From Brevundimonas pondensis (GTDB lineage Bacteria > Pseudomonadota > Alphaproteobacteria > Caulobacterales > Caulobacteraceae): DNA of 64,000 nt. Both the position numbers and the translations under genes were made by a program. How positions within the stretch are numbered: position 1 is the stretch's first letter; every line of letters starts with the position of its first letter. Positions 1-64,000 of the stretch are shown here, in pieces. The DNA lies in NCBI RefSeq assembly GCF_017487345.1, contig NZ_CP062006.1, positions 1,432,001 through 1,496,000 on the forward strand, read 5' to 3'. The notes beneath the pieces are model-generated. The model worked only from the letters and a program-made list of their open reading frames with translations, ran no database searches and had not been told where the DNA came from.

Positions 1-127
1 TGCAGGATTTCAGCGACAACCGGACGCGATTTGTCCTGTTAAGCGCCCCTCAGGGTTGACTGCGCATAGTCTTTGCGCGCTTAAGAGAGGATCGGATCGA
101 CCCTGATCCTGAAACCGGACCGGATTC

Positions 128-229
128 ATGTCCTCGCTGCGCGCACAACTGACCCTTGAAACCACCACGCGCGCGGTGGCCGGCTTTTATTTTGGCTACG
201 GCTATTACGGCTTTCGATACGCCGGCTGA
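128..229 (+). CDS. Putative Phe/Tyr-rich leader peptide (attenuator) of the chorismate mutase gene
   Basis: A 33-codon frame starts with ATG and ends in TGA 135 bases before the chorismate mutase start. Its C-terminal part reads FYFGYGYYGFRY, eight aromatic residues in twelve codons, all Phe or Tyr, the end products made from chorismate through prephenate. The aromatic codons are framed by two copies of the self-complementary hexamer gccggc (179-184 and 221-226) that can pair. A competing hairpin, ccacc 162-166 with ggtgg 175-179, overlaps the first copy. This is the layout expected of ribosome-stalling attenuation, as known for the pheA and trp leaders of proteobacteria. No ideal Shine-Dalgarno sequence is seen. 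A TTGACT at 56-61 could be a -35 element. The function is inferred from composition and position. Confidence 0.6.
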   Translation: MSSLRAQLTLETTTRAVAGFYFGYGYYGFRYAG

Positions 230-364
230 GGCGTCGGGCTTCTAACCAACCCTGACTGTCTCGCTGGCGACCGCTCCTTTCGAGCGGCCCGTGCACGCGT
301 TCCTGCCTGATGTTTCGGCGGACGCGATCTCCCCATCGAAATTCCATGCCGAAAGCCAAATCCC
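230..364 (+). promoter_or_regulatory. Structured 5' leader between leader peptide and chorismate mutase
   Basis: This untranslated stretch can form at least two hairpins. The first is ccgctc 271-276 with gagcgg 282-287, with a 5-base loop. The second is built from cgcg and tcc near 297-304 with gga and cgcg near 329-336. Neither is followed by a T-run, so a classical intrinsic terminator is not evident; control could act through Rho or through access to the ribosome binding site. No other gene is visible in the first 364 bases. Confidence 0.35.
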
Positions 365-1126
365 ATGTCGCAATCCAACATCCAGCAAGTCTGGCCCGCT
401 GAAACCGTCGAGCTGAGCCCCGAGCAGAAGGCGCTGGCCGCCCTGCGCGCCGAGATCGACAGCCTGGATGATCAGATCCTGAACCTGTTCGAGCGCCGTC
501 TCGCCGTCGCCGCCCAGGTCGGCAAGGCCAAGGACGCGCCGACTGGCCCCCACACCAAGCTGCGTCCCGACCGCGAACAGGCCGTTCAGGCCCGCGTCCT
601 GAAGCAGTGCGAACCTGAAAACCGCGAGGCGGTCGAGCACCTGTGGCGCGAGATCGTCGGCTGGGGTCTGGCCCGTCAGGGCCGGCTGCAGGTCCATGTC
701 TGGGCCCCGATCGATCCGGCCAAGGCCGTGGACGGCGCCCGCTTGCGCTTCGGCGCCGCCGCTGACATCAAGCTGGTCCGCGACCCGCAGGCCGCTCTGG
801 CCCATGCCGCCGAAGGCCATGGCGTCTCGGTGCTGTCGATCAATACCGAGGACGCCTGGTGGATGGGTCTGCGTCGCGAATGGTCGATGCTGAGCGTCTT
901 CGACGGCTACGGCGGTGAAACCCCGACCTCGCTGGCCGTGGGCAAGATCGATCCGCCGGCCCTGCCGACGGGGCGTCGCGTGGTGGTGACGGTCGGGGGC
1001 GACGCCGGCGACGGCTCGGGCGCGCGCCGCTGGGGCCTGAACACCAACCACGGCTGGACCCTGGCCCTGACCGACGCCGACGTGGCGCCGGGCGATGTGG
1101 AAGGCTGCGTCGGCGCCATCGGCTGA
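365..1126 (+). CDS. Chorismate mutase (AroQ class) with uncharacterised C-terminal region
   Basis: Predicted to convert chorismate to prephenate, the branch step to phenylalanine and tyrosine. Residues of about 20-95 form an all-helical AroQ-type domain, recognisable from EIDSLDDQILNLFERRLAVA followed by a VGKAK segment and later R and E positions (RPDREQAVQARVLK, HLWREIVG). The remaining 150 residues are not a standard prephenate dehydratase domain: I do not see its TTRF motif. That part resembles nothing I can name, although an ACT- or substrate-binding role is possible. The start follows the aromatic-rich leader peptide at 128-229, which suggests attenuation by Phe/Tyr supply. The next gene lies 69 bases downstream and is unrelated in function. 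Confidence 0.85.
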   Translation: MSQSNIQQVWPAETVELSPEQKALAALRAEIDSLDDQILNLFERRLAVAAQVGKAKDAPTGPHTKLRPDREQAVQARVLKQCEPENREAVEHLWREIVGWGLARQGRLQVHVWAPIDPAKAVDGARLRFGAAADIKLVRDPQAALAHAAEGHGVSVLSINTEDAWWMGLRREWSMLSVFDGYGGETPTSLAVGKIDPPALPTGRRVVVTVGGDAGDGSGARRWGLNTNHGWTLALTDADVAPGDVEGCVGAIG

Positions 1127-1195
1127 TGAAGGTGTGAACGGGCGTTAAGCCTGTTCTTCAACCCTGTCTCAAAAGACTGGGTTCAGCATGACGGC

Positions 1196-1837
1196 ATGAA
1201 CGCTTCCGTCATTCTGCGGCTCGGATCGGTCGGCGCCCTCGCGGCGCTGCTGTCCGGCTGCGGCATGGCGGAGGCCGATCCCCATCGTTTCGAGGGCGTA
1301 GCCAAGAACATCGCGGCCATTCCCCTGTCGACGAAGCCTGAAGCCAGACGTGAGCCCGCCGGGCCGCGCAACGCCGAGGAGGCGGGGCTGAGGCCTTTGA
1401 AGGTCGAGCTTCTGACGCCGCATCAGCTTTGGGACGCCCGTGACGGGCTGACCGCCAAGGCTGCCGCTGTCCTGCCAGCCGTGCCGGCGGTTTTCCATGA
1501 TCCCGAGGCCCCGGCGGACGTGCAGGCTGCGCAGCGGGCTGAGGCTCAGCCGTCGCGTCCCGCCGCAGTCGCGGTCGCTGCTGCGCCTGCCGTTCTGATC
1601 CAACTTGGAGCCTACGCCAGTCAGGCTTCGGCCCAGGCGGCCTGGGAGCGTTTGGGACAGGGGAGCCAAGGCCTGAACCCGGTGTTTGAGCCGGTCGAGG
1701 TCAACGGTCGGCGACTGGTGCGGTTGAAGGTTCGCGCCGGATCGGCTCAGGCTTCGGCGCTTTGCGCCAAGGCGGCGGCGTCCGATCCGTGGTGCGTGCG
1801 GGCCGCAGAGGCGGCGTCGTCCACAGGCGCGGCTTAA
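1196..1837 (+). CDS. SPOR-domain lipoprotein
   Basis: The 213-residue product begins with a signal sequence ending in the lipobox LLSGC (Cys22), so it is probably an outer-membrane-anchored lipoprotein. A linker rich in Ala, Pro and Val leads into a C-terminal SPOR domain starting near residue 120 (VLIQLGAYASQASAQAAWERL and later GRRLVRLKVRAGS). SPOR domains bind denuded septal peptidoglycan, which fits its place directly before mipZ. It could work in septation or cell-wall remodelling. An alternative ATG lies eight bases upstream in another frame. The exact family member is not recognised. Confidence 0.75.
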   Translation: MNASVILRLGSVGALAALLSGCGMAEADPHRFEGVAKNIAAIPLSTKPEARREPAGPRNAEEAGLRPLKVELLTPHQLWDARDGLTAKAAAVLPAVPAVFHDPEAPADVQAAQRAEAQPSRPAAVAVAAAPAVLIQLGAYASQASAQAAWERLGQGSQGLNPVFEPVEVNGRRLVRLKVRAGSAQASALCAKAAASDPWCVRAAEAASSTGAA

Positions 1838-1933
1838 GGTTTCGTTGACGACTGACGCCCTTGGCCCGATCTAGGGCGTCTGGGACGGGCCGCGACCACT
1901 TGAGTCGCGTCCGTCGAAACATCGGGGTCCAAC

Positions 1934-2782
1934 ATGGCGCAGCCTCAGGTCATCGTCATCGGCAATGAAAAGGGCGGGGCCGGCAAGTCCACCCTGGCCA
2001 TTCACATCGTCACGGGCCTGCTGCACGCGGGCAAGAGGGTCGCGATCATCGATCTGGACCTGCGCCAGCGGTCGATGGAGCGCTTCTTCTCGAACCGCGC
2101 GGCCTGGACGGCGGCGAACGGTCATGACCTGCCGCTGCCGATCGTGCCGGACATGGGCGACGGCAAGGCCTTGGCCAAGGCTGATGAAGCGGAGCAACTG
2201 GCGCGTTTCGACGCCGCCTACGCCGAGGCGCAAAGCCAGGCTGACATCATCCTGATCGACACGCCGGGCGGCGACACGGCCCTGTCGCGCGCCGCGCATG
2301 GCCGCGCCGATCAGATCGTCACCCCGATGAACGACAGCTTCGTCGACTTCGACCTGCTGGGCGAGGTCGATCCGGTGACGCTGGAGCTGAAGAAGCCCTC
2401 CATCTATTCCGAGAGCGTCTGGGAGGCGCGCAAGCACCGCGCCATCACCGAGGGGCGTCAGGTGACGATCGACTGGATCGTGGTCACCAACCGTCTGGCC
2501 GTGGCCGAGGCCCGCAACCGTCGTCGCCTGGAAGAGCGGATGAAGAAGCTGGCCAAACGCGTCGGTTTCCGCGTCGGGCCGGGGCTGCGCGACCGGGTCA
2601 TCTATCGCGAGCTCTTCCCGTTCGGCCTGACGGTAGCCGACCTGTCGAACGACATCCGCCCGGTGTCGGTGTCGCTGGCCCACGTCGCGGCGCGTCAGGA
2701 AATGCGTAATCTGATGCAGGCCATGGGTCTGGACGACGCGGCGGGCGGCTCAATGGCTCCGCTGGACGCGGCGGCGGCCTGA
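1934..2782 (+). CDS. mipZ: MipZ division-plane positioning ATPase
   Basis: A ParA/MinD-superfamily ATPase of 282 residues. In Caulobacter MipZ forms a bipolar gradient on DNA through ParB and inhibits FtsZ assembly away from midcell. The deviant Walker A motif KGGAGKST is at residues 13-20, followed by IIDLDLRQRSMERFFSNR, LIDTPGGD (Walker B) and the highly characteristic segment TPMNDSFVDFDLLG. The C-terminal block GPGLRDRVIYRELFPFGLT is typical of MipZ rather than ParA. A TTGACG lies at 1845-1850, and a perfect 7-base inverted repeat (gacgccc 1854-1860, gggcgtc 1874-1880) follows in the upstream gap. The gene is followed after seven bases by a J-domain membrane protein. Confidence 0.95.
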   Translation: MAQPQVIVIGNEKGGAGKSTLAIHIVTGLLHAGKRVAIIDLDLRQRSMERFFSNRAAWTAANGHDLPLPIVPDMGDGKALAKADEAEQLARFDAAYAEAQSQADIILIDTPGGDTALSRAAHGRADQIVTPMNDSFVDFDLLGEVDPVTLELKKPSIYSESVWEARKHRAITEGRQVTIDWIVVTNRLAVAEARNRRRLEERMKKLAKRVGFRVGPGLRDRVIYRELFPFGLTVADLSNDIRPVSVSLAHVAARQEMRNLMQAMGLDDAAGGSMAPLDAAAA

Positions 2783-2789
2783 TCGTCGC

Positions 2790-3218
2790 ATGGGCCTGAT
2801 CTGGCTGGGGCTGGCCGCCGTGGCGGTCTGGGCGCTGGCCCGGTTGGGGCGTCAGACCGAACGCGCCCGCCGCGGCCACTGGCGCATCTCCGCGACCATC
2901 CTCAGCAGCGCCCTGTTTGCAGGGGCGGTTCTGGCCGCCTCACGCGGAGTCTGGCTGGCTGCGATTAGTCTGGCGGGGGGCGGGCTGTGGTTGGCGGTTC
3001 AGTCGCGGGTTCGTAGTGCGGCCCCGCGTGCGCCGGTCGCTGAGCGCCTGTCTGAAGCTGAGGCGCGGGCCATTCTCGGCGTGTCCGCCGACGCTACACA
3101 GCAGGACATACAGGCCGCCTGGCGCCGTCTGATGGCGCGAGCCCATCCCGATCAGGGCGGGACGGAGGGGCTGGCGGCGCGGGTCAATGCTGCGCGGGAT
3201 CGGCTGCTGAAAGAATAG
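2790..3218 (+). CDS. Membrane-anchored J-domain protein
   Basis: A 142-residue protein with two hydrophobic N-terminal segments (about residues 1-16 and 32-65) and a C-terminal J-like domain from about residue 90: AILGVSADATQQDIQAAWRR, then the HPD tripeptide in ARAHPDQGG, and a final helix with AARDRLLKE. The topology resembles TIM14/DjlC-type J-proteins that recruit DnaK to the inner membrane. It begins seven bases after mipZ and is probably cotranscribed. The partner chaperone is inferred from the HPD motif only. Confidence 0.75.
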   Translation: MGLIWLGLAAVAVWALARLGRQTERARRGHWRISATILSSALFAGAVLAASRGVWLAAISLAGGGLWLAVQSRVRSAAPRAPVAERLSEAEARAILGVSADATQQDIQAAWRRLMARAHPDQGGTEGLAARVNAARDRLLKE

Positions 3219-3222
3219 TCGA

Positions 3223-3756
3223 TCAGTCTCGGTCGCCGAAAAGGGCGTCTGTGGTGCGTTTCGCCAACCGCTTAATTTCGGCGTCACGCGCTGGATCGGG
3301 GTGGGGTTCCAGCTCTGTCGTCCAGACGGAACCTTCGGGCGGCTGCAGGTCGCGGCACACCATGAGCGCGAGCTTCCTTTGCACGGCGTCCTGATTACGC
3401 GCGGAACGGCTTGTTTCCGCGTCCTGATCGCTCTCGGTCCGTGTCGGCACGACGGCGGAGATCGACCAGTGCGGGGGCTTAACCGGGGGAGCCGGTTGGC
3501 CGACGAGTCTGACGGTCACAGTCGGTGGACCGCGCCATGCCGTGAGGGTCGAGAAGGGCTCGACGACGCCATCAATGTCGATGAGGCCGCAGCCGATCCG
3601 TCCGCCGTCGCGCGGCGCGTCGCTGAAATCTACTGACAGGACACGTCCGCGAGGGCTCTCAGAGATGACCGCTTCGAGGAGTTCGCTGTCGGATGGCCGC
3701 GGCGGGCGTGGCTCCTCGGCATGGGATGCAACCATGGCGAGGAGACCAAACCACAT
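3223..3756 (-). CDS. Secreted protein of unknown function downstream of cobS
   Basis: A 177-residue product with a short hydrophobic N-terminus (MWFGLLAMVASHAEE) that looks like a signal peptide. The mature part is proline- and charge-rich, with two cysteines and no motif that I recognise; one stretch (DGGRIGCGLIDIDGVVEPF) resembles small periplasmic proteins of Caulobacterales. It starts one base after the cobS stop codon, so it is translated from the same transcript. It occupies the place where cobT usually follows cobS in alphaproteobacteria, but it shows no resemblance to CobT. Confidence 0.6.
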   Translation of the reverse strand: MWFGLLAMVASHAEEPRPPRPSDSELLEAVISESPRGRVLSVDFSDAPRDGGRIGCGLIDIDGVVEPFSTLTAWRGPPTVTVRLVGQPAPPVKPPHWSISAVVPTRTESDQDAETSRSARNQDAVQRKLALMVCRDLQPPEGSVWTTELEPHPDPARDAEIKRLAKRTTDALFGDRD

Positions 3757-3757
3757 A

Positions 3758-4762
3758 TCAGCCGACCTTCACCCGCGTTGCGGCTTCCGGCAGGTCCTCG
3801 CCGAAGGCGCGTTGGTAGAACTCGGCGATGGTGGGGCGTTCCAGTTCGTCGCACTTGTTCAGGAAGGTCAGGCGGAAGGACAGGGCTAGGTCGCCGCCGA
3901 AGATGATGGCGTTCTGGGCCCAGGTGATGACCGTGCGGGGCGACATGACGGTCGAGATGTCGCCGTTCATGAAGGCGTTGCGGGTCATGTCGGCGACGCG
4001 GACCATGGCGGCGATGCGGCGCTTGCCCTCGGCGTCGTTCCACTCGGGGATCTTGGCGGCGACGATTTCGGCTTCGACGTCGTGATCGAGGTAGTTCAGC
4101 GTCGTGACGATGTTCCAGCGGTCCATCTGACCCTGGTTGATCTGCTGGGTGCCGTGATAGAGGCCCGAGGTGTCGCCCAGACCGATGGTGTTGGTGGTCG
4201 AGAACAGGCGGAACCAGCGGTTCGGGCGGATGACGCGGTTCTGATCCAGCAGGGTCAGGCGACCTTGGGCCTCCAGCACGCGCTGGATCACGAACATGAC
4301 GTCGGGACGGCCGGCGTCGTATTCGTCGAAGACCAGGGCGACCGGGCGTTGCAGCGACCAGGGCAGGATGCCCTCGCGGAACTCGGTGATCTGCTTGCCG
4401 TCCTTCAGGACGATGGCGTCCTTGCCGATCAGATCGATGCGGCTGATGTGGCTGTCCAGGTTCACGCGGACCAGCGGCCAGTTCAGGCGGGCGGCGACCT
4501 GCTCGATGTGGGTCGACTTGCCGGTGCCGTGATAGCCCTGAACCATGACGCGACGGTCAAAGGCGAAGCCGGCGCAGATGGCCAGGGTCGTCTGCGGATC
4601 GAAGCGATAGCTGTCGTCGATCTCGGGCACATGGCTGTCGCGCGTGTCGAAGGCGGGCACGACCATGTCGGAATCGACGCCGAACGCCTCCCTGACCGTC
4701 ACCTTGCGGTGCGGTTCCAGCGTGACCAGGGGATCGGGCGAGGCGTCGAGGGGAGAGGTCAT
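3758..4762 (-). CDS. cobS: CobS-type AAA+ ATPase (cobaltochelatase-like subunit)
   Basis: A 334-residue MoxR/CobS-class AAA+ ATPase. Walker A is GYHGTGKST at residues 76-84; Walker B is [13 protein letters not shown]; the sensor region is [32 protein letters not shown], all hallmarks of CobS. CobS works with CobT and CobN to insert cobalt into hydrogenobyrinic acid diamide. A longer reading is open upstream, but the ATG at 4762 gives the normal family length and N-terminus. Neither cobT nor cobN is visible in the window, so the ATPase could serve another partner. It lies in a tight minus-strand run with the monooxygenase (10-base gap) and the secreted protein (1-base gap). Confidence 0.88.
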
Positions 4763-4772
4763 GGCAGAGCGA

Positions 4773-5882
4773 TTAGCGCAGCACGACCGGGTGGTCGAGA
4801 CCCAGACCGATGCGGGCGACCCGTTCAATGAGGAAGGGCAGGCGGGCGACGACGGGAATGGCTGTGCGACGGGCCAGATCGGCCCCGGCGCCTGTGTTGC
4901 GGACGAAACTGGTCAGGGCGCGGACGCGGCGCACCACGGCCTTGTCCCCCGGACGACGCAGGCGGTCGTAGTCCTCGATTCGGTCGGACTGTCCGCTGAG
5001 GAAGTCGGCGGCGCAGTCGGCGAAGACAAAGGCGTCCTCGATGCCCAGGTTCATGCCGCGTGCGCCGATGGGCGAGTGGATATGGGCGGCGTCTCCGCCC
5101 AGGGCGATACGGCCCAAGCTCATGGCCGAGGCCATGCGGTGCGAGATGTGGAAGTCTGAGCGCCAGAGGACGGCGCCCGCGCGCCAGCCGTCTGGCAGAT
5201 GGTTCAACAGCGGCGGGCCGAAGCCGATCAGGCGAAACCGCGTGCCGGAGTAGGGCAGGCAGACGAAGACGGCGTCGTCGCGAAAGTCGATCCAGGCCTC
5301 GTCCGACGGCGGGCCGTCCAGTTCGACATCGATCAACTGCCAGGGCTCGGCCCAGGCGTCGCCGGGGAAGCCGAGGCTCAAGGCCTTTCTGGCTGTGGAA
5401 TGGGCCCCGTCGGCGGCGAACAGCAGGGGCGTCCGCACGCGCTCGCCTGACGACAGGACGGCGGTGACGGCGTCGGCGTCCTTAGACAGGGCGGTCAGGG
5501 CCACGTCGCGATCAACGGTGACGCCGCGCGCGGCCAGGGCCTCGGTCAGCAGGGCCTCGGTCTGGGCCTGGGGCAGGATAGCGAGTGGGAAGCGGGCGCC
5601 GACCTTGATCTGATCCAGATGGACGACGGCCAGGGTCTGGCCGTGCCGGTGGATGTGAAGACGATCGACGGTTCCGGCCTCGGCCAGGATGCGGGCGGTG
5701 ACGCCGGTCGGTTCCAGCAGGTCGAGGGTGCGCGGATTGACGCCGAGCGCCCTGGAGGTGGCGGTCGGCGTCTCGGCCGCGTCGACGATGCGAACGGCCA
5801 CGCCGCGCCGGGACAGGAACAGGGCCGCCGCCAGGCCCGTGGGACCGGCGCCGACGATCAGCACCTGGGGCGCGGCGCTCAT
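4773..5882 (-). CDS. FAD-dependent aromatic-ring monooxygenase
   Basis: A 369-residue flavoprotein of the PHBH/UbiH class. The N-terminal Rossmann motif is [21 protein letters not shown], and the second FAD-binding motif is [23 protein letters not shown], with the DG motif in [16 protein letters not shown]. Such enzymes hydroxylate phenolic or quinone substrates using NAD(P)H and oxygen. The substrate cannot be told from sequence. It begins 10 bases after the ohr stop codon and ends 10 bases before cobS, so these genes are probably one transcript. Confidence 0.85.
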
Positions 5883-5892
5883 GGCCGCAGCC

Positions 5893-6321
5893 TCAGCCGG
5901 CGCTCAACGCCACGTCGACGTTGCCGCGCGTGGCGTTCGAGTAGGGGCAGACCTGATGCGCCTTGTGGATAAGTTCGTCGATGACGGCCTGATCCAGGCC
6001 GTGCCCGGTGACGTGCAGAGTAACGTCCAGGTTGAAGCCTTCGCCGCGGGTGTTCTTGCCGAAGCCGACGCCGGCCTCAACCCTGGTGTCCGGGCCGACG
6101 GGCGTCCCGGCCTTGCCCGAGACCAGCCTCAGGGCACCCAGGTAGCAGGCGGCGTAGCCAGTGGCGAAGAGCTGTTCGGGATTGGTGCCGTCGCCGCCTT
6201 TGCCGCCCATCTCGGTCGGGACGGACAGGCGCACGTCGATCTTGCCGTCGTCGGTGGCGGAGCGGCCTTCGTCGCGGCCGCCTCCCGATGCCGTGGCGTG
6301 GGCGCGGTAGAGGACTTCCAT
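5893..6321 (-). CDS. ohr: Ohr organic hydroperoxide resistance protein
   Basis: A 142-residue Ohr/OsmC-family thiol peroxidase that reduces organic hydroperoxides with lipoylated-protein electrons. The two catalytic cysteines are present: Cys59 in FATGYAACYLGAL and Cys125 in HQVCPYSNATRGN. The family pattern TNPEQLFA is also clear. The start at 6321 is chosen because an AAAGGAG sequence lies just upstream and the protein matches the usual Ohr length; an in-frame ATG at 6459 would add a non-homologous extension. No ohrR gene is next to it; the upstream neighbour is a small divergent gene. Confidence 0.93.
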   Translation of the reverse strand: MEVLYRAHATASGGGRDEGRSATDDGKIDVRLSVPTEMGGKGGDGTNPEQLFATGYAACYLGALRLVSGKAGTPVGPDTRVEAGVGFGKNTRGEGFNLDVTLHVTGHGLDQAVIDELIHKAHQVCPYSNATRGNVDVALSAG

Positions 6322-6326
6322 GGGGC

Positions 6327-6351
6327 GACTCCTTTGAAGATCGAAGGAGTC
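6327..6351 (-). promoter_or_regulatory. Perfect inverted repeat enclosing the ohr ribosome binding site
   Basis: gactcctt (6327-6334) and aaggagtc (6344-6351) are perfect 8-base inverted arms with a 9-base loop. Read on the minus strand, the AAAGGAG sequence that precedes the ohr start sits within the 3' arm. The mRNA could therefore fold to hide the ribosome binding site, or the DNA palindrome could bind a repressor such as OhrR. It does not match the AT-rich OhrR boxes I know. The structure is seen; the role is inferred. Confidence 0.45.
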
Positions 6352-6453
6352 GAATATGGGCCTCAGTCGTTCAGAAACAACGGTTCTGTGATTCGTGTAA
6401 TCCGCAAGCCATGTGTTAACAATTTGGCCATCACTTCCGTCGGGGAAGAGGCC

Positions 6454-6717
6454 ATGCATACGAACACGCAGTACTTCTGCTATGTCTATGACGCGCCCGA
6501 AAGCACGCCGAACATGTTCGCTCTTGATGCGGACAGTTTGCTGGAGGCCGTCAGCGAAACGCGGCGCATGATGCTGGAAGAAGCCGGCAGCGCGTTCGCC
6601 GAAATCTGGGACGGCGCGGGCGAGAATGTCACCCGCATCGACGGGCCTCCCAGGGGCGGCGGCTTGCTGAGAACGCTCAGGCGTGCCCGGCCTTCTTCAG
6701 GGTTTTCCAGGCCTTGA
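6454..6717 (+). CDS. Small protein of unknown function divergent from ohr
   Basis: An 87-residue frame beginning MHTNTQYFCYVYDAPESTPNM, acidic and soluble in its first 60 residues and basic at the end. No motif is recognised and there is no signal peptide. A GGGGAAGAGG tract five bases before the ATG can serve as ribosome binding site. Its 3' end overlaps the convergent J-domain gene by 41 bases, which weakens the case for the last 13 residues. Amino acid composition looks natural for a real protein, in contrast with the opposite frames. Confidence 0.5.
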   Translation: MHTNTQYFCYVYDAPESTPNMFALDADSLLEAVSETRRMMLEEAGSAFAEIWDGAGENVTRIDGPPRGGGLLRTLRRARPSSGFSRP

Positions 6718-7345
6718 TGACGCGCTGAAGCTTGGCCTCGGCGCCACGGTCGCCGCCGTTGGTGTCAGGGTGAAAGCGTTTCAGCAGCTCATGATAGCGT
6801 GCCTTGATGGCCGCCTTGTCCGCACCAGGCTTGAGATCAAGGTCAGTCAGGGCCGCCAGTTCGATCTTACCGATGCGGTGTTCCTCGGCCATCGCCGGCC
6901 CGGCCTCGCGGGTGCGACGGCCGAACAGGCCGAAGCTGTCGCGCCATGAACCCGCGCCCTCGGTGTTGGCCGTGCCCATCTTGGCGGCGAAGGCGGCGGC
7001 CTCGCGGGTGTTCTTGCCGGCCTTCATCTCCCAGGTCGGGCGACCGCCGGTCATGGCCTCGTTTTCCTGGGCGGCGCGGATCTGACCCTCGCTCATGCCC
7101 GCATAGAAATTCCAGCCCTTGTTGTACTGGCCCGCATGGGCCTGACAGAAGTCGTAGAAGTCGGCCAGCTGCTCGCGCGATTTGGGCGCCTTGGCGGTCG
7201 CGGGGCGGCTGCAGTCCGGCCACTGGCAGGGTTTCTCGCCGGGCTTCAGATGCAGGACGTCGGCCTCGGCCTGCTCTTCCTCAGGCTTGGGCGGCTTCAC
7301 GCGAATGTCGGTGAAGCGAGGCTTGTATTCAAATGACGCGGACAT
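6677..7345 (-). CDS. J-domain (DnaJ-family) protein next to bolA
   Basis: A 222-residue protein with the J domain at its C-terminus (about 155-220): LTDLDLKPGADKAAIKARYHELLKRFHPDTNGGDRGAEAKLQRVIKAWKTL is read in pieces, with the HPD tripeptide that stimulates DnaK ATPase. The N-terminal part contains CQWPDCSRPATAKAPKSREQ and FYDFCQAHAGQYNKGWNFYAGM, a conserved block of this alphaproteobacterial family with paired cysteines and histidine. In many alphaproteobacteria this gene is located between bolA and cobS. Here it is divergent from bolA (45-base gap), while cobS lies 2 kb away beyond ohr and a monooxygenase. Confidence 0.85.
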   Translation of the reverse strand: MSASFEYKPRFTDIRVKPPKPEEEQAEADVLHLKPGEKPCQWPDCSRPATAKAPKSREQLADFYDFCQAHAGQYNKGWNFYAGMSEGQIRAAQENEAMTGGRPTWEMKAGKNTREAAAFAAKMGTANTEGAGSWRDSFGLFGRRTREAGPAMAEEHRIGKIELAALTDLDLKPGADKAAIKARYHELLKRFHPDTNGGDRGAEAKLQRVIKAWKTLKKAGHA

Positions 7346-7390
7346 CGCCCCAAGTGTAAGCTGGAATTGGACAGCTTCAAGGAACGACCG

Positions 7391-7699
7391 ATGTCAGACG
7401 GCCCCGTGGCGGCACTTATCCGCGAAAAACTGACCGTGGCCTTCGCCCCGGCGCGGATCGAGCTGGAAGACGACAGCTGGAAGCACGCAGGGCACCATCA
7501 TGAAGGCGGCATGGACGCCAGGGACGGCGGTGAGAGCCATTTCCAGCTAACCATCGTTTCAGACCTCTTCGAGGGGCAGGGGCGGTTAGCGCGTCAGCGC
7601 GCGGTCAACGCCGTCCTGAAAGATGAGCTGGCTGGTCCGGTTCATGCCCTGTCCATCCGCGCCCAGACGGTCGAAGAGGCCGAGGCCCGGACCGCTTGA
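7391..7699 (+). CDS. bolA: BolA-family protein
   Basis: A 102-residue BolA protein. BolA members bind monothiol glutaredoxins carrying [2Fe-2S] clusters and affect envelope and stress responses. The fold is recognisable from LTVAFAPARIELEDDSWKHAGH, with the cluster-ligand histidine region, then SHFQLTIVSDLFEGQGRLARQRAVNAVLKDEL and VHALSIRAQT. The start at 7391 follows an AAGGAA tract; an upstream ATG at 7367 would add eight unlikely residues. It is divergent from the J-domain gene. Confidence 0.92.
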   Translation: MSDGPVAALIREKLTVAFAPARIELEDDSWKHAGHHHEGGMDARDGGESHFQLTIVSDLFEGQGRLARQRAVNAVLKDELAGPVHALSIRAQTVEEAEARTA

Positions 7700-7789
7700 T
7701 CTGTCCGTTTACGTAGAAATCCGCATTCATATCGTCTTAGAACCTTCACTCTAGCGTCCGCTGCGAAAACGATTTGCAAGAGCGGGGGC

Positions 7790-9607
7790 GTGCGAATGGT
7801 GGGGGATGGGATCAAGGGACTGGACGGGCAGGCGCCCGGCGAGGCCGCTCAGGCGCTGACCGCGATTCTGCAGACCCATTACCTGCGCTATATGATCATC
7901 GTCAGCTGGGCGGTGGGCGTCGTGGCGACGGTCGGTCTGGTGCATGGTCTGACCTGGTTCGCCGCCACCCTGGCCGCCGGCGCATTGCGCGGCGAGGTGG
8001 AGAAGCGCGTCAGCCATCAGGTCGGAGCGGGCTGGGGCATGGTCTTCCCCGTTGTGGCCACCGTGACCACGGCCGTATGGGCCGTCGCACCGTTGATGGC
8101 CTGGTTCTCGGCCGCCCAGTTCGGGCATGAACTGGCCATCGCCTTGTTGATGTCAGGCTATGTCCTGGTTTTTGCTCAGCTGCGCAGTTCACCGCGTCAG
8201 GCCATCATGATCTCGTCGCCCTATGGTCTGGCTGCTGCGATCATTGCTGTAAGCCTGTTCGGCGGACCCCTGTTCTGGCCTTTTGTGACCCTGGTGCCGT
8301 TCACCGCGGCCAGCCTGTTTGTCCTGGTGACCATGACCATGCTGCGCGAGGATCGTATCCGCGCCTTCCAGGAGCACCAGGCCCATTTGATCGAGGAACT
8401 GGAGGCGGCTCGCGACAAGGCGGATGCGGCCAACGAAGCCAAGTCCAGCTTCCTGGGCGTGATCTCTCACGAATTGCGCACCCCGATGAATGGAGTGCTC
8501 GGGGCGGCGCAACTTCTGAGCGCGACACGTCTGGAGGGCGTTCAACGCGAATATCTGTCGATCATTCGCAATTCGGGCGACAACCTGTTGAGTTTGCTCA
8601 ACGACATACTCGACATGACCAAGATCGAAGCGGGCAAGATGAGCTTCGATGTCGTGGACGTGCAATTGGACGACCTGCACCGGCGCATCCTTGGCCCGTT
8701 CGAGGCCCAGGCTGAAGCCAAGGGGCTGACGCTGATCTCGACGTTCGAGGGAGAGCTTCCCGCCGTGGTGCGGGGAGATCCGTTGCGGGTCTGTCAGGTC
8801 GTGCAGAATTTGCTGTCGAACGCCGTCAAGTTCACCGATCAGGGCGAGATCCGTTATACGGTGCGCGGACGTCGGATTTCGGACCGCCGTGTCGGTTTCG
8901 AATTCACGGTCACAGACAGCGGTTCCGGCATCTCACGCGAGGACCTGGATCGATTGTTCCAGCCTTTCACGCAGGTCGACAACTCTTCGACACGCAAGTT
9001 CGGCGGAACGGGCCTGGGCCTGACCATAGCGCGGCGCATGGCGCATATCATGGGCGGCGACATCACCGTGACTTCAAGATTGGGGCAGGGCTCGACCTTC
9101 ACTCTCACGATCGAGGGCGAAGTGGTTGAATGGAATCGTGTCGAGATGGCGGAAGTCATCGACGCCGAGGTGGACGGCGGCGATTGTCTGACGGTGCTGA
9201 TTGTCGAGGATCACCCGGTCAATCGCATGATCCTTGAAGCCTGGATGGGGTCGGCCGGCCATCGCACCAGCACTGCGGAGAATGGCGAGGTTGCCGTTGA
9301 ACTGGCGCGCAGTCAGAGATTTGACCTCATCATCATGGACGTGAACATGCCCGTGATGGACGGACTGACGGCGACACGTCTGATCCGGGAGAGCCGCGGG
9401 GTGAATCTGGAGACGCCGATCGTCGTCTTGTCGGCTTCCGCCCGAAACGAAGACCATGAGGCCGGGATGGCGGCGGGCGCGGACGCCTATCTGAACAAGC
9501 CTATCGATTTCCGCCGTCTGGCCAGCCTGATGGGGCAGGTTCCCGGGGGACGCGGCGCCTTGCATCAGGCCGCGGTCGAGGCCGAGGTTCCGGCAGCTGC
9601 AGCCTGA
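7790..9607 (+). CDS. Hybrid sensor histidine kinase with C-terminal receiver
   Basis: A 605-residue membrane kinase. Four to five hydrophobic segments fill residues 35-185, then a short coiled coil (EHQAHLIEELEAARDKADAANEA). The HisKA phosphoacceptor is His227 in ISHELRTPMNG; the ATPase domain shows NLLSNAVKF, DSGSGIS and GGTGLGL boxes. A receiver domain follows with the phosphoacceptor Asp517 in MDVNMPVMDG and Lys in NKPI. Start is GTG 7790 or ATG 7796. No response regulator or phosphotransferase gene is adjacent, so it is an orphan. The lack of a periplasmic sensory domain suggests sensing in or at the membrane. Confidence 0.9.
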   Translation: MRMVGDGIKGLDGQAPGEAAQALTAILQTHYLRYMIIVSWAVGVVATVGLVHGLTWFAATLAAGALRGEVEKRVSHQVGAGWGMVFPVVATVTTAVWAVAPLMAWFSAAQFGHELAIALLMSGYVLVFAQLRSSPRQAIMISSPYGLAAAIIAVSLFGGPLFWPFVTLVPFTAASLFVLVTMTMLREDRIRAFQEHQAHLIEELEAARDKADAANEAKSSFLGVISHELRTPMNGVLGAAQLLSATRLEGVQREYLSIIRNSGDNLLSLLNDILDMTKIEAGKMSFDVVDVQLDDLHRRILGPFEAQAEAKGLTLISTFEGELPAVVRGDPLRVCQVVQNLLSNAVKFTDQGEIRYTVRGRRISDRRVGFEFTVTDSGSGISREDLDRLFQPFTQVDNSSTRKFGGTGLGLTIARRMAHIMGGDITVTSRLGQGSTFTLTIEGEVVEWNRVEMAEVIDAEVDGGDCLTVLIVEDHPVNRMILEAWMGSAGHRTSTAENGEVAVELARSQRFDLIIMDVNMPVMDGLTATRLIRESRGVNLETPIVVLSASARNEDHEAGMAAGADAYLNKPIDFRRLASLMGQVPGGRGALHQAAVEAEVPAAAA

Positions 9608-9687
9608 CAAGGCGCTTGGGAACGTCGGTTGGCCGAAAAGCAGAGCGGCGGGCTTCCATTCGCGGAGCCACACGTTAGACCCAAGGC

Positions 9688-10614
9688 ATGTCCGCCTTGC
9701 ATGAAACCCTGACCCAGGCCGTCGCCGTCGGCGAAAAACGCCTGACCGTTGACGCCGCCATCCTGGCCAAGCTGGCCGACATGGCCGGCGATCTGGCGAT
9801 CAATCTGACGATCGCGGCGCTGATCTTCGTCGTAACCCTGTTCGTCGCGCGTTGGGCGTCGGGGGTGACGAGGCGCGTGCTGGGACGGATGCGGGCCTTC
9901 CGCCACGATCAGACGGTGCTCAGCTTCGCCGCTCAGGTGGTCCGCGTCGTGGTGATCATCATTGGCCTGATCGCCGTGCTGCAGCGCCTGGGCGTGCAGA
10001 CGACCTCTATCATCGCGGTTCTGGGCGCGGCCTCCCTGGCGGTTGGTCTGGCCTTGCAGGGGACGCTGTCGAATGTGGCGGCCGGAGTCATGCTGCTGGT
10101 GCTGCGGCCCTATCGCGTCGGCGAGGTGATCGATGTGGGCGGCGCCTCAGGCACAGTGCAGAAGCTGGACCTGTTCACGACCCAGCTGACCAACGCCAAC
10201 AACCACAAGATCGTCATCCCAAATTCCAAGGTCCTGAGCGACGTCATCATCAATCTGACGGGCCAGAGGACGCGCCGGATCGAGATCAAGTTCACGGTCG
10301 GATATGGCGAAAACCTGAAGGACGCCTGCGACGTGATCGCCGGCGTGGCCAGGGCGCACGGCAAGGTTTTGAAAGACCCCACGCCCTGGACGGGTGTGAC
10401 GGCCCTGTTGGACAGTTCGGTCGAGATCACCCTGCATGCCTGGGTCAATGTCGCTGACTGGTGGCAGAGCCAGGCTGACCTGATGCAAGGCGGCAAGGAA
10501 GCCCTGGACGCCGCCGGAATCGAGATACCCTTCCCGCACCAGGTCGAGGTGCCGGCCAAGGACGCCAAATTTGCCCGCATCGTCATGGCGGCGGCAGAAC
10601 AACAGGAAGACTGA
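9688..10614 (+). CDS. MscS-family mechanosensitive channel
   Basis: A 308-residue small-conductance mechanosensitive channel. Three hydrophobic helices cover residues 25-130; the pore-lining third helix contains the Gly/Ala-rich pattern IIAVLGAASLAVGLALQGTLS, followed by NVAAGVMLLVLRPYRVGEVI, the MscS beta-domain signature. The C-terminal domain includes PNSKVLSDVIINLTG. It probably releases solutes on hypo-osmotic shock. The ATG at 9688 follows an AAGG tract. It is followed after three bases by the threonine aldolase gene, which suggests cotranscription without an obvious functional link. Confidence 0.92.
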   Translation: MSALHETLTQAVAVGEKRLTVDAAILAKLADMAGDLAINLTIAALIFVVTLFVARWASGVTRRVLGRMRAFRHDQTVLSFAAQVVRVVVIIIGLIAVLQRLGVQTTSIIAVLGAASLAVGLALQGTLSNVAAGVMLLVLRPYRVGEVIDVGGASGTVQKLDLFTTQLTNANNHKIVIPNSKVLSDVIINLTGQRTRRIEIKFTVGYGENLKDACDVIAGVARAHGKVLKDPTPWTGVTALLDSSVEITLHAWVNVADWWQSQADLMQGGKEALDAAGIEIPFPHQVEVPAKDAKFARIVMAAAEQQED

Positions 10615-10617
10615 CGC

Positions 10618-11634
10618 GTGCGTTACGACTTCGGATCGGACAACACGGCCGGCATGGCGCCCGCTGCGCTGGAAGCCCTGGCGGCGGCCAACGGCGGTTT
10701 CGCGCGGGCCTATGGCGCGGACGAGATCACGGCGCGGGCGGCTGATCAGATTCGCCAGCGGCTGGACGCCGACGCCGAGGTGCGCTTCGTCTTCAGCGGC
10801 ACGGCGGCCAACGCTATCGGCGTCTCCATGCTGGCCCGACCCTATGAGGCGGTGCTGACGCATCATGCGGCCCATATCTGCACCGATGAGACGGGCGCGC
10901 CGGGCTTCTTTGGCCAGGGGGTCGGCCTGATCGGCCTGCCAGGCTATTCGGGCAAGATCGACGGCATGGCCCTGCGCGCGGCGCTGGAAGAACCCGTGGT
11001 CGGCCATCGCCAGCCCGCAGCTGCGCTAAGCGTCACCCAGGCGACGGAGTACGGCGCCGTCTATTCCGAAGAAGAACTGCGCCACCTGATCGAACCCGCC
11101 AAGCTGGCGGGACTGGGCGTCCATATGGACGGGGCGCGACTGGCCAATGCGGTGGCGGCAGGGTTCGACCTGAAGGACATTCCGCGCTTGGGCGTCGATA
11201 TCCTGGTGTTCGGCGGGGCCAAGGCGGGGGCGAACTGCGCCGAGGCCCTGGTCATCTTTGATAAGAGCCTGACACGACGCATCGACAACCGGTTGAAGCA
11301 GGCCGGGCAGACGGCGTCCAAGGGGAGGTTCTTGGCGGCGCCGATCCTGGGGCTGCTGGAATCGGGCGGCTGGGAGAGCGGGGCCGCCCACGCCAACCTG
11401 ATGGCGCAACGGCTGGCCGACGGGATCGAGGAGCGCTCGCCCTTTGTTCTGGCCCATCCGGTAGAGTCCAACGCCGTCTTCGTGCGGATGCCGGACGAGG
11501 CGCATCAGAGGCTGAACGCCCTGGGATGGGCCTGCTACCAGTTCGACGACGGATCGGTGCGCTTCGTCTGTTCCTGGGCGACGACCGAGGGCGTGGTGGA
11601 TGAATTGCTCGAAGCTATCGCGAGTTTGAACTGA
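10618..11634 (+). CDS. Threonine aldolase (PLP-dependent, low specificity)
   Basis: A 338-residue fold-type I PLP enzyme that cleaves threonine or allo-threonine to glycine and acetaldehyde. Recognisable segments are FGSDNTAGMAP at the N-terminus, FSGTAANAIGV (cofactor phosphate binding), HHAAHICTDETGAPGFF, HMDGARLANA (the Asp that pairs with pyridoxal nitrogen) and the Lys in VFGGAKAGANCAEA. Initiation is at a GTG three bases after the mscS stop. Substrate stereochemistry cannot be predicted. Confidence 0.9.
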   Translation: MRYDFGSDNTAGMAPAALEALAAANGGFARAYGADEITARAADQIRQRLDADAEVRFVFSGTAANAIGVSMLARPYEAVLTHHAAHICTDETGAPGFFGQGVGLIGLPGYSGKIDGMALRAALEEPVVGHRQPAAALSVTQATEYGAVYSEEELRHLIEPAKLAGLGVHMDGARLANAVAAGFDLKDIPRLGVDILVFGGAKAGANCAEALVIFDKSLTRRIDNRLKQAGQTASKGRFLAAPILGLLESGGWESGAAHANLMAQRLADGIEERSPFVLAHPVESNAVFVRMPDEAHQRLNALGWACYQFDDGSVRFVCSWATTEGVVDELLEAIASLN

Positions 11635-11683
11635 ATGTCGCTCTCGCTCCTGCGCGGCGCCGTCCACAGGCTGGAGCACGACC

Positions 11684-13570
11684 ATGCGCGGTGAACGATC
11701 CGGCCGACGCGGCGACGCCACGGTCAAGGCCATGGCCGCCGGACAGGCAGAGATGAAGCAGGAGGCGCCGCCGACCTGGCAGGCGCTGGGTGACCTGCTG
11801 CGCGTCGTGGGCCGTTCGGGCGCCCCGCAACTGCCCTGGCGCGTCGCCGGGGCCATCGCTCTGACGCTGACGGGCAAGGGGCTTGGCGTGGCCGCCCCCC
11901 TGATCCTGGGGGCGGCGGTCAACCATCTGGCGGCGGGGCAGGGCGCGGCGGCGGCCGTGGGTTGGGGCTTTGCAGCCTTCGCGGTGGGCTGGGCCGTGGT
12001 GCGCTTCCTGTCGGCGGCGACGCCGCAGCTGTCGGACGTGGTGTTCGCACCGGTTCGAGCGGCGGCGCAGCGCCGGACGGCGGCGGAGACCTTTGCTCAT
12101 GCCCTGAGCCTGTCGCTGGACTTTCATCAGACCAAGCGGTCGGGCGCCCTGTCGCGGACCATGGATCGCGGCTCGCGGGCCGTGGACTTCCTGCTGCGGA
12201 TTCTAGTGTTCAATCTGGGACCCACTGTGGTCGAGCTAGTGCTGGCGGCGGCGGTGCTGAGCGGCAAGTACGACTGGCGGTTCGGTGCGGTGGCGATCGG
12301 GGTGGTGGCCGTCTATGCCGTCGCGACCTTCGCCATGGCCAACTGGCGTCTGGAGCACCGACGCGCCATGAACGCCGCCGACAGCGAGGCGGCGGGCCTC
12401 TCGGTTGACGCCCTGCTGAACTACGAGACAGTCAAGTCCTTCGGGGCCGAGGGCCGGGCCGCCGAGGCCTATGACCGGTCGCTGTCGACCTATGTGGACG
12501 CGGCGCTGAAGGCCAATACCTCGCTGGCGACGCTGAACCTGATCCAAGGCCTGATCATGAACGTCGGTCTGGGCATCATGGCCGTCATGGCCGGGTTCGA
12601 GGCGGCGGCGGGCCGGATGGGGCCGGGTGATGTGACGGCGGCGGTGCTGATCATGATCTCGCTCTATGCGCCGCTGAACATCCTGGGCTTCGCCTACCGA
12701 GAAATCCGTCAATCTTTCATCGACATGGAAGAAATGTTGAAGGTGACGCGACAGGCGCCGCAGGTGGCCGATGCGCCCGACGCCGTGGCCTTGCCGCGCC
12801 CCGCCAGCGGATGCGGGGCCGAGGTCGTCTTCGAGCATGTGGGCTTCCGTCACGATGCACGGGCCGCGGGTCTGGACGACGTCAGCTTCGTTACCCCGGC
12901 GGGCACGACCACGGCTCTGGTCGGACCTTCGGGGGCGGGCAAGTCCACGATCGTCAAGCTGGCTCTGCGCCTGCTCGACCCTCAGGAAGGCCGCGTGCTG
13001 ATCGATGGCCATGACGCGCGGTCGGTGACGCAGGGCTCGCTACGGGCGGCCGTGGCCCTGGTGCCGCAGGACGTGGCCCTGTTCAACGACAGCATCCGCG
13101 CCAACATCGCCTTCGCTCGTCCGGACGCCGACGAGGCGGCCATCTGGGCGGCGGCCGAGGCGGCGGAGCTGGCCGACTTCATCCGCAATCTGCCCGAGGG
13201 CATGGAAACGCGGGTGGGGGAACGCGGGCTGAAGCTGTCAGGCGGTGAACGTCAGCGGGTGGGCATCGCCCGCGCCCTGCTGGCCGATCCCTGCATCCTG
13301 ATCCTGGACGAGGCGACCAGCGCGCTCGACAGCCGCACCGAGGCGGCGATCCAGAAGACCCTGCGCAAGGCGCGGGCGGGCCGCACGACCCTGGTGGTGG
13401 CGCACCGCCTGTCCACCGTGGCCGACGCCGAGCAGATCCTGGTGCTGAAGGCCGGGCGGATCGTCGAGCGCGGCGCCCACCATGAGCTGGTGGCGCGTCA
13501 GGGCGGCGAATACGCCAGCCTGTGGCGCAAGCAGACGCGCGGCGCGAAAAGTCTGCCTCAGTCGGACTGA
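11684..13570 (+). CDS. ATM1-type ABC transporter (permease fused to ATPase)
   Basis: A 628-residue half-transporter with six predicted membrane helices (about 45-340) and a C-terminal ATPase. Walker A is GPSGAGKST, the signature is LSGGERQRVGIARALL, Walker B is ILILDEATSALDS, and the H-loop is VVAHRLST. The segment RAVDFLLRILVFNLGPTVVELV is typical of the ATM1/HMT1 group, which exports glutathione conjugates or persulfides and affects iron-sulfur and metal homeostasis. Fifty bases separate it from the threonine aldolase. The N-terminal 30 residues are weakly conserved, so a later start is possible. The gene ends 13 bases into the convergent neighbour. Confidence 0.87.
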   Translation: MRGERSGRRGDATVKAMAAGQAEMKQEAPPTWQALGDLLRVVGRSGAPQLPWRVAGAIALTLTGKGLGVAAPLILGAAVNHLAAGQGAAAAVGWGFAAFAVGWAVVRFLSAATPQLSDVVFAPVRAAAQRRTAAETFAHALSLSLDFHQTKRSGALSRTMDRGSRAVDFLLRILVFNLGPTVVELVLAAAVLSGKYDWRFGAVAIGVVAVYAVATFAMANWRLEHRRAMNAADSEAAGLSVDALLNYETVKSFGAEGRAAEAYDRSLSTYVDAALKANTSLATLNLIQGLIMNVGLGIMAVMAGFEAAAGRMGPGDVTAAVLIMISLYAPLNILGFAYREIRQSFIDMEEMLKVTRQAPQVADAPDAVALPRPASGCGAEVVFEHVGFRHDARAAGLDDVSFVTPAGTTTALVGPSGAGKSTIVKLALRLLDPQEGRVLIDGHDARSVTQGSLRAAVALVPQDVALFNDSIRANIAFARPDADEAAIWAAAEAAELADFIRNLPEGMETRVGERGLKLSGGERQRVGIARALLADPCILILDEATSALDSRTEAAIQKTLRKARAGRTTLVVAHRLSTVADAEQILVLKAGRIVERGAHHELVARQGGEYASLWRKQTRGAKSLPQSD

Positions 13571-14040
13571 GCGCCGCCAGGAACCTTGGCCTTCAGCACG
13601 TCCTTGAGGCTGGCCAGGACCTGGGTCCTGGCCTCGGCGGCTTCGGCAGGCAGGGTCAGCAGCAGGCGCAGGGCTTGGGCGTGGACGGTGACGATGCGCC
13701 AGTCGAAGGGTCTGTCCTCGGGCGCGGCGTCGATCAGGTCGCACAGATTGGCGGCGGCGGCGCACAGGTCCTTGAGCTCGAACGGGCCGGCGGCGTCGAT
13801 CACAGCGCTGGAATGATCATAGGCCTGATCGAGCAGCCGCGCGGTTTCCTCTGGCGAGGACGCAGGCTGTAGGGCGGCGAGGGCGGACACCTGTTCTTCA
13901 ATGACCGCGCGGCTGCGCGCTTCCATTTCGGCCAGATTGGCCTTGGCTTGCGCCAGCGCGACGCCGGCGCTGACGCCGCCGGGCTGGTCGATCAGGGTCG
14001 ACAGGCGCGAACGACGGCGGTTGTGCGTGATGACGGTCAT
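13558..14040 (-). CDS. Helical protein of unknown function paired with a response regulator
   Basis: A 160-residue, largely alpha-helical protein without signal peptide. The middle (SPEETARLLDQAYDHSSAVIDAAGPFELKDLCAAAANLCDLI) and end (WRIVTVHAQALRLLLTLP) look like a helical bundle. No catalytic motif is recognised. The start codon overlaps the response regulator stop by four bases, so the two are translationally coupled and probably act together. An Hpt-like phosphotransfer role came to mind, but no clear HxxKG(S/A) motif is seen. Confidence 0.7.
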   Translation of the reverse strand: MTVITHNRRRSRLSTLIDQPGGVSAGVALAQAKANLAEMEARSRAVIEEQVSALAALQPASSPEETARLLDQAYDHSSAVIDAAGPFELKDLCAAAANLCDLIDAAPEDRPFDWRIVTVHAQALRLLLTLPAEAAEARTQVLASLKDVLKAKVPGGAQSD

Positions 14041-14612
14041 AGCTCGATCGACGCTTTGCGTTGGGCTTCGAATTCCGCCTTGCGGATCTCTTCTGAACGG
14101 CGCTCCAGACCCTCCCAGGGTTCCGAACGGAAGCGGCGGTCGGGGCCGAAATAATCGCCGACCTCGAGGAAGGGACGGGCGTCGCGGGCGACCCAGACGA
14201 TGCGCTCCAGCAGGACGCCCGCGCTGAACGGCTTGGTGATCAGGAAGTTGGCGCCGCAGTCGCGGGCCTCGGACACCTTGGAACGGCGCACGTGGGCGGC
14301 GGTCATGATGACGGGAGCGAAGGCGTTGGGCTCCAGTCCCGACCGACGCAGCCAGCGTACGAACTCATAGCCGCTCATGCCCGGCATCTCGCAGTCGACC
14401 AAGATCAGATCGACCGGATGGTCGCGCAGGATGGCGATGGCCTCGGCGGCGCTGGCGCAGGCGTGACGGACCTTGATGCCGAAGCCGAGAACAGCCTGCG
14501 CCGTCAGTTCCAGGGCGAATGGCGAATCGTCGATGACCATGGTCACCGCGCCCGCGAAGTTGAACACTGCGCTTTCGCGCAGGGATTCGCCGACCCCGTT
14601 CATGCCGCGCAT
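14037..14612 (-). CDS. Single-receiver response regulator with basic C-terminal tail
   Basis: A 191-residue protein with a CheY-like receiver at about 22-150: acidic pair DD28-29, phosphoacceptor Asp73 in LVDCEMPGMSG, Thr in VIMTAAH and Lys in LITKPF. No DNA-binding output domain follows. The tail contains YFGPDRRFR and GLERRSEEIRKAE; a GPDRR-rich tail is common in single-domain regulators of Caulobacterales, and arginine-rich tails in CheY-like Cle proteins bind c-di-GMP. Whether this one does so is an inference. It is the first gene of a two-gene unit with the helical protein. Confidence 0.85.
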   Translation of the reverse strand: MRGMNGVGESLRESAVFNFAGAVTMVIDDSPFALELTAQAVLGFGIKVRHACASAAEAIAILRDHPVDLILVDCEMPGMSGYEFVRWLRRSGLEPNAFAPVIMTAAHVRRSKVSEARDCGANFLITKPFSAGVLLERIVWVARDARPFLEVGDYFGPDRRFRSEPWEGLERRSEEIRKAEFEAQRKASIEL

Positions 14613-14667
14613 GACGAGACCCCGAAGTTCAAAAGGGGCGAGAAACCGATTCGCATGCTGTCAGCTT

Positions 14668-14686
14668 CGGCGGCGTTACGCCGCCG
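14668..14686 (-). terminator. Candidate terminator hairpin after accA
   Basis: Perfect 8-base arms cggcggcg (14668-14675) and cgccgccg (14679-14686) with a 3-base loop lie 13 bases beyond the accA stop codon on the minus strand. No T-run follows, so termination would have to be Rho-assisted or the hairpin may only stabilise the mRNA end. Confidence 0.4.
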
Positions 14687-14698
14687 TGCAATGTGTGA

Positions 14699-15649
<951 letters not shown>

Positions 15650-15732
15650 AAGGCGTCCGTGAGGAGAAGCGCGGTTGGCGCTACGGAAAGCGGCGGAAAC
15701 TAGTGCGGTGAACGCCGTGGGGCAAGCGGGGT

Positions 15733-16635
<903 letters not shown>

Positions 16636-16695
16636 GCGTTGCGCTCAACACGAGTGTGGAGCGAACGGCGGGGTCGTGTAGAGGATAGTGGAACC

Positions 16696-17277
16696 ATGCC
16701 TTCCGACGCCTCGCCCGATTCCTCGCCTCTGTCGCCTTCTCTGGCGCTCGACCGCACCATAACCCTGGTGGGGCTGATGGGCGTGGGCAAATCGACGGTG
16801 GGGCGCAGGCTGGCGCAAAGGCTGGCTCTGCCGTTTCACGACGGTGATCACGAGATCGAGGCGGCGGCCGGCATGAGCGTCAGTGAAATTTTCGCCAGTC
16901 GCGGCGAGGCAGAGTTCCGGGCGGGCGAAGCGCGGGTCATGCGCCGCCTGCTGGAAGGCCCGCCCATTGTGCTGGCGACGGGAGGCGGGGCCATGATGAA
17001 CCCTGAAACGCGCGCCCTGATGAAGCAGCACTCCGTCAGCGTCTGGATGCGGGCCGACCTGAAGGTGATCGCTGAGCGGGTGCAGCGACGCGACACCCGG
17101 CCCCTGTTGCGCGGGCGCGATCCGCTGGAGACCCTGAGCCAGTTGGCCGAGGCCCGCTATCCCGTCTACGCCGAGGCTGATCTGACGGTGGATGTCGGCG
17201 GCGGTTCGCATGGCCAGGCGGTCGAGGCGATTTATCGAGAGTTGCGGCGTCACGTCCGTGAGGAGAGGTTGAAATGA
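16696..17277 (+). CDS. aroK: Shikimate kinase
   Basis: A 193-residue kinase that phosphorylates shikimate at O3. Walker A is GLMGVGKST at residues 26-34; other marks are [29 protein letters not shown] and [13 protein letters not shown] (shikimate binding) and the lid RRDTRPLL. The ATG at 16696 is 60 bases from the divergent xerD start. A much longer open frame upstream lies antisense to xerD and is rejected. The stop codon overlaps the aroB start (ATGA), so aroK and aroB are coupled. Confidence 0.94.
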
Positions 17278-18383
17278 CGACGACGATCCCGGTCGGAGGC
17301 GAGGGATTCGCCGCCTATGAGGTCGTGGTTGGACGCGGCCTGCTGAAGAAGGCAGGCGCGCGCGTCGCGGCCTTGAAGCCGACGCGGGCCTATATCGTGA
17401 GCGACGAGACGGTGGCCGCCATCCACGGCGAGACGGTACGCGGATCGCTGGCATCCGCGGGGCTGGCGACGGGGATCGTGACGGTTCCGGCAGGCGAGGC
17501 GTCCAAGTCGTTCGAGCAGTTGGAGGCGGTGCTGGACCGGCTGCTGGCCGAGGGGCTGGACCGCAAGAGTCTGGTCGTGGCCCTGGGCGGCGGGGTCGTG
17601 GGCGATCTGGCCGGGCTGACGGCGGCCCTGTTCATGCGCGGCGTCGACTTCGTGCAGATCCCGACGACCTTGCTGGCCCAGGTGGATTCTTCGGTCGGGG
17701 GCAAGACGGCCATCGACACGCCGCGCGGCAAGAACCTGATCGGCGCCTTCCATCAGCCACGACTGGTGCTGGCCGACATCGAGGCCCTGGCCACCCTGCC
17801 GATCCGGCAGGTGCGCTCGGGCTGGGCCGAGGTGCTGAAGCATGGGCTGATCTGCGACGCTGCCTTCTTCGACTGGCTGGGCGGAGAGGGGGCTGCGGGC
17901 GCTGAAGGCGACCCCGATGCGCTGGAACGGGCGGTGATCCGCTCGGTCGAGATCAAGGCGCAGATCGTCGGCGAGGACGAGAAGGAGGCGGGGCGGCGCG
18001 CCCTGCTGAATTTGGGACACACCTTCGGACACGCGCTGGAGGCCGAGCTGGGCTTTGGCGACGCCCTGACCCACGGTGAGGCGGTGGCCCTGGGCTGCGC
18101 CATGGCCTTCCGGTTCTCGGCCCGTCAGGGGCTGTGTTCTGCCGCCGACGCTGAAAAATCCGAGGCGGGGATCAAGGCGGCGGGTCTGCCGACGCGCTTG
18201 GCCGATGTGGATCAGATCTTCAGCGCCGAAGCCCTGATCGGGCGGATGGCCGGGGACAAGAAGGCCGAGGGCGGGCGGCTGACGCTGATCCTGGCGCGGG
18301 CCATCGGCGACGTCTTCACCGACAAGGACGTGGACGCCGAAGTGGTGCGCGCCTTCCTGATCGAGGAAGGCGCGGCCGCGTGA
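17274..18383 (+). CDS. aroB: 3-Dehydroquinate synthase
   Basis: A 369-residue NAD- and metal-dependent enzyme that cyclises DAHP to 3-dehydroquinate. The NAD-binding segment is [23 protein letters not shown], followed by [18 protein letters not shown]. Metal ligands are a Glu in WAEVLKHG and histidines in [10 protein letters not shown] and THGEAVALG. It overlaps aroK by four bases and the following acetyltransferase by four bases, so the three genes form one unit. Confidence 0.96.
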
Positions 18384-18967
18384 AGTTGAGCCCCGTCGTT
18401 CTTGAGGATCGCTTTGTCCGGCTGGAGCCGTTCACGGCGGGGCTGGAGGGCGAGGTGAGGGCGGCGTTGGACTGCGATCCCGAGGCCTGGAACGGCATGG
18501 TCAGCGCCGCGTTCGGCGAACATTTCGACGGCTGGTGGGCGGCGGCGCTGAAGGCGATGGTCGGCGGTTCACACATCGCCTTCGCCGTACGGCGGCTGAG
18601 CGACGGGGCGGTGGTCGGCACGACCAGCCTTTATGAGATCAAGCTGGAGCATCGTCGCTGCGAGGTCGGCTCGACCTTTTATCGGCCCGATGCGCGGGGC
18701 GGGCCGGTCAATCCGGCGTGCAAGCGTCTGTTGCTGGACTATACCTTTTCCAACGGCGCGGTGCGGGTCGAGATCATCACCGACGCCCAGAACGCCGCCA
18801 GCGCCGCCGCCATTCACAAGCTGGGCGCGCGCGACGAGGGCGTGCTGAGGAAGCACAAGATCACCTGGACCGGGCGGGTACGCGATACGGCGCAGTTCGC
18901 AGTGCTGGATGAGGACTGGCCCGAGGTGCGGGCCCGGCTGGATGAGCGGCTGGCGAAGTTCGCCTAG
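18380..18967 (+). CDS. GNAT acetyltransferase (RimJ/RimL-like)
   Basis: A 195-residue member of the GNAT superfamily of the RimJ/RimL group, which transfers acetyl from acetyl-CoA to an amine. It has [12 protein letters not shown] at the start, [34 protein letters not shown] (in place of the usual Q/RxxGxG/A-like CoA loop) and [23 protein letters not shown]. The start is GTG, overlapping aroB by four bases. The substrate is unknown; cotranscription with aroKB does not by itself indicate an aromatic pathway role. It converges with the next gene and overlaps it by four bases. Confidence 0.85.
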
Positions 18968-19401
18968 TCCACGGCCCGGCATTCGGTCGGTTCGCGCCCA
19001 TCGGCGGTCCAGGTGGCCTGAACGCCCTTGCCGCGCAGTTCATAGCCGCTGGCGCGATACCAGATGCCGCTGGCGGCGCGCTCCTGGAACAGATCAACGG
19101 CCTCGCCTGACGAGTTGCGCACGGTCGCCATCTGACGCGGATTGTCGAAGTCCACCGACAGGCGTTCGCTGTTGTTGCACAGATAGACGGTGCGGATGAC
19201 GCGGTTCAGGGCGCGGTCCTGAACCTCGGCGCCGGTGCGGCGGCGGGCGGTCTGGGCCTCAATGGCGCGCTCGCGGACTTCGTCGCCGTCGGTCGGGGCC
19301 TTGCGCGGTTCCTGGCCGCAGGCGGCGAGCAGGACGGTCAGGGTGACAAAGGGGGCGGCGCGAAGGATCGGGTGGGGCAAGCGGAGCGCCTCCAAGGTCA
19401 A
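18964..19401 (-). CDS. MliC-like lipoprotein (putative lysozyme inhibitor)
   Basis: A 145-residue lipoprotein with lipobox VLLAAC near residue 28. The C-terminal 80 residues fit the MliC/PliC fold: VYLCNNSERLSVDFDN, SSGEAVDLFQE, and SGIWYRASGYELRGKGVQATW, with conserved Ser and Tyr in the loops and a final Cys. Such proteins inhibit C-type lysozyme in the periplasm. It begins 10 bases after the tadA stop codon on the same strand and may be cotranscribed with it. Inhibitor activity is inferred from the fold pattern. Confidence 0.75.
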   Translation of the reverse strand: MTLEALRLPHPILRAAPFVTLTVLLAACGQEPRKAPTDGDEVRERAIEAQTARRRTGAEVQDRALNRVIRTVYLCNNSERLSVDFDNPRQMATVRNSSGEAVDLFQERAASGIWYRASGYELRGKGVQATWTADGREPTECRAVD

Positions 19402-19411
19402 GCTTAAACCG

Positions 19412-19894
19412 TCAACGCACCGTGGCCGCGCGCGTTCCGCGACGCGCCCGGAAGAAGGATCGCAGGGCGTTGGCGGCGGGCTCAGCCATGACGCCGCCCT
19501 CGACGGCAGGGCGCCAGTGGCATGTCGGTTGATCGAAGAAACGCCCGCCGTGGATCACCGCGCCGCCCTTGGGATCGTCCGCGCCCCAGACGACGCGACC
19601 GATGCGGGCGTGGCTGATGGCGCCCGCGCACATGGCGCAGGGTTCCAGGGTTACATAAAGTGTCAGGTCAGTAAGGCGATAATTCTGCAACTTCGCCGCC
19701 GCATCTCGCAGGGCGACGATTTCGGCATGAGCTGTCGGATCATGGGCGGTTATGGGGCCATTTTGCCCGCGACCAAGCACTTCGCCGGTCGTTTCGTCGA
19801 CAATTATCGCGCCCACGGGCACTTCGCCCGCTTGCGCCGCCGCTTGCGCCAAGTCGAGCGCCATGCTCATGAACCGCTCATCATGGATCGCCAT
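19412..19894 (-). CDS. tadA: tRNA-specific adenosine deaminase
   Basis: A 160-residue zinc deaminase that makes inosine at tRNA-Arg wobble position 34. Zinc and catalytic residues are His56 and Glu58 in HAEIVALRDA, and Cys86 and Cys89 in LEPCAMCAGA. The start at 19894 gives MAIHDERFMSMALDLAQ, which aligns with the usual first helix of TadA; an ATG at 19870 is possible but truncates it. At 19894 the start overlaps the divergently transcribed pseudouridine synthase by 12 bases. A longer open frame upstream is antisense and rejected. Confidence 0.93.
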   Translation of the reverse strand: MAIHDERFMSMALDLAQAAAQAGEVPVGAIIVDETTGEVLGRGQNGPITAHDPTAHAEIVALRDAAAKLQNYRLTDLTLYVTLEPCAMCAGAISHARIGRVVWGADDPKGGAVIHGGRFFDQPTCHWRPAVEGGVMAEPAANALRSFFRARRGTRAATVR

Positions 19895-21511
19895 CCCAAA
19901 GACAACGACAAGAACCCCCGCTTCCGTCAAGATGACGGTCCGCGCGGTCCCCGTAAATTCGCCGACGCGCGTCCGGACAAGGGCGGCTTCGGAGACCGCA
20001 AAGGCCCATCGCGCGGCGACCGCAAGGACGATCGCGGCGACAAGCCTTTTGCGAAGGGCGCCGGCAAGGGCGGCCCAAAAGGCGCCAAGGAACCGGCCGC
20101 ACCGCTGCGCAGCGAGCGAATCGCCAAGGCCATGGCGCGCGCCGGCATCGCCTCGCGTCGCGAAGTCGAGCGTCTGATCGGTCTGGGCAAGGTGGCGGTC
20201 AACGGCCGCATACTGGATACGCCAGCGACCCTGGTGACGCGCGACGACGTGATCACCGTCAACGGCAAGCCGATGGGCGCAGCCCAGGCCACGCGCGTCT
20301 GGCGCTATCACAAGCCGGCCGGCCTGATCACCAGCCACAACGATCCGGCGGGACGCCCGACCGTGTTCGACGCCCTGCCCAGCGGCCTGCCGCGCGTGAT
20401 CTCGGTCGGACGCCTCGACCTGAACACCGAGGGCCTGTTGCTGCTGACCAACGACGGCGAGCTGAGCCGGGCGCTGGAAATGCCGGACACGGCCCTGGTG
20501 CGTCACTATCGCGCCCGCGCCCGCGGTCGCATCACCCAGGCCGAGCTGGACAAGCTGAAGACCGGCTGCACCATCGAGGGCGTCCACTACGGCCCGATGG
20601 AAGCGACCATCGACAAGGCCAAGGAAAAAGAGGACGGCGAGCGCAGCTCGGCCAATCTGTGGATCAGCGTCTCGATCACCGAAGGCAAGAACCGCGAGGT
20701 CCGCAAGGTCCTGGAGTCGGTCGGTCTGACGGTGAACCGCCTGATCCGTCTGGCCTATGGCCCGTTCCAGCTCGGCACTTTGCCGGTCGGGGCGGTCGAG
20801 GAAGTCGGCCCGCGCGTGATCCGCGAGATGCTGGCTGACCACATCCGGCCCGAGAACCTGCCGACCGGCAACTCGGTCTCGACGCCCGCGCCGATCCCGG
20901 GCCGCCGCACCTCGTCGCCGATCGTGACGGGCAAGTCGGGTTCGGCCATGTCGGACCCCTCACGCAAGCCCAGCCGCGTCCGCGCCGCCACGGAGGCCCA
21001 GGCCGACGCGGTCGACCGCCGCGAACGCCCGGCCAAGAAGGAGGGCTGGGCCAAGGCCACGCCCAAGTTCGAGCACACCAAGACCTTCAAACCGCGCGCT
21101 CGCCCGCAAGCCTCTGAAGGCGGCGAGTGGTCGGATCGTCCGCGCAAGCCTTTCAATCGGTCTGAGCCGCAGTTCATCGATGACCGCCGCGCGCCGCGCG
21201 ACGGCGCCAAGGGCGGCTTCAGCGACCGCCCCAAGCGGGACTTCAAGCCCCGTGACGGCGCGCCGCGCTCGGACGGTGATCGTCCGCAACGCGATTTCAA
21301 GCCGCGCGAGGGCGGGTTCAGCGATCGACCCAAGCGGGACTTCAAACCCCGCGAGGGCGGTTCGAGCGATCGTCCGCAACGTGACTTCAAACCGCGCGAC
21401 GGCGCTCCGCGCTCGGGCGGCAAGCCGGGCGGCGGCTCGCGTCCCGGCGGCGGCAAACCCTTCGGCGGCAAGCCTTCGGGCGGTCGCGGCGGTCCGCGCG
21501 ACCGCGGCTAA
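19883..21511 (+). CDS. rluB: Pseudouridine synthase (RluB-like) with long disordered tail
   Basis: A 542-residue member of the RsuA/RluB/E/F family, which isomerises uridine in rRNA. A basic low-complexity N-terminus (about 1-70) leads to an S4 domain (SERIAKAMARAGIASRREVERLIGLGKVAVNG), then the catalytic domain with the Asp motif in SVGRLDLNTEGLLLLTNDGEL and REVRKVLESVGLTVNRLIRL. The last 200 residues are rich in Arg, Lys, Pro, Gly and carry four DRP(K/Q)RDFKPR repeats. RluB acting on 23S rRNA is the best guess, though RsuA-like specificity is not excluded. The start overlaps tadA. Confidence 0.9.
   Translation: MDRHPKDNDKNPRFRQDDGPRGPRKFADARPDKGGFGDRKGPSRGDRKDDRGDKPFAKGAGKGGPKGAKEPAAPLRSERIAKAMARAGIASRREVERLIGLGKVAVNGRILDTPATLVTRDDVITVNGKPMGAAQATRVWRYHKPAGLITSHNDPAGRPTVFDALPSGLPRVISVGRLDLNTEGLLLLTNDGELSRALEMPDTALVRHYRARARGRITQAELDKLKTGCTIEGVHYGPMEATIDKAKEKEDGERSSANLWISVSITEGKNREVRKVLESVGLTVNRLIRLAYGPFQLGTLPVGAVEEVGPRVIREMLADHIRPENLPTGNSVSTPAPIPGRRTSSPIVTGKSGSAMSDPSRKPSRVRAATEAQADAVDRRERPAKKEGWAKATPKFEHTKTFKPRARPQASEGGEWSDRPRKPFNRSEPQFIDDRRAPRDGAKGGFSDRPKRDFKPRDGAPRSDGDRPQRDFKPREGGFSDRPKRDFKPREGGSSDRPQRDFKPRDGAPRSGGKPGGGSRPGGGKPFGGKPSGGRGGPRDRG
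21224..21411 (+). repeat. In-frame repeats in the pseudouridine synthase tail
   Basis: Four copies of a DRP(K/Q)RDFKPR(D/E)G motif begin at 21224, 21278, 21323 and 21368, with spacings of 54, 45 and 45 bases. They encode a basic, probably RNA-binding disordered tail and are followed by a glycine-rich end (GGKPGGGSRPGGG). Recombination between copies could alter length among strains. The element is coding and not a CRISPR. Confidence 0.85.
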
Positions 21512-21532
21512 GGGCCGGATGGGGAGCTGACG

Positions 21533-21961
21533 ATGGTCGAGGTCAAGGACGGCGCGCGACGGGCGGGCCGTTGCCTGTGCGGCGCGGTGAGGTTCACCGC
21601 CGCGCCGCAGGGCGGGATGCACGCCTGTCATTGCGAGAGCTGTCGCCGGGTTTCGGGCGGGGTCTCGCTGAGCGTCGACTGTGGCGACAGCGTCGAGGTT
21701 GTTGGACCGGTCGCGACCTACGCGTCCTCGGCGTGGGCGGAGCGTCAGTTCTGCCCCACCTGCGGCTCCGGCCTGTTCTGGCGGTTGAAGGCGGGCGGCA
21801 TGACCATGGTGTCGATCCAGGCCTTTGAAGACCCCTCGGCCTTCGCCTTCGAGGACGAGATCTATATCGACGCCAAGCCCGCCAACTATGATTTCGCCGG
21901 CGACCGCCCGCGCCTGACCGGCGCCGAGGTCGAGGCCATGTACGCGCCGAACGAGGGCTGA
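21533..21961 (+). CDS. GFA/CENP-V family zinc protein
   Basis: A 142-residue protein of the glutathione-dependent formaldehyde-activating (GFA) fold. Cysteine clusters are CLCGAVRFTA, CHCESCRR and FCPTCGSGLFW, which bind zinc in the family. Most members have no demonstrated formaldehyde activity, so only the family is claimed. It lies 21 bases after the pseudouridine synthase and two bases before rsmD, consistent with one transcript. Confidence 0.88.
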   Translation: MVEVKDGARRAGRCLCGAVRFTAAPQGGMHACHCESCRRVSGGVSLSVDCGDSVEVVGPVATYASSAWAERQFCPTCGSGLFWRLKAGGMTMVSIQAFEDPSAFAFEDEIYIDAKPANYDFAGDRPRLTGAEVEAMYAPNEG

Positions 21962-21963
21962 CC

Positions 21964-22530
21964 ATGCGGATCGTTGCAGGCAGCCTGAAGGGGCGCGCCA
22001 TCCTGGCGCCTGAGGGACAGAACACGCGCCCGACCTCGGATCGGGCGCGTCAGGCCATCTTCAACGTGCTGGAACACGCCGCCTGGGCCGAAGGCCTGCA
22101 GGAGGCGCGGGTCATGGACATCTACGCCGGGTCAGGCGCCCTGGGGTTCGAGGCGATCTCGCGCGGGGCGGCCTTCGCCCTGTTCGTCGAAATCGATGAC
22201 GGCGCGCGCGGCGTGATCCGCGAGAACATGGACGCCTATGGCCTGTTCGGCCGAGCGCGGGTGCATCGCCGCAGCGCGATCGATCTGGGCGAACGTCCGG
22301 GCTCGGTAGGCGAGGCCTTTGACCTGGCCTTCCTTGATCCGCCCTACGGCAAGGGACTGGGCGAACAGACGCTGCAGCGGCTGCGTGAAGGTCAATGGCT
22401 GAAGCCGGGCGCCATCGTGGTGTTCGAGCGTGGCTCGGACGAACCCGACATCGACACCCCAGGCTATGAGCGCCTGGACGCGCGCGACTATGGCGCAGCG
22501 CGTGTCCTGTTCCTGAGAAAAGAACACTGA
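21964..22530 (+). CDS. rsmD: 16S rRNA (guanine966-N2)-methyltransferase
   Basis: A 188-residue SAM-dependent methyltransferase that modifies G966 of 16S rRNA. The N-terminus MRIVAGSLKGRAI, then TRPTSDRARQAIFNVL, the SAM motif VMDIYAGSGALGFEAISRGA, and the catalytic LDPPYGKG are diagnostic. Its place behind an RluB-type synthase is conserved in many alphaproteobacteria and suggests an rRNA-modification unit. Start two bases after the GFA gene stop. Confidence 0.95.
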   Translation: MRIVAGSLKGRAILAPEGQNTRPTSDRARQAIFNVLEHAAWAEGLQEARVMDIYAGSGALGFEAISRGAAFALFVEIDDGARGVIRENMDAYGLFGRARVHRRSAIDLGERPGSVGEAFDLAFLDPPYGKGLGEQTLQRLREGQWLKPGAIVVFERGSDEPDIDTPGYERLDARDYGAARVLFLRKEH

Positions 22531-22570
22531 TACCGTTGGCGTCAGTCTTGGGACGGGCGCGGAGAGTGTC

Positions 22571-23575
22571 ATGCTTGGAGCCGTTGCGCGGCGCATCCTG
22601 ATCGGGGCGGCGCTGGCCACAGGGTTGGCGTTGGGACTGGTTCCGGGATTGGCCCCGGGATTGGCGTGGGCCCAGGACCGCGTGACCTCGTCGCCCGTAG
22701 CGGGCTTCCCCCACGCCAAGGTCTATGTCGCAGAGGGGCAGGGGCCTCGGCCCGTGGTGGTCATACTGCATGGCGCCGACGGCGGGACCGAAGCGGGCGA
22801 CCGGTTCGGTCCGATCTTGGCTGGCATGGGTTATGCGGCGGTGGGGTTGCCCTATTACTCACCGGACTGGGGCCAATACGCTCCGCCCAAGGCTCTGCCC
22901 GAGATCGCGGGCAGCTTTGTCGATATTCGAGTGGATCAGCTGGCGGAGCTGCGCGACGCGCTGCGCGGGATGCCGGGCGTCGATGTCGAACGGTTCGGCC
23001 TGTTCGGGGCCTCCAAGGGGGCGGAGTTCGCCCTGATCGCGGCCAGTCGTTACGACTGGATCGACGCGGTTGTCGCCTATGCTCCCACGGATGTCGTCTG
23101 GGAGGGTTGGGGCCTGGAGACGGTTGAGGCCGAGGGCACGCGATCGTCCTTCTCGTTTGCGGGCCAACCGCTGCCCTTCATGCCCTATCGCGGTTTTGTC
23201 GAGGGGCTGCTGGCCGGGCCGGGCAAGGCGGATCTGCGCGCCATCCACGCGAACGGACGAGCGGACCACCCGGAGAAGGAGGCCGAGGCGCGCATTCCGG
23301 TCGAGGCCTATGCCGGGTCGTTGATCCTGATCGCGGGCGGGCGGGACACCCAGTGGGATGCGGCGGCGGCGACGCGCGCCATTGTGGCGTCACGAGAGGC
23401 GGCGGGGCGCGAGACGACGGCCCTGATCTATTCCGAGGCGGGCCATGATCTGGTCGGCGACGGCGGGCCGCGCGAAAGCCCGCGCAGCGGCGGCTCGCCC
23501 GAGGCGGATGCGGCGGCGCGCCAGGACGCCTGGCCCAAGGTGACGGCCTTCATGGCGGCGGCGCTGAAGCCCTGA
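22571..23575 (+). CDS. Secreted alpha/beta hydrolase (BAAT C-terminal-like)
   Basis: A 334-residue protein with a signal peptide cleaved after AWA (about residue 34), whose hydrophobic core contains a short repeat (LVPGLAPGLAWA). The nucleophile elbow is FGASKGAEFALIA, characteristic of acyl-CoA thioesterase/BAAT C-terminal and dienelactone-hydrolase relatives; the acid and His are probably the D in GGRDTQWDAA and H in SEAGHDLVG. The substrate is unknown. A periplasmic location argues against acyl-CoA, so an ester or peptide-like substrate is more likely. Confidence 0.78.
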   Translation: MLGAVARRILIGAALATGLALGLVPGLAPGLAWAQDRVTSSPVAGFPHAKVYVAEGQGPRPVVVILHGADGGTEAGDRFGPILAGMGYAAVGLPYYSPDWGQYAPPKALPEIAGSFVDIRVDQLAELRDALRGMPGVDVERFGLFGASKGAEFALIAASRYDWIDAVVAYAPTDVVWEGWGLETVEAEGTRSSFSFAGQPLPFMPYRGFVEGLLAGPGKADLRAIHANGRADHPEKEAEARIPVEAYAGSLILIAGGRDTQWDAAAATRAIVASREAAGRETTALIYSEAGHDLVGDGGPRESPRSGGSPEADAAARQDAWPKVTAFMAAALKP

Positions 23576-23576
23576 C

Positions 23577-23608
23577 GGACGCGCGCGACGGCTGTGTCAC
23601 GCGCGTCC
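23577..23608. terminator. Bidirectional hairpin between convergent genes
   Basis: Perfect 9-base arms ggacgcgcg (23577-23585) and cgcgcgtcc (23600-23608) with a 14-base loop lie between the hydrolase stop codon and the convergent yjhX gene. No long T-run on either side. A shared terminator is the simplest reading. Confidence 0.5.
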
Positions 23609-23614
23609 TTGATG

Positions 23615-23890
23615 TCAGACGCCGCGTCCTGAGACGCGATTGTCCAACTGGCTGCGCAGGCGGCTCAGTCCGTCGCGATTGACGACATAGGGGCCGCCGT
23701 TTCGCGACCTGATGACGCCCTTGCGCTTCAGGCTGCGCCATTGCTCGAGATTGCAGCCGTCCAGCACCCAGCCTTCGCGGGTGAAGCAGCGGGCGGCGAT
23801 GATGCGGCCCTGTTCGTCGCGTTCCAGCAGGATGCGACCGCCCTGGGCCAGGGCGTGGAGCGTGCGTTGTTCCGCACGGGAGATGTTCAT
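23615..23890 (-). CDS. yjhX: YjhX-family protein (putative toxin)
   Basis: A 91-residue protein that matches the E. coli YjhX/UPF0386 pattern from memory: [20 protein letters not shown], then [43 protein letters not shown]. The fold is a winged-helix-like domain. E. coli YjhX has been listed as a toxin neutralised by the acetyltransferase YjhQ. No acetyltransferase lies next to this gene, so toxin function here is doubtful. It is monocistronic. Confidence 0.88.
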
Positions 23891-24065
23891 TTCGGATTGT
23901 CCGGGACAGGCGTCAGCGTGCGCCCGGCGTCGATCATTCAGACGCGGGGCGTTACGAGCGGCCTCGGACGGGTTTCAGCGTCCGGGCCTCAGGCCGTGAA
24001 CACATTCTCAGACATAAACAGTCCCAACAGGTGAGGGGCTCAGATAGCGAGGGCCAGCGACGGTT

Positions 24066-24533
24066 TCAATCGCCCCGGCGCAGCTTTTGGGCCAACCCAC
24101 GCGCACCGGCGGTCACATCGGCCCAGGTGAGGTCGAAGCCGTCCTCGTCGCCGAAATAGGGATCGGCGACCAGCTGACCCTCGCGGCCCTCGACATGATC
24201 CAGCAGCAGGCTGAGTTCGGCCGTGGCGTCGGGCGGGGCGAGGCGGCGCAGGTTGGCGAGGTTGTCCTCGTCCAGCGCCACCACGTGGGTGAAGCGACGG
24301 AAGTCGATGGGTTTCACCTGACGCCCGCGCAGGCTTGAGATGTCGACGCCGTTCTTGCGGGCGACGGCCTGGGCGCGCGGATCGGGCGGAGAGCCGACGT
24401 GCCAGGAGCCTGTGCCGGCGGAATCCACGATGACGTCCAGCTTCAGGCGGCGCGTTTCTTCGCGGAAGGCGGCCTCGGCCAGGGGTGAGCGACAGATGTT
24501 TCCAAGGCAGACGAAGAGGACGCTGTAGGGCAT
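24066..24533 (-). CDS. Low-molecular-weight protein tyrosine phosphatase
   Basis: A 155-residue phosphatase with the P-loop CLGNICRS near the N-terminus (nucleophile Cys9, Arg15) and the general acid Asp in ADPYFGDEDGF. VDSAGTGSWHVGSPPDPRAQ is the typical second loop. Substrates may be protein tyrosine phosphate, or arginine phosphate in some relatives. It starts four bases after the mutL stop codon on the same strand and is probably cotranscribed. The 175 bases between it and yjhX contain no gene I can support. Confidence 0.92.
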   Translation of the reverse strand: MPYSVLFVCLGNICRSPLAEAAFREETRRLKLDVIVDSAGTGSWHVGSPPDPRAQAVARKNGVDISSLRGRQVKPIDFRRFTHVVALDEDNLANLRRLAPPDATAELSLLLDHVEGREGQLVADPYFGDEDGFDLTWADVTAGARGLAQKLRRGD

Positions 24534-24537
24534 TGAA

Positions 24538-26451
24538 TTACCGGCGTCCGAACAGCTTCTCGAGATCGTTGAGCTTCAGCTCCACATAGGTGGGGCGACC
24601 GTGGTTGCATTGGCCGGAGTGGGGCGTGGCCTCCATCTGGCGCAGCAGGGCGTTCATTTCGGGGGCGCTGAGGACGCGGCCGGCGCGGACGCTGCCGTGA
24701 CAGGCCATGGTGCCGCAGACCTCGGCCATGCGCTCCTTTAGCGACAGGGCGGCGCCGTGTTCGGACAGGTCGTCGGCGATGTCGCGGATCAGGCCCTGAA
24801 CATCGGTGTCGCCCAGAAGCGCAGGGGTTTCGCGGACCAGCACCGCGCCGACGCCGAAGGCTTCGATGATCAGGCCCATGTCGGCCAGTTCCTCGGCCTT
24901 GGCGGCGACGCGATCGGCCTCGGCGGGGTCCAGTTCGACCACTTCAGGCGTCAGCAGGGCCTGACGGGTGACGGCGCCGTGGGCCATCTGGGTCTTCATC
25001 CGCTCATAGACGAGGCGTTCATGGGCGGCGTGCTGATCGACCACGATCAGACCGTCGCGCGTCTGGGCGACGATATAGGTGCCGTGCAGCTGGGCGCGGG
25101 CGGCGCCGAGCGGGTAGTCGATCAGGTCGGGCGGGGTCTGGGCGCTCGGCGCGATCTGACCGGCGTGTTCGGCCTGGATTTCACCGAGGGTGCGGAAGCT
25201 GGGGGCGGCGGCTTCGCCGCTCCAGGTATGCTCGATGCGGGCGGAGCGCTCGTTGAGGCCCGGCAGGTTCTGGGCGGCGGCGGCCGGTTGCGACCAACCC
25301 TGCCAGCCGCTCCAGCCGGGCGCGGCGTTTCCGAACGACTGGGCCGTGGGCGAGGAGGGGGTGTGGAGCGCCTCGCCGGTGTGGGCGCGGAAGCCGGACA
25401 GGGCGTCGGCGGCGACCGTGGTCGAGGCGCGATGGCCCGCCGCGTGCAGGGCGTGGCGCAGGGCGCCGACGATCAGGCCGCGCACCAGGGCCGGATCACG
25501 GAAGCGGACCTCGGCTTTCGCGGGGTGGACGTTCACATCGACGTAGAGCGGGTCGATGTCGAGGAAGAGGGCCGCCGCCGGGTGCCGATCGCGGGCTAGG
25601 AAGTCGGCGTAGGCGCCGCGCAGGGCGCCCTGCAGCAGGCGATCGCGCACCGGGCGGCCGTTGACGAACAGGAACTGATGCGCCGCATTGCCGCGCGAAT
25701 AGGTGGGCAGGCCCGCGTAGCCGGACAGGCGCACGCCGTCGCGTTCCTGATCGATCAGCAAGGCGTTTGCCTCGAAGTCGCGGCCCAGCAGGGCGCCGAG
25801 ACGTTTCAGGCGGCCCTCGAAGCCCGGATGCTCGGCCGGCAGGCGCAGCGTCACCTTGCCGTCCAGCGACAGGGTGAAGGCGACGGCTTCGTGGGCCATG
25901 GCCTGACGCTTGATCTCTTCCGAGATGGCCATGGCCTCGGAGCGCTCGGACTTCATGAACTTGAGGCGGGCGGGGGTGGCGTAGAAGAGATCGCGGACCT
26001 CGACCCGGGCCCCGTGCGGGCCGGGGAAGCCTGCGGGGGCTGTCGGGCGCTGATCGCCGCCGTCCACGGTGACGGACCAGGCGTCGGCTTCTTCCTTGGC
26101 GCGGGTGGTGATGGTCAGGCGGGCGACTGACCCGATGGAGGGCAGGGCCTCGCCGCGGAAGCCGAGGGTGTGGATGCGCAGCAGGTCCACGTCGCCTGCG
26201 TCGTCAGGCTCAAGCTTCGATGTAGCGTGGCGCTCGACCGCCAGCGGCAGTTCGTCTTTTGGAATGCCCTTGCCGTCGTCGGCGATCAGGATGCGGGTCA
26301 GACCGCCGCCGTCCGCCTGGATCTCGACGCGCGAGGCCCCGGCGTCCAGCGCGTTCTCGACCAGTTCCTTGATGGCGCTGGCGGGGCGTTCGACCACCTC
26401 GCCGGCGGCGATGCGGTTGACGGTTTCGGGGGGGAGGCGACGAATGGGCAT
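24538..26451 (-). CDS. mutL: DNA mismatch repair protein MutL
   Basis: A 637-residue mismatch-repair matchmaker. The GHKL ATPase motifs are [19 protein letters not shown] and [18 protein letters not shown]. The C-terminal dimerisation domain includes [21 protein letters not shown], and the last segment has [13 protein letters not shown] and a [13 protein letters not shown] zinc/endonuclease-type motif. The [12 protein letters not shown] and CNHGRPT pattern is found in bacteria with a latent nuclease site. The central linker is poorly conserved. The start is next to the divergent yceI gene. Confidence 0.96.
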
Positions 26452-26518
26452 GTGAGTCGCAAGATAGGCGGGCGGCGCGCAGGGCGCACCTCAATCCGCA
26501 TTTTTGCACGAACGGGGC

Positions 26519-26553
26519 TTGAAGGGCTGCAATCGCAACTTATACTGTTGCAG
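26519..26553 (+). promoter_or_regulatory. Promoter of the YceI lipoprotein gene with palindrome over the -10
   Basis: TTGAAG (26519-26524) and TATACT (26541-26546) with 16 bases between resemble a sigma-70 promoter. The -10 sits in the centre of a perfect inverted repeat, GCAAC (26535-26539), seven bases, GTTGC (26547-26551), and a wider pair CTGCAA / TTGCAG (26527-26532, 26548-26553). A repressor bound there would block RNA polymerase. The regulator is not identified. Confidence 0.5.
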
Positions 26554-26632
26554 TCCGAGCGGCGCGCCGACGGACAAAGCAACCGTTTCTGGGCCTCGTG
26601 TCCAGTCCTGAACATTCAACGAGGTCCCTTCC

Positions 26633-27343
26633 ATGAAGATCAAAGCCGCCATTCTGGCCGTTTCGGCCGCCGCTCTGCTGGCCGCCTGCAGCCCCGCCGC
26701 CGATAAGTCCGCCGCCCCGGCTGCCGACGCCGTCTCGACCGCCCCGGTCGAGCTGAAGGCTCCGGCCGGCGTCTATGTCATGGACCCGACCCACGCCTCG
26801 CTGCAGTGGTCGATCGGTCACAACACGATTTCCAACTACACGGCCCGCTTCAACAAGTTCGACGCCAAGATCACGCTGGACCCGGCCAACCTGGCCAACA
26901 GCGCGGTCGAGGTCAGCATCGACCCGGCCTCGGTCGACGCCAATTATCCGGGCGACTACACCGGCACCCACGCGGGCTCGGGCTTCAAGAGCTGGAGCGA
27001 GGACATCGCGAAGAACAAGAACTTCCTGAACGCCGGCGCCTTCCCGCAGATCACCTTCAAGTCGACCAAGGTCGAACTGACCGGCCCGCGCACGGCCAAG
27101 GTGACGGGCGACCTGACCTTCCTGGGCGTGACCAAGCCGGTGACTCTGGACGCGACCTTCGGCGGCGAGATCGAGAAGCACCCCTTCATGCAGGTCCCGA
27201 CCCTCGGCTTCGCGGCTGAAGGCAAGTTCAAGCGCTCGGACTTCGGTATGCCGGTCGGTCCGGTGGGCGACGAGACCACCATCCGCTTCGACGGCGAGTT
27301 CCTGCAGCAGGTGGCTCCGGCCGCCGCCGCCCCGGCCGCCTAA
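26633..27343 (+). CDS. YceI-family lipoprotein
   Basis: A 236-residue periplasmic lipid-binding lipocalin-like protein. The signal ends in the lipobox LLAAC (Cys19). The YceI domain runs from about residue 45: VYVMDPTHASLQWSIGHNTISNYTARFNKFDAKI, SAVEVSIDPASVDANYPG, and TFLGVTKPVTLDATFGG. Members bind isoprenoid quinones. It is followed by a strong terminator and then by the cytochrome b561-YceI fusion, which carries a second YceI domain. Confidence 0.92.
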   Translation: MKIKAAILAVSAAALLAACSPAADKSAAPAADAVSTAPVELKAPAGVYVMDPTHASLQWSIGHNTISNYTARFNKFDAKITLDPANLANSAVEVSIDPASVDANYPGDYTGTHAGSGFKSWSEDIAKNKNFLNAGAFPQITFKSTKVELTGPRTAKVTGDLTFLGVTKPVTLDATFGGEIEKHPFMQVPTLGFAAEGKFKRSDFGMPVGPVGDETTIRFDGEFLQQVAPAAAAPAA

Positions 27344-27358
27344 GGCAGCGTGAATGAG

Positions 27359-27393
27359 CGGGCGGGGCCGGACGGTCCCGCCCGTTTTCTTTT
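27359..27393 (+). terminator. Intrinsic terminator after the YceI gene
   Basis: Arms cgggcgggg (27359-27367) and tcccgcccg (27376-27384) form a nine-pair stem with one G-T pair and an 8-base loop, followed by TTTTCTTTT. This is a classical Rho-independent terminator and separates the two YceI genes into different transcripts. Confidence 0.92.
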
Positions 27394-27413
27394 GAGTTTT
27401 AGCGAGTTTCGCC

Positions 27414-28709
27414 ATGACCGCGTCCGCCAGCCGCTACACCCCCGTCGCCATCGCCCTGCACTGGGCCATCGCGGTCGCCATCATCGCCATGATCCCTATG
27501 GGCTGGTGGATGAGCGATGCGATCAATGAGCCGGGCAGTCAGGCGCTGGCCTATCGTGTGTTCCAGATCCACAAGTCGGTCGGTTTCCTGATTCTGGCGC
27601 TGACGGCGCTGCGGCTGGTCTGGCGGCTGACGCACCGGACGCCGGGGATGCCGGCGGAGATGAAGACTTGGGAGACGTTTGCGGCGCGGGCGACCCATGC
27701 GGCCTTCTATGGGCTGATGCTGGCCCTGCCGCTGACGGGGTGGCTTTATGTCTCAAGCGGCTGGGCCGTGGCGACGGATACGCCGCTGGCCGTGGCCACC
27801 AGCTGGTTCGGCCTGTTCACCGTGCCGCACCTGCCCTTCATCGGCGAAGCGGCGGCGGGTCTGCGCCGGGCCGTGGCCTATCAGGCCATGGGGGCGCACA
27901 GTCTGATGGCCTGGGGCGCGGTGGTGCTGATCGCCCTGCACGTCGGGGCGGCGCTGAAGCACCAGTTCATCAATCGCGACGGCGTTCTGGCCCACATGAT
28001 CCCGGTGCTGAAGCACGGCGAGGGGCGTACCGCGCCGGAACCGAAGCCGCTGCTGCGTCGGACCGAACGTCTGGCGGGGTTGGGCTTCATCGCCGCGCTG
28101 GCCGTGGCGGGCGGCATCGCGGCCAAGCCTGCACCTTTGACTGACGGGGCGGGGAACGAGGCCCACGCCGCGGCGGCGCCCGCTCAAGCCGAGGCGGCGG
28201 TCACGCCTGGCACGGCGACGGCCTGGACCATCGACAAGGCGGCTTCCAGCATTGCGTTTAGCGGAACCCACGCCGGCAAGGCCTTCAAGGGGCGGTTCGA
28301 GCAGTGGGAGGGCCAGGTCTGGTTCGATCCGGCCGATCTGATGGGCTCCAAGGCGGTGGTTCTGGTCAGGACCGGGACGGCCAGGACCGACGACGCGACG
28401 CAGGAAGGCAGCCTGACGGGCGCCGAGTGGTTCAACCCGAGCGCCTATCCGACGGCGCGGTTCGAGGCGTCGGCGTTTAAGGCCCTGGGCGGGAACCGCT
28501 ATGAGGCGACGGGAACGCTGCGGATCAAGACGACGACGCTTCCGGTGGTCCTGCCCTTCACCTTTGACGAAGCGGACGGCGTGGCGACCGTGGCCGGCAA
28601 ACTGGAGCTGGATCGCACGGCGCTGGACCTCGGCATGATGTCCGACGCGGGCGGCGACTGGGTGTCCAAGGCGATTGGCGTGGAGATTACGGTGAAGGCG
28701 AGGCGCTAA
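27414..28709 (+). CDS. Cytochrome b561 fused to a YceI domain
   Basis: A 431-residue fusion. Residues 1-200 are a di-haem cytochrome b561 (CybB type) with four membrane helices and haem-ligand histidines in VAIALHWAIAVA, RVFQIHKSVGFL, ALHVGAALKHQF and nearby segments. A further hydrophobic helix near residue 220-238 carries the protein to a periplasmic YceI domain (about 265-431: WTIDKAASSIAFSGTHAGKAFKGRFEQWEGQVWFDP). Haem-bearing membrane part and quinone-binding YceI part suggest electron exchange with quinol. No periplasmic redox partner is encoded nearby. Confidence 0.9.
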   Translation: MTASASRYTPVAIALHWAIAVAIIAMIPMGWWMSDAINEPGSQALAYRVFQIHKSVGFLILALTALRLVWRLTHRTPGMPAEMKTWETFAARATHAAFYGLMLALPLTGWLYVSSGWAVATDTPLAVATSWFGLFTVPHLPFIGEAAAGLRRAVAYQAMGAHSLMAWGAVVLIALHVGAALKHQFINRDGVLAHMIPVLKHGEGRTAPEPKPLLRRTERLAGLGFIAALAVAGGIAAKPAPLTDGAGNEAHAAAAPAQAEAAVTPGTATAWTIDKAASSIAFSGTHAGKAFKGRFEQWEGQVWFDPADLMGSKAVVLVRTGTARTDDATQEGSLTGAEWFNPSAYPTARFEASAFKALGGNRYEATGTLRIKTTTLPVVLPFTFDEADGVATVAGKLELDRTALDLGMMSDAGGDWVSKAIGVEITVKARR

Positions 28710-28715
28710 GTCCTG

Positions 28716-30232
<1,517 letters not shown>

Positions 30233-30233
<1 letters not shown>

Positions 30234-31021
30234 TGCGTATCCTCCTCACCAATGACGACGGCATCGAGGCGGAAGGCCTTGAATGTCTTGAGAAGATCGC
30301 CCGCGCCCTGTCGGACGACGTCTGGGTCGTCGCGCCCCAAACCGAGCAGTCGGCCAAGGGGCGGGGGATCACCCTGACCGAGCCTTTGCGGGTCAACCAG
30401 CTGGGCGACAAGCGCTTCGCGGTGACGGGGACGCCGACCGACTGCGTCATCCTGGCCGTCAACGACCTGATGCCCGAGAAGCCCGATCTGGTGCTGTCGG
30501 GCGTCAATCGCGGCCACAACGTCGGCGAGGACGTCAGCTATTCCGGCACAGTCGCGGGCGCGCTGCAGGGCATGGCCTTCGGCATCCGCTCCATCGCCCT
30601 GTCGCAGTCGCTGGAACGTTTCCACGACGACGTGGTGGCGCACTGGGAGACGGCCGAGGCCTTCGCCCCCGGCATCATCGCCAGGCTGCTGGAGCAGAAG
30701 TGGGAGGACGGCGTGGTCATGAACGTCAACTTCCCCAAACTGCCGCCGGAACTGGTCAAGGCGGTCGAGGTGACCAAGCAGGGTTTCCGCGACATCGGCG
30801 AGATGCATGCGGTGCGGCGCACTGATCTGCGCGGTCGCGACTACTACTGGATGGCCTTCCGCGGCGCGCCGCAGGAACATGCCGAGGGCACCGATCTGCG
30901 GGCCATGGACGAGGGCCGGATTTCGGTCACGCCGCTGCACATCGACCTGACGCACATGCGCAGCGTCAACGACTTGAAGAAGGTGCTGGGCGGCGCGCCT
31001 CCCAAGGGACCGGCCGGATGA
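30233..31021 (+). CDS. surE: 5'/3'-nucleotidase SurE
   Basis: A 262-residue metal-dependent nucleoside monophosphatase. The N-terminus RILLTNDDGIEAEGLECL carries the metal ligands Asp8 and Asp9; other ligands are Ser in APQTEQSAKGRGITLTEPL and Asn in SGVNRGHNVGEDVSYSGTVAGAL. It sits between serS and pcm with overlapping codons on both sides. The surE-pcm-nlpD order is also known in gammaproteobacteria. Confidence 0.96.
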
Positions 31022-31662
31022 GCCTGTCGGACGACCGCGCGGGCCGGTTGATCCTGTCGCTGCGGCGGCAGGGGGTGACCGACGCGCGGGTGCTGAAGGC
31101 GATGGAATCCATCGACCGCTCGCTGTTCGTCCACGAGAAATTCCTGGATCAGGCCTGGGAGGACCAGGCCCTGCCGATCGACTGCGCCCAGACGATCAGC
31201 CAGCCCTATATCGTCGGCCTGATGACCCAGGCGCTGGACGTCCAGCCGCGCCACCGCGTACTCGAGATCGGCACCGGCAGCGGCTATCAGTGCGCGGTGC
31301 TGAGCCGACTGGCGCGGTTCATCTATTCGGTGGAGCGCTACAAGAGCCTGCTGACCGAGGCCGAGGCCAAGCTGAAACTGCTGGGCGTCGACAACGTCTT
31401 CACCCGCCACGGCGACGGTGGGCAGGGCTGGCTGGAACAGGCGCCGTTCGACCGGATCATGGTGACGGCGGCCTCGCCGCATGAACCGACCGAGCTGCTG
31501 AAGCAGTTGAAGCCGGGCGGGGTTCTGGTGGCGCCGGTGGGACGCAGTTCGGTGCAGATGCTGAACCGCTATACCGGCCAGGAAGACGGCAGTTTCCGCC
31601 GCGAAAGCCTGTGCGAAGTGCGGTTCGTGCCCCTGGTCGAAGGGACGGCCAAGGAGGGGTAG
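31018..31662 (+). CDS. pcm: Protein-L-isoaspartate O-methyltransferase
   Basis: A 214-residue SAM-dependent repair enzyme that methylates isoaspartyl residues in aged proteins. Marks are DQAWEDQALPIDCAQTISQPYIVGLM, the SAM motif VLEIGTGSGYQCAVLSRLA, and GDGGQGWLEQAPFDRIMVTAASP. It overlaps surE by four bases (ATGA). The nlpD-like gene follows after 126 bases. Confidence 0.95.
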   Translation: MSLSDDRAGRLILSLRRQGVTDARVLKAMESIDRSLFVHEKFLDQAWEDQALPIDCAQTISQPYIVGLMTQALDVQPRHRVLEIGTGSGYQCAVLSRLARFIYSVERYKSLLTEAEAKLKLLGVDNVFTRHGDGGQGWLEQAPFDRIMVTAASPHEPTELLKQLKPGGVLVAPVGRSSVQMLNRYTGQEDGSFRRESLCEVRFVPLVEGTAKEG

Positions 31663-31788
31663 GGGCGCGCGTTTCGGCGCGCGGTTAACCTTTCCGCCCC
31701 ACTTTGGCGCCCTTTGGCGGGTTGGCTTGGCGACGCTTCCGGGGCACACCGGGGGCAGAGGCGATTCAAGGTTAACAAGGAGGGGCGC

Positions 31789-32877
31789 ATGGGCGGCTTC
31801 ACGGGCTGGATCAGGGCGGCGGTCGTCGTCGGCGGGGCGCTGACGGTTACGGCGTGTTCGACCTATCCGAGCGAGCCGCGCTATTCGACGCGTCCCATGC
31901 CAACGGGGCAGGGCGCCTATCCGGCGCAGCCGCAGCCGGGCGCCTATCCGAACAACAACCCCTATTACGCGCAGCCGCCACAGCCGCAGACGCCGCCGCC
32001 CGCACGCCCCTATGAGGAGCAGGGGCCGCGCGCTCCGGCGGGCAGTATCGAAGGCGGCGGCCTGCCGCCCGCCGGCGGTCCGACCTACCCCTCGACCGGG
32101 GCGCCGGTCACGGTGACGCCGACGCCGCCCGCAGGCTCGACCAGCATGCCGGGCGCGACCTATGTGATCCAGCAGGGCGACACCATTTCGGGGGTCGGTC
32201 GTCGCTTCCAGACGCCGGTGCAGATTCTGATCGACCTGAATGGTCTGGGGCCGCGCGGCGCGATCAGCACCGGACAGCGCATCGTCCTGCCGGACAGCGC
32301 CGTGGACACCGGCTCAGACCCCTATGCGACCGGCGCGTCGCCGGTGGGCGTGCGGACGCCCAACAACGGCGTGGCGCCCCCGCCGCCTCCGCCGCCCAGC
32401 GGCAACGCCGCCCTGCCGCCGCCGCGCGCGCCGGCTGCGACGTCCGCAAGCCCCGCTTCGCCAGTGCAAGGCGCGGCCGTCGGTCAGGCTCTGGCCATGC
32501 AGTGGCCGGTGCGCGGCGACATCCTGCGGCGCTTCGGCCCGGTGGGCATGGGCGAGCGCAACAATGGAATCAACATCGGCGCCTCGGCGGGGACCGAGGT
32601 CAAAGCCGCCGCCGCGGGCCGGGTGGCCTATGTCGGCGACGATTTGGTGGGGCAGGGGCTGACCGTGCTGATCGTTCACAGGGACGGCTGGCGCACGGTT
32701 TACGGCCACCTGGGCTCGGCCACCGTCCGTGACGGCGCCGAGGTTCGGGCCGGCCAGGCCATAGGGACGGTGGGGCTGACGGCGGGCGACGGTCGCCCCT
32801 CGATTCACTTCGAGACGCGCCAGATGCGCGGCGATGATCCGGTCGCGGTTGATCCGATCAGCGTCCTGCCTCGTTGA
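31789..32877 (+). CDS. NlpD-like lipoprotein: LysM plus degenerate M23/LytM domain
   Basis: A 362-residue lipoprotein (lipobox TVTAC, Cys23). A long Pro/Gln/Tyr-rich linker leads to a LysM domain near residue 120 (YVIQQGDTISGVGRRFQTPVQILIDLNGL) and a C-terminal LytM/M23 domain from about 240 (WPVRGDILRRFGP). The zinc-ligand positions are changed: the usual HxGIDI reads NNGINI, and the usual HLHFE reads SIHFE. It is therefore probably a non-enzymatic amidase activator at the divisome, like NlpD. The ATG at 31789 has an AAGGAGG ribosome site six bases upstream. Gene order surE-pcm-nlpD supports the call. Confidence 0.87.
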   Translation: MGGFTGWIRAAVVVGGALTVTACSTYPSEPRYSTRPMPTGQGAYPAQPQPGAYPNNNPYYAQPPQPQTPPPARPYEEQGPRAPAGSIEGGGLPPAGGPTYPSTGAPVTVTPTPPAGSTSMPGATYVIQQGDTISGVGRRFQTPVQILIDLNGLGPRGAISTGQRIVLPDSAVDTGSDPYATGASPVGVRTPNNGVAPPPPPPPSGNAALPPPRAPAATSASPASPVQGAAVGQALAMQWPVRGDILRRFGPVGMGERNNGINIGASAGTEVKAAAAGRVAYVGDDLVGQGLTVLIVHRDGWRTVYGHLGSATVRDGAEVRAGQAIGTVGLTAGDGRPSIHFETRQMRGDDPVAVDPISVLPR

Positions 32878-32884
32878 TATCCGA

Positions 32885-32905
32885 CCGCCCGGCGTGTCCG
32901 GGCGG
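32885..32905 (+). terminator. Candidate terminator after the nlpD-like gene
   Basis: Perfect 8-base arms ccgcccgg (32885-32892) and ccgggcgg (32898-32905) with loop cgtgt start seven bases after the stop codon. The stem is GC-only and not followed by a T-run, so its strength is uncertain. Confidence 0.5.
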
Positions 32906-33024
32906 CATCGCCTGTGATCAAGAGACGTCAGGCCGCGTTGCAAATCGGCACGGCGCGCCCTAGGTTCCGCGCCTCATTTTAATGGGGCCCCCGTTTCGAG
33001 GTTGGCCCGGTTCGGGGAGTTTCC

Positions 33025-33339
33025 ATGCCTACTGGTTCCGAAGGCGGCCTGATGGCCATCGTGGTGCAGATCGCACCGATCGTCGCGATCTTCATCCTGT
33101 TCTACTTCCTGATGATCCGCCCGCAGCAGAAGCGGATGAAGGCTCATCAGGCCCTGATCGCCGGCGTCAAGCGTGGCGACGAAGTCGTCCTGTCCAACGG
33201 CATGGTCGGCAAGGTGACCCGCGTTGAAGACGCCGAGGCCATGGTCGAGATCTCGCAGGGCGTGAACGTCCGCGTGGTCAAGTCGATGATCGCCGAAGTG
33301 CGCAACCGCACCGCCATCGCCGCCAACGACAAGGGCTGA
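33025..33339 (+). CDS. yajC: Preprotein translocase accessory protein YajC
   Basis: A 104-residue single-pass inner-membrane protein of the SecDF-YajC complex. A hydrophobic helix (AIVVQIAPIVAIFILFYFLMI) ends in RPQQKRMKAHQALIAGVKRGDEVVLSNGMVGKVTRV, the YajC signature. An internal ATG at 33052 could also be used, but the GGGGAG tract favours 33025. It precedes secD by 43 bases and starts the secDF transcript. Confidence 0.95.
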   Translation: MPTGSEGGLMAIVVQIAPIVAIFILFYFLMIRPQQKRMKAHQALIAGVKRGDEVVLSNGMVGKVTRVEDAEAMVEISQGVNVRVVKSMIAEVRNRTAIAANDKG

Positions 33340-33382
33340 GCGGCCTTTCGCCGCTGACGCCCGTCCGAGATAGAGCCCTGAC

Positions 33383-34981
33383 ATGATTCAGCTAGCGCGC
33401 TGGAAAGTCACCCTGGTCGTGCTGTCGCTCGTTGTCGGGCTGCTGCTGGCCTTCCCGAGCGTGCTCAGTCAGGCGCAGCGCGATGCGTTGCCCGGCTGGC
33501 TGCCCAAGAACGGCCTGAACCTGGGCCTCGACCTGCAGGGAGGCTCCTACCTCCTGCTGGAGGTCGATGTGCCGGAGATGCGCAACAAGCGCGTCACCAA
33601 CCTGATGGAAGACGTTCGCGTCGCCCTGCGCGAGCAGAAGGTCAACATCGGCGCCATGCAGCGCGAGGCGGGCGGCGTGGTCGTGACCATCGCCGACCCC
33701 GGTCAGTTCGACGTGGCGCTGACGGAACTGCGCACCCTGGCGCAGACCGGCGTCGCCGCCAACGGCCAGCCGGACCGGACCGCGACCCGTTTGAGCGGCA
33801 ACCGTATTCGCTTCGCCTATACCGACGCAGCGATCAGCGGCATGGGCGCCACGGCGGTGGATCAGTCCATCGAGGTCGTGCGCCGCCGTCTGGACAGCTC
33901 GGGCACCAAGGAAATCTCCATTACCCGCCAGGGCGCGGAACGTATCGTCGTTCAGGCCCCCGGGCAGAGCGATCCGGCCGAGCTGGAGCGTCTGGTCGGC
34001 CGTACCGCCCAACTGACTTTCCAGATGGTCGATACGACCAGCACCGGATTGCAGGACGCCATGGCCGGCCGCGTGCCGCCTGACGCTGAACTGCTGACCG
34101 ACGATCAGGGGCAGCCCTATCTGGTCAAGAAGCGTATCCTGGTCTCGGGCGAGAACCTGACCCGCGCCGGCGTCGGCTCGGATCAGAACGGCCGCCCGGC
34201 CATCGACTTCCGCTTCGACGGCCAGGGCGCGCGTCGCTTTGGCGAGGCTACGGCCCAGAACATCGGCAAGCCCTTCGCCATCATCCTGGACGGCAAGGTG
34301 ATTTCGGCCCCGACGATTCAGGGCGCCATCACCGGCGGCACGGGTCAGATCACCGGCAACTTCTCGATCCAGTCCGCTTCGGAACTGGTGAACCTGTTGA
34401 ACGGGGGCGCTCTGCCAGCGCCGCTGAAGGTCGAGGAACGCCGCGTCGTCACCGCCGAACTGGGCGCCGACGCGGTGCAGGCCGGCATGGTTTCGACCAT
34501 CATCGGCTTCATCCTGATCTGCGTCTTCATGATCGGGGCCTACGGCTTCCTGTTTGGCGGCGTGTCGGTTCTGGGTCTGATGCTGAACGGCATCCTGATC
34601 ATCGCCGCCATGTCGCTGTTCGGCGCGACGCTGACTCTGCCCGGCATCGCGGGTCTGGTGCTGACCTTCGCCGTGGCCGTGGACGCCAACGTGCTGATCT
34701 TTGAGCGGATGCGCGACGAAGCGCGGGCCGGCCGTTCGGTCATCGCCTCGATGGACGCCGGCTTCAACAAGGCCATGGGCACGATCGTCGACGCCAACCT
34801 GACCACCCTGGTGGCGGCGCTGATCATGTTCATGTTCGGCGCGGGCCCCGTGCGCGGCTTCGCTTGGACGCTGACCATCGGCGTTTTCACCTCCATGTTC
34901 TCCTCGGTGATGGTCGCCCAGGTCCTGCTTGGGTATTGGCTCAAAGTCGCCAAGCCCAAAAAACTGCCGATCGCGGAGTGA
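33383..34981 (+). CDS. secD: Protein translocase subunit SecD
   Basis: A 532-residue RND-superfamily protein that uses the proton gradient to aid periplasmic release of translocating proteins. Helix 1 (about 8-27) is followed by NLGLDLQGGSYLLLEVD, a large periplasmic region (P1), then five helices in the C-terminal part, with AVAVDANVLIFERMRDEARAG carrying the conserved Asp of the proton pathway. The stop overlaps the secF start by one base. yajC-secD-secF is the standard operon. Confidence 0.97.
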   Translation: MIQLARWKVTLVVLSLVVGLLLAFPSVLSQAQRDALPGWLPKNGLNLGLDLQGGSYLLLEVDVPEMRNKRVTNLMEDVRVALREQKVNIGAMQREAGGVVVTIADPGQFDVALTELRTLAQTGVAANGQPDRTATRLSGNRIRFAYTDAAISGMGATAVDQSIEVVRRRLDSSGTKEISITRQGAERIVVQAPGQSDPAELERLVGRTAQLTFQMVDTTSTGLQDAMAGRVPPDAELLTDDQGQPYLVKKRILVSGENLTRAGVGSDQNGRPAIDFRFDGQGARRFGEATAQNIGKPFAIILDGKVISAPTIQGAITGGTGQITGNFSIQSASELVNLLNGGALPAPLKVEERRVVTAELGADAVQAGMVSTIIGFILICVFMIGAYGFLFGGVSVLGLMLNGILIIAAMSLFGATLTLPGIAGLVLTFAVAVDANVLIFERMRDEARAGRSVIASMDAGFNKAMGTIVDANLTTLVAALIMFMFGAGPVRGFAWTLTIGVFTSMFSSVMVAQVLLGYWLKVAKPKKLPIAE

Positions 34982-35952
34982 TGGCGATGCGTGGATGGCC
35001 CCTCATCAAACTGCTTCCGCAGAAGACGAACTTCCACTTCGTCAAGTATGCGCCCGCCGCCGGCGTGATCTCGATCATCCTGTGCGTGGCCTCGATCGTC
35101 GGCTGCTTCTATCCCGGCCTGAACATGGGCATCGACTTCCGGGGCGGCGCCTCGATGGAAGTGTCCAAGCCCGCCGGGCAGGTGCTGGAGCTGGATCAGG
35201 TGCGCAGCGCCGTCAGTGAACTGGGTCTGGGAGACGTCCAGGTCCAGGGCATCGACAGCGCGGCCAGCGCCATCGTCCGCTTCCAGATTCCTGAGGATGA
35301 AGGCCAGAGCGCCGTCGTCGCCCGTGTCGAGAAGGCGATCGACGAGGCGGTAGGCGAGGTGAAATACTCGGGCGTCAGCGTCGTGGGCTCCAAGGTCTCG
35401 GGTGAGCTGTTCACCAGCGGTCTGCTGGCCCTGGGCGCGGCCATCGTGCTGATGTTCATCTACATCTGGTTCCGGTTCGAGCCGCAGTTCGGCTTCGGCG
35501 CCGTGGCGGGTCTGGTGCACGACATGGTGCTGACCTTCGGTCTGATCGCCCTGTTCCGCTTTGAGTTCAGCCTGAACACCGTGGCGGCCATCCTGACCGT
35601 CATCGGTTACTCGATGAACGACACCGTCGTGGTCTTCGACCGCCTTCGCGAGAACCTGCGGAAGTACAAGACCATGCCTCTGCGTGAGGTGATCGACCTG
35701 TCGCTGAACGAAACCTTGTCTCGGACCATCATCACCGGCGTCACCGCCGTGGGCGTTCTTGCGGTCCTGGCTCTGTACGGCGGCGAGGCCCTGTTCGGTT
35801 TCTCCATCGTGCTGATGATCGGCATCGTGATCGGCACCTATTCGTCGATCTATGTCGGCGCGCCGATCATCCTTCTGTGGGGCGTCAAGCGCGGCGGCTC
35901 CATCGACGAGGACGCCAAGCCGATCAAGCTCGGCATGGCCAGCCGGCCCTAG
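34981..35952 (+). CDS. secF: Protein translocase subunit SecF
   Basis: A 323-residue partner of SecD. The first helix (YAPAAGVISIILCVASIVGCF) is followed by GLNMGIDFRGGASMEV and the five-helix C-terminal part with SMNDTVVVFDRLRENLRKY. The ATG at 34981 overlaps the secD stop codon; a longer frame would run into secD and is rejected. Function is tied to SecD and YajC at the Sec translocon. Confidence 0.97.
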   Translation: MAMRGWPLIKLLPQKTNFHFVKYAPAAGVISIILCVASIVGCFYPGLNMGIDFRGGASMEVSKPAGQVLELDQVRSAVSELGLGDVQVQGIDSAASAIVRFQIPEDEGQSAVVARVEKAIDEAVGEVKYSGVSVVGSKVSGELFTSGLLALGAAIVLMFIYIWFRFEPQFGFGAVAGLVHDMVLTFGLIALFRFEFSLNTVAAILTVIGYSMNDTVVVFDRLRENLRKYKTMPLREVIDLSLNETLSRTIITGVTAVGVLAVLALYGGEALFGFSIVLMIGIVIGTYSSIYVGAPIILLWGVKRGGSIDEDAKPIKLGMASRP

Positions 35953-35974
35953 AGGCAGGCTCTACCTGAAAAGG

Positions 35975-36005
35975 CTCCTCCTTCCCCCGGGCGGGGAGGG
36001 AGGAG
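35975..36005 (+). terminator. Hairpin after secF
   Basis: Arms ctcctccttcccc (35975-35987) and ggggagggaggag (35993-36005) form a 13-pair stem with one G-T pair and loop cgggc. It lies 23 bases after the secF stop codon. It is followed by TAAGG rather than a T-run, so it may be a partial terminator or an mRNA-processing signal within the secDF unit. Confidence 0.55.
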
Positions 36006-36044
36006 TAAGGTCACGCTTCCTGATTCCGACCCGGGGAGGGGCGC

Positions 36045-36665
36045 ATGGCCAAACTGCTTTCCAACTTCAGAACGACTTTCCTGCTCAGCATCCTGCTGGC
36101 GGGCGTCATGATCTTCGCCTTCGGCCGCATCGCGCCGGGCGGTTTCGACCTCGGCTTCGCCCAGGCGGCCTTCCGCTGGGTTCACGTCGTCGCCGGCATC
36201 CTGTGGATCGGCCTGCTCTACTACTTCAACTTCGTGCAGATCCGGGTCATGCCCGCGATCCCGGCCGAGCTGAAGCCCGCCGTCAGCAAGCATATCGCGC
36301 CCGAGGCCTTGTTCTGGTTCCGCTGGTCGGCGCTGGTGACGGTGCTGGCCGGGATCGCGGTCCTGTTCACGCGCGGTCATGTCTATGCCCATGAAGTCCT
36401 GACCTTCGGCCTGGCCGGCGGTCTGAACGCGGGCGACCAGCAGTTCACCCTGATGGGGATCGGCGTCTGGCTGGCCATCATCATGTTCCTGAACGTCTGG
36501 GGCGTGATCTGGCCGAACCAGAAGCGCGCCCTGGGCATCATCGCCGTGGATGATGACAAGAAGGCCAGGGCGGCCCGTATCGCCATGCTGGGCAGCCGCA
36601 CCAACCTGCTGCTGTCGCTGCCGATGCTGACGTCGATGGCCATGTACCAGACCCTGTTCGGCTGA
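36045..36665 (+). CDS. Urate oxidase N-terminal-domain-like membrane protein
   Basis: A 206-residue membrane protein with four to five helices that resembles the membrane part of PuuD-type urate hydroxylases (Urate_ox_N). Signs are FRWVHVVAGILWIGLLYYFNFVQ, ALFWFRWSALVTVLAG, and LNVWGVIWPNQKRALG. The cytochrome c domain of PuuD is missing, so the enzyme activity is uncertain. No purine-degradation genes accompany it; location downstream of secDF is seen in relatives. A GGGGAGG ribosome site precedes the ATG. Confidence 0.8.
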   Translation: MAKLLSNFRTTFLLSILLAGVMIFAFGRIAPGGFDLGFAQAAFRWVHVVAGILWIGLLYYFNFVQIRVMPAIPAELKPAVSKHIAPEALFWFRWSALVTVLAGIAVLFTRGHVYAHEVLTFGLAGGLNAGDQQFTLMGIGVWLAIIMFLNVWGVIWPNQKRALGIIAVDDDKKARAARIAMLGSRTNLLLSLPMLTSMAMYQTLFG

Positions 36666-36688
36666 TCCGGACGCTCCGAGGCTTGAAC

Positions 36689-36724
36689 GTCATCCCGCAA
36701 TGGCCGATGGCCTTGCGGGATGAC
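36689..36724. repeat. GTCATCCCG palindrome overlapping a start codon
   Basis: Arms gtcatcccgcaa (36689-36700) and ttgcgggatgac (36713-36724) are perfectly complementary over 12 bases, with a second inner pair ggcc (36702-36705) and ggcc (36709-36712). The core matches the element at 28716. The ATG of the following gene (36720-36722) lies inside the 3' arm. Confidence 0.85.
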
Positions 36725-37352
36725 TGCTTCTGTTGATCTTGATGCCCAGGTCCGCGTCGCCGACCCCGACCGCTGGCTGTCCAGCCGGTTCGTGGCCGAT
36801 GTTCAGGCGCGCGCGGACCTGATCGCCCTCTACGCCCTTGAGGCGGAGCTTCTGGCCATTCCCACCCGCGTCACCCAGCCCATGCTGGCGGAGATGCGCT
36901 ATATGTGGTGGGCCGAGCAACTGGACGGTGTCTTCGCCAACACCCCGCGCGTCGGCCATCCGGTGCTGGAGGCCCTGACCGCCGCCGTCACTCGTCACGG
37001 GCTGGACCGCGCGCCCTTTGACGCCCTGATCGAGGCCCACATCGGTCGGGTCCATGGCGAGCCGCACGACCTGGACGCCTTCTATGTCGGTCCCATGCAG
37101 GTCGCCGTGCGAATGCTGGTGGGCGAGGGGCATGATGCGGCGGTCGCAGAGGCCGGGCGTCTGTGGGCTCTGTCGCAGACCGGGCGGGGCGAAGAAGCGA
37201 AGGCTCAGGCCGCCGCCGCCAACGCCGCATTGACAGCCTTGCCGACTGCCGCTTTTCCCGCTGTCGCCCATGCGACGCTGACCCGAACCGATGAGCCCGA
37301 GCCGTTGAAGCGGCTGCGGTTGTTCTGGAGCGTGCTGCGCGGTCGGGTCTAG
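36720..37352 (+). CDS. Squalene/phytoene synthase-family protein (short)
   Basis: A 210-residue protein related to phytoene/squalene synthases, with similarity to the NDUFAF6-type branch. YALEAELLAIPTRVTQPMLAEMRYMWWAEQLDG matches the first conserved block (ALYALEAELxxIxxxVxxPxxxxxRLQWWREAL). The Asp-rich substrate-binding motifs (DxxxD) are not seen, so prenyl synthase activity is doubtful; a role in complex I assembly is possible by analogy with NDUFAF6. The start codon lies in the palindromic element, with no clear ribosome binding site. It overlaps the convergent MBL gene by four bases. Confidence 0.72.
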   Translation: MTASVDLDAQVRVADPDRWLSSRFVADVQARADLIALYALEAELLAIPTRVTQPMLAEMRYMWWAEQLDGVFANTPRVGHPVLEALTAAVTRHGLDRAPFDALIEAHIGRVHGEPHDLDAFYVGPMQVAVRMLVGEGHDAAVAEAGRLWALSQTGRGEEAKAQAAAANAALTALPTAAFPAVAHATLTRTDEPEPLKRLRLFWSVLRGRV

Positions 37353-38227
37353 ATCGCGTTCAGCGGCAGTTTCAGGAAGCGCTTTCCTGACGCCTCGGCC
37401 GGGGGCAGGGCGCCGGCCCGGATGTTGACTTGCAGCGCCGGCAGGATCAGTTGCGGCGGCGGCAGGGTGGCGTCGCGCGCCTCGCGCATGGCGACGTAGT
37501 CGTCCTCGCTGCGCCCGGCCAGGTGGACGTTGGCCTTCTCCTCGCCCACGCTGGTTTCCCAGCGGAAATCGGTGCGGCCGTCCTTTGGCAGGTAGTCGTG
37601 GCCGACGAAGATCCGCGTGGCGTCGGGCAGGGCGAGGATCTTCTGGATCGAGCGATACAGGGTCCGGGCGTCGCCGCCGGGGAAGTCGCAACGCGCCGTG
37701 CCGTAGTCGGGCATGAACAGGGTATCGCCGACGAAGACCGCGTCACCGATACGATAGGCGATGCAGGCGGGTGTATGCCCCGGCGTGTGCATGACCTCGA
37801 CCGCCAGCTCGCCCAGCTTGAAGCGGGCGCCGTCGGCATAGGTCTCGTCGAAGACCACGGCGTCGGGGGTCACGTCGCCCGCCTCGAACAGATCGCCAAA
37901 GGTCTTCTGCACGCGGGTGATCTTCTCGCCGATGCCGATGGCGGCGCCGGTGCGCGTGCGGATGACGTCGGCGCCGGTCAGGTGGTCGGCGTGGGCATGG
38001 GTCTCCAGCACCCGTTCCAGCGTCAGGCCCCGGTCGCGGACGGCGTCCATCACACGGTCGATGGAGCCGGTCGAGGTGCGCGCCGCCGCCGGATCATAGT
38101 CCAGCACCGGGTCGATGATGGCGGCGACGCCGGTGACGGGGTCTGACACCAGATAGGTCACGGTGTGGGTCGCGGGGTCGAAGAAGCCTGCGACGTCAGG
38201 ACGGTGTGCAGCGGCGGAAAGGGTCAT
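37349..38227 (-). CDS. MBL-fold persulfide dioxygenase-like hydrolase
   Basis: A 292-residue metallo-beta-lactamase-fold protein of the ETHE1/Blh group, expected to oxidise glutathione persulfide to sulfite. Metal ligands are THAHADHLTGAD (His77, His79, Asp81, His82), the His in MHTPGHTPACIAY, the Asp in VFVGDTLF, and the final His in VGHDYL. The usual C-terminal rhodanese domain of Blh is missing; a separate rhodanese gene is located on the other side of the regulator. An AAGGAGG site precedes the start. It is divergent from the BigR-like gene. Confidence 0.87.
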   Translation of the reverse strand: MTLSAAAHRPDVAGFFDPATHTVTYLVSDPVTGVAAIIDPVLDYDPAAARTSTGSIDRVMDAVRDRGLTLERVLETHAHADHLTGADVIRTRTGAAIGIGEKITRVQKTFGDLFEAGDVTPDAVVFDETYADGARFKLGELAVEVMHTPGHTPACIAYRIGDAVFVGDTLFMPDYGTARCDFPGGDARTLYRSIQKILALPDATRIFVGHDYLPKDGRTDFRWETSVGEEKANVHLAGRSEDDYVAMREARDATLPPPQLILPALQVNIRAGALPPAEASGKRFLKLPLNAI

Positions 38228-38250
38228 GGCGTCAGCCTCCTTGGGTCGCG

Positions 38251-38300
38251 GCTAGATATATTAGTCATTGCTAATTTAACAAGTGCTTATATATATTGAC
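38251..38300. promoter_or_regulatory. AT-rich divergent operator between MBL hydrolase and BigR-like gene
   Basis: This 50-base stretch is strikingly AT-rich in a GC-rich chromosome. It contains attag (38260-38264) and ctaat (38271-38275) as inverted half-sites six bases apart, and TATATATA runs on both sides. Known BigR operators are AT-rich palindromes that overlap the divergent promoters. Both promoters of the islet probably lie here. Confidence 0.65.
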
Positions 38301-38304
38301 GTGC

Positions 38305-38628
38305 ATGATCGACCTGAACGCCATCGGACTGGAACGCTTTCAAGCCAATGCTGGCAACGCCGCCCGGTTGCTGAAATCGCTGTCCAACGAAAACCGGCTG
38401 ATGATCCTTTGCCAGATCGGCGACGGCGAGCGGCAGGTCGCGGACCTGCTGCCGCTGGTCGGCCTGTCGCAATCGGCCCTGTCCCAGCATCTGGCGCGCC
38501 TGCGTGAAGACGGACTGGTCAGCGCGCGAAAGAGCGGCACCGCCGTCTTCTATCGCATCGCTGATCCCGCCGCCCTACAGGTGATCGGCGTTCTGGCCGA
38601 GATCTTCTGTCCTCCCGCTTCGGCCTGA
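38305..38628 (+). CDS. bigR: BigR/YgaV-like ArsR-family redox repressor
   Basis: A 107-residue winged-helix repressor. The HTH is GLSQSALSQHLARLREDGLVSARKSG. Two cysteines, Cys36 in RLMILCQIG and Cys102 in EIFCPP, are placed like the pair that forms a disulfide or tetrasulfide in BigR and SqrR when cells meet persulfide, which releases the operator. The start at 38305 follows a possible GTG/TTG alternative at 38296. It probably represses itself, the rhodanese and exporter genes and the divergent MBL hydrolase. Confidence 0.88.
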   Translation: MIDLNAIGLERFQANAGNAARLLKSLSNENRLMILCQIGDGERQVADLLPLVGLSQSALSQHLARLREDGLVSARKSGTAVFYRIADPAALQVIGVLAEIFCPPASA

Positions 38629-38650
38629 GGCCTCCCCAATTCGAAGGACC

Positions 38651-39190
38651 ATGACCATGAATCCGCTTGTCTCCCTGGCGCCCGCCGAGGTCGCTGCTCG
38701 CCTGAAGGCGCGGACCGCCGTGCTGGTGGATGTGCGCGAACCCGACGAACACGCGCGCGAACATATCGCGGGGGCCGTTGCGGCCCCGCTGTCGACCTTT
38801 GAGGCCGCAAACCTCGACCTGACGCCGGGCAAGGACGTCATCTTCATGTGCCGCAGCGGCAACCGGACCGGCGCGCACTGCGATCGGCTGGCCGCGCGCG
38901 TCGACGGCCCGGCCCATGTGCTGGCGGGCGGTCTGGACGCCTGGAAGAAGGCCGGGCTGCCGGTGAGTACGGACACGAAGCAGCCGCTGGAGCTGATGCG
39001 TCAGGTGCAGATGGCGGCGGGCGGTCTGATCTTGCTGGGCGGCGCGCTGGGTGTGGCCGTGCATCCCGCCTTCTGGGGCCTTTCCGCCTTTGTCGGCGCG
39101 GGGCTGTTCGTGGCCGGGGCGACGGGCTTCTGCGGCATGGCGCGGCTACTGGCGGTCATGCCCTGGAACCGGAACATGAAGCGGGCCTGA
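38651..39190 (+). CDS. Membrane-anchored rhodanese
   Basis: A 179-residue protein with a rhodanese domain (1-105) and two C-terminal membrane helices (about 127-170, DUF2892-like). The active-site cysteine is Cys67 in FMCRSGNRT. It probably moves sulfane sulfur at the inner membrane. It follows the BigR-like gene by 22 bases and precedes the TauE exporter by four bases, so the three genes form one transcript. Confidence 0.88.
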   Translation: MTMNPLVSLAPAEVAARLKARTAVLVDVREPDEHAREHIAGAVAAPLSTFEAANLDLTPGKDVIFMCRSGNRTGAHCDRLAARVDGPAHVLAGGLDAWKKAGLPVSTDTKQPLELMRQVQMAAGGLILLGGALGVAVHPAFWGLSAFVGAGLFVAGATGFCGMARLLAVMPWNRNMKRA

Positions 39191-39194
39191 GGTC

Positions 39195-39971
39195 ATGGAG
39201 CCGATCCAGCTGCTTCTGGCGGGCCTGAGCGGTGGCGTGGTGGCCTTGCTGCTGACGGTGTTCGGCGGTGGCGGGTCGGTTCTGGCCGTGCCGCTGCTGC
39301 TCTATGTCGTCGGCGTGCGCGATCCGCACGTGGCCATCGGCGCCTCGGCGGCCGGGGTGTCGCTGAACGCCCTGACGGCTCTGGCCGGCCAAGCCAGGGC
39401 GGGCCGGGTGCGCTGGCCCTGCGCGGTGATGTTCGCCGTGGTCGGCGCCACGGCCGCCTGGTTCGGCTCATCGGCAGCCAAGGCCATTGACGGCCATCAC
39501 CTGCTGTTGGCCTTCGCCGTGGCCATGGCGGGGGTTGGTCTGGCCATGATGCTGCCCAAGAAGAGCGAGGGGGACCCTGGCGTCCGGCTGAACCGGGGCA
39601 TAGCCCCGCGCGTGGCGGTGTCGGGGGCGGGCGTTGGCGTCGCAGCCGGCTTCTTCGGCATCGGCGGCGGCTTCCTGATCGTGCCGGGCTTGATGTGGGC
39701 GACCGGCATGACCCTGGCGGCGGCGCAGGCGACGTCCCTGCTCAGCGTCGCGGCCTTCGGGGCCAGCACGGCGGTGAACTACAGCCTGTCCGGTCTGGTC
39801 GACTGGGGCGTGGTCGCGGCCATGGCGGTCGGCGGCGCGGCCGGCACATTGGCGGGCCTGCCGCTGTCGAAGCGGCTGGGCGCGAACGCGGCCCTGGGGC
39901 GTCATTTGTTCGCGGGACTGATCCTGATCGTCGCCGTCTATGTGGCCTTCAAGGCGACCACCGGCGGCTGA
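39195..39971 (+). CDS. TauE/SafE-family sulfite exporter
   Basis: A 258-residue membrane protein of the TauE/SafE family with about eight helices. GGGGSVLAVPLLLYVVGVRDPHVAIGASAAGV and the internal repeat GVAAGFFGIGGGFLIVPGLMWATG show the two-fold inverted signature of the family. It may export sulfite produced by the persulfide dioxygenase. It ends two bases before the convergent MarR gene. Confidence 0.9.
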   Translation: MEPIQLLLAGLSGGVVALLLTVFGGGGSVLAVPLLLYVVGVRDPHVAIGASAAGVSLNALTALAGQARAGRVRWPCAVMFAVVGATAAWFGSSAAKAIDGHHLLLAFAVAMAGVGLAMMLPKKSEGDPGVRLNRGIAPRVAVSGAGVGVAAGFFGIGGGFLIVPGLMWATGMTLAAAQATSLLSVAAFGASTAVNYSLSGLVDWGVVAAMAVGGAAGTLAGLPLSKRLGANAALGRHLFAGLILIVAVYVAFKATTGG

Positions 39972-39973
39972 CC

Positions 39974-40465
39974 TCAGTCGCAGAGGCCGCCGATCAGGCG
40001 GGCCAGCAATGCGTTCAGGGTCTTCTGCTCATCGAGCGATAGCGGCGCGAGGATGTCCCGCGCCGCTTCTTCATGTTCGGGCATAATGGTTTCGATCAGG
40101 TCGAAGCCCTTGTCGGTCAGACGGACCAGGGTGGCGCGGCGATCGGTCGGGTGGGGGCCGCGCGCGACCAGACCCGCCTTTTCCAGCCGGTCGATGCGGG
40201 CCGTCATGCCGCCGGACGACATCATGGCCGCCTCGAACAGGGCGGTCGGCGTCAGGCCCTCGGGCGCGCCCGAGCGGCGCAGGGTCGCCAGGGCGTCGAA
40301 CTCGCCCTGTTGCAGTCCGTAGCGGGCGTAAAGGGGCGCCTGACGCTCACGCGCGACCAGGATGGAGGCCTCGTGCAGGCGGCCCAGCGCCTCCATCGGC
40401 AGCATATCCATGTCGGGGCGTTGGACGGCCCATTGGGCGGCGGCGCGGGAGGCTCTGTCGGGCAT
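39974..40465 (-). CDS. MarR-family transcriptional regulator
   Basis: A 163-residue winged-helix regulator. The MarR signature runs GGMTARIDRLEKAGLVARGPHPTDRRATLVRLTDKG, with helices before and after for dimerisation. It is divergent from the MFS transporter gene, with a 68-base intergenic region that holds palindromic repeats. It probably represses the transporter and itself; the ligand is unknown. Confidence 0.9.
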   Translation of the reverse strand: MPDRASRAAAQWAVQRPDMDMLPMEALGRLHEASILVARERQAPLYARYGLQQGEFDALATLRRSGAPEGLTPTALFEAAMMSSGGMTARIDRLEKAGLVARGPHPTDRRATLVRLTDKGFDLIETIMPEHEEAARDILAPLSLDEQKTLNALLARLIGGLCD

Positions 40466-40469
40466 GAGT

Positions 40470-40502
40470 TATCTTGACATCGAGATACTTGAGGTCGAGA
40501 TA
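40470..40502. promoter_or_regulatory. Tandem MarR-type operator
   Basis: TATCTTGACATCGAGATA (40470-40487) is an 18-base imperfect palindrome (seven of nine half-site positions agree) of the type bound by MarR proteins. A second related element, TACTTGAGGTCGAGATA, follows at 40486-40502, so TCGAGATA is repeated after 15 bases. The pair lies between the divergent marR and MFS starts. Confidence 0.65.
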
Positions 40503-40533
40503 CTAGCGCCAATTCTCAGTGGAGTCCCCTGTC

Positions 40534-41739
40534 ATGACCGCACGGTCCGATGCCAAAGCGGCGCGCGGCGCGTCCCTGTTGCTGCTGGCGGCCATTTTCG
40601 CTCTGGCGTTGAACCTGCGTCCGGCGATGGCGGTGGTCGGGCCGCTGCTGGATCTGATCGAGGGCGCGACGGGGATGGATTCCACCGCCGCCAGCCTGCT
40701 GACCACCCTGCCGGTGGCCATGATCGGCCTCGGCGCCCTGTCGATCCGGCCCCTGCGGCGGCGTCTGGGCGAGCGGCGCGGTATCCTGCTGGGGGCGCTG
40801 CTGATCGGCGGGGCCTGTCTGGCAAGGGCCGTGTTGCAGGACGCGGCGGGTCTGATCGCCAGTGCGGCGGTCGTCGGCGTCGGCGTGGCTCTGATTCAGG
40901 CCCTGGCGCCGGTCGTCATCAAGCGGGCATTCCCGACGCGGTTCGGCACGGTGATGGCCGTCTACACGACCGGCATCATGGGCGGGGCGGCGGTCGCGGC
41001 GGCGACAGCGGCGGGGCTGGCCGAGGCGGTGGGTTGGGCCTGGACCCTGGCCCTGTGGGGCCTGCCTGCCTTCGTCGCGGCGGTCGTCTGGCTGATCGCC
41101 GCGCGTGATCCGGCGGCGGAGGAGCCCGACCGGGTGGCCGTGGCCGAAACGACGCACCCGGAAGTCCCCTTCTGGAAGCAAGGTCGGGCGTGGAGTCTGG
41201 TCCTGATCATGGGGCTGGGCACCTCGGCCTATACCCTGGTCCTGGCCTGGCTTCCGCCCTTCTACGTCGATCTGGGGCAGGCGAGGGCGACGGCGGGCTA
41301 TCTGCTCAGCGGCATGACCGGGGCCGAGGTGGCGGCGGGGGTCATCGTGTCGATGGTCATCGCGGGCTTCCCTGACCGGCGCGTGCCGATCCTGACGGCG
41401 CTGGTGCTGGCCCTGATCGGACTGGCGGGTCTGGTGGTCGCGCCGGTGTCGCTGGCGGTCCCGGTCGTGGTAGTCATGGGGCTGGGGATCGGGGCGATCT
41501 TCCCGCTGACCCTGATCCTGGCCATGGACCAGATCGATGATCCGGCCCGATCAGGCGACCTGCTCGCCTTCGTCCAGGGCGGAGGCTACATCATCGCCAG
41601 CCTGTCGCCGCTGGCTGCGGGCCTGTTGCGCGACCACATGGCCGACCTGACGGGGGCCTGGGTCCTGATGGGCGTCGGCGTCGTGGGTCTGGGCGTGATG
41701 ACGCTGCAGTTCCGGCCGGGCCTGCCCAGACTGCGCTGA
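40534..41739 (+). CDS. MFS transporter of the CynX/NimT type
   Basis: A 401-residue major facilitator with 12 predicted helices. ALNLRPAMAVVGPLLDLIEGATGMDSTAASLLTTLPVAMIGLGAL is the conserved start of the CynX/NimT group, associated with cyanate or 2-nitroimidazole transport. The substrate cannot be told. An upstream in-frame GTG at 40519 is disfavoured because GTGGAG there acts as ribosome site. Divergent from the MarR regulator. Confidence 0.87.
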   Translation: MTARSDAKAARGASLLLLAAIFALALNLRPAMAVVGPLLDLIEGATGMDSTAASLLTTLPVAMIGLGALSIRPLRRRLGERRGILLGALLIGGACLARAVLQDAAGLIASAAVVGVGVALIQALAPVVIKRAFPTRFGTVMAVYTTGIMGGAAVAAATAAGLAEAVGWAWTLALWGLPAFVAAVVWLIAARDPAAEEPDRVAVAETTHPEVPFWKQGRAWSLVLIMGLGTSAYTLVLAWLPPFYVDLGQARATAGYLLSGMTGAEVAAGVIVSMVIAGFPDRRVPILTALVLALIGLAGLVVAPVSLAVPVVVVMGLGIGAIFPLTLILAMDQIDDPARSGDLLAFVQGGGYIIASLSPLAAGLLRDHMADLTGAWVLMGVGVVGLGVMTLQFRPGLPRLR

Positions 41740-41758
41740 GCCGACCCGGCCTTCCTGT

Positions 41759-43165
41759 TTAAGCGTCCCGCCAGGCCTTGAGGGCTTCCATGGCGCGGAT
41801 GGATTGCAGGCGCTTCTTGGCGCGGCCGCGTTCCTTGGGATGGATGCGCTTGCCGTCCTCGTCGACCTTGGGCGCTTCCAGCGGCGGCAGCAGGCCGTAG
41901 TTGATGTTCATCGGCTGGAACTTGGAGCCCGCCAGGTGGCCGCCGGTGATGTGTTCGACCAGGGCGCCCATGGCGGTCTCCGGCGGCGGCGCAGACAGGT
42001 CGCGGCCGAGGGCTTGGGCTGCAGCCAGGCGGCCGGTCAGCAGGCCCATGGCGGCGCTTTCGACATAGCCCTCGACGCCCGTCACCTGACCGGCGAAGCG
42101 CAGGCGCGGCATGGATTTCATGCGCAACTGTTTGTCCAGCAGTTGCGGGCTGTTCAGGTAGGTGTTGCGGTGCAGGCCGCCCAGGCGCGCGAACTGGGCG
42201 TTCTGCAGGCCGGGGATCATGCGGAAGGTCTCGGCCTGGGCGCCGTGCTTCAGCTTGGTCTGGAAGCCGACCATGTTGAACAGGGTGCCCAGGGCGTTGT
42301 CCTGACGCAGCTGGACGATGGCGTGGGCCTTGACCGTCGGGTTGCGCGGATTGGTCAGGCCGACCGGCTTCATCGGGCCGTGACGCAGGGTCTCGCGGCC
42401 GCGCTCGGCCATGACCTCGATCGGCAGGCAGCCGTCGAAATAGGGGACGTTCTCCCAGTCCTTGAACTCGGCCTTGGGGCCGCCCAGCAGGGCGTCGATG
42501 AAGGCGTCGTATTGTTCCTTGTCCATCGGGCAGTTGACGTAGGCGGCGGCGTCGCCGCCGGGGCCTTCCTTGTCATAGCGCGACTGACGCCAGGCGATGT
42601 CGAAGTCGATGCTGTCGGCGTGGATGATGGGTGCGATGGCGTCGAAGAAGCTGAGGCTTTCCTCGCCGGTCATCTTCAGGATGGCGTCGGCCAGGGCGGG
42701 CGAGGTCAGCGGGCCGGTGGCGACGATGACGTTGTCCCAGTCCTCGGGCGGCAGGCCGGCGATTTCCTCGCGCACGATGGTCACGAGGGGGTGGGCTTCC
42801 AGCTTGGCCGTCACGGCTTGGGAGAAGCCGTCGCGGTCGACGGCCAGGGCGCCGCCCGCCGGGACCTGATGGGCGTCGCCGCATTCCATGATGATCGAGC
42901 CCAGGGCCCGCATTTCGGCGTGCAGCAGGCCGACGGCGTTGTATTCCCAGTCGTCCGAGCGGAAGGAGTTGGAGCAGACCAGCTCGGCCAGGCCGTCCGT
43001 CTGGTGCGCGTCGGTCTTGATGCCCGGCACGCCGCGCATTTCATGCAGGATGACGGGCACGCCGGCCTGGGCGATCTGCCAGGCGGCTTCGGAACCGGCG
43101 AGGCCGCCGCCGATGACGTGCACAGGGGCGGGGATGGGCTGGGGAGAGGAGGCTGCGTTCGACAT
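41759..43165 (-). CDS. trmFO: tRNA (uracil-5-)-methyltransferase TrmFO
   Basis: A 468-residue flavoprotein that makes 5-methyluridine at tRNA position 54 using methylenetetrahydrofolate. The FAD motif is [19 protein letters not shown]. Other family marks are [41 protein letters not shown] and [12 protein letters not shown] long frame on the opposite strand is a shadow. No neighbour has a related function. Confidence 0.95.
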
Positions 43166-43269
43166 GGCGGCCTTCTAGCGGGATGCGAGCCTTCCGTCAG
43201 CCTGTCATTGCGGCGGGGTGGCGAAGCACTCTGTGTCTGGCGTATGACCAAGCTTGAGAGGAGCCCATC

Positions 43270-44196
43270 ATGACCACGGCGTTTTCTATCAGCGAGGCCC
43301 TGGCCTCTGGCTTCAAGTTGACGAAGCGCAGGCCGCTGCAGGTCTGGGCCTGGGGCGTGGTGTCCGTGGCGCCGTCGCTGCTGATGGGTGCGCTGATGCT
43401 GCGCCTGTTCGGGGCCATGGCCTTGACGGACACGGCGTCGGAGGAGCCCTCGGCCGCCTTTGTCGGACAGATGGTGCAGTTTCAGGCCATGTCGGGGCTG
43501 GCCAATATCCTGCAGATGCTGATCTGGGTCGTGGTGACGGCTGCAATTTTCCGGGCGGTGCTGTTCACTGAGCGCCACACGCCGTTCGCGGGGTTGAAGA
43601 TCGGCATGGACGAGGTGCGGATCGCCGTCGTCGGCCTGGCCATGATCGTCGGTTTCTACGCCGCCGCCATTGTGATCGCCCTGATCGCCTTCGCCGTCGG
43701 GGCCGGGCTCTGGTTCGTGTCGGAAACGGCGGCGGTCGTTGTGGGGCTGCTGGTGGCTCTGGCGGCGGGGTTGGCTGCCTGGGGCGTCATCCTGCGGGCC
43801 TGTCTGATCATGCCCGCCAGCGTGGCCCTGGGCGACTTCGCCTTCGTTCAGGGCTGGAGGCTGTCGAAGGGGCAGGTGCTGCGACTGCTGGGGCTGAGTC
43901 TTGCAATTGTCGCGGTCGTGCTGGCGATCGAACTGGCGCTGCTGGCGATTGTCGCCGTGGTCCTGTTCCTGCTGGCCGGGGTCAATGTCTTCAGCCTGGC
44001 CGCGATGCTCGACCAGGGCGCGCCGCCGACCGTGAACTGGAACGTGCTGATCCCCTGGGCGCTGGCGGCATTCGTACCCCTGTCATGGCTGCAGGGTTTT
44101 CTGAGCACGGTGACGATGGCCCCCTACGCCGAGGCCTGCCGGTCGCTGCTGGCGCAAGCGCCGCAGGACGAAGCACGCCCGGTTGCGCTAGGCTGA
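43270..44196 (+). CDS. Polytopic membrane protein, first of tandem paralogues
   Basis: A 308-residue protein with about six membrane helices. The N-terminus (FSISEALASGFKLTKRRPLQVWAWG) and a middle GMDEVRIAV block are shared with the next gene. No enzyme motif. A GAGAGGAG site precedes the ATG. Function is unknown. Confidence 0.8.
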   Translation: MTTAFSISEALASGFKLTKRRPLQVWAWGVVSVAPSLLMGALMLRLFGAMALTDTASEEPSAAFVGQMVQFQAMSGLANILQMLIWVVVTAAIFRAVLFTERHTPFAGLKIGMDEVRIAVVGLAMIVGFYAAAIVIALIAFAVGAGLWFVSETAAVVVGLLVALAAGLAAWGVILRACLIMPASVALGDFAFVQGWRLSKGQVLRLLGLSLAIVAVVLAIELALLAIVAVVLFLLAGVNVFSLAAMLDQGAPPTVNWNVLIPWALAAFVPLSWLQGFLSTVTMAPYAEACRSLLAQAPQDEARPVALG

Positions 44197-44217
44197 GCGG
44201 GAATCAAGGACGATCGC

Positions 44218-45105
44218 ATGACCTTTTCCGCCACTGACTGCGCCTTTGAGGGCTTTCGACTGACGCGGCGCGCGCCCGTCGCTGTCCTGCTGTGGGCCGT
44301 GGCCTACGCCGCCTTCTTCGGCCTGCTCTTCCTGCTGGTGGGGTCGCATTTCGCCACCATCATGTCCTTGATTTCCCAACTGGAGGGGCAGACCGAGCCG
44401 TCGATCGAGGACATGCAGCCGTTGATGCAGGCCTATGGCGTCATTGTCGCCTGGGCCGCGCCTTTGGGCCTGCTGTTCAGCGCCGTGATCAGCGCCGCCA
44501 TCGCCCGGTCGGTCATCCGGCCCGAGGATCGCAAGTTCGGCTACATGCGTCTGGGCAAGGACGAGCTGCGGGTGCTGGGCGCCAGCCTGATCGTCGCCTT
44601 GATTATGTTCGCCGTCAGCTTCGTCGGCTTCATGCTTGTCAGCCTGGTCGCCGCCCTGGCCGTAGCCGCACCGGCGTTGTGGCTGGCCGTGGTCCTGCTG
44701 TCTCTGGCGGTGCTGGCGGTCGTGATCTGGCTGTCGGTGCGGCTCAGCCTGGTCGTGCCGGCGACCTTCGCCGAGGGGCGGATCGCGGTGAAGCCGGCCT
44801 TCGCCATGACGGGCAAGGAGGTTTTCTGGCCCCTGATGGGCATGGCGATCATCGCCTGGGTCATGGCCATGCTGGTCGGCCTGCTCGGCTCGGCCGTGGC
44901 CGCGCCGCTCAGCCTGATGGTCGGCGGAGCCGAGCGCCTGGTCGGCATGGAAGGGGCGAGCGTCCCCAGCCTGCTCAGCGCCCTGGGGCCGATGCTGGTG
45001 GTGTCGCTGCTCGTCAACGCCGTCATGACGGCGGCCCAGGTCGTCATCATGTACGCGCCGTTCTCGGCCGCCTATCTGCAGCTCAAGGGCGCACCGCGCG
45101 CCTGA
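44218..45105 (+). CDS. Polytopic membrane protein, second of tandem paralogues
   Basis: A 295-residue protein with about six helices. It shares with its upstream neighbour the order GFRLTRRAPVAVLLW, a GKDELRVLG block and the overall helix spacing, although sequence identity looks modest. The two genes are separated by 21 bases, and they probably form a complex or arose by duplication. Function is unknown. Confidence 0.8.
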   Translation: MTFSATDCAFEGFRLTRRAPVAVLLWAVAYAAFFGLLFLLVGSHFATIMSLISQLEGQTEPSIEDMQPLMQAYGVIVAWAAPLGLLFSAVISAAIARSVIRPEDRKFGYMRLGKDELRVLGASLIVALIMFAVSFVGFMLVSLVAALAVAAPALWLAVVLLSLAVLAVVIWLSVRLSLVVPATFAEGRIAVKPAFAMTGKEVFWPLMGMAIIAWVMAMLVGLLGSAVAAPLSLMVGGAERLVGMEGASVPSLLSALGPMLVVSLLVNAVMTAAQVVIMYAPFSAAYLQLKGAPRA

Positions 45106-45116
45106 GGAGGCGAGGA

Positions 45117-45139
45117 CGCCTGACCGACCCGGTCAGGCG
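45117..45139. terminator. Hairpin between convergent genes, overlapping the uvrA stop
   Basis: Perfect 9-base arms cgcctgacc (45117-45125) and ggtcaggcg (45131-45139) with loop gaccc lie between the convergent membrane gene and uvrA; the uvrA stop codon is in one arm. No T-run. A shared terminator is likely. Confidence 0.5.
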
Positions 45140-48072
45140 CTCTTGCGGGTGCGGGTCTTCTTTTCGGCCTTCTGCACCTCAGGCAGGGCGGCCACGCGAG
45201 CCTTGCGGCGCTCCTCGTGGCGGTCCAGCACCTCCTTGAGGTATTTGCCGGTCCAGCTGGCGGGGTTTTCCGCGACCTGTTCCGGCGTGCCGAAGGCCAC
45301 GATCTCGCCGCCGCCGTCGCCGCCTTCTGGACCGAAGTCGAGCAGGTAGTCGGCGACCTTGATGACATCCAGGTTGTGCTCGATGACGACGATGGTGTTG
45401 CCGTTGTCGACCAACTCCTGAAGCACCTCCAGCAGCTTGCGCGTGTCCTCGAAGTGCAGTCCGGTCGTCGGCTCGTCGAGGATGTAGAGGGTCTTACCGG
45501 TTGCGCGCCGCGCCAGTTCCTTGGACAGCTTGACCCGCTGCGCCTCGCCGCCCGACAGGGTGGTGGCGGGCTGGCCGACCTTGACGTAGCCAAGGCCCAC
45601 GCGCTCCAGCGTCAGCATCTTGTCGCGGATGGACGGCACGGCGTTGAAGAAGCGCGCGGCCTCTTCAACCGTCATATCCAGAACGTCGGATATGCTCTTG
45701 CCCTTGAAGACAATTTCCAGAGTTTCGCGGTTGTAGCGCTTGCCCTTGCAGACGTCGCAGGTGACGTAGACGTCCGGCAGGAAGTGCATCTCGATCTTGA
45801 TGACGCCGTCGCCCTGACAGGCCTCACAGCGGCCGCCCTTGACGTTGAAGCTGAAGCGGCCGGGGCCGTAGCCGCGCGCCTTGGACTCGGGCAGGCCCGC
45901 GTACCAGTCGCGGATCGGGTTGAAGGCGCCGGTATAGGTGGCCGGGTTCGAGCGCGGGGTGCGGCCGATGGGGGACTGGTCGATGTCGATGACCTTGTCG
46001 AACTGCTCCAACCCCTCGATCCGGTCGAAGTTGGCCGGGGCGTCCGAGGCGTTGTGCAGGCGACGCGCGGCGGCCTTGTAGAGCGTCTCGATGGTGAAGG
46101 TCGACTTGCCGCCGCCGGACACGCCGGTGACGCAGGTGAACAGGCCGACGGGGATTTCGCCAGTGACGTTCTTCAGGTTGTTGCCAGTGGCGCCGCTGAT
46201 CTTCAGCATCCGCTTGCGGTCGACCGGACGACGGCCTTCGGGCGGCAGTTCGATCTCGCGCGCGCCGGTCAGGTACTGGCCGGTCAGGGATTTCGGGTTG
46301 GCCATGACCTCGGCGGGCGTGCCCTGGGCGCAGATCTCGCCGCCGTGGACGCCGGCGGCCGGGCCCATGTCGATGACGTAGTCGGCGGTCAGGATGGCCT
46401 CCTCGTCATGCTCGACCACCAGAACCGAGTTGCCGAGGTCGCGCAGGCCCATCAGGCTTTCCAGCAGACGGGTGTTGTCGCGCTGGTGCAGGCCGATGGA
46501 GGGTTCGTCCAGCACATAGAGGACGCCCGTCAGGCCCGAGCCGATCTGCGAGGCCAGACGGATGCGCTGGCTCTCGCCGCCCGACAGGGTGCCGGAACTG
46601 CGCGACAGGCTGAGGTAGTCCAGACCGACGTTGTTCAGGAAGCGCAGCCGGTCGGTGATCTCCTTGAGGATGCGGCGGCCGATCTCGCGTTGCTTGTCCG
46701 TCAGGTGGTCATCCAGGGTGGTGAACCACAGATAGGCCTTGGAGATCGACAGCCAGCTGATCTCGGCGATGTCGGCGCCGCCGACCTTGACCGCCAGGGC
46801 CTCGGGCTTCAGCCGCTTGCCGCCGCAGACCTCGCAGGGCGTCTCGGACTGATAGCGGCCCAGTTCCTCGCGGACCCAGGCGCTGTCGGTCTCGCGCCAG
46901 CGGCGTTCCAGATTGGGCAGGACGCCCTCGAAGGCCTTGGCGACCTCGTATTTGCGGGCGTTGTCGTCGTAGACGAACTTGATCTTCTCGCCGCCCGAGC
47001 CGTGCAGGATGACCTTCTGGGCCTGTTCCGGCAGGTCGCGCCAGGCCTTGTCCATCGAGAAGCCGTAGTGCTGGGCCAGGGACTGCAGGGTCTGGGTGTA
47101 GAGCGGCGAGGGGCCGCGCGCCCACGGCGCCACCGCACCCTTGTGCAGGGTCTTGTCGCGGTCGGGGATGACCAGATCGGCGTCGAAGGCCAGCTTGACC
47201 CCCAGGCCGTCGCAGGTCGGACAGGCGCCGAAGGGATTGTTGAACGAGAACAGCCGCGGCTCGATCTCGCTGATGGTGAAGCCGGAGACCGGGCAGGCGA
47301 ACTTCTCGGAAAAGACGATGCGGCGGGGCTCTTCGCCTTCCGCTGCATTGGCCCATTCGGCGGTGGCGATGCCGTCGGCCAGGTTCAGCGCCGTCTGAAT
47401 GCTGTCAGCGTAGCGCGGCTCAAGACCTTCTTTGGTTACAATGCGATCGACGACGATATCGATGTCGTGCTTGAACTTTTTGTCGAGCGCCGGGGCGTCC
47501 TCGATGGCGTAGAATTCGCCGTCGATCTTCAGCCGCTGGAAGCCGTTACGCTGCCACTCGGCCATCTCCTTCTTGTACTCGCCCTTGCGACCGCGAACGA
47601 CGGGGGCCAGCAGCAGGATGCGCTCGCCGTCGGGCAGGGCGGTCAGCTTGTCGACCATCTGGCTGACGGTCTGGCTCTCGATCGGCAGGCCGGTGGCGGG
47701 CGAATAGGGCACGCCGACGCGCGCCCACAGCAGGCGCATGTAGTCGTGGATTTCCGTGACCGTGCCGACGGTCGAGCGCGGGTTCTTCGACGTCGTCTTC
47801 TGTTCGATGGAGATGGCCGGCGACAGGCCCTCGATCAGGTCCACGTCGGGCTTGCCCATCAGCTCCAGGAACTGACGCGCATAGGCGCTCAGCGATTCGA
47901 CGTAGCGACGCTGGCCCTCGGCGTAGATGGTGTCGAACGCCAGCGAGGACTTGCCCGACCCCGACAGCCCGGTCATCACGACCAGCTTCTCGCGCGGGAT
48001 ATCGACGTCCACGCCCTTGAGATTGTGCTCGCGGGCGCCGCGAACGCGGATGAAGTTGTGCTTTTCGGTCAT
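45133..48072 (-). CDS. uvrA: UvrABC system protein A
   Basis: A 979-residue damage-recognition ATPase of nucleotide excision repair. Two ABC modules are present: Walker A motifs [20 protein letters not shown] and [16 protein letters not shown], signatures [12 protein letters not shown] and [12 protein letters not shown]. Zinc modules show CPVSGFTIS with CPTCDGLG, and CEACQGDG with CDVCKGKRY. The LexA box upstream indicates SOS control. Long frames on the opposite strand are shadows of this gene. Confidence 0.98.
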
Positions 48073-48151
48073 GGAATCCGGGAACGCGGAAGACCCCGGA
48101 ACGGTCCGGGGCGACGACGCTATATGGGGATCAATTCGCCCGAAACAGCAA

Positions 48152-48166
48152 GAACAATATGAGAAC
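48152..48166 (-). promoter_or_regulatory. LexA (SOS) box of uvrA
   Basis: On the minus strand the sequence is GTTC-N7-GTTC, an exact match to the alphaproteobacterial LexA operator, 80 bases before the uvrA start. It is a direct repeat, as expected in this class. A hairpin ccccgga-acgg-tccgggg lies between the box and the gene in the predicted 5' leader. Confidence 0.88.
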
Positions 48167-48172
48167 TTGCGC

Positions 48173-48697
48173 TCAGCCCTCGGGCGTCCAGGCGGGTTCG
48201 GGCCGGCGGTAGCGTTCGCCGGGGCCGACCAGGACGCCGTTGGCGTTGGCGACGCCGAGTTCCAGGCTTTCGGCTATGCGGCGGGCGCGGACGATGAAGT
48301 GGTCGGCGGCGACGGGCGGGCAGAGGTCGCGCGCGGTCGCCTCGAAGATCTGAAGCCAGCGGTCGAAATGGCGGGCGTCGATGGGCAGGGGCAGGTGTTT
48401 GGGCATGGGGCGGCCCTGATAGACGCCGGTGGACAGGGCGACCGAGGACCAGAAGAGCTTCATCTGTTCGAGGTGCGGCCCCCAATCCTCGATCCGCTCG
48501 GCGAAGATCGGGCCGATGAAATCGTCGTCGCGGACGCGGGCGTAGAAGCCCTCGACCAGGGTGTCGATCAGAGCCTCATCAATGCCGGTCTCGTCCCGGA
48601 TTTTTTGGACGGCTTCGGCCCGGCGGGTGGCCGCCTCGGCGCGGTCGGGGGCGGGCTTGTCGATGCGGAAGGCGACGGTTCGGTCAGGCGCGGTCAT
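48173..48697 (-). CDS. Group III truncated hemoglobin
   Basis: A 174-residue globin of the TrHb3 class. [59 protein letters not shown], read in parts, shows the conserved YARVR, FW and PM motifs, and the proximal His is probably in [10 protein letters not shown]. The start at 48697 excludes a 30-residue non-homologous extension. Oxygen, nitric oxide or sulfide chemistry is possible. It is located 21 bases from the SOS box upstream of uvrA on the same strand. Confidence 0.87.
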
Positions 48698-48822
48698 GGC
48701 CTGAAGATAGGGGCTCGGCGCCGCATCGCAAAAGCGCAGCAGGAGAATTGGGGTTGCGCTGCGAAAGATCAGCACCCATCCTTCCATTCAGCCAACGTAT
48801 TTGACGAGGAGGCACGACGATC

Positions 48823-48960
48823 ATGATCAGCGCTCTGGAAATCGGTTTCGCCCTTTCCGCTCCGCTCTTCGTGCTCGCCTATGTCCTCGCTCAACCCAAG
48901 CCCAAGCCCGTCCGCATCCGCATTCGTGACGCTCAGCAGCGTCGCGGCCCGCACGCCTGA
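48823..48960 (+). CDS. Small membrane ORF overlapping the ABC-F start
   Basis: A 45-residue frame with a strong AGGAGG site 10 bases before its ATG. One hydrophobic segment ([19 protein letters not shown]) is followed by a basic tail ([17 protein letters not shown]). It overlaps the ABC-F reading frame by up to 80 bases in another frame. It could be a small membrane protein or a leader ORF for coupled translation. Low to moderate confidence. Confidence 0.5.
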
Positions 48961-50509
48961 CGGTCAAGCCCTATTCGATAATCTGAGCCTCGCCTTCGGG
49001 CGCGAGCGCACGGCCGTCGTGGGCCGCAACGGCGTGGGCAAGACCACGCTGCTGCGGCTTGTCGCCGGTCTGGCCGAGCCTGCCGAGGGCGCGGTCGCGC
49101 GCGCCGGGACGGTCGGCTGGCTGGCGCAATCCTATGAGCCGGCGTCCGGCGAGACCGTGGCCGAGACCCTGGGCGCGGCGGGGCCTCTGACTCTGTTGGC
49201 GCGGGTGCTGGCGGGCGACGGCTCGGTCGAGGACATGGCTGAGGCCGACTGGACGCTGGAGACGCGGCTGGACGAGGCCTTGGCGCAGGTCGGGCTGGTC
49301 GGGCTGGCATTGGATCGGCCCACGAGCAGTCTGAGCGGCGGCGAGCAGACGCGGCTGCGGCTGGCGGGACTGATGCTGGCGGCGCCCGATCTGATCGTGC
49401 TGGACGAACCGACCAACCATCTGGACGCCGAGGCGCGGGCCTTGGTGGCCGAGGTTGTCGAGCGCTGGCCGGGCGGGGTGCTGACGGTCAGCCACGATCG
49501 GGGCCTGCTGCGGCGGATGGACCGGATCGTGGAACTGTCGAGCCTGGGCGCGCGGACCTATGGCGGCGGCTGGGATCTCTATGTCGAGCGGCGCGAGGCG
49601 GAGCGGGCGGCGGCGGAGCGTGATCTGGAGAGCGCCGAGCGGGAGGTCGGCCGCGCGGCGCGCGAGGCGCAGACGGCGCTGGAAAAGAAGGCGAAACGCG
49701 ACAGGGCGGGGCGGGCGCATCGGGCGGGGACGTCCGATCCGAAGATCCTGCTCGACGCCCGGGCGCAGCGGGCTGAGGAATCCGGAGCGCGTGAGGGGCG
49801 TCTGGCGGAGCGGCGCCGGGCCGAGGTCGAGGCGCAACTGGTCGGGGCGCGCGAGCGGGTCGAGCGGGCGCGGCTGCTGTCCGTGCCCATGCCCTCGACG
49901 AGGCTGGCGCAGGGCAAGGTCGTGCTGGCGCTGGACGGAGTTAAATGGGCGACGCCTGAGGGCGAGCGGATCGTGGGGCCCGTGTCGCTGCGGCTGACGG
50001 GGCCGGAGCGGGTTGCGATCACGGGGCCGAACGGGGCGGGCAAGACGACCTTGCTGAAGCTGATCTCGGGCCAGTTGCAGCCGACGGCCGGGCGGATCGA
50101 ACGACCTGTGACGGCGGCGCTGCTGGATCAGGCCGCGGCGATCCTGAAGCCGGAGGAGACCCTGATCGAGGCCTGGCGGCGGCTAAACCCCGAGGGGACG
50201 CTGAACGACGCCCATGCGGCGCTGGCGCGGTTCCTGTTCCGCAACGCGGCGGCGCACCGGACGGTCGGAACCCTGTCAGGCGGCGAGCGGCTGAGGGCGG
50301 CGTTGGCCTGTGTGATGACGGGGACGCGACCGCCACAGTTGCTGATCCTGGATGAGCCGACAAACCATCTGGATCTGGACTCGATCGTGGCGATCGAGAC
50401 GGCGCTGGCGGTCTACGACGGCGCGCTTGCAATCGTTACCCATGATCGAGACTTCATGGACAATGTGGGGGTCGATCGGGAGGTGCGGCTGACGCCGGCA
50501 AGGGGCTGA
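48881..50509 (+). CDS. ABC-F family ATPase
   Basis: A 542-residue soluble protein with two ABC domains and no membrane helices. First domain: GRNGVGKTT, LSGGEQTRLRLAG, LIVLDEPTNHLD. Second domain: GPNGAGKTT, LSGGERLRAALA, LLILDEPTNHLD. A charged coiled linker (ERREAERAAAERDLESAEREVGRA) separates them. ABC-F proteins act on the ribosome in translation or antibiotic protection. The start at 48881 gives a Ser/Pro-rich N-terminus; a GTG at 48926 is in frame and more conserved in appearance. The start region overlaps a small ORF. Confidence 0.9.
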   Translation: MSSLNPSPSPSASAFVTLSSVAARTPDGQALFDNLSLAFGRERTAVVGRNGVGKTTLLRLVAGLAEPAEGAVARAGTVGWLAQSYEPASGETVAETLGAAGPLTLLARVLAGDGSVEDMAEADWTLETRLDEALAQVGLVGLALDRPTSSLSGGEQTRLRLAGLMLAAPDLIVLDEPTNHLDAEARALVAEVVERWPGGVLTVSHDRGLLRRMDRIVELSSLGARTYGGGWDLYVERREAERAAAERDLESAEREVGRAAREAQTALEKKAKRDRAGRAHRAGTSDPKILLDARAQRAEESGAREGRLAERRRAEVEAQLVGARERVERARLLSVPMPSTRLAQGKVVLALDGVKWATPEGERIVGPVSLRLTGPERVAITGPNGAGKTTLLKLISGQLQPTAGRIERPVTAALLDQAAAILKPEETLIEAWRRLNPEGTLNDAHAALARFLFRNAAAHRTVGTLSGGERLRAALACVMTGTRPPQLLILDEPTNHLDLDSIVAIETALAVYDGALAIVTHDRDFMDNVGVDREVRLTPARG

Positions 50510-50627
50510 GCTTTCAAGGGGCGCCCGCATGCTGGTCCGGCTTGCGGGTCGGGCGAGCAAAATCGCTTTCAGAGCCCCGATCCCGGAAAATCACCGACGT
50601 TGAGGTCCGCAAGCGTGGACTTCAGCT

Positions 50628-52214
50628 TCAGCCCCAGGCTTCGACCACGCCCTGACGGCGGGCGCGTGCGGCGACGGGTCCGGTGGTGACGGGTTCGGCC
50701 TCGGCACGGCCGAAAAGCCAGCCTTGGCCATAGTCGACGCCGAGATCCTGGACGGCGCGCGCGGCGTCTTCGGTTTCGATCATCTCTGCGATCGTGGTCA
50801 TGCCCAGGGAGCCGCACAGCTCTACCAGATGGCCGATCAGCGTGCGGGTGCGGGCGTCGCTGTCGATGCCGCGCACGAAGGCGCCGTCGATCTTGACCGC
50901 ATCGACCGAGAGGCCGCGCAGGTAGTCGAAGGCGGCCGAACCCGCGCCGAAATCGTCGATGCAGACCTTGATCCCGGCGTCGCGCAGGGCGCCCAGGCGA
51001 CGGTTGGCGGCGGCGATGTCGGCCAGGGCGGCGGTTTCGGTGACCTCGACGATGAGGCGCTTGCGATTGTCGGGTTCGGAGGCGGTCATGCGTAGCAGGG
51101 CTGCGACATAGGCGTCATTGGCCAGGGAGGCGCCGGAGACGTTGATCGCGATCTTCAGCAGGCCGGATCCTGGCTGGCGCAGCCGGTGGACGATCTTCTC
51201 GGCCACGGCCAGGTCGAAGCTTTCGATCAGGGCCAGTTCCTCGGCCATGCGGATGGCGGAGGCGGGGCCGCCCGACTGGCCGAAGCGGGCCAGGGCCTCG
51301 AAATGATGCACGGCCCGCGTCTTCAGATCGACGATGGGCTGATAAAAAAGCGCGAACTCCTTGTCACGGACAATGCCACGGAAGCGGTCAGCGTCCTTCA
51401 GAGTGCGCGACAGGGAATCGGCGAAGCTGAGTTCGGGCTGGGCCGCATTGTCCTTCAGGCACCCCTCGATGGCGAAACGCATGGCGCGCAGGGCGCACAG
51501 GGCGTCGGAACCGACCGCGACATGGCTGGCGCGCGAGGTCAGGGTCAGGCCCTCGGCCAGACCGGCCTCGCGCACTTCGGCCTCGAGATCGCGGCCGTCG
51601 TCGGTCTGCCTGATCAGGGCATAGCGGTTGGCGGTCAGTTGACCCGCGCTGGCGCCGTCGTGGGAAGCCTGCTGCAGGCGCGCGCCGATACGGGCGGCCA
51701 CACGTTCGTTGGTCGCGTCGTTGGCGGCGTTGAGACCCTGCACCTCGATGAAGGCCATGGCCAGACGTTGCAGAGCGGCCCCGGTCTTGCCGTTCAGGCC
51801 TTCGCGGGCCAGGGCCAGGAAGCCCTCGGCGTCCGCCAGAGACTGGTCGGTTGCAGCTTCAAGCGTAAAAGGTTCGCCTTGCCAGGTCAGGGCGCAGGAA
51901 ACCGCCGGCGCAAGGTCCGGGAGGATGAAGGCGCGGAACAGGGCGCGACGGACGCGACCGTCGCCGCAGTCGGCAAGAACTTCCAGGCGCCGGCTGCGTT
52001 CCCCGCCGACCAGATCACCAAGGGCTTCGAGGACAATCGCGCGGCTGGAATAGGAAAGCAGGTCGGCGAAGGGATGCCCGATCCACGCCGCAGTCGACTG
52101 GCCAGTGACTGGTCCCGCGCCCAGCGCAAAGGTGACTTGCGCTTTCTCATCCACCTCGACCAAGGCGTCGGCGGCGGCGAAGGCCAGACCAAGAAGGCGC
52201 GATTTCAAATTCAT
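50628..52214 (-). CDS. EAL-domain c-di-GMP phosphodiesterase
   Basis: A 528-residue protein. Residues 1-120 look PAS-like (LVEVDEKAQVTFALGAG), 130-260 resemble a degenerate GGDEF-type domain, and the EAL domain begins near 270: FYQPIVDLKTRAVHHFEALARF. Catalytic and metal positions are largely kept: EAL, Asn in INVSGASL, Glu in VEVTETAAL, DDFGAG, KIDGAFV and the Glu in AEMIETEDA. It should hydrolyse c-di-GMP. It follows flbY by 55 bases on the same strand, which suggests a motility link. A start at 52229 is also open. Confidence 0.87.
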   Translation of the reverse strand: MNLKSRLLGLAFAAADALVEVDEKAQVTFALGAGPVTGQSTAAWIGHPFADLLSYSSRAIVLEALGDLVGGERSRRLEVLADCGDGRVRRALFRAFILPDLAPAVSCALTWQGEPFTLEAATDQSLADAEGFLALAREGLNGKTGAALQRLAMAFIEVQGLNAANDATNERVAARIGARLQQASHDGASAGQLTANRYALIRQTDDGRDLEAEVREAGLAEGLTLTSRASHVAVGSDALCALRAMRFAIEGCLKDNAAQPELSFADSLSRTLKDADRFRGIVRDKEFALFYQPIVDLKTRAVHHFEALARFGQSGGPASAIRMAEELALIESFDLAVAEKIVHRLRQPGSGLLKIAINVSGASLANDAYVAALLRMTASEPDNRKRLIVEVTETAALADIAAANRRLGALRDAGIKVCIDDFGAGSAAFDYLRGLSVDAVKIDGAFVRGIDSDARTRTLIGHLVELCGSLGMTTIAEMIETEDAARAVQDLGVDYGQGWLFGRAEAEPVTTGPVAARARRQGVVEAWG

Positions 52215-52269
52215 GGGCAGACCATGCACGGCGGGCCGTTAAGAAAACGCAGACCGACGCTGCTTTTCG

Positions 52270-52710
52270 TCAGGCCTTGCGGTTCAGGGCCACGGCGCGG
52301 CCGTCACCCTCGGTGGCCCGACCGGAAGCGCCGTAACCGACGCCCTGGGCGCGGGCGCCGGCGACCTCGGCGGCGATGGTGCGGACCAGGCCCTCGGAGA
52401 CCTGACGGGCGGCGTCGACGGTCGAGGCGTGTTCGGCCAGGACGGCCTCGAAGGCTTCGGTCGCGGCGATCAGGGCGTCGCGGTCGGCGGTGGGGATGAC
52501 TGACAGGAAGGCGGGCGCGGCCTTGGCCTGAGCCGATTCTCGACGGTACAGATTGGCCAGTTCCTGGGTCTCGTTCATGCTGGCGGCGACATCCTGAGCG
52601 CGATGGGCGCGGAAGGCGTCACGTTCGGCGGCGAGGCGTTCGGTCAGGGTCTGGGTGAGGTTGATCAGTTGTCGCGCCCGAAGGGCGGAGGTTTCGACGT
52701 CGGTGGTCAC
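52270..52710 (-). CDS. flbY: FlbY-like flagellar protein
   Basis: A 146-residue, helical, acidic protein without signal peptide (RARQLINLTQTLTERLAAERDAFRAHRAQDVAASMNETQELANLYRRE). The pattern is like FlgN-type chaperones. In Caulobacter, flbY follows flgI and cheL, and here the order and the four-base overlap with cheL are the same. Assignment relies on gene order more than on motifs. Confidence 0.78.
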   Translation of the reverse strand: MTTDVETSALRARQLINLTQTLTERLAAERDAFRAHRAQDVAASMNETQELANLYRRESAQAKAAPAFLSVIPTADRDALIAATEAFEAVLAEHASTVDAARQVSEGLVRTIAAEVAGARAQGVGYGASGRATEGDGRAVALNRKA

Positions 52711-53009
52711 GCGGGCTGTTCCTGCATCTTGAGCATCTCGGACATGACGGTGTCCGCCAGGCCGATGCCGCCCGCCTTGACGGTCTGCTTGGCCATGGCG
52801 TCGATCAGGAAGCTGCGCCAGGTCGCCTCGCCTTCACCTCCGCCAAACGGGCCATCGGTCTGCAGGCCTTCGAACATGGGCTTGAGCATCTGCGACAGGA
52901 AGCTGGCTTCGAAGGATTCGGCGGTTTCACGCATTTGTTGCGGGGACTGACTACGATGGGCCGTGATGTCGGCGGGGTGCAAAAATCCGTTGGGCAGGGC
53001 TTCCATCAC
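52707..53009 (-). CDS. cheL: CheL/FlgJ-like rod-binding protein
   Basis: A 100-residue protein equal to the N-terminal rod-binding part of FlgJ, without the muramidase domain. Signs are ETAESFEASFLSQMLKPMFEGL and GEATWRSFLIDAMAKQTVKAGGIGLADTVMSEML. In Caulobacter the gene lies between flgI and flbY. It overlaps both neighbours by four bases. It probably helps rod or P-ring assembly. Confidence 0.92.
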   Translation of the reverse strand: MMEALPNGFLHPADITAHRSQSPQQMRETAESFEASFLSQMLKPMFEGLQTDGPFGGGEGEATWRSFLIDAMAKQTVKAGGIGLADTVMSEMLKMQEQPA

Positions 53010-54124
53010 ATCACCTCGATGTCGGCTTGCAGGGCGCCGGCCGCCTTGATGGCCTGCAGAATGCTGATCATGTCGCGCGGGCTGACGCCAAGGGCGTTCA
53101 GGCCGTTGACCAGGGTCGAGAGCGAGGCCCCGCCGTTGACGATGCGCATCTGGCGGCCGGTTTCTTCTTCAACCGAGACGTTCGACTGCGGCACGACGAC
53201 GGTCTGCCCCCCGCGGCTGAAGGGCTCGGGCTGGCTGACCATCGGGTTTTCCTGAACCGATACGGTCAGGTTGCCCTGGGCGATGGCGACGGTGGAGACA
53301 CGGACAGCTTCGCCCATGACGATGACGCCGTTGACCTCGTCGATGATGACCTTGGCCGGAGCATCGACGCGAACGGGCAGGTTTTCGACCTGGCTGACGA
53401 AACCGGCCATGCCCATGGTCCGGGGCGCGCGGATGGCGACCACGGTGCCGTTTTCGGCCATGGCGCTGTTGGGATAGGACTGGTTGATGGCGGCGGCGAC
53501 ACGCTGGGCCGTGGTGAAGTCGGGGTTGCGCAGAGTCAGACGCACGATGGGCATGGCCGACAGGTCGAAGCCGGTCTCGCGTTCGACCACGCCGCCCGAG
53601 GCGATGCGGCCGGCGGTGGGGACGCCACGCGTGACTGAGGAGCCTGAACCACCCGAGGCCGAGACGGCGCCGGTCTGAACGGACCCTTGCGCCACCGCGT
53701 AAATCTCGCCATCGGCGCCTTGCAGGGCCGTGACCAGCAGGGTGCCGCCCAGCAGGCTCTTGGCGTCACCCATGGCCGAGACGGCGACATCCAGGCGCGA
53801 CCCAGGGGTGGCGAAGGGAGGCAGGTCGGCGGTGATCATGACCGCCGCGACGTTCTTGGTGTTCAGGTTGGCGCCGCGGATATTGACGCCTTGGCGCTCC
53901 ATCATCCCTTCCAGTGACTGGCGGGTGAAGGGCGAGTTGCGGAGCGAGTCGCCGGTGCCGTTCAGACCGACCACCAGGCCGTAGCCGACCAGCTGGTTGG
54001 TGCGGACACCCTCGATCGAGACGATGTCCTTGATCCGCGACTGAGCCTCGGCCGCGTTCGGCGTCGCCGCCAGAATCAGGGCGGCGGAAGCGGAGGCGAG
54101 GAGGGCGGTGAGCAACTTCTGCAT
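53006..54124 (-). CDS. flgI: Flagellar P-ring protein FlgI
   Basis: A 372-residue periplasmic protein that forms the P-ring around the flagellar rod. Signal peptide MQKLLTALLASASAALILAA with cleavage before AEAQSRIKDI. Family segments are RIKDIVSIEGVRTNQLVGYGLVVGLNGTGDS, NTKNVAAVMITADLPPFA, and the C-terminal LVNGLNALGVSPRDMISILQAIKAAGALQA. It heads the flgI-cheL-flbY unit and is divergent from fliX. Confidence 0.97.
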   Translation of the reverse strand: MQKLLTALLASASAALILAATPNAAEAQSRIKDIVSIEGVRTNQLVGYGLVVGLNGTGDSLRNSPFTRQSLEGMMERQGVNIRGANLNTKNVAAVMITADLPPFATPGSRLDVAVSAMGDAKSLLGGTLLVTALQGADGEIYAVAQGSVQTGAVSASGGSGSSVTRGVPTAGRIASGGVVERETGFDLSAMPIVRLTLRNPDFTTAQRVAAAINQSYPNSAMAENGTVVAIRAPRTMGMAGFVSQVENLPVRVDAPAKVIIDEVNGVIVMGEAVRVSTVAIAQGNLTVSVQENPMVSQPEPFSRGGQTVVVPQSNVSVEEETGRQMRIVNGGASLSTLVNGLNALGVSPRDMISILQAIKAAGALQADIEVM

Positions 54125-54154
54125 ACGACAGACGTCCTGTTGAGGCGTTCGCGA

Positions 54155-54258
54155 TTAACCATGCGAAGTTTGTGCCGCTGGAAATACCGTTTAATTTCAA
54201 TGGGCACTGTAGGCGTCTGGTGGCGTCGGCGGCAGATTCTGCCGGGGCGTTAACCAAG
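54155..54258. promoter_or_regulatory. CtrA-like sites in the flgI-fliX divergent region
   Basis: TTAACCAT occurs at 54155-54162, a full match to the CtrA half-site known from Caulobacter, on the flgI side. TTAACCAA at 54251-54258 lies on the fliX side, 48 bases before its start. Flagellar class II genes in this order are controlled by CtrA. A spaced TTAA-N7-TTAA pair is not seen. Confidence 0.55.
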
Positions 54259-54305
54259 CGGTGACGGTCCTGGCCGATGGTTCAGGCAGATCGGGAGCAT
54301 GGATC

Positions 54306-54731
54306 ATGAAGGTCACTGGCCCCTCGGGCGCAACATCGACGCAAGGCTCTCGGCCCGCCAAGGCGACGGGAGGCTTCAGCCTGCCGGCCAGCGGCGGAGC
54401 GACAGGGGCGGCTTCGGCCGCCGCGACAAGCTCGGCGTCCAGTGTGGCGGGGGTCTCGGCCCTGATGGCGCTTCAGGGGGTCGAGGACGCGACCGAACGA
54501 CGGCGTCGGGCTATTCGCCGGGGCGGCGGGTTGCTGGATCGGCTCGACGAGCTGAAGCTGGCCATGCTGAACGGTCAGGACGGCGCTCCGGCGCTGGAAC
54601 GACTGGCCCGAAGCCTGCGCGAAGAGCGGCCCGATGACGCCGACCCTGGTCTGAAGGGCGTGCTGGATCAGATCGATCTGCGCGCGGCCGTCGAGATGGC
54701 CAAGGCGGAAGCGGCGCAGGCGCGCGCTTAG
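54306..54731 (+). CDS. fliX: FliX flagellar assembly regulator
   Basis: A 141-residue protein. FliX couples class II flagellar assembly to activation of FlbD-dependent late genes. After a low-complexity Ala/Ser/Gly N-terminus (FSLPASGG) the conserved part reads VSALMALQGVEDATERRRRAIRRGGGLLDRLDELKLAMLNG and ends GLKGVLDQIDLRAAVEMAKAE. The ATG at 54306 (MKVTGPSG) matches the expected start, although the frame is open from 54261. Divergent from flgI, as in Caulobacter. Confidence 0.93.
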   Translation: MKVTGPSGATSTQGSRPAKATGGFSLPASGGATGAASAAATSSASSVAGVSALMALQGVEDATERRRRAIRRGGGLLDRLDELKLAMLNGQDGAPALERLARSLREERPDDADPGLKGVLDQIDLRAAVEMAKAEAAQARA

Positions 54732-54903
54732 GAAGTTGCGAAAAATGCAGTTGAAATAGCGGTTTCGACGGTCATGTGCGGACAATTTGCCACAGTGGCC
54801 GGGCGTTAATGAAGCTTTGCCAGATCACGGACTCGCGAACGCCATTGCCGCGACTCTCCGCCTTGCCTATACGGCCCATGCGCCGCAGGGGGGCGCAGAC
54901 AAG

Positions 54904-55353
54904 ATGAGCGTGAGTGCGATGAACGCATTAGCGTCTGTGATCGAAGGGGAATCGGTCATGTACCGGCCCACCGACGACGAGCCGTTTATGAACGAGCGGC
55001 AGCTGGCCTATTTCAAGGCCAAGCTTCTGGCGTGGAAGGATGACATCCTCCGCGAATCCAAGGGCACTGTCGTTAATCTGAAAGCCGAAACCGAGAACCA
55101 TCCGGATCTGGTGGACCGGGCCTCGTCGGAATCCGACCGGGCGCTGGAACTTCGGACCCGCGACCGTCAGCGCAAGCTGATCTCCAAGATCGACGACGCC
55201 TTGCGCCGGATCGAGGACGGTTCCTACGGCTATTGCGAGGACACAGGCGAGCCGATCGGTCTGGGGCGGCTGGAAGCCCGCCCGACGGCGACCCTGTCGG
55301 TCGAGGCCCAGGAGCGGCACGAGCGCCGCGAACGGGTTCATCGCGACGACTGA
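54904..55353 (+). CDS. dksA: DksA-type RNA polymerase factor with degenerate zinc finger
   Basis: A 149-residue DksA homologue that binds the RNA polymerase secondary channel with ppGpp. FMNERQLAYFKAKLLAWKDDIL starts the coiled coil; DRASSESDRALELRTRDRQRKLISKIDDAL holds the conserved tip DxxDxA-like region. In the zinc-finger module the sequence is YCEDTGEPIGLGRLEARPTATLSVEAQERH: one of the four usual Cys remains and the other three positions are Thr, Ser or Ala. This is common in alphaproteobacteria. The 172-base gap before it holds no gene I can support. Confidence 0.93.
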   Translation: MSVSAMNALASVIEGESVMYRPTDDEPFMNERQLAYFKAKLLAWKDDILRESKGTVVNLKAETENHPDLVDRASSESDRALELRTRDRQRKLISKIDDALRRIEDGSYGYCEDTGEPIGLGRLEARPTATLSVEAQERHERRERVHRDD

Positions 55354-55479
55354 GCGGCCGTCGCCGGCAAGGTGACGAAAAATTCGGGAAATGCCCCAAG
55401 TTGAGCCATGTTGCGATGCAATATGGGGCGGGTCGGCATGATTTTGCTGTCGATCCGCTAACTCTACCAAGGATTCTTC

Positions 55480-55848
55480 ATGACCCGTTTTCTCGTCTCC
55501 CTGTCGGCTGTCAGCCTGTTGGCCCTGGGCGCCTGCGCTCAAACGCCCGCGCCGAATCTGGAGCCGGCGAAGCCTGTGGTCGGTCAGGTGGTCGAGAAGA
55601 CCGTCTTCGTGGCGGCTGACGTCCAGCCCTGCACCGCTGGGGTGGCGCGCACGACCTGTCTGCAGGTGCGCGAAGCCGAGGATCAGCCCTGGACGCTGCA
55701 CTACTTCGGCTATGAGGGCTTCCAGCATCAGCCGGGCGTGGAGTACCGCCTGCGCGTTCGCGGCACGCCCGTGGCCAACCCGCCGGCCGACGCCTCGTCC
55801 GTGCATTGGTCGTTGATCGAGATTCTGGACCAGAAGCCCAAGCGCTGA
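55480..55848 (+). CDS. Small lipoprotein with DUF4377-like domain
   Basis: A 122-residue lipoprotein (lipobox ALGAC, Cys19). The mature part has VAADVQPCTAGVARTTCLQVRE, YFGYEGFQHQPGVEYRLRVRG, and SSVHWSLIEIL, the pattern of DUF4377, often found with HslJ/META domains. Two further cysteines may form a disulfide. The function is unknown; a cell-envelope role is likely. Confidence 0.78.
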   Translation: MTRFLVSLSAVSLLALGACAQTPAPNLEPAKPVVGQVVEKTVFVAADVQPCTAGVARTTCLQVREAEDQPWTLHYFGYEGFQHQPGVEYRLRVRGTPVANPPADASSVHWSLIEILDQKPKR

Positions 55849-55871
55849 TTGGGATTAGGCGCGGGCGTCTC

Positions 55872-55904
55872 TTGACTTCGATCGAGACGTGATCGACCTA
55901 GACC
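55872..55904 (+). promoter_or_regulatory. Candidate gltX promoter
   Basis: TTGACT at 55872-55877 is a good -35 hexamer. The -10 is unclear: GACCTA (55895-55900) gives a 17-base spacer, and CCTAGACC at 55897-55904 resembles the Caulobacter GCTANAWC element but at a longer distance. The gltX start is 140 bases further. Confidence 0.35.
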
Positions 55905-56039
55905 CCTGTCGGAACGGCGTCGCATCCTGCGGGGTGGGACGCCTTTTCGGCGTTTTCAAAGACTGGACGCTCTGCCCGGATCGCCAAGGTTCGCGGCGGG
56001 CCGCCCGGCCGCCTTCGCTTTCAGGCTCGCAGGATCCTC

Positions 56040-57374
56040 ATGTCCGTCAAGGTTCGTTTCGCCCCGTCGCCCACGGGTAAGCTGCACGTCGGCAATGTCC
56101 GCACCGCTCTGGTGAACTGGCTGTTCGCCAAGGGGCAGGGCGGCGCGTTCGTTCTGCGCATCGACGACACCGACCTGGCGCGCTCGACGCAAGAGTATGA
56201 AGACGGAATCGAGACCGACCTGACCTGGCTGGGTCTGGCCTGGGACGAGCGTTACAACCAGTCCAAGCGGTTCGACCGTTATGAGGAGGCCGCCGCGCGC
56301 CTGAAGGCGTCGGGCCGTCTCTACGCCTGTTACGAGACTTCCGAGGAACTGGATCGCCGCCGCAAGGTGCAGCTGTCGCGGGGCCTACCGCCCATCTATG
56401 ACCGCGCCGCCCTGCTGCTGACCGAGGCCGAGAAGGCCGCCTATGAGGCCGAGGGCCGCCGCCCGCACTGGCGCTTCAAGCTGGAAGGCAAGCGCGTCGC
56501 CTGGGAGGATCTGGCGCGTGGTCACGCCGAGGTGGACACCGCCTCGATGTCGGACCCGGTGCTGATCCGCGAGGACGGCCTGTTCCTCTATACCCTGCCG
56601 TCGGTCGTCGATGACATCGACATGGACATCACCCACATCATCCGGGGCGAGGACCACGTCACCAACACCGGGGCGCAGATCGAGATCTTTGAGGCCCTGA
56701 ACGCCAAGGTGCCGGGCTTTGCTCACATGCCGCTGCTGGTCGGGGCAGACGGCGCGGCCCTGTCCAAGCGTCTGGGCTCGCTGTCGATCAGCGACATGCG
56801 CGACCAGGGCTATGAGCCGATCGCCATCACCAGCCACCTGGGCAAGATCGGCACCTCGGACAATCTGGAGGTCGCGCCGTCGGTCGAGGCCCTGGGCCAG
56901 GCCTTCGCCTTTTCCAAGATGGGCCGTTCGCCGGCGCGCTACGACACCGCCGACCTGGACCGTCTGAACGCCCAGGCTCTGCATGGGATGACCTATGCCG
57001 AGGCGCAGCCGCGTCTGGCGGCGCTGGGCGCTGATCTGGGCGAGGTGTTCTGGGACACGGTGCGGGGCAATCTGAACAAGTTCGCCGACGTGGCCGATAT
57101 GGCCAGGATCGTCACGGGTCCGGTGACGCCGGTGATCGAGGACGCCGCCTTCGCCGCCGCTGCCTTGGAAGTCCTGCCCGAGGTCATCGACGCGGGCGCC
57201 TGGTCGGCGTGGACGGCGGCGGTGAAGGACAAGACCGGCGCCAAGGGCAAGGGCCTGTTCATGCCGCTGCGTCTGGCCCTGACCGGACAGGCGCACGGAC
57301 CGGACATGGCGGCCATGGCGCCCCTGATCGGGCGCGAAGCCATCGTGCGTCGCCTGAAGGGCGAGGCGGGCTGA
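56040..57374 (+). CDS. gltX: Glutamyl-tRNA synthetase (non-canonical copy type)
   Basis: A 444-residue class I synthetase. The HIGH motif is PSPTGKLHVGNVRTALVNWLFA and the KMSKS-like loop is AALSKRLGSLSI. A glutamate-binding RIDDTD and the anticodon-binding C-terminal helical domain are present. Alphaproteobacteria frequently have two GltX forms, one charging tRNA-Gln; this one is near the shorter type. The true tRNA preference is not visible from sequence alone. Confidence 0.95.
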   Translation: MSVKVRFAPSPTGKLHVGNVRTALVNWLFAKGQGGAFVLRIDDTDLARSTQEYEDGIETDLTWLGLAWDERYNQSKRFDRYEEAAARLKASGRLYACYETSEELDRRRKVQLSRGLPPIYDRAALLLTEAEKAAYEAEGRRPHWRFKLEGKRVAWEDLARGHAEVDTASMSDPVLIREDGLFLYTLPSVVDDIDMDITHIIRGEDHVTNTGAQIEIFEALNAKVPGFAHMPLLVGADGAALSKRLGSLSISDMRDQGYEPIAITSHLGKIGTSDNLEVAPSVEALGQAFAFSKMGRSPARYDTADLDRLNAQALHGMTYAEAQPRLAALGADLGEVFWDTVRGNLNKFADVADMARIVTGPVTPVIEDAAFAAAALEVLPEVIDAGAWSAWTAAVKDKTGAKGKGLFMPLRLALTGQAHGPDMAAMAPLIGREAIVRRLKGEAG

Positions 57375-57399
57375 GCCTTCGAACTGATGTGGATACAAG

Positions 57400-57431
57400 A
57401 AAGGCCGCCTTCTCACGAAGGCGGCCTTTTT
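57400..57431 (+). terminator. Intrinsic terminator after gltX
   Basis: Arms aaaggccgccttc (57400-57412) and gaaggcggccttt (57417-57429) pair over 13 bases with loop TCAC, followed by further T residues. It terminates gltX and, through the A-run on the other side, possibly the convergent small gene too. Confidence 0.92.
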
Positions 57432-57452
57432 CGTTTCAGACCTGTGGCTGGA

Positions 57453-57746
57453 TCAGCCGGCGTTGCAGGTCGCCAGGGCCTGTGCATCCAGGGCTTCGCC
57501 CTTGTAGCTGAAGGCCGTGACCGGGCCGAGCTTGGCGACCACACGGCGGCAGGCGCGGGCGGCGGGCTGGTTGGTTCCGCCCGAGGCGGTGCAGGACGCG
57601 CCTTCGCAGCGCCAGGCGGCGCCATCGACGATGACGCGGCCGGCCGGCGCCTTGGCCGCGTCGGCCAGGGTCAGGCTGGTGGCCGGGGCGTCGGCGAAGG
57701 CAGGGGTGGCCGCAAACAGAAGGGCGGCGGCGAGAAGAGCACGCAT
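57453..57746 (-). CDS. Small secreted protein with paired cysteines
   Basis: A 97-residue protein with signal peptide (MRALLAAALLFAATPAFA) and a mature part of 79 residues holding WRCEGASCTASGGTNQPAARACRRVVAKLGPV and a final Cys. Four cysteines suggest two disulfides in the periplasm. Similar short proteins are common in Caulobacterales. Function is unknown. The frame is open to 57818, but 57746 gives the signal peptide. Confidence 0.75.
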   Translation of the reverse strand: MRALLAAALLFAATPAFADAPATSLTLADAAKAPAGRVIVDGAAWRCEGASCTASGGTNQPAARACRRVVAKLGPVTAFSYKGEALDAQALATCNAG

Positions 57747-57863
57747 AGGCAAGTCTCCGAAATGGGTAGGGCGCACGCCCTTGTGACGCCATAGTCCGTT
57801 TTCTTTGGAAACTGTCAATGCGGTTTCGAGGTAACGGATCGGCGTTTACTGACCCACGTTTAC

Positions 57864-58469
57864 TTACCGATGATCATGTTTCAAGTGCGGCGTATCGTCA
57901 GCCTTTTTCATGGCGATGACGGCTTCTTCGACAGTGTCGACGCTGATGTAGGCGTCGAGGAAACTGGCAGGCGTCATGCCTTCGCTCACGCTGTGACGGA
58001 TCAGGGCGAAATAGTTTTCCCAGAAACCGTTCAGGTTCAGGAAGATGACCGGCTTGGCGTGCAGGTCCAGGCGCTTCCACGACAGCAGTTCGATGGCTTC
58101 TTCCAGGGTGCCGATGCCGCCCGGCGCCACGACGAAGACGTCAGATTGATCGTACATCAGCTGCTTGCGTTCGTGCATCGAGGTGACGACCACGGTCTCC
58201 ACGTCGTCGAACAGACGTTCACGACTGCGCAAAAAGGCAGGCATGATGCCGACGACCCGGCCGCCAGCTTCGTGCGCCGCGCGGGCCGAGGCGCCCATCA
58301 GGCCCACGCCGCCGCCGCCATAGACCAGGCGCCATCCGGCCTCGGCCGTCGCCTTGCCGAAGGCGCTGGCGGCCTGGACGTACTGCGGATCAGCCCCGTC
58401 GGACGAACCGCAGAACAGGCAGACCGAACGGCCGTCGAAGGGGGCGATGGTGGCGGGCGGCAAAGACAT
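57864..58469 (-). CDS. LOG-family protein (cytokinin riboside phosphoribohydrolase-like)
   Basis: A 201-residue Rossmann-fold protein. The LOG signature is PGGIGTLEE, with GGGGVGLMGASARAA and MHERKQLMYDQSDVFV. Enzymes of the family remove ribose 5-phosphate from nucleotide substrates (LOG or PpnN-like). The start at 58469 gives the normal length. It is divergent from the lipoprotein gene. Confidence 0.9.
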   Translation of the reverse strand: MSLPPATIAPFDGRSVCLFCGSSDGADPQYVQAASAFGKATAEAGWRLVYGGGGVGLMGASARAAHEAGGRVVGIMPAFLRSRERLFDDVETVVVTSMHERKQLMYDQSDVFVVAPGGIGTLEEAIELLSWKRLDLHAKPVIFLNLNGFWENYFALIRHSVSEGMTPASFLDAYISVDTVEEAVIAMKKADDTPHLKHDHR

Positions 58470-58551
58470 GGGGCCTCGATACAGGAAGGAAGACAGGGCG
58501 GCGTCGGCCGCGCTATCTGAGGAGAACAGGCATATCGCTACGCGGGTCAGG

Positions 58552-59289
58552 ATGAAACGTCGGATTGTTGTCGCAGGAATGGCGATCGTGCTTTCGCTTG
58601 CGGGTTGCAAGGCTGCGGTTGAACGCCCGAGCGGCGAAGCAGCCAGCGAAGAAGGCGGCTGGACGGCCGCGCCGCGTATTCGCGCTGTTGAACAGCAGCG
58701 CGAAGGTCTGGTGGTCAGGGGGGAAGCGTCCCCGGGGGCCCGGGTGGTGCTGCGAGGCGGCCCAGATACGGCCTATGCCGCAGCGGCGGACGTCGCCGGA
58801 CGATTCGAACTGAGGATCGCCGCGTTGGAAACGGCCATGGTCCTGATTCCCGAGGTGCAGATTGGCCAGGATTCGACGCCGGGACGTGAACGGTTGCTGG
58901 TGGCGGACGAGGGGAGATTGGCGGCGCTTTTGATGGAGGGCGGCGCCAGTCGTCGTCTTTCGGCCGGACCTGCGCTGGACTCGATCGACGGCGACGGGCG
59001 CGGACTGGTGGCGAGCGGGCGCGCCGCCACAGGGACGCAGGTTCAGATCGCCCTGGAGGGCGGGCCGGAGGCGTCAGTCAGCGTGGATGACGGCGGGCGT
59101 TGGATCATGGCCTTGCCGAGCACCGCCGACCGCCCTGTGACGGTGACGGTGAACGGCGTGGCCTTTGCGTATCCGGGGCCAGCGAACAGGGAGAGCCTGG
59201 ATCGGGTCGAGCGCGTTGGCGAAGGCTGGCGAATGACGCGGGCCTTGTCTTCGGCTGCACGCCAGACCAGCTGGTTCCCTGATGCCTGA
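58552..59289 (+). CDS. Lipoprotein with two Ig-like repeats
   Basis: A 245-residue lipoprotein (lipobox SLAGC, about Cys19). Two related segments, near residues 42-90 and 150-190, share the layout GLVVRGEASPGARVVLRGG and GLVASGRAATGTQVQIALEGG followed by a DxxGRF/DDGGRW step; these look like bacterial Ig-like beta-sandwich modules. The C-terminus is Arg/Ser-rich. A peptidoglycan or surface role is possible. Function is unknown. Confidence 0.75.
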   Translation: MKRRIVVAGMAIVLSLAGCKAAVERPSGEAASEEGGWTAAPRIRAVEQQREGLVVRGEASPGARVVLRGGPDTAYAAAADVAGRFELRIAALETAMVLIPEVQIGQDSTPGRERLLVADEGRLAALLMEGGASRRLSAGPALDSIDGDGRGLVASGRAATGTQVQIALEGGPEASVSVDDGGRWIMALPSTADRPVTVTVNGVAFAYPGPANRESLDRVERVGEGWRMTRALSSAARQTSWFPDA

Positions 59290-59391
59290 TTGTGCCACTT
59301 CAGGACAATTTACGTTTGATTAACCAAACCGGTTGAACAAGGTCATGTCTTCATTTTCTTCGAGGACACCCACCATCACCGAACGACTTTC

Positions 59392-59421
59392 GGCCCGGCG
59401 CACATGCACCGGGCCTTTTTT
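59392..59421 (+). terminator. Intrinsic terminator between lipoprotein and efflux locus
   Basis: Arms ggcccgg (59392-59398) and ccgggcc (59409-59415) with a 10-base loop are followed by TTTTTT. This isolates the metal-efflux operon from the lipoprotein gene 100 bases upstream. The stretch 59290-59391 contains no gene, apart from a TTAACC motif at 59319. Confidence 0.9.
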
Positions 59422-59523
59422 CTGTGACAGCTCGAGCCGCGATCAGTAGCGGCTGTGTCCATTTGTCTCTCGGCGCGAACAGACCATGCGTTGAGTTTGA
59501 TATGCCGGATGCTAGAAAGCACG

Positions 59524-59867
59524 CATGGAACGACGCCATGCGACATCGCGATGGGGGCTCGCGCTGGTCGCGATGCTCTTTGCGCTGTTCGTTCGTCAGC
59601 CCGGCGATGAACGCTGTCGCCTGTGCAGTCGAAATGGACCCGGCCCATGTTTCGGCATCGGCTGACAAGGGCGAAACTCACAAGAGCGGCGGCGACGCCA
59701 TGCATGGCGCTGGCGGCCACAGTCATTGCCATCATGGTCTGAAAGAGCCGTCCGAGTTGCAGGTTTCTTCTGCGATGGTTTTCGCTCCCGTTTCTCAGAC
59801 GCCTGACGTGGACGACCGCAGCCCGTCATTTGCGCCCGAAGGCTTGATACGGCCTCCCAGAGCCTGA
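59524..59867 (+). pseudogene. Secreted histidine-rich protein gene with apparent frameshift
   Basis: Beginning at ATG 59524, one frame reads MERRHATSRWGLALVAMLFALF, a good signal-peptide start, and then degenerates. The frame one base later reads SPAMNAVACAVEMDPAHVSASADKG and continues to a His-rich stretch (HGAGGHSHCHHG) and stop at 59867. Dropping one base in ttcgttcg (59588-59595) would join both parts. Small His-rich secreted proteins are often located before czc efflux genes in this group and could bind metal. It may be a real frameshift, a sequencing error or programmed slippage. Confidence 0.6.
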
Positions 59868-59927
59868 CGCGATCCCCGCACGCCTGAAGCGTGCGCTTCG
59901 TTGTCAGATCATCTGGGAAGTTGAATC

Positions 59928-61181
59928 ATGCTCTCTTCATATCGCCTACCGCCGCGTCTCGCGGCCGGTTGGGCGCTGGCCGCTGCGGCGGCCCTGTTCG
60001 CCGGCCCTGCCTGGGCCGACCCGGCGCCATCGTATGCTGTCTTGCTGGAACGGATCGGGCAGACACCGTCCGTTGTCGAAGCCGAAGCCCTGGGCGAAGC
60101 CGCCGAAGCGCGGGTCCGGCAGGCGCGCGCCCGGCCGAATCCGGCACTGTCCGTTGATATTGAGAACGTCGCCGGATCGGGGCCGTACGCCGGTTTCGAC
60201 GGCGGTGATCTCAGTCTGTCGCTCACGCAGGGGTTGGAGCTGTGGGGGCGCAGGTCCGCTCGCGTGAACGTTGCCCGTGCGGAGTCGGACGCCGCCATCC
60301 TGCGGCGTGACCTGACGCTGACCGACACGGCGGCGCGGCTGGCCCTTGTCTACGCAGAGGCGGAAGCGGCCCAGCGTCGGGCGCTGCTGTCAGAAGAGGC
60401 CTTGTCCCTGGCCTTGGCTGATGCACGTGCGGCCCTGGCCCTGGTAGAGGAGGGGCGAGAGCCCCTTCTGCGCGGCATCCAGGCCGAAAGCGAGGCTGCG
60501 GCGGCGCGGGCGGCTCTGGACGAAGCTGAAGCGGAACGCGCAGCCGCCCTGGCGCGATTGAATGCGATCGCCATGTTGCCTGACCCGGCCACGTCGATCG
60601 AGACAAGTCTGCTGGATGCGTCCGCTGCCGGGCTTGCAGGAGAGGATCGGCTTTCCCCGGCTGTGCGTGTGGCCGAGGCCGAAGCCATTGTGGCCGGGCG
60701 ACGCGTCGCCGTGGAACGCATCAACAGCCGTCCCGATGTGACAGCCAGCCTCGGAATGACGCGGTTCGGCGTGGAGGATCAGACGGCCCTGACCTTCGGC
60801 GTCAGTCTGCCTCTGCCCTTGTTCGACCGGAACCGGGGAAACATCGACGCCGCCCGCGCCGAGTTTCGCGCGGCGGAAGCGCGGGTGAGCCAGGCCCGTC
60901 AGCAGGCGAGCGCGGATCGATCGGCGGCTGTGGCCAGGCTGGGCTCATCTGGCAGTCGCGTCGCGGCGGCCGATGCGGGCGTGACCTCCGCCGAAGAGGC
61001 CTATCGCTTGTCGCGCATCGGCGCTGAGGCCGGCCGTATTTCGCAACTGGAGCTGCGCGCCGGACGCGCTGCCCTGATCAACGCGCGGTCTGCGGCCGTG
61101 GACGCTCGCCTGGCGAGGGTTCGCGCCGAGATCGACCTGGCGCGCCTGGAAGGCCGCGCTCCCTTTGAAGGAAAACACTGA
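59928..61181 (+). CDS. czcC: Outer-membrane efflux protein of the CzcC/TolC type
   Basis: A 417-residue TolC-family protein with signal peptide (cleavage after AWA, about residue 34). Two internally related halves with long helices are seen (VVEAEALGEAAEARVRQARARPNPALSVDIEN). It forms the outer-membrane duct of a tripartite RND pump. Its stop overlaps the czcB start by one base. Confidence 0.92.
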   Translation: MLSSYRLPPRLAAGWALAAAAALFAGPAWADPAPSYAVLLERIGQTPSVVEAEALGEAAEARVRQARARPNPALSVDIENVAGSGPYAGFDGGDLSLSLTQGLELWGRRSARVNVARAESDAAILRRDLTLTDTAARLALVYAEAEAAQRRALLSEEALSLALADARAALALVEEGREPLLRGIQAESEAAAARAALDEAEAERAAALARLNAIAMLPDPATSIETSLLDASAAGLAGEDRLSPAVRVAEAEAIVAGRRVAVERINSRPDVTASLGMTRFGVEDQTALTFGVSLPLPLFDRNRGNIDAARAEFRAAEARVSQARQQASADRSAAVARLGSSGSRVAAADAGVTSAEEAYRLSRIGAEAGRISQLELRAGRAALINARSAAVDARLARVRAEIDLARLEGRAPFEGKH

Positions 61182-62341
61182 TGCTCAAGCTGTCATCCAA
61201 CAGGAAGGCCCTGATCGCCGGCGCCGCAGTCCTCGGCCTGCTCGGAGCAGGCGGGCTGTATCTGACGCTTTCCCCGTCCGCTTCGGAGGCGCCTGTCCTC
61301 GACGAGGGCGAAACCCTTGCGCATGCGGCCCCCGAAGGCGTCATTGAATTGACGCCGGCGCAACAGCGTGCGGCAGGCGTCGAGGTCGTCGCCGTCGCCC
61401 GCGGCGGGGGCAGCGAAATCCGCCTGTCCGGCCGGGTGGAGCCCATGGTCGATGCTCGCGCTGCTGTTTCAGCGGCCGTCGGCGGTCGGGTGGAACGGGT
61501 GCTGGTCGCGCCGGGGCAGTCCGTGCGCGCGGGTCAGGCCCTGGCGGTGATGGTCAGCGGCGAGGCGGCCAGCCTAAGCGCCGAGGTCGACGCCGCCCAG
61601 GCCGCCGCCATCGCGGCGGAACAAGCGCATGACCGGGATGAGGATCTGGCCGACCTCGGCGTAGTGGCGCGTCGCGAAGCCGAGGTGTCCCATGCCCAGG
61701 CCGCAAGCGCGCAAGCGGTGGCGCGTGCTGCTCGCGCACGGGCGGCGGCGGCGGGTTCACCCAGCGCCTCGGGACGTTTCAACGTCGTCAGTCCGATCGC
61801 GGGCGTGGTCAGCTCAGTCCAGACCGGGCCCGGCGGGTTCATGCCCCAGGGCGGCGTCGTGGCCGAGGTCACCAATCCATCGCGGGTCGAGGTGGTGTTC
61901 AATGCGCCGGCCGCGCTGGCCTCAAGCGTGGGTGTGGGGGCGACTTTGCGGGTCAACGGCCCCCAGGGCGAGTTCGAGGCCGTAGTGACGGGCGTGGCGG
62001 CCGGCGCCGGTCGAGAAAGCGGGGCGACAGTCATCCGGGCGCGAACTGCAGGCGGCGGCTTGCCGCCGGCCGGCGCGGCGGTGGCGGGAGTCATCATCAC
62101 TGGCGAATCGCTAGGCGGCTTCTTTGTGCCGTCCGAGGCGGTGCAGACCGTGGATGGAGGGGCCGTGGTCTTTGTTCAGGTTGACGGAGGTTTCCGCGCT
62201 CAACCCGTCCTCACGGGGCGACAGGCGGGGGGGCGAACCGAGATCCTTCGCGGTCTGACCGGGACCGAGCGCGTCGCTTCGACCAACGCCTTCCTGCTCA
62301 AGGCCGAACTGGCCAAGGGCGAAGCCGAGCACGGTCACTAG
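61181..62341 (+). CDS. czcB: RND periplasmic adaptor of the CzcB type
   Basis: A 386-residue membrane-fusion protein with an N-terminal hydrophobic anchor (about 10-27). The lipoyl half VSAAVGGRVERVLVAPGQSVRAGQALAVM, a helical hairpin (AQAAAIAAEQAHDRDEDLADLGVVARREAEVSHAQAASAQ) and a beta-barrel RFNVVSPIAGVVSSVQTGPGG are present. It links CzcA to CzcC. The His-rich C-terminal end (GEAEHGH) is short and could bind metal. Confidence 0.92.
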   Translation: MLKLSSNRKALIAGAAVLGLLGAGGLYLTLSPSASEAPVLDEGETLAHAAPEGVIELTPAQQRAAGVEVVAVARGGGSEIRLSGRVEPMVDARAAVSAAVGGRVERVLVAPGQSVRAGQALAVMVSGEAASLSAEVDAAQAAAIAAEQAHDRDEDLADLGVVARREAEVSHAQAASAQAVARAARARAAAAGSPSASGRFNVVSPIAGVVSSVQTGPGGFMPQGGVVAEVTNPSRVEVVFNAPAALASSVGVGATLRVNGPQGEFEAVVTGVAAGAGRESGATVIRARTAGGGLPPAGAAVAGVIITGESLGGFFVPSEAVQTVDGGAVVFVQVDGGFRAQPVLTGRQAGGRTEILRGLTGTERVASTNAFLLKAELAKGEAEHGH

Positions 62342-62353
62342 GGGAGGGCGATC

Positions 62354-64000
62354 ATGTTCAAAATCATCATTGAGGCGTCCGTCCGCTTCCGCTGGTTCAT
62401 CGTCCTGGCCACGACGCTGGTCGCGGCCTGGGGCCTGTTCCAGCTGACCAGGCTGCCGATCGACGCCGTGCCGGACATCACCAACCGCCAGGTGCAGATC
62501 AACACCGTGGCCCCGGCCCTGGCTCCCGAACAGATGGAGCGTCAGGTCACCTACCCGCTGGAAACGGCGATGGCGGGCATTCCGGGGATACAGAGCACCC
62601 GTTCCCTGACCCGCAACGGCTTCAGTCAGGTGACGGTCATCTTCACCGACGCCACCGACATCTACTTCGCCCGTCAGCAGGTGGCCGAACGAATGGCGCA
62701 GGCGCGCGAAAACCTGCCTGAGGGCGTCGAACCGGCGCTGGCCCCGATCACCACCGGCCTGGGCGAAGTCCTGATGTGGACCGTCGACCTCAAGCCCTTC
62801 GACGCAAAGACCGCACGGGCGGGCCGTCCCGGCTGGCAACCCGACGGCGCCTATCTGACGCCCGAGGGCGAGCGGCTGGACACGCCGCAGGCGCGGGCCA
62901 CCTATCTGCGCACCGTGCAGGACTGGATCATCGCGCCCCGGATGCGGACCGCGCCCGGTCTGGCGGGCGTCGACGTCAACGGCGGCTATGTGAAGGAATA
63001 CGCCGTCCGCCCCGATCCGGCGCGACTGGCTGGCTATGGCCTCAGCCTGAACGACCTGATCCAGGCGCTGGACCGCGCCAACACGCAAGCGGGCGCTGGC
63101 TATATCCAGCGTGCGGGCGAGGCCCTGACCGTGCGTACCGACGCCCTGGCCCAGACGGTCGAGGATCTGGCCCAGGCGCCCGTGGTCAACCGCAATGGTC
63201 TGGTGGTCCGGGTCGCCGATGTGGCGACGGTCGAGATCGGCCAGGCGCCGCGTCTGGGCGGGGCCAGCCGCGACGGTCATGAAGCGGTCATTGGCACCGC
63301 CCTGATGCTGGCGGGCGAAAACAGCCGCACCGTGGCCCAGGCCGCCGCCGAACGGCTGGAACAGATCAGCGCCAGCCTGCCGCCCGACATCGTGGCCGAG
63401 CCGGTGCTGAACCGCAGCGCCCTGGTCAACTCCACCATCAAGACCGTGGCCAAGAACCTGACCGAAGGGGCGCTGCTGGTTATCGTCGTGCTGTTCCTGC
63501 TGCTGGGGAACATCCGCGCGGCGACGATCACGGCCCTGATGATCCCGATCAGCTTCCTGTTCGCGGTCATCGGCATGAACCGTTTCGGCATCAGCGGAAA
63601 CCTGATGAGTCTGGGGGCGCTGGACTTCGGCCTGCTGGTCGACGGCGCCGTGGTGGTGGTCGAGAACACCCTGCTGCGTCTGGGCCAGAAGCGCGCCGAT
63701 CTGGGCCGCGCCCTGACCCGCAACGAACGGCTGGGCGTCGCCGCCTCGGCCGCGCGCCAGATGGTCAAGCCCGCCGCCTTCGGCCAGCTGATCATCCTGC
63801 TGGTCTTTACCCCCCTGTTGATGCTGGAAGGAGTCGAGGGCAAGACCTTCATTCCCATGGGCGCCACGGTCATGCTGGCCCTGGTCGGCGCCTTCATCTT
63901 CTCCTTCACCTTCGTCCCGGCGATGGCCGCCCTGCTGGTGAAAGAACCCAAGACCGTCCACGTCGACGAGAACGGCGAGGCGGAGGAGCACGAGACCTTC
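62354..64000 (+). CDS. czcA: Heavy-metal RND efflux pump CzcA (partial, runs off the end)
   Basis: The first 549 residues of an inner-membrane HME-RND transporter; no stop codon occurs before the window end. The N-terminus (FKIIIEASVRFRWFIVLAT) is followed by the porter domain (DAVPDITNRQVQINTVAPALAPEQMERQVTYPLE). The proton-relay signature reads DFGLLVDGAVVVVEN, with Asp424, Asp430 and Glu437; this DFGxxxDGAxxxxEN form is typical of zinc/cobalt/cadmium and cobalt/nickel pumps, not copper/silver CusA. It starts 12 bases after czcB. Confidence 0.93.
   Translation, partial: MFKIIIEASVRFRWFIVLATTLVAAWGLFQLTRLPIDAVPDITNRQVQINTVAPALAPEQMERQVTYPLETAMAGIPGIQSTRSLTRNGFSQVTVIFTDATDIYFARQQVAERMAQARENLPEGVEPALAPITTGLGEVLMWTVDLKPFDAKTARAGRPGWQPDGAYLTPEGERLDTPQARATYLRTVQDWIIAPRMRTAPGLAGVDVNGGYVKEYAVRPDPARLAGYGLSLNDLIQALDRANTQAGAGYIQRAGEALTVRTDALAQTVEDLAQAPVVNRNGLVVRVADVATVEIGQAPRLGGASRDGHEAVIGTALMLAGENSRTVAQAAAERLEQISASLPPDIVAEPVLNRSALVNSTIKTVAKNLTEGALLVIVVLFLLLGNIRAATITALMIPISFLFAVIGMNRFGISGNLMSLGALDFGLLVDGAVVVVENTLLRLGQKRADLGRALTRNERLGVAASAARQMVKPAAFGQLIILLVFTPLLMLEGVEGKTFIPMGATVMLALVGAFIFSFTFVPAMAALLVKEPKTVHVDENGEAEEHETF

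Follow-up and report, generated by a model that had tools for sequence, protein, structure and literature searches.

Leaders of the E. coli pheA type in Gammaproteobacteria carry Phe codons, read mainly Phe and use intrinsic terminators. Translational attenuators of the erm and cat type act at a different level and sense drugs: a ribosome stalled on the leader ORF frees a sequestered Shine-Dalgarno sequence. The closest described relative in design of the element presented here is the LEU element, which is predicted upstream of leuA in Actinobacteria (PMC1262725, Seliverstov et al. 2005). Its authors cite mutants against classical attenuation and propose the involvement of a protein (PMC1262725).

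We analysed a stretch of 64,000 nucleotides of Brevundimonas pondensis (called the window below) in which a short Phe/Tyr-rich ORF precedes a chorismate mutase gene. Like the pheA-type leaders, it is rich in codons for an amino acid made by the pathway and precedes a gene of the Phe branch; unlike them, it shows no detectable terminator, contains about as much Tyr as Phe and has the Shine-Dalgarno region as its likely target. In contrast to the erm and cat attenuators, amino-acid supply would be sensed, and the sensing codons would themselves constitute the sequestering strand. The base stem of LEU likewise consists of a codon run paired with the Shine-Dalgarno box of the next gene, an arrangement found here by prediction; LEU contains an internal pseudoknot at the place of which we find two ordinary helices, obtained with folding programs that exclude pseudoknots (PMC1262725). 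LEU concerns leucine codons, leuA and Actinobacteria, and the present element Phe/Tyr codons and chorismate mutase. Since amino acid, gene and phylum differ, the Phe/Tyr element is not a LEU element. No description of a leader before chorismate mutase in Alphaproteobacteria was found by title or start of abstract, a search with subscription papers (e.g. Vitreschak et al. 2004) outside its scope, and the accessible part of the Caulobacter map (PMC4117421) makes no mention of chorismate, phenylalanine or tyrosine.

The leader ORF and its surroundings

The preliminary description of this region had reported a 33-codon ORF with eight Phe or Tyr (F/Y) codons among its last twelve sense codons, directly before a chorismate mutase gene, and both the coordinates and the CM_2 domain of the downstream product bear this out (Table 1). 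The translation reads MSSLRAQLTLETTTRAVAGFYFGYGYYGFRYAG. A chance ORF is ruled out by its F/Y density: stop-free stretches of 12 codons with at least six F/Y occur, over all six frames, at a single place in the 64-kb window (7 overlapping hits among 127,930 stretches, every one inside the leader run), and the chance of at least eight F/Y in such a stretch is 6.7e-9 at the codon usage of the window. The leader ORF thus contains a run of regulatory codons for the pathway product, as in a classical attenuator. The genome, a single contig of 3.55 Mb, yields one match to the element, which excludes a second copy, and a search of plasmids gave none.

Table 1. Features at the leader and the chorismate mutase gene (window positions; helices P0 to P3 and the extra hairpin are predictions)
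Feature	Positions	Strand	Remarks
Prephenate dehydratase gene, 3' end	1..59	+	190 aa, PDT domain only; preceded by a class II DAHP synthase gene
Promoter-like TTGAC box	56..60	+	upstream of the leader ATG
P0, small hairpin	94..109	+	5' untranslated; predicted fold
Leader ORF	128..229	+	33 codons; 8 Phe/Tyr codons in codons 20-31; stop TGA
P1, 5' strand	208..218	+	CGGC-UUUCGAU: end of Y27, G28 F29 R30, start of Y31; putative anti-Shine-Dalgarno strand
P2, 5' strand	220..238	+	holds the leader stop codon
P2, 3' strand	251..269	+	CCUGAC...GUCUCGCUGGCG
P3, hairpin	271..287	+	CCGCUC/GAGCGG
Extra hairpin	296..326	+	follows P3 and precedes the ribosome-binding region; shared by the window and sequences like it, visible as an insertion in alignment A2
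P1, 3' strand, AUCGAAA	335..341	+	most A2 rows keep this block, whereas the sequence around it varies
P1, 3' strand, and Shine-Dalgarno-like GAAAG (351-355) of the chorismate mutase gene	348..357	+	
Chorismate mutase gene	365..1126	+	CM_2 (Pfam PF01817, 59.8 bits against a cut-off of 27); 253 aa

The prephenate dehydratase gene (L205:4487-5059, its end at window position 59) is the sole PDT match of the genome, and PDT is the only domain detected in its product, an ACT domain not being found. The ACT domain of prephenate dehydratase usually carries Phe feedback; the lack of it here may move control onto the RNA leader. The chorismate mutase gene is followed by a SPOR-domain ORF and then by the MipZ gene, and a second CM_2 gene is present elsewhere in the genome. 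The C-terminal part of the chorismate mutase (residues 106-253, about 150 aa) has no Pfam domain.

For comparison, 43 representatives less than 92% identical were chosen; because they are still related, counts over them are not counts of independent events. A candidate promoter box, TTGAC, lies within 130 bases upstream of the leader ATG in 43/43 of them, at -34 to -36 in eight and at about -64 to -80 in the rest, some of which have a second box. A transcript start downstream of position 128, envisaged in the preliminary description, finds no support in this arrangement; in the window the transcript may begin at about 90-95. The arms of P0 vary yet stay paired, by eye and unscored, in many of the 35/43 representatives that are long enough. 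In the other 8/43, with TTGAC about 35 bases from the leader ATG, there is no room for P0, and the leader may begin very near the 5' end of the transcript.

Distribution and evolution of the leader

The leader was found in 78 aligned loci from Brevundimonas and three nearby genera (g57, g61 and g62). These correspond to 75 distinct loci, since three regions are present twice (the identical pairs L149/L088, L150/L087 and L151/L089). Within the genus the enzyme was matched in 117 of 121 genomes, and all 64 named loci with usable upstream DNA carry the leader (a 65th, L092, has 17 bases upstream). Two near-complete genomes (99%) of the genus stand apart: G116 has no match to the enzyme, and G221 has a weak one and none to the RNA model. 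Across the family the enzyme was matched in 179 of 199 genomes. Among 60 chosen upstream regions the leader is present in 13 (eight from Brevundimonas, two from g57, one from g61 and two from g62) and absent from 47, all of other Caulobacteraceae genera. When re-checked, the 47 had nothing on either strand that could encode FR[YRH]AG, a single F/Y-rich place (in L187, in the orientation opposite to that of the gene) and no match to the RNA covariance model R1 better than E 0.037. Leaderless upstream regions include those of L160-L203 (Caulobacteraceae g3 and g4); several of the g4 regions appear by eye to have a common stretch near the start codon, CCTATTGCGCC ... TTCGTTTTCGGGGGA.

At the level of the order, model R1 matched 22 of 249 genomes, all of Brevundimonas, with membership of g57, g61 or g62 uncheckable for 207 of the 249. 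A 21-base pattern allowing up to 3 mismatches had matches in 95 of 348 genomes; the exact ones, among the matches listed, are all in Brevundimonas, and hits outside the genus are by eye no commoner than with a reversed-pattern control. G316, outside the genus, has one place with 1 mismatch. The preliminary description had suggested a range of Caulobacterales. The 47 leaderless loci and the confinement of R1 matches to the genus speak against an element of that breadth, while the conservation that it proposed to examine is indeed seen, the ORF and its F/Y class being kept across the genus and in g57, g61 and g62.

Aromatic density, with no nucleotide pattern, picked up the leader in 68 of 85 distinct upstream regions, the 17 misses being 16 minus-strand loci not turned to the strand of the gene, and L092. 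An RNA-model search of 82 loci gave 75 strong matches (E <1e-6), with 28 weak ones (E >=0.0099) set aside. The leader of L146 was recognised from its sequence, since its ORF runs on upstream.

Leader peptides contain 5-10 F/Y and never W in 78/78 loci, and the last 16 residues of the 43 representatives include 163 Y and 132 F, about equal numbers. Comparison of 36 distinct 33-codon leaders, in pairs up to 25% different, separates three zones. In codons 2-18 the differences are spread evenly over the codon positions (352, 326 and 363 at positions 1, 2 and 3), so that no peptide seems to be kept there. In codons 20-28 the differences are mostly at third positions (79, 106 and 195); the run mostly stays F or Y, with exchanges of one for the other at codons 22, 24, 26 and 27, and codon 20 is Leu in 17 of the 36 leaders. 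Codons 29-33 show zero differences among these 36. The FRYAG end is nearly fixed, FRRAG and FRHAG also occurring in the wider set, and FR is encoded UUU CGA in 78/78 loci despite the rarity of both codons (in the window, 12% of Phe and 5.5% of Arg codons). The pattern that placed FR requires CGA; a looser one with any CGN placed all 65 window and named loci, with TTTCGA throughout, and the FR codons of the 13 other loci were read directly. Drift, then conservation of amino-acid class, then conservation of nucleotides is, as judged from these alignments, what an attenuator leader should show if its end doubles as an RNA strand. A dual Phe/Tyr leader before chorismate mutase, as originally proposed, is well supported by the kept F/Y class, the F/Y exchanges and the constant lack of W.

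It is very improbable that the ORF encodes a small peptide acting in its own right. The nearly fixed FRYAG C-terminus would suit such a peptide, but codons 2-18 evolve with no sign of amino-acid constraint, and conservation of FRYAG reaches third codon positions, as an RNA would predict.

A predicted three-way junction and the ribosome-binding region

Three blocks are kept in the 43-row alignment: UUUCGAUACGCCGGCUGAGG; CCGGCGACCG with its hairpin; and AUCGAAA, present in most rows together with GAAAG near the start codon. We take GAAAG to be the Shine-Dalgarno sequence from its position and the 3' end of 16S rRNA. Folding models suggest that the conserved RNA is a three-way junction of helices P1, P2 and P3. 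RNAalifold on the 43-row alignment detected P2 and P3 and did not detect P1; in ensembles computed for each sequence, starting 12 bases ahead of the motif, the probability exceeds 0.5 for P1 in 40/43, P2 in 42/43 and P3 in 43/43 representatives. In the model of the window (from base 200), 208-218 pairs with 335-341 and 348-351. P3 has three pairs with changes on both sides (types UA, CG, GC and AU), and in distant members such as L154 and L157 the strands of upper P2 differ yet by eye still pair. The helix covariation score, taken on alignment A5, itself fitted to the model structure, is 0.186 against 0.123 in shuffled data (0/500), and slid partners reach at most 0.064. P1 and the base of P2 prove little by covariation because they are almost invariant.

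These helices differ from the competing hairpins of the preliminary description and lie partly downstream of the F/Y run. The earlier hairpins are rejected, as they are not conserved across the 43 representatives: a GCCGGC block, to which pairing around the aromatic codons had been attributed, occurs within five codons before the first aromatic codon in 10/43, and a CACC...GGTG hairpin similar to that at 162-179 in 5/43.

A junction core nearly invariant in nucleotides, including the single A linkers between helices, raises another reading, namely that the junction is a ligand- or protein-binding RNA hiding the Shine-Dalgarno sequence and that the aromatic codons arise mainly as a side effect of the complementarity required. 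The persistence of the core in L155 (g57), which has no predicted sequestration, would also fit this reading. We nevertheless consider it improbable: the aromatic run reaches beyond the strongly conserved paired bases, mostly retains F or Y by exchanging one for the other, changes mostly at third positions and stays in frame, and no known RNA family matches. Rfam 15 gave no match at gathering scores for the 64-kb window, neither a T-box nor any other family being recognised by its covariance model, and none up to E 5 for positions 1-500.

Sequestration of the start region was compared with controls in which shuffling was confined to the sequence separating P3 from the start codon (40 shuffles per sequence). 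Over the 43 representatives the mean predicted pairing of the leader with the ribosome-binding site (RBS) is 0.84, against 0.41 in shuffles, and that of the Shine-Dalgarno sequence with the leader 0.60, against 0.15; the real sequence falls at or beyond the 5% level of its own shuffles in 31/43 and 28/43, respectively. The Shine-Dalgarno sequence is predicted to pair with the leader at a probability above 0.5 in 33/43.

An intrinsic terminator with a U tract before the structural gene, a feature of classical attenuators, was not found in window positions 1-1300, in agreement with the remark of the preliminary description that a clear one was lacking, and 2/43 representatives have TTTT in the interval from P3 to 25 bases before the gene; attenuation by an intrinsic terminator is rejected on these grounds. 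It is also unlikely that the same leader acts mainly on transcription, with Rho terminating downstream of P3, ahead of the gene, except when a stalled ribosome or the P2 fold stands in the way. The leader is of a type typical of attenuators, and by eye the sequence following P3 is variable and appears rich in C, as this would suppose; against it stand the same terminator and TTTT results and the position of the AUCGAAA...GAAAGCC block at the ribosome-binding region, which fits sequestration.

Stalling was modelled in two ways. In a ribosome-edge scan the openness of the Shine-Dalgarno sequence rises from a mean of 0.38 to 0.56 (median 0.33 to 0.59), the step corresponding to the covering of the GGC before UUU. 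In a single-codon model, with the codon in the A site, the edge assumed 13 bases ahead and an opening threshold of 0.15, stalls at F/Y codons would open the site in 35/43 leaders and at 164 of 320 F/Y codons; stalls before the F/Y run leave it unchanged (mean 0.32 against a base of 0.33). For the window, modelled stalls at F20, Y21 and F22 keep the site mostly closed (0.32-0.33), and those at Y26, Y27, F29 and Y31 give an openness of 0.61-0.67. On these values, full starvation at the first aromatic codon would not induce. In the model the site is also opened by a ribosome resting on the stop codon (mean 0.56). Because the early codons lie too far upstream and termination itself exposes the site, the element may tune expression to dwell time instead of acting as a switch, or control of transcription may join in.

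Several representatives depart from this picture. In 8/43 (L062, L065, L069, L073, L081, L093, L147 and L148) none of the F/Y stalls raises openness by more than 0.15, and Shine-Dalgarno pairing is weak in L057 and L069. In L145-L148 and L155 the pairing of GGCUUUCGAU with the RBS is no better than in shuffles. In the divergent L145-L147 the start region reads CCGAGA, and its partner in the minimum-energy fold is UAUUUCGG, within the aromatic run; such a change of register would preserve the principle; openness with the full leader is 0.40, 0.53 and 0.64 in L145, L146 and L147, and the shifted register of L147 is weak, its site being already 0.64 open. Sequestration is not predicted in L148 and L155 (g57), though FRYAG, P2 and P3 persist; P2 is weak in L155 (0.33). 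In L155 and L156, both g57, the leader continues for six further codons after FRYAG and ends at TAG; UUUCGAUACGCCGG is retained, and both loci match the RNA model. As g57, of which L155 was the one locus folded, retains the RNA core with no predicted pairing to the enzyme start region, the conserved core may serve a further role.

Proposed mechanism and significance

Comparison of the sequences establishes the conservation of the leader, its codon classes, P2 and P3 and the complementarity to the start region. From the folding models we infer sequestration and release of the Shine-Dalgarno region, and we regard the element as probably a translational attenuator, mediated by the ribosome, in which Phe and Tyr are sensed jointly. 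As long as charged tRNAs are plentiful, the ribosome would complete the leader at the UGA inside P2 and depart, and the vacated mRNA would fold into the three-way junction P1-P2-P3. Its closing helix P1 would pair the leader codons ...UAC GGC UUU CGA U... with AUCGAAA and GAAAGCC before the start codon, and chorismate mutase would be little translated while P1 is closed. If Phe- or Tyr-tRNA were short, a ribosome dwelling on the later aromatic codons would hide the 5' strand of P1, leaving the Shine-Dalgarno region open and allowing more chorismate mutase to be made. Stalling on these later codons would free the enzyme start because the sensing codons double as the anti-Shine-Dalgarno strand. 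Of the attenuation logic first proposed for this locus, the dual Phe/Tyr leader is retained; among mechanisms, sequestration of the Shine-Dalgarno region appears from the models to be better supported than an attenuator of the terminator type. The more specific proposal, that the hungry codons are the anti-Shine-Dalgarno nucleotides themselves, within a three-way junction, and that pooled sensing of Phe and Tyr gates the first enzyme of their common branch, seems to us plausible on balance.

If correct, this reading would define, together with the predicted LEU element, a class of terminator-free attenuators in which a codon run covers the start of its own gene, and such attenuators would have arisen independently in Alphaproteobacteria. 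Leaders of this kind are easily missed, as many attenuator searches start from terminators. A clean genus-wide case with a defined fold would make testable the question left open by LEU, whether ribosome stalling on amino-acid codons can directly control translation initiation. In Brevundimonas pondensis, where no ACT domain is seen in the sole prephenate dehydratase, the leader would provide a point of control over Phe and Tyr.
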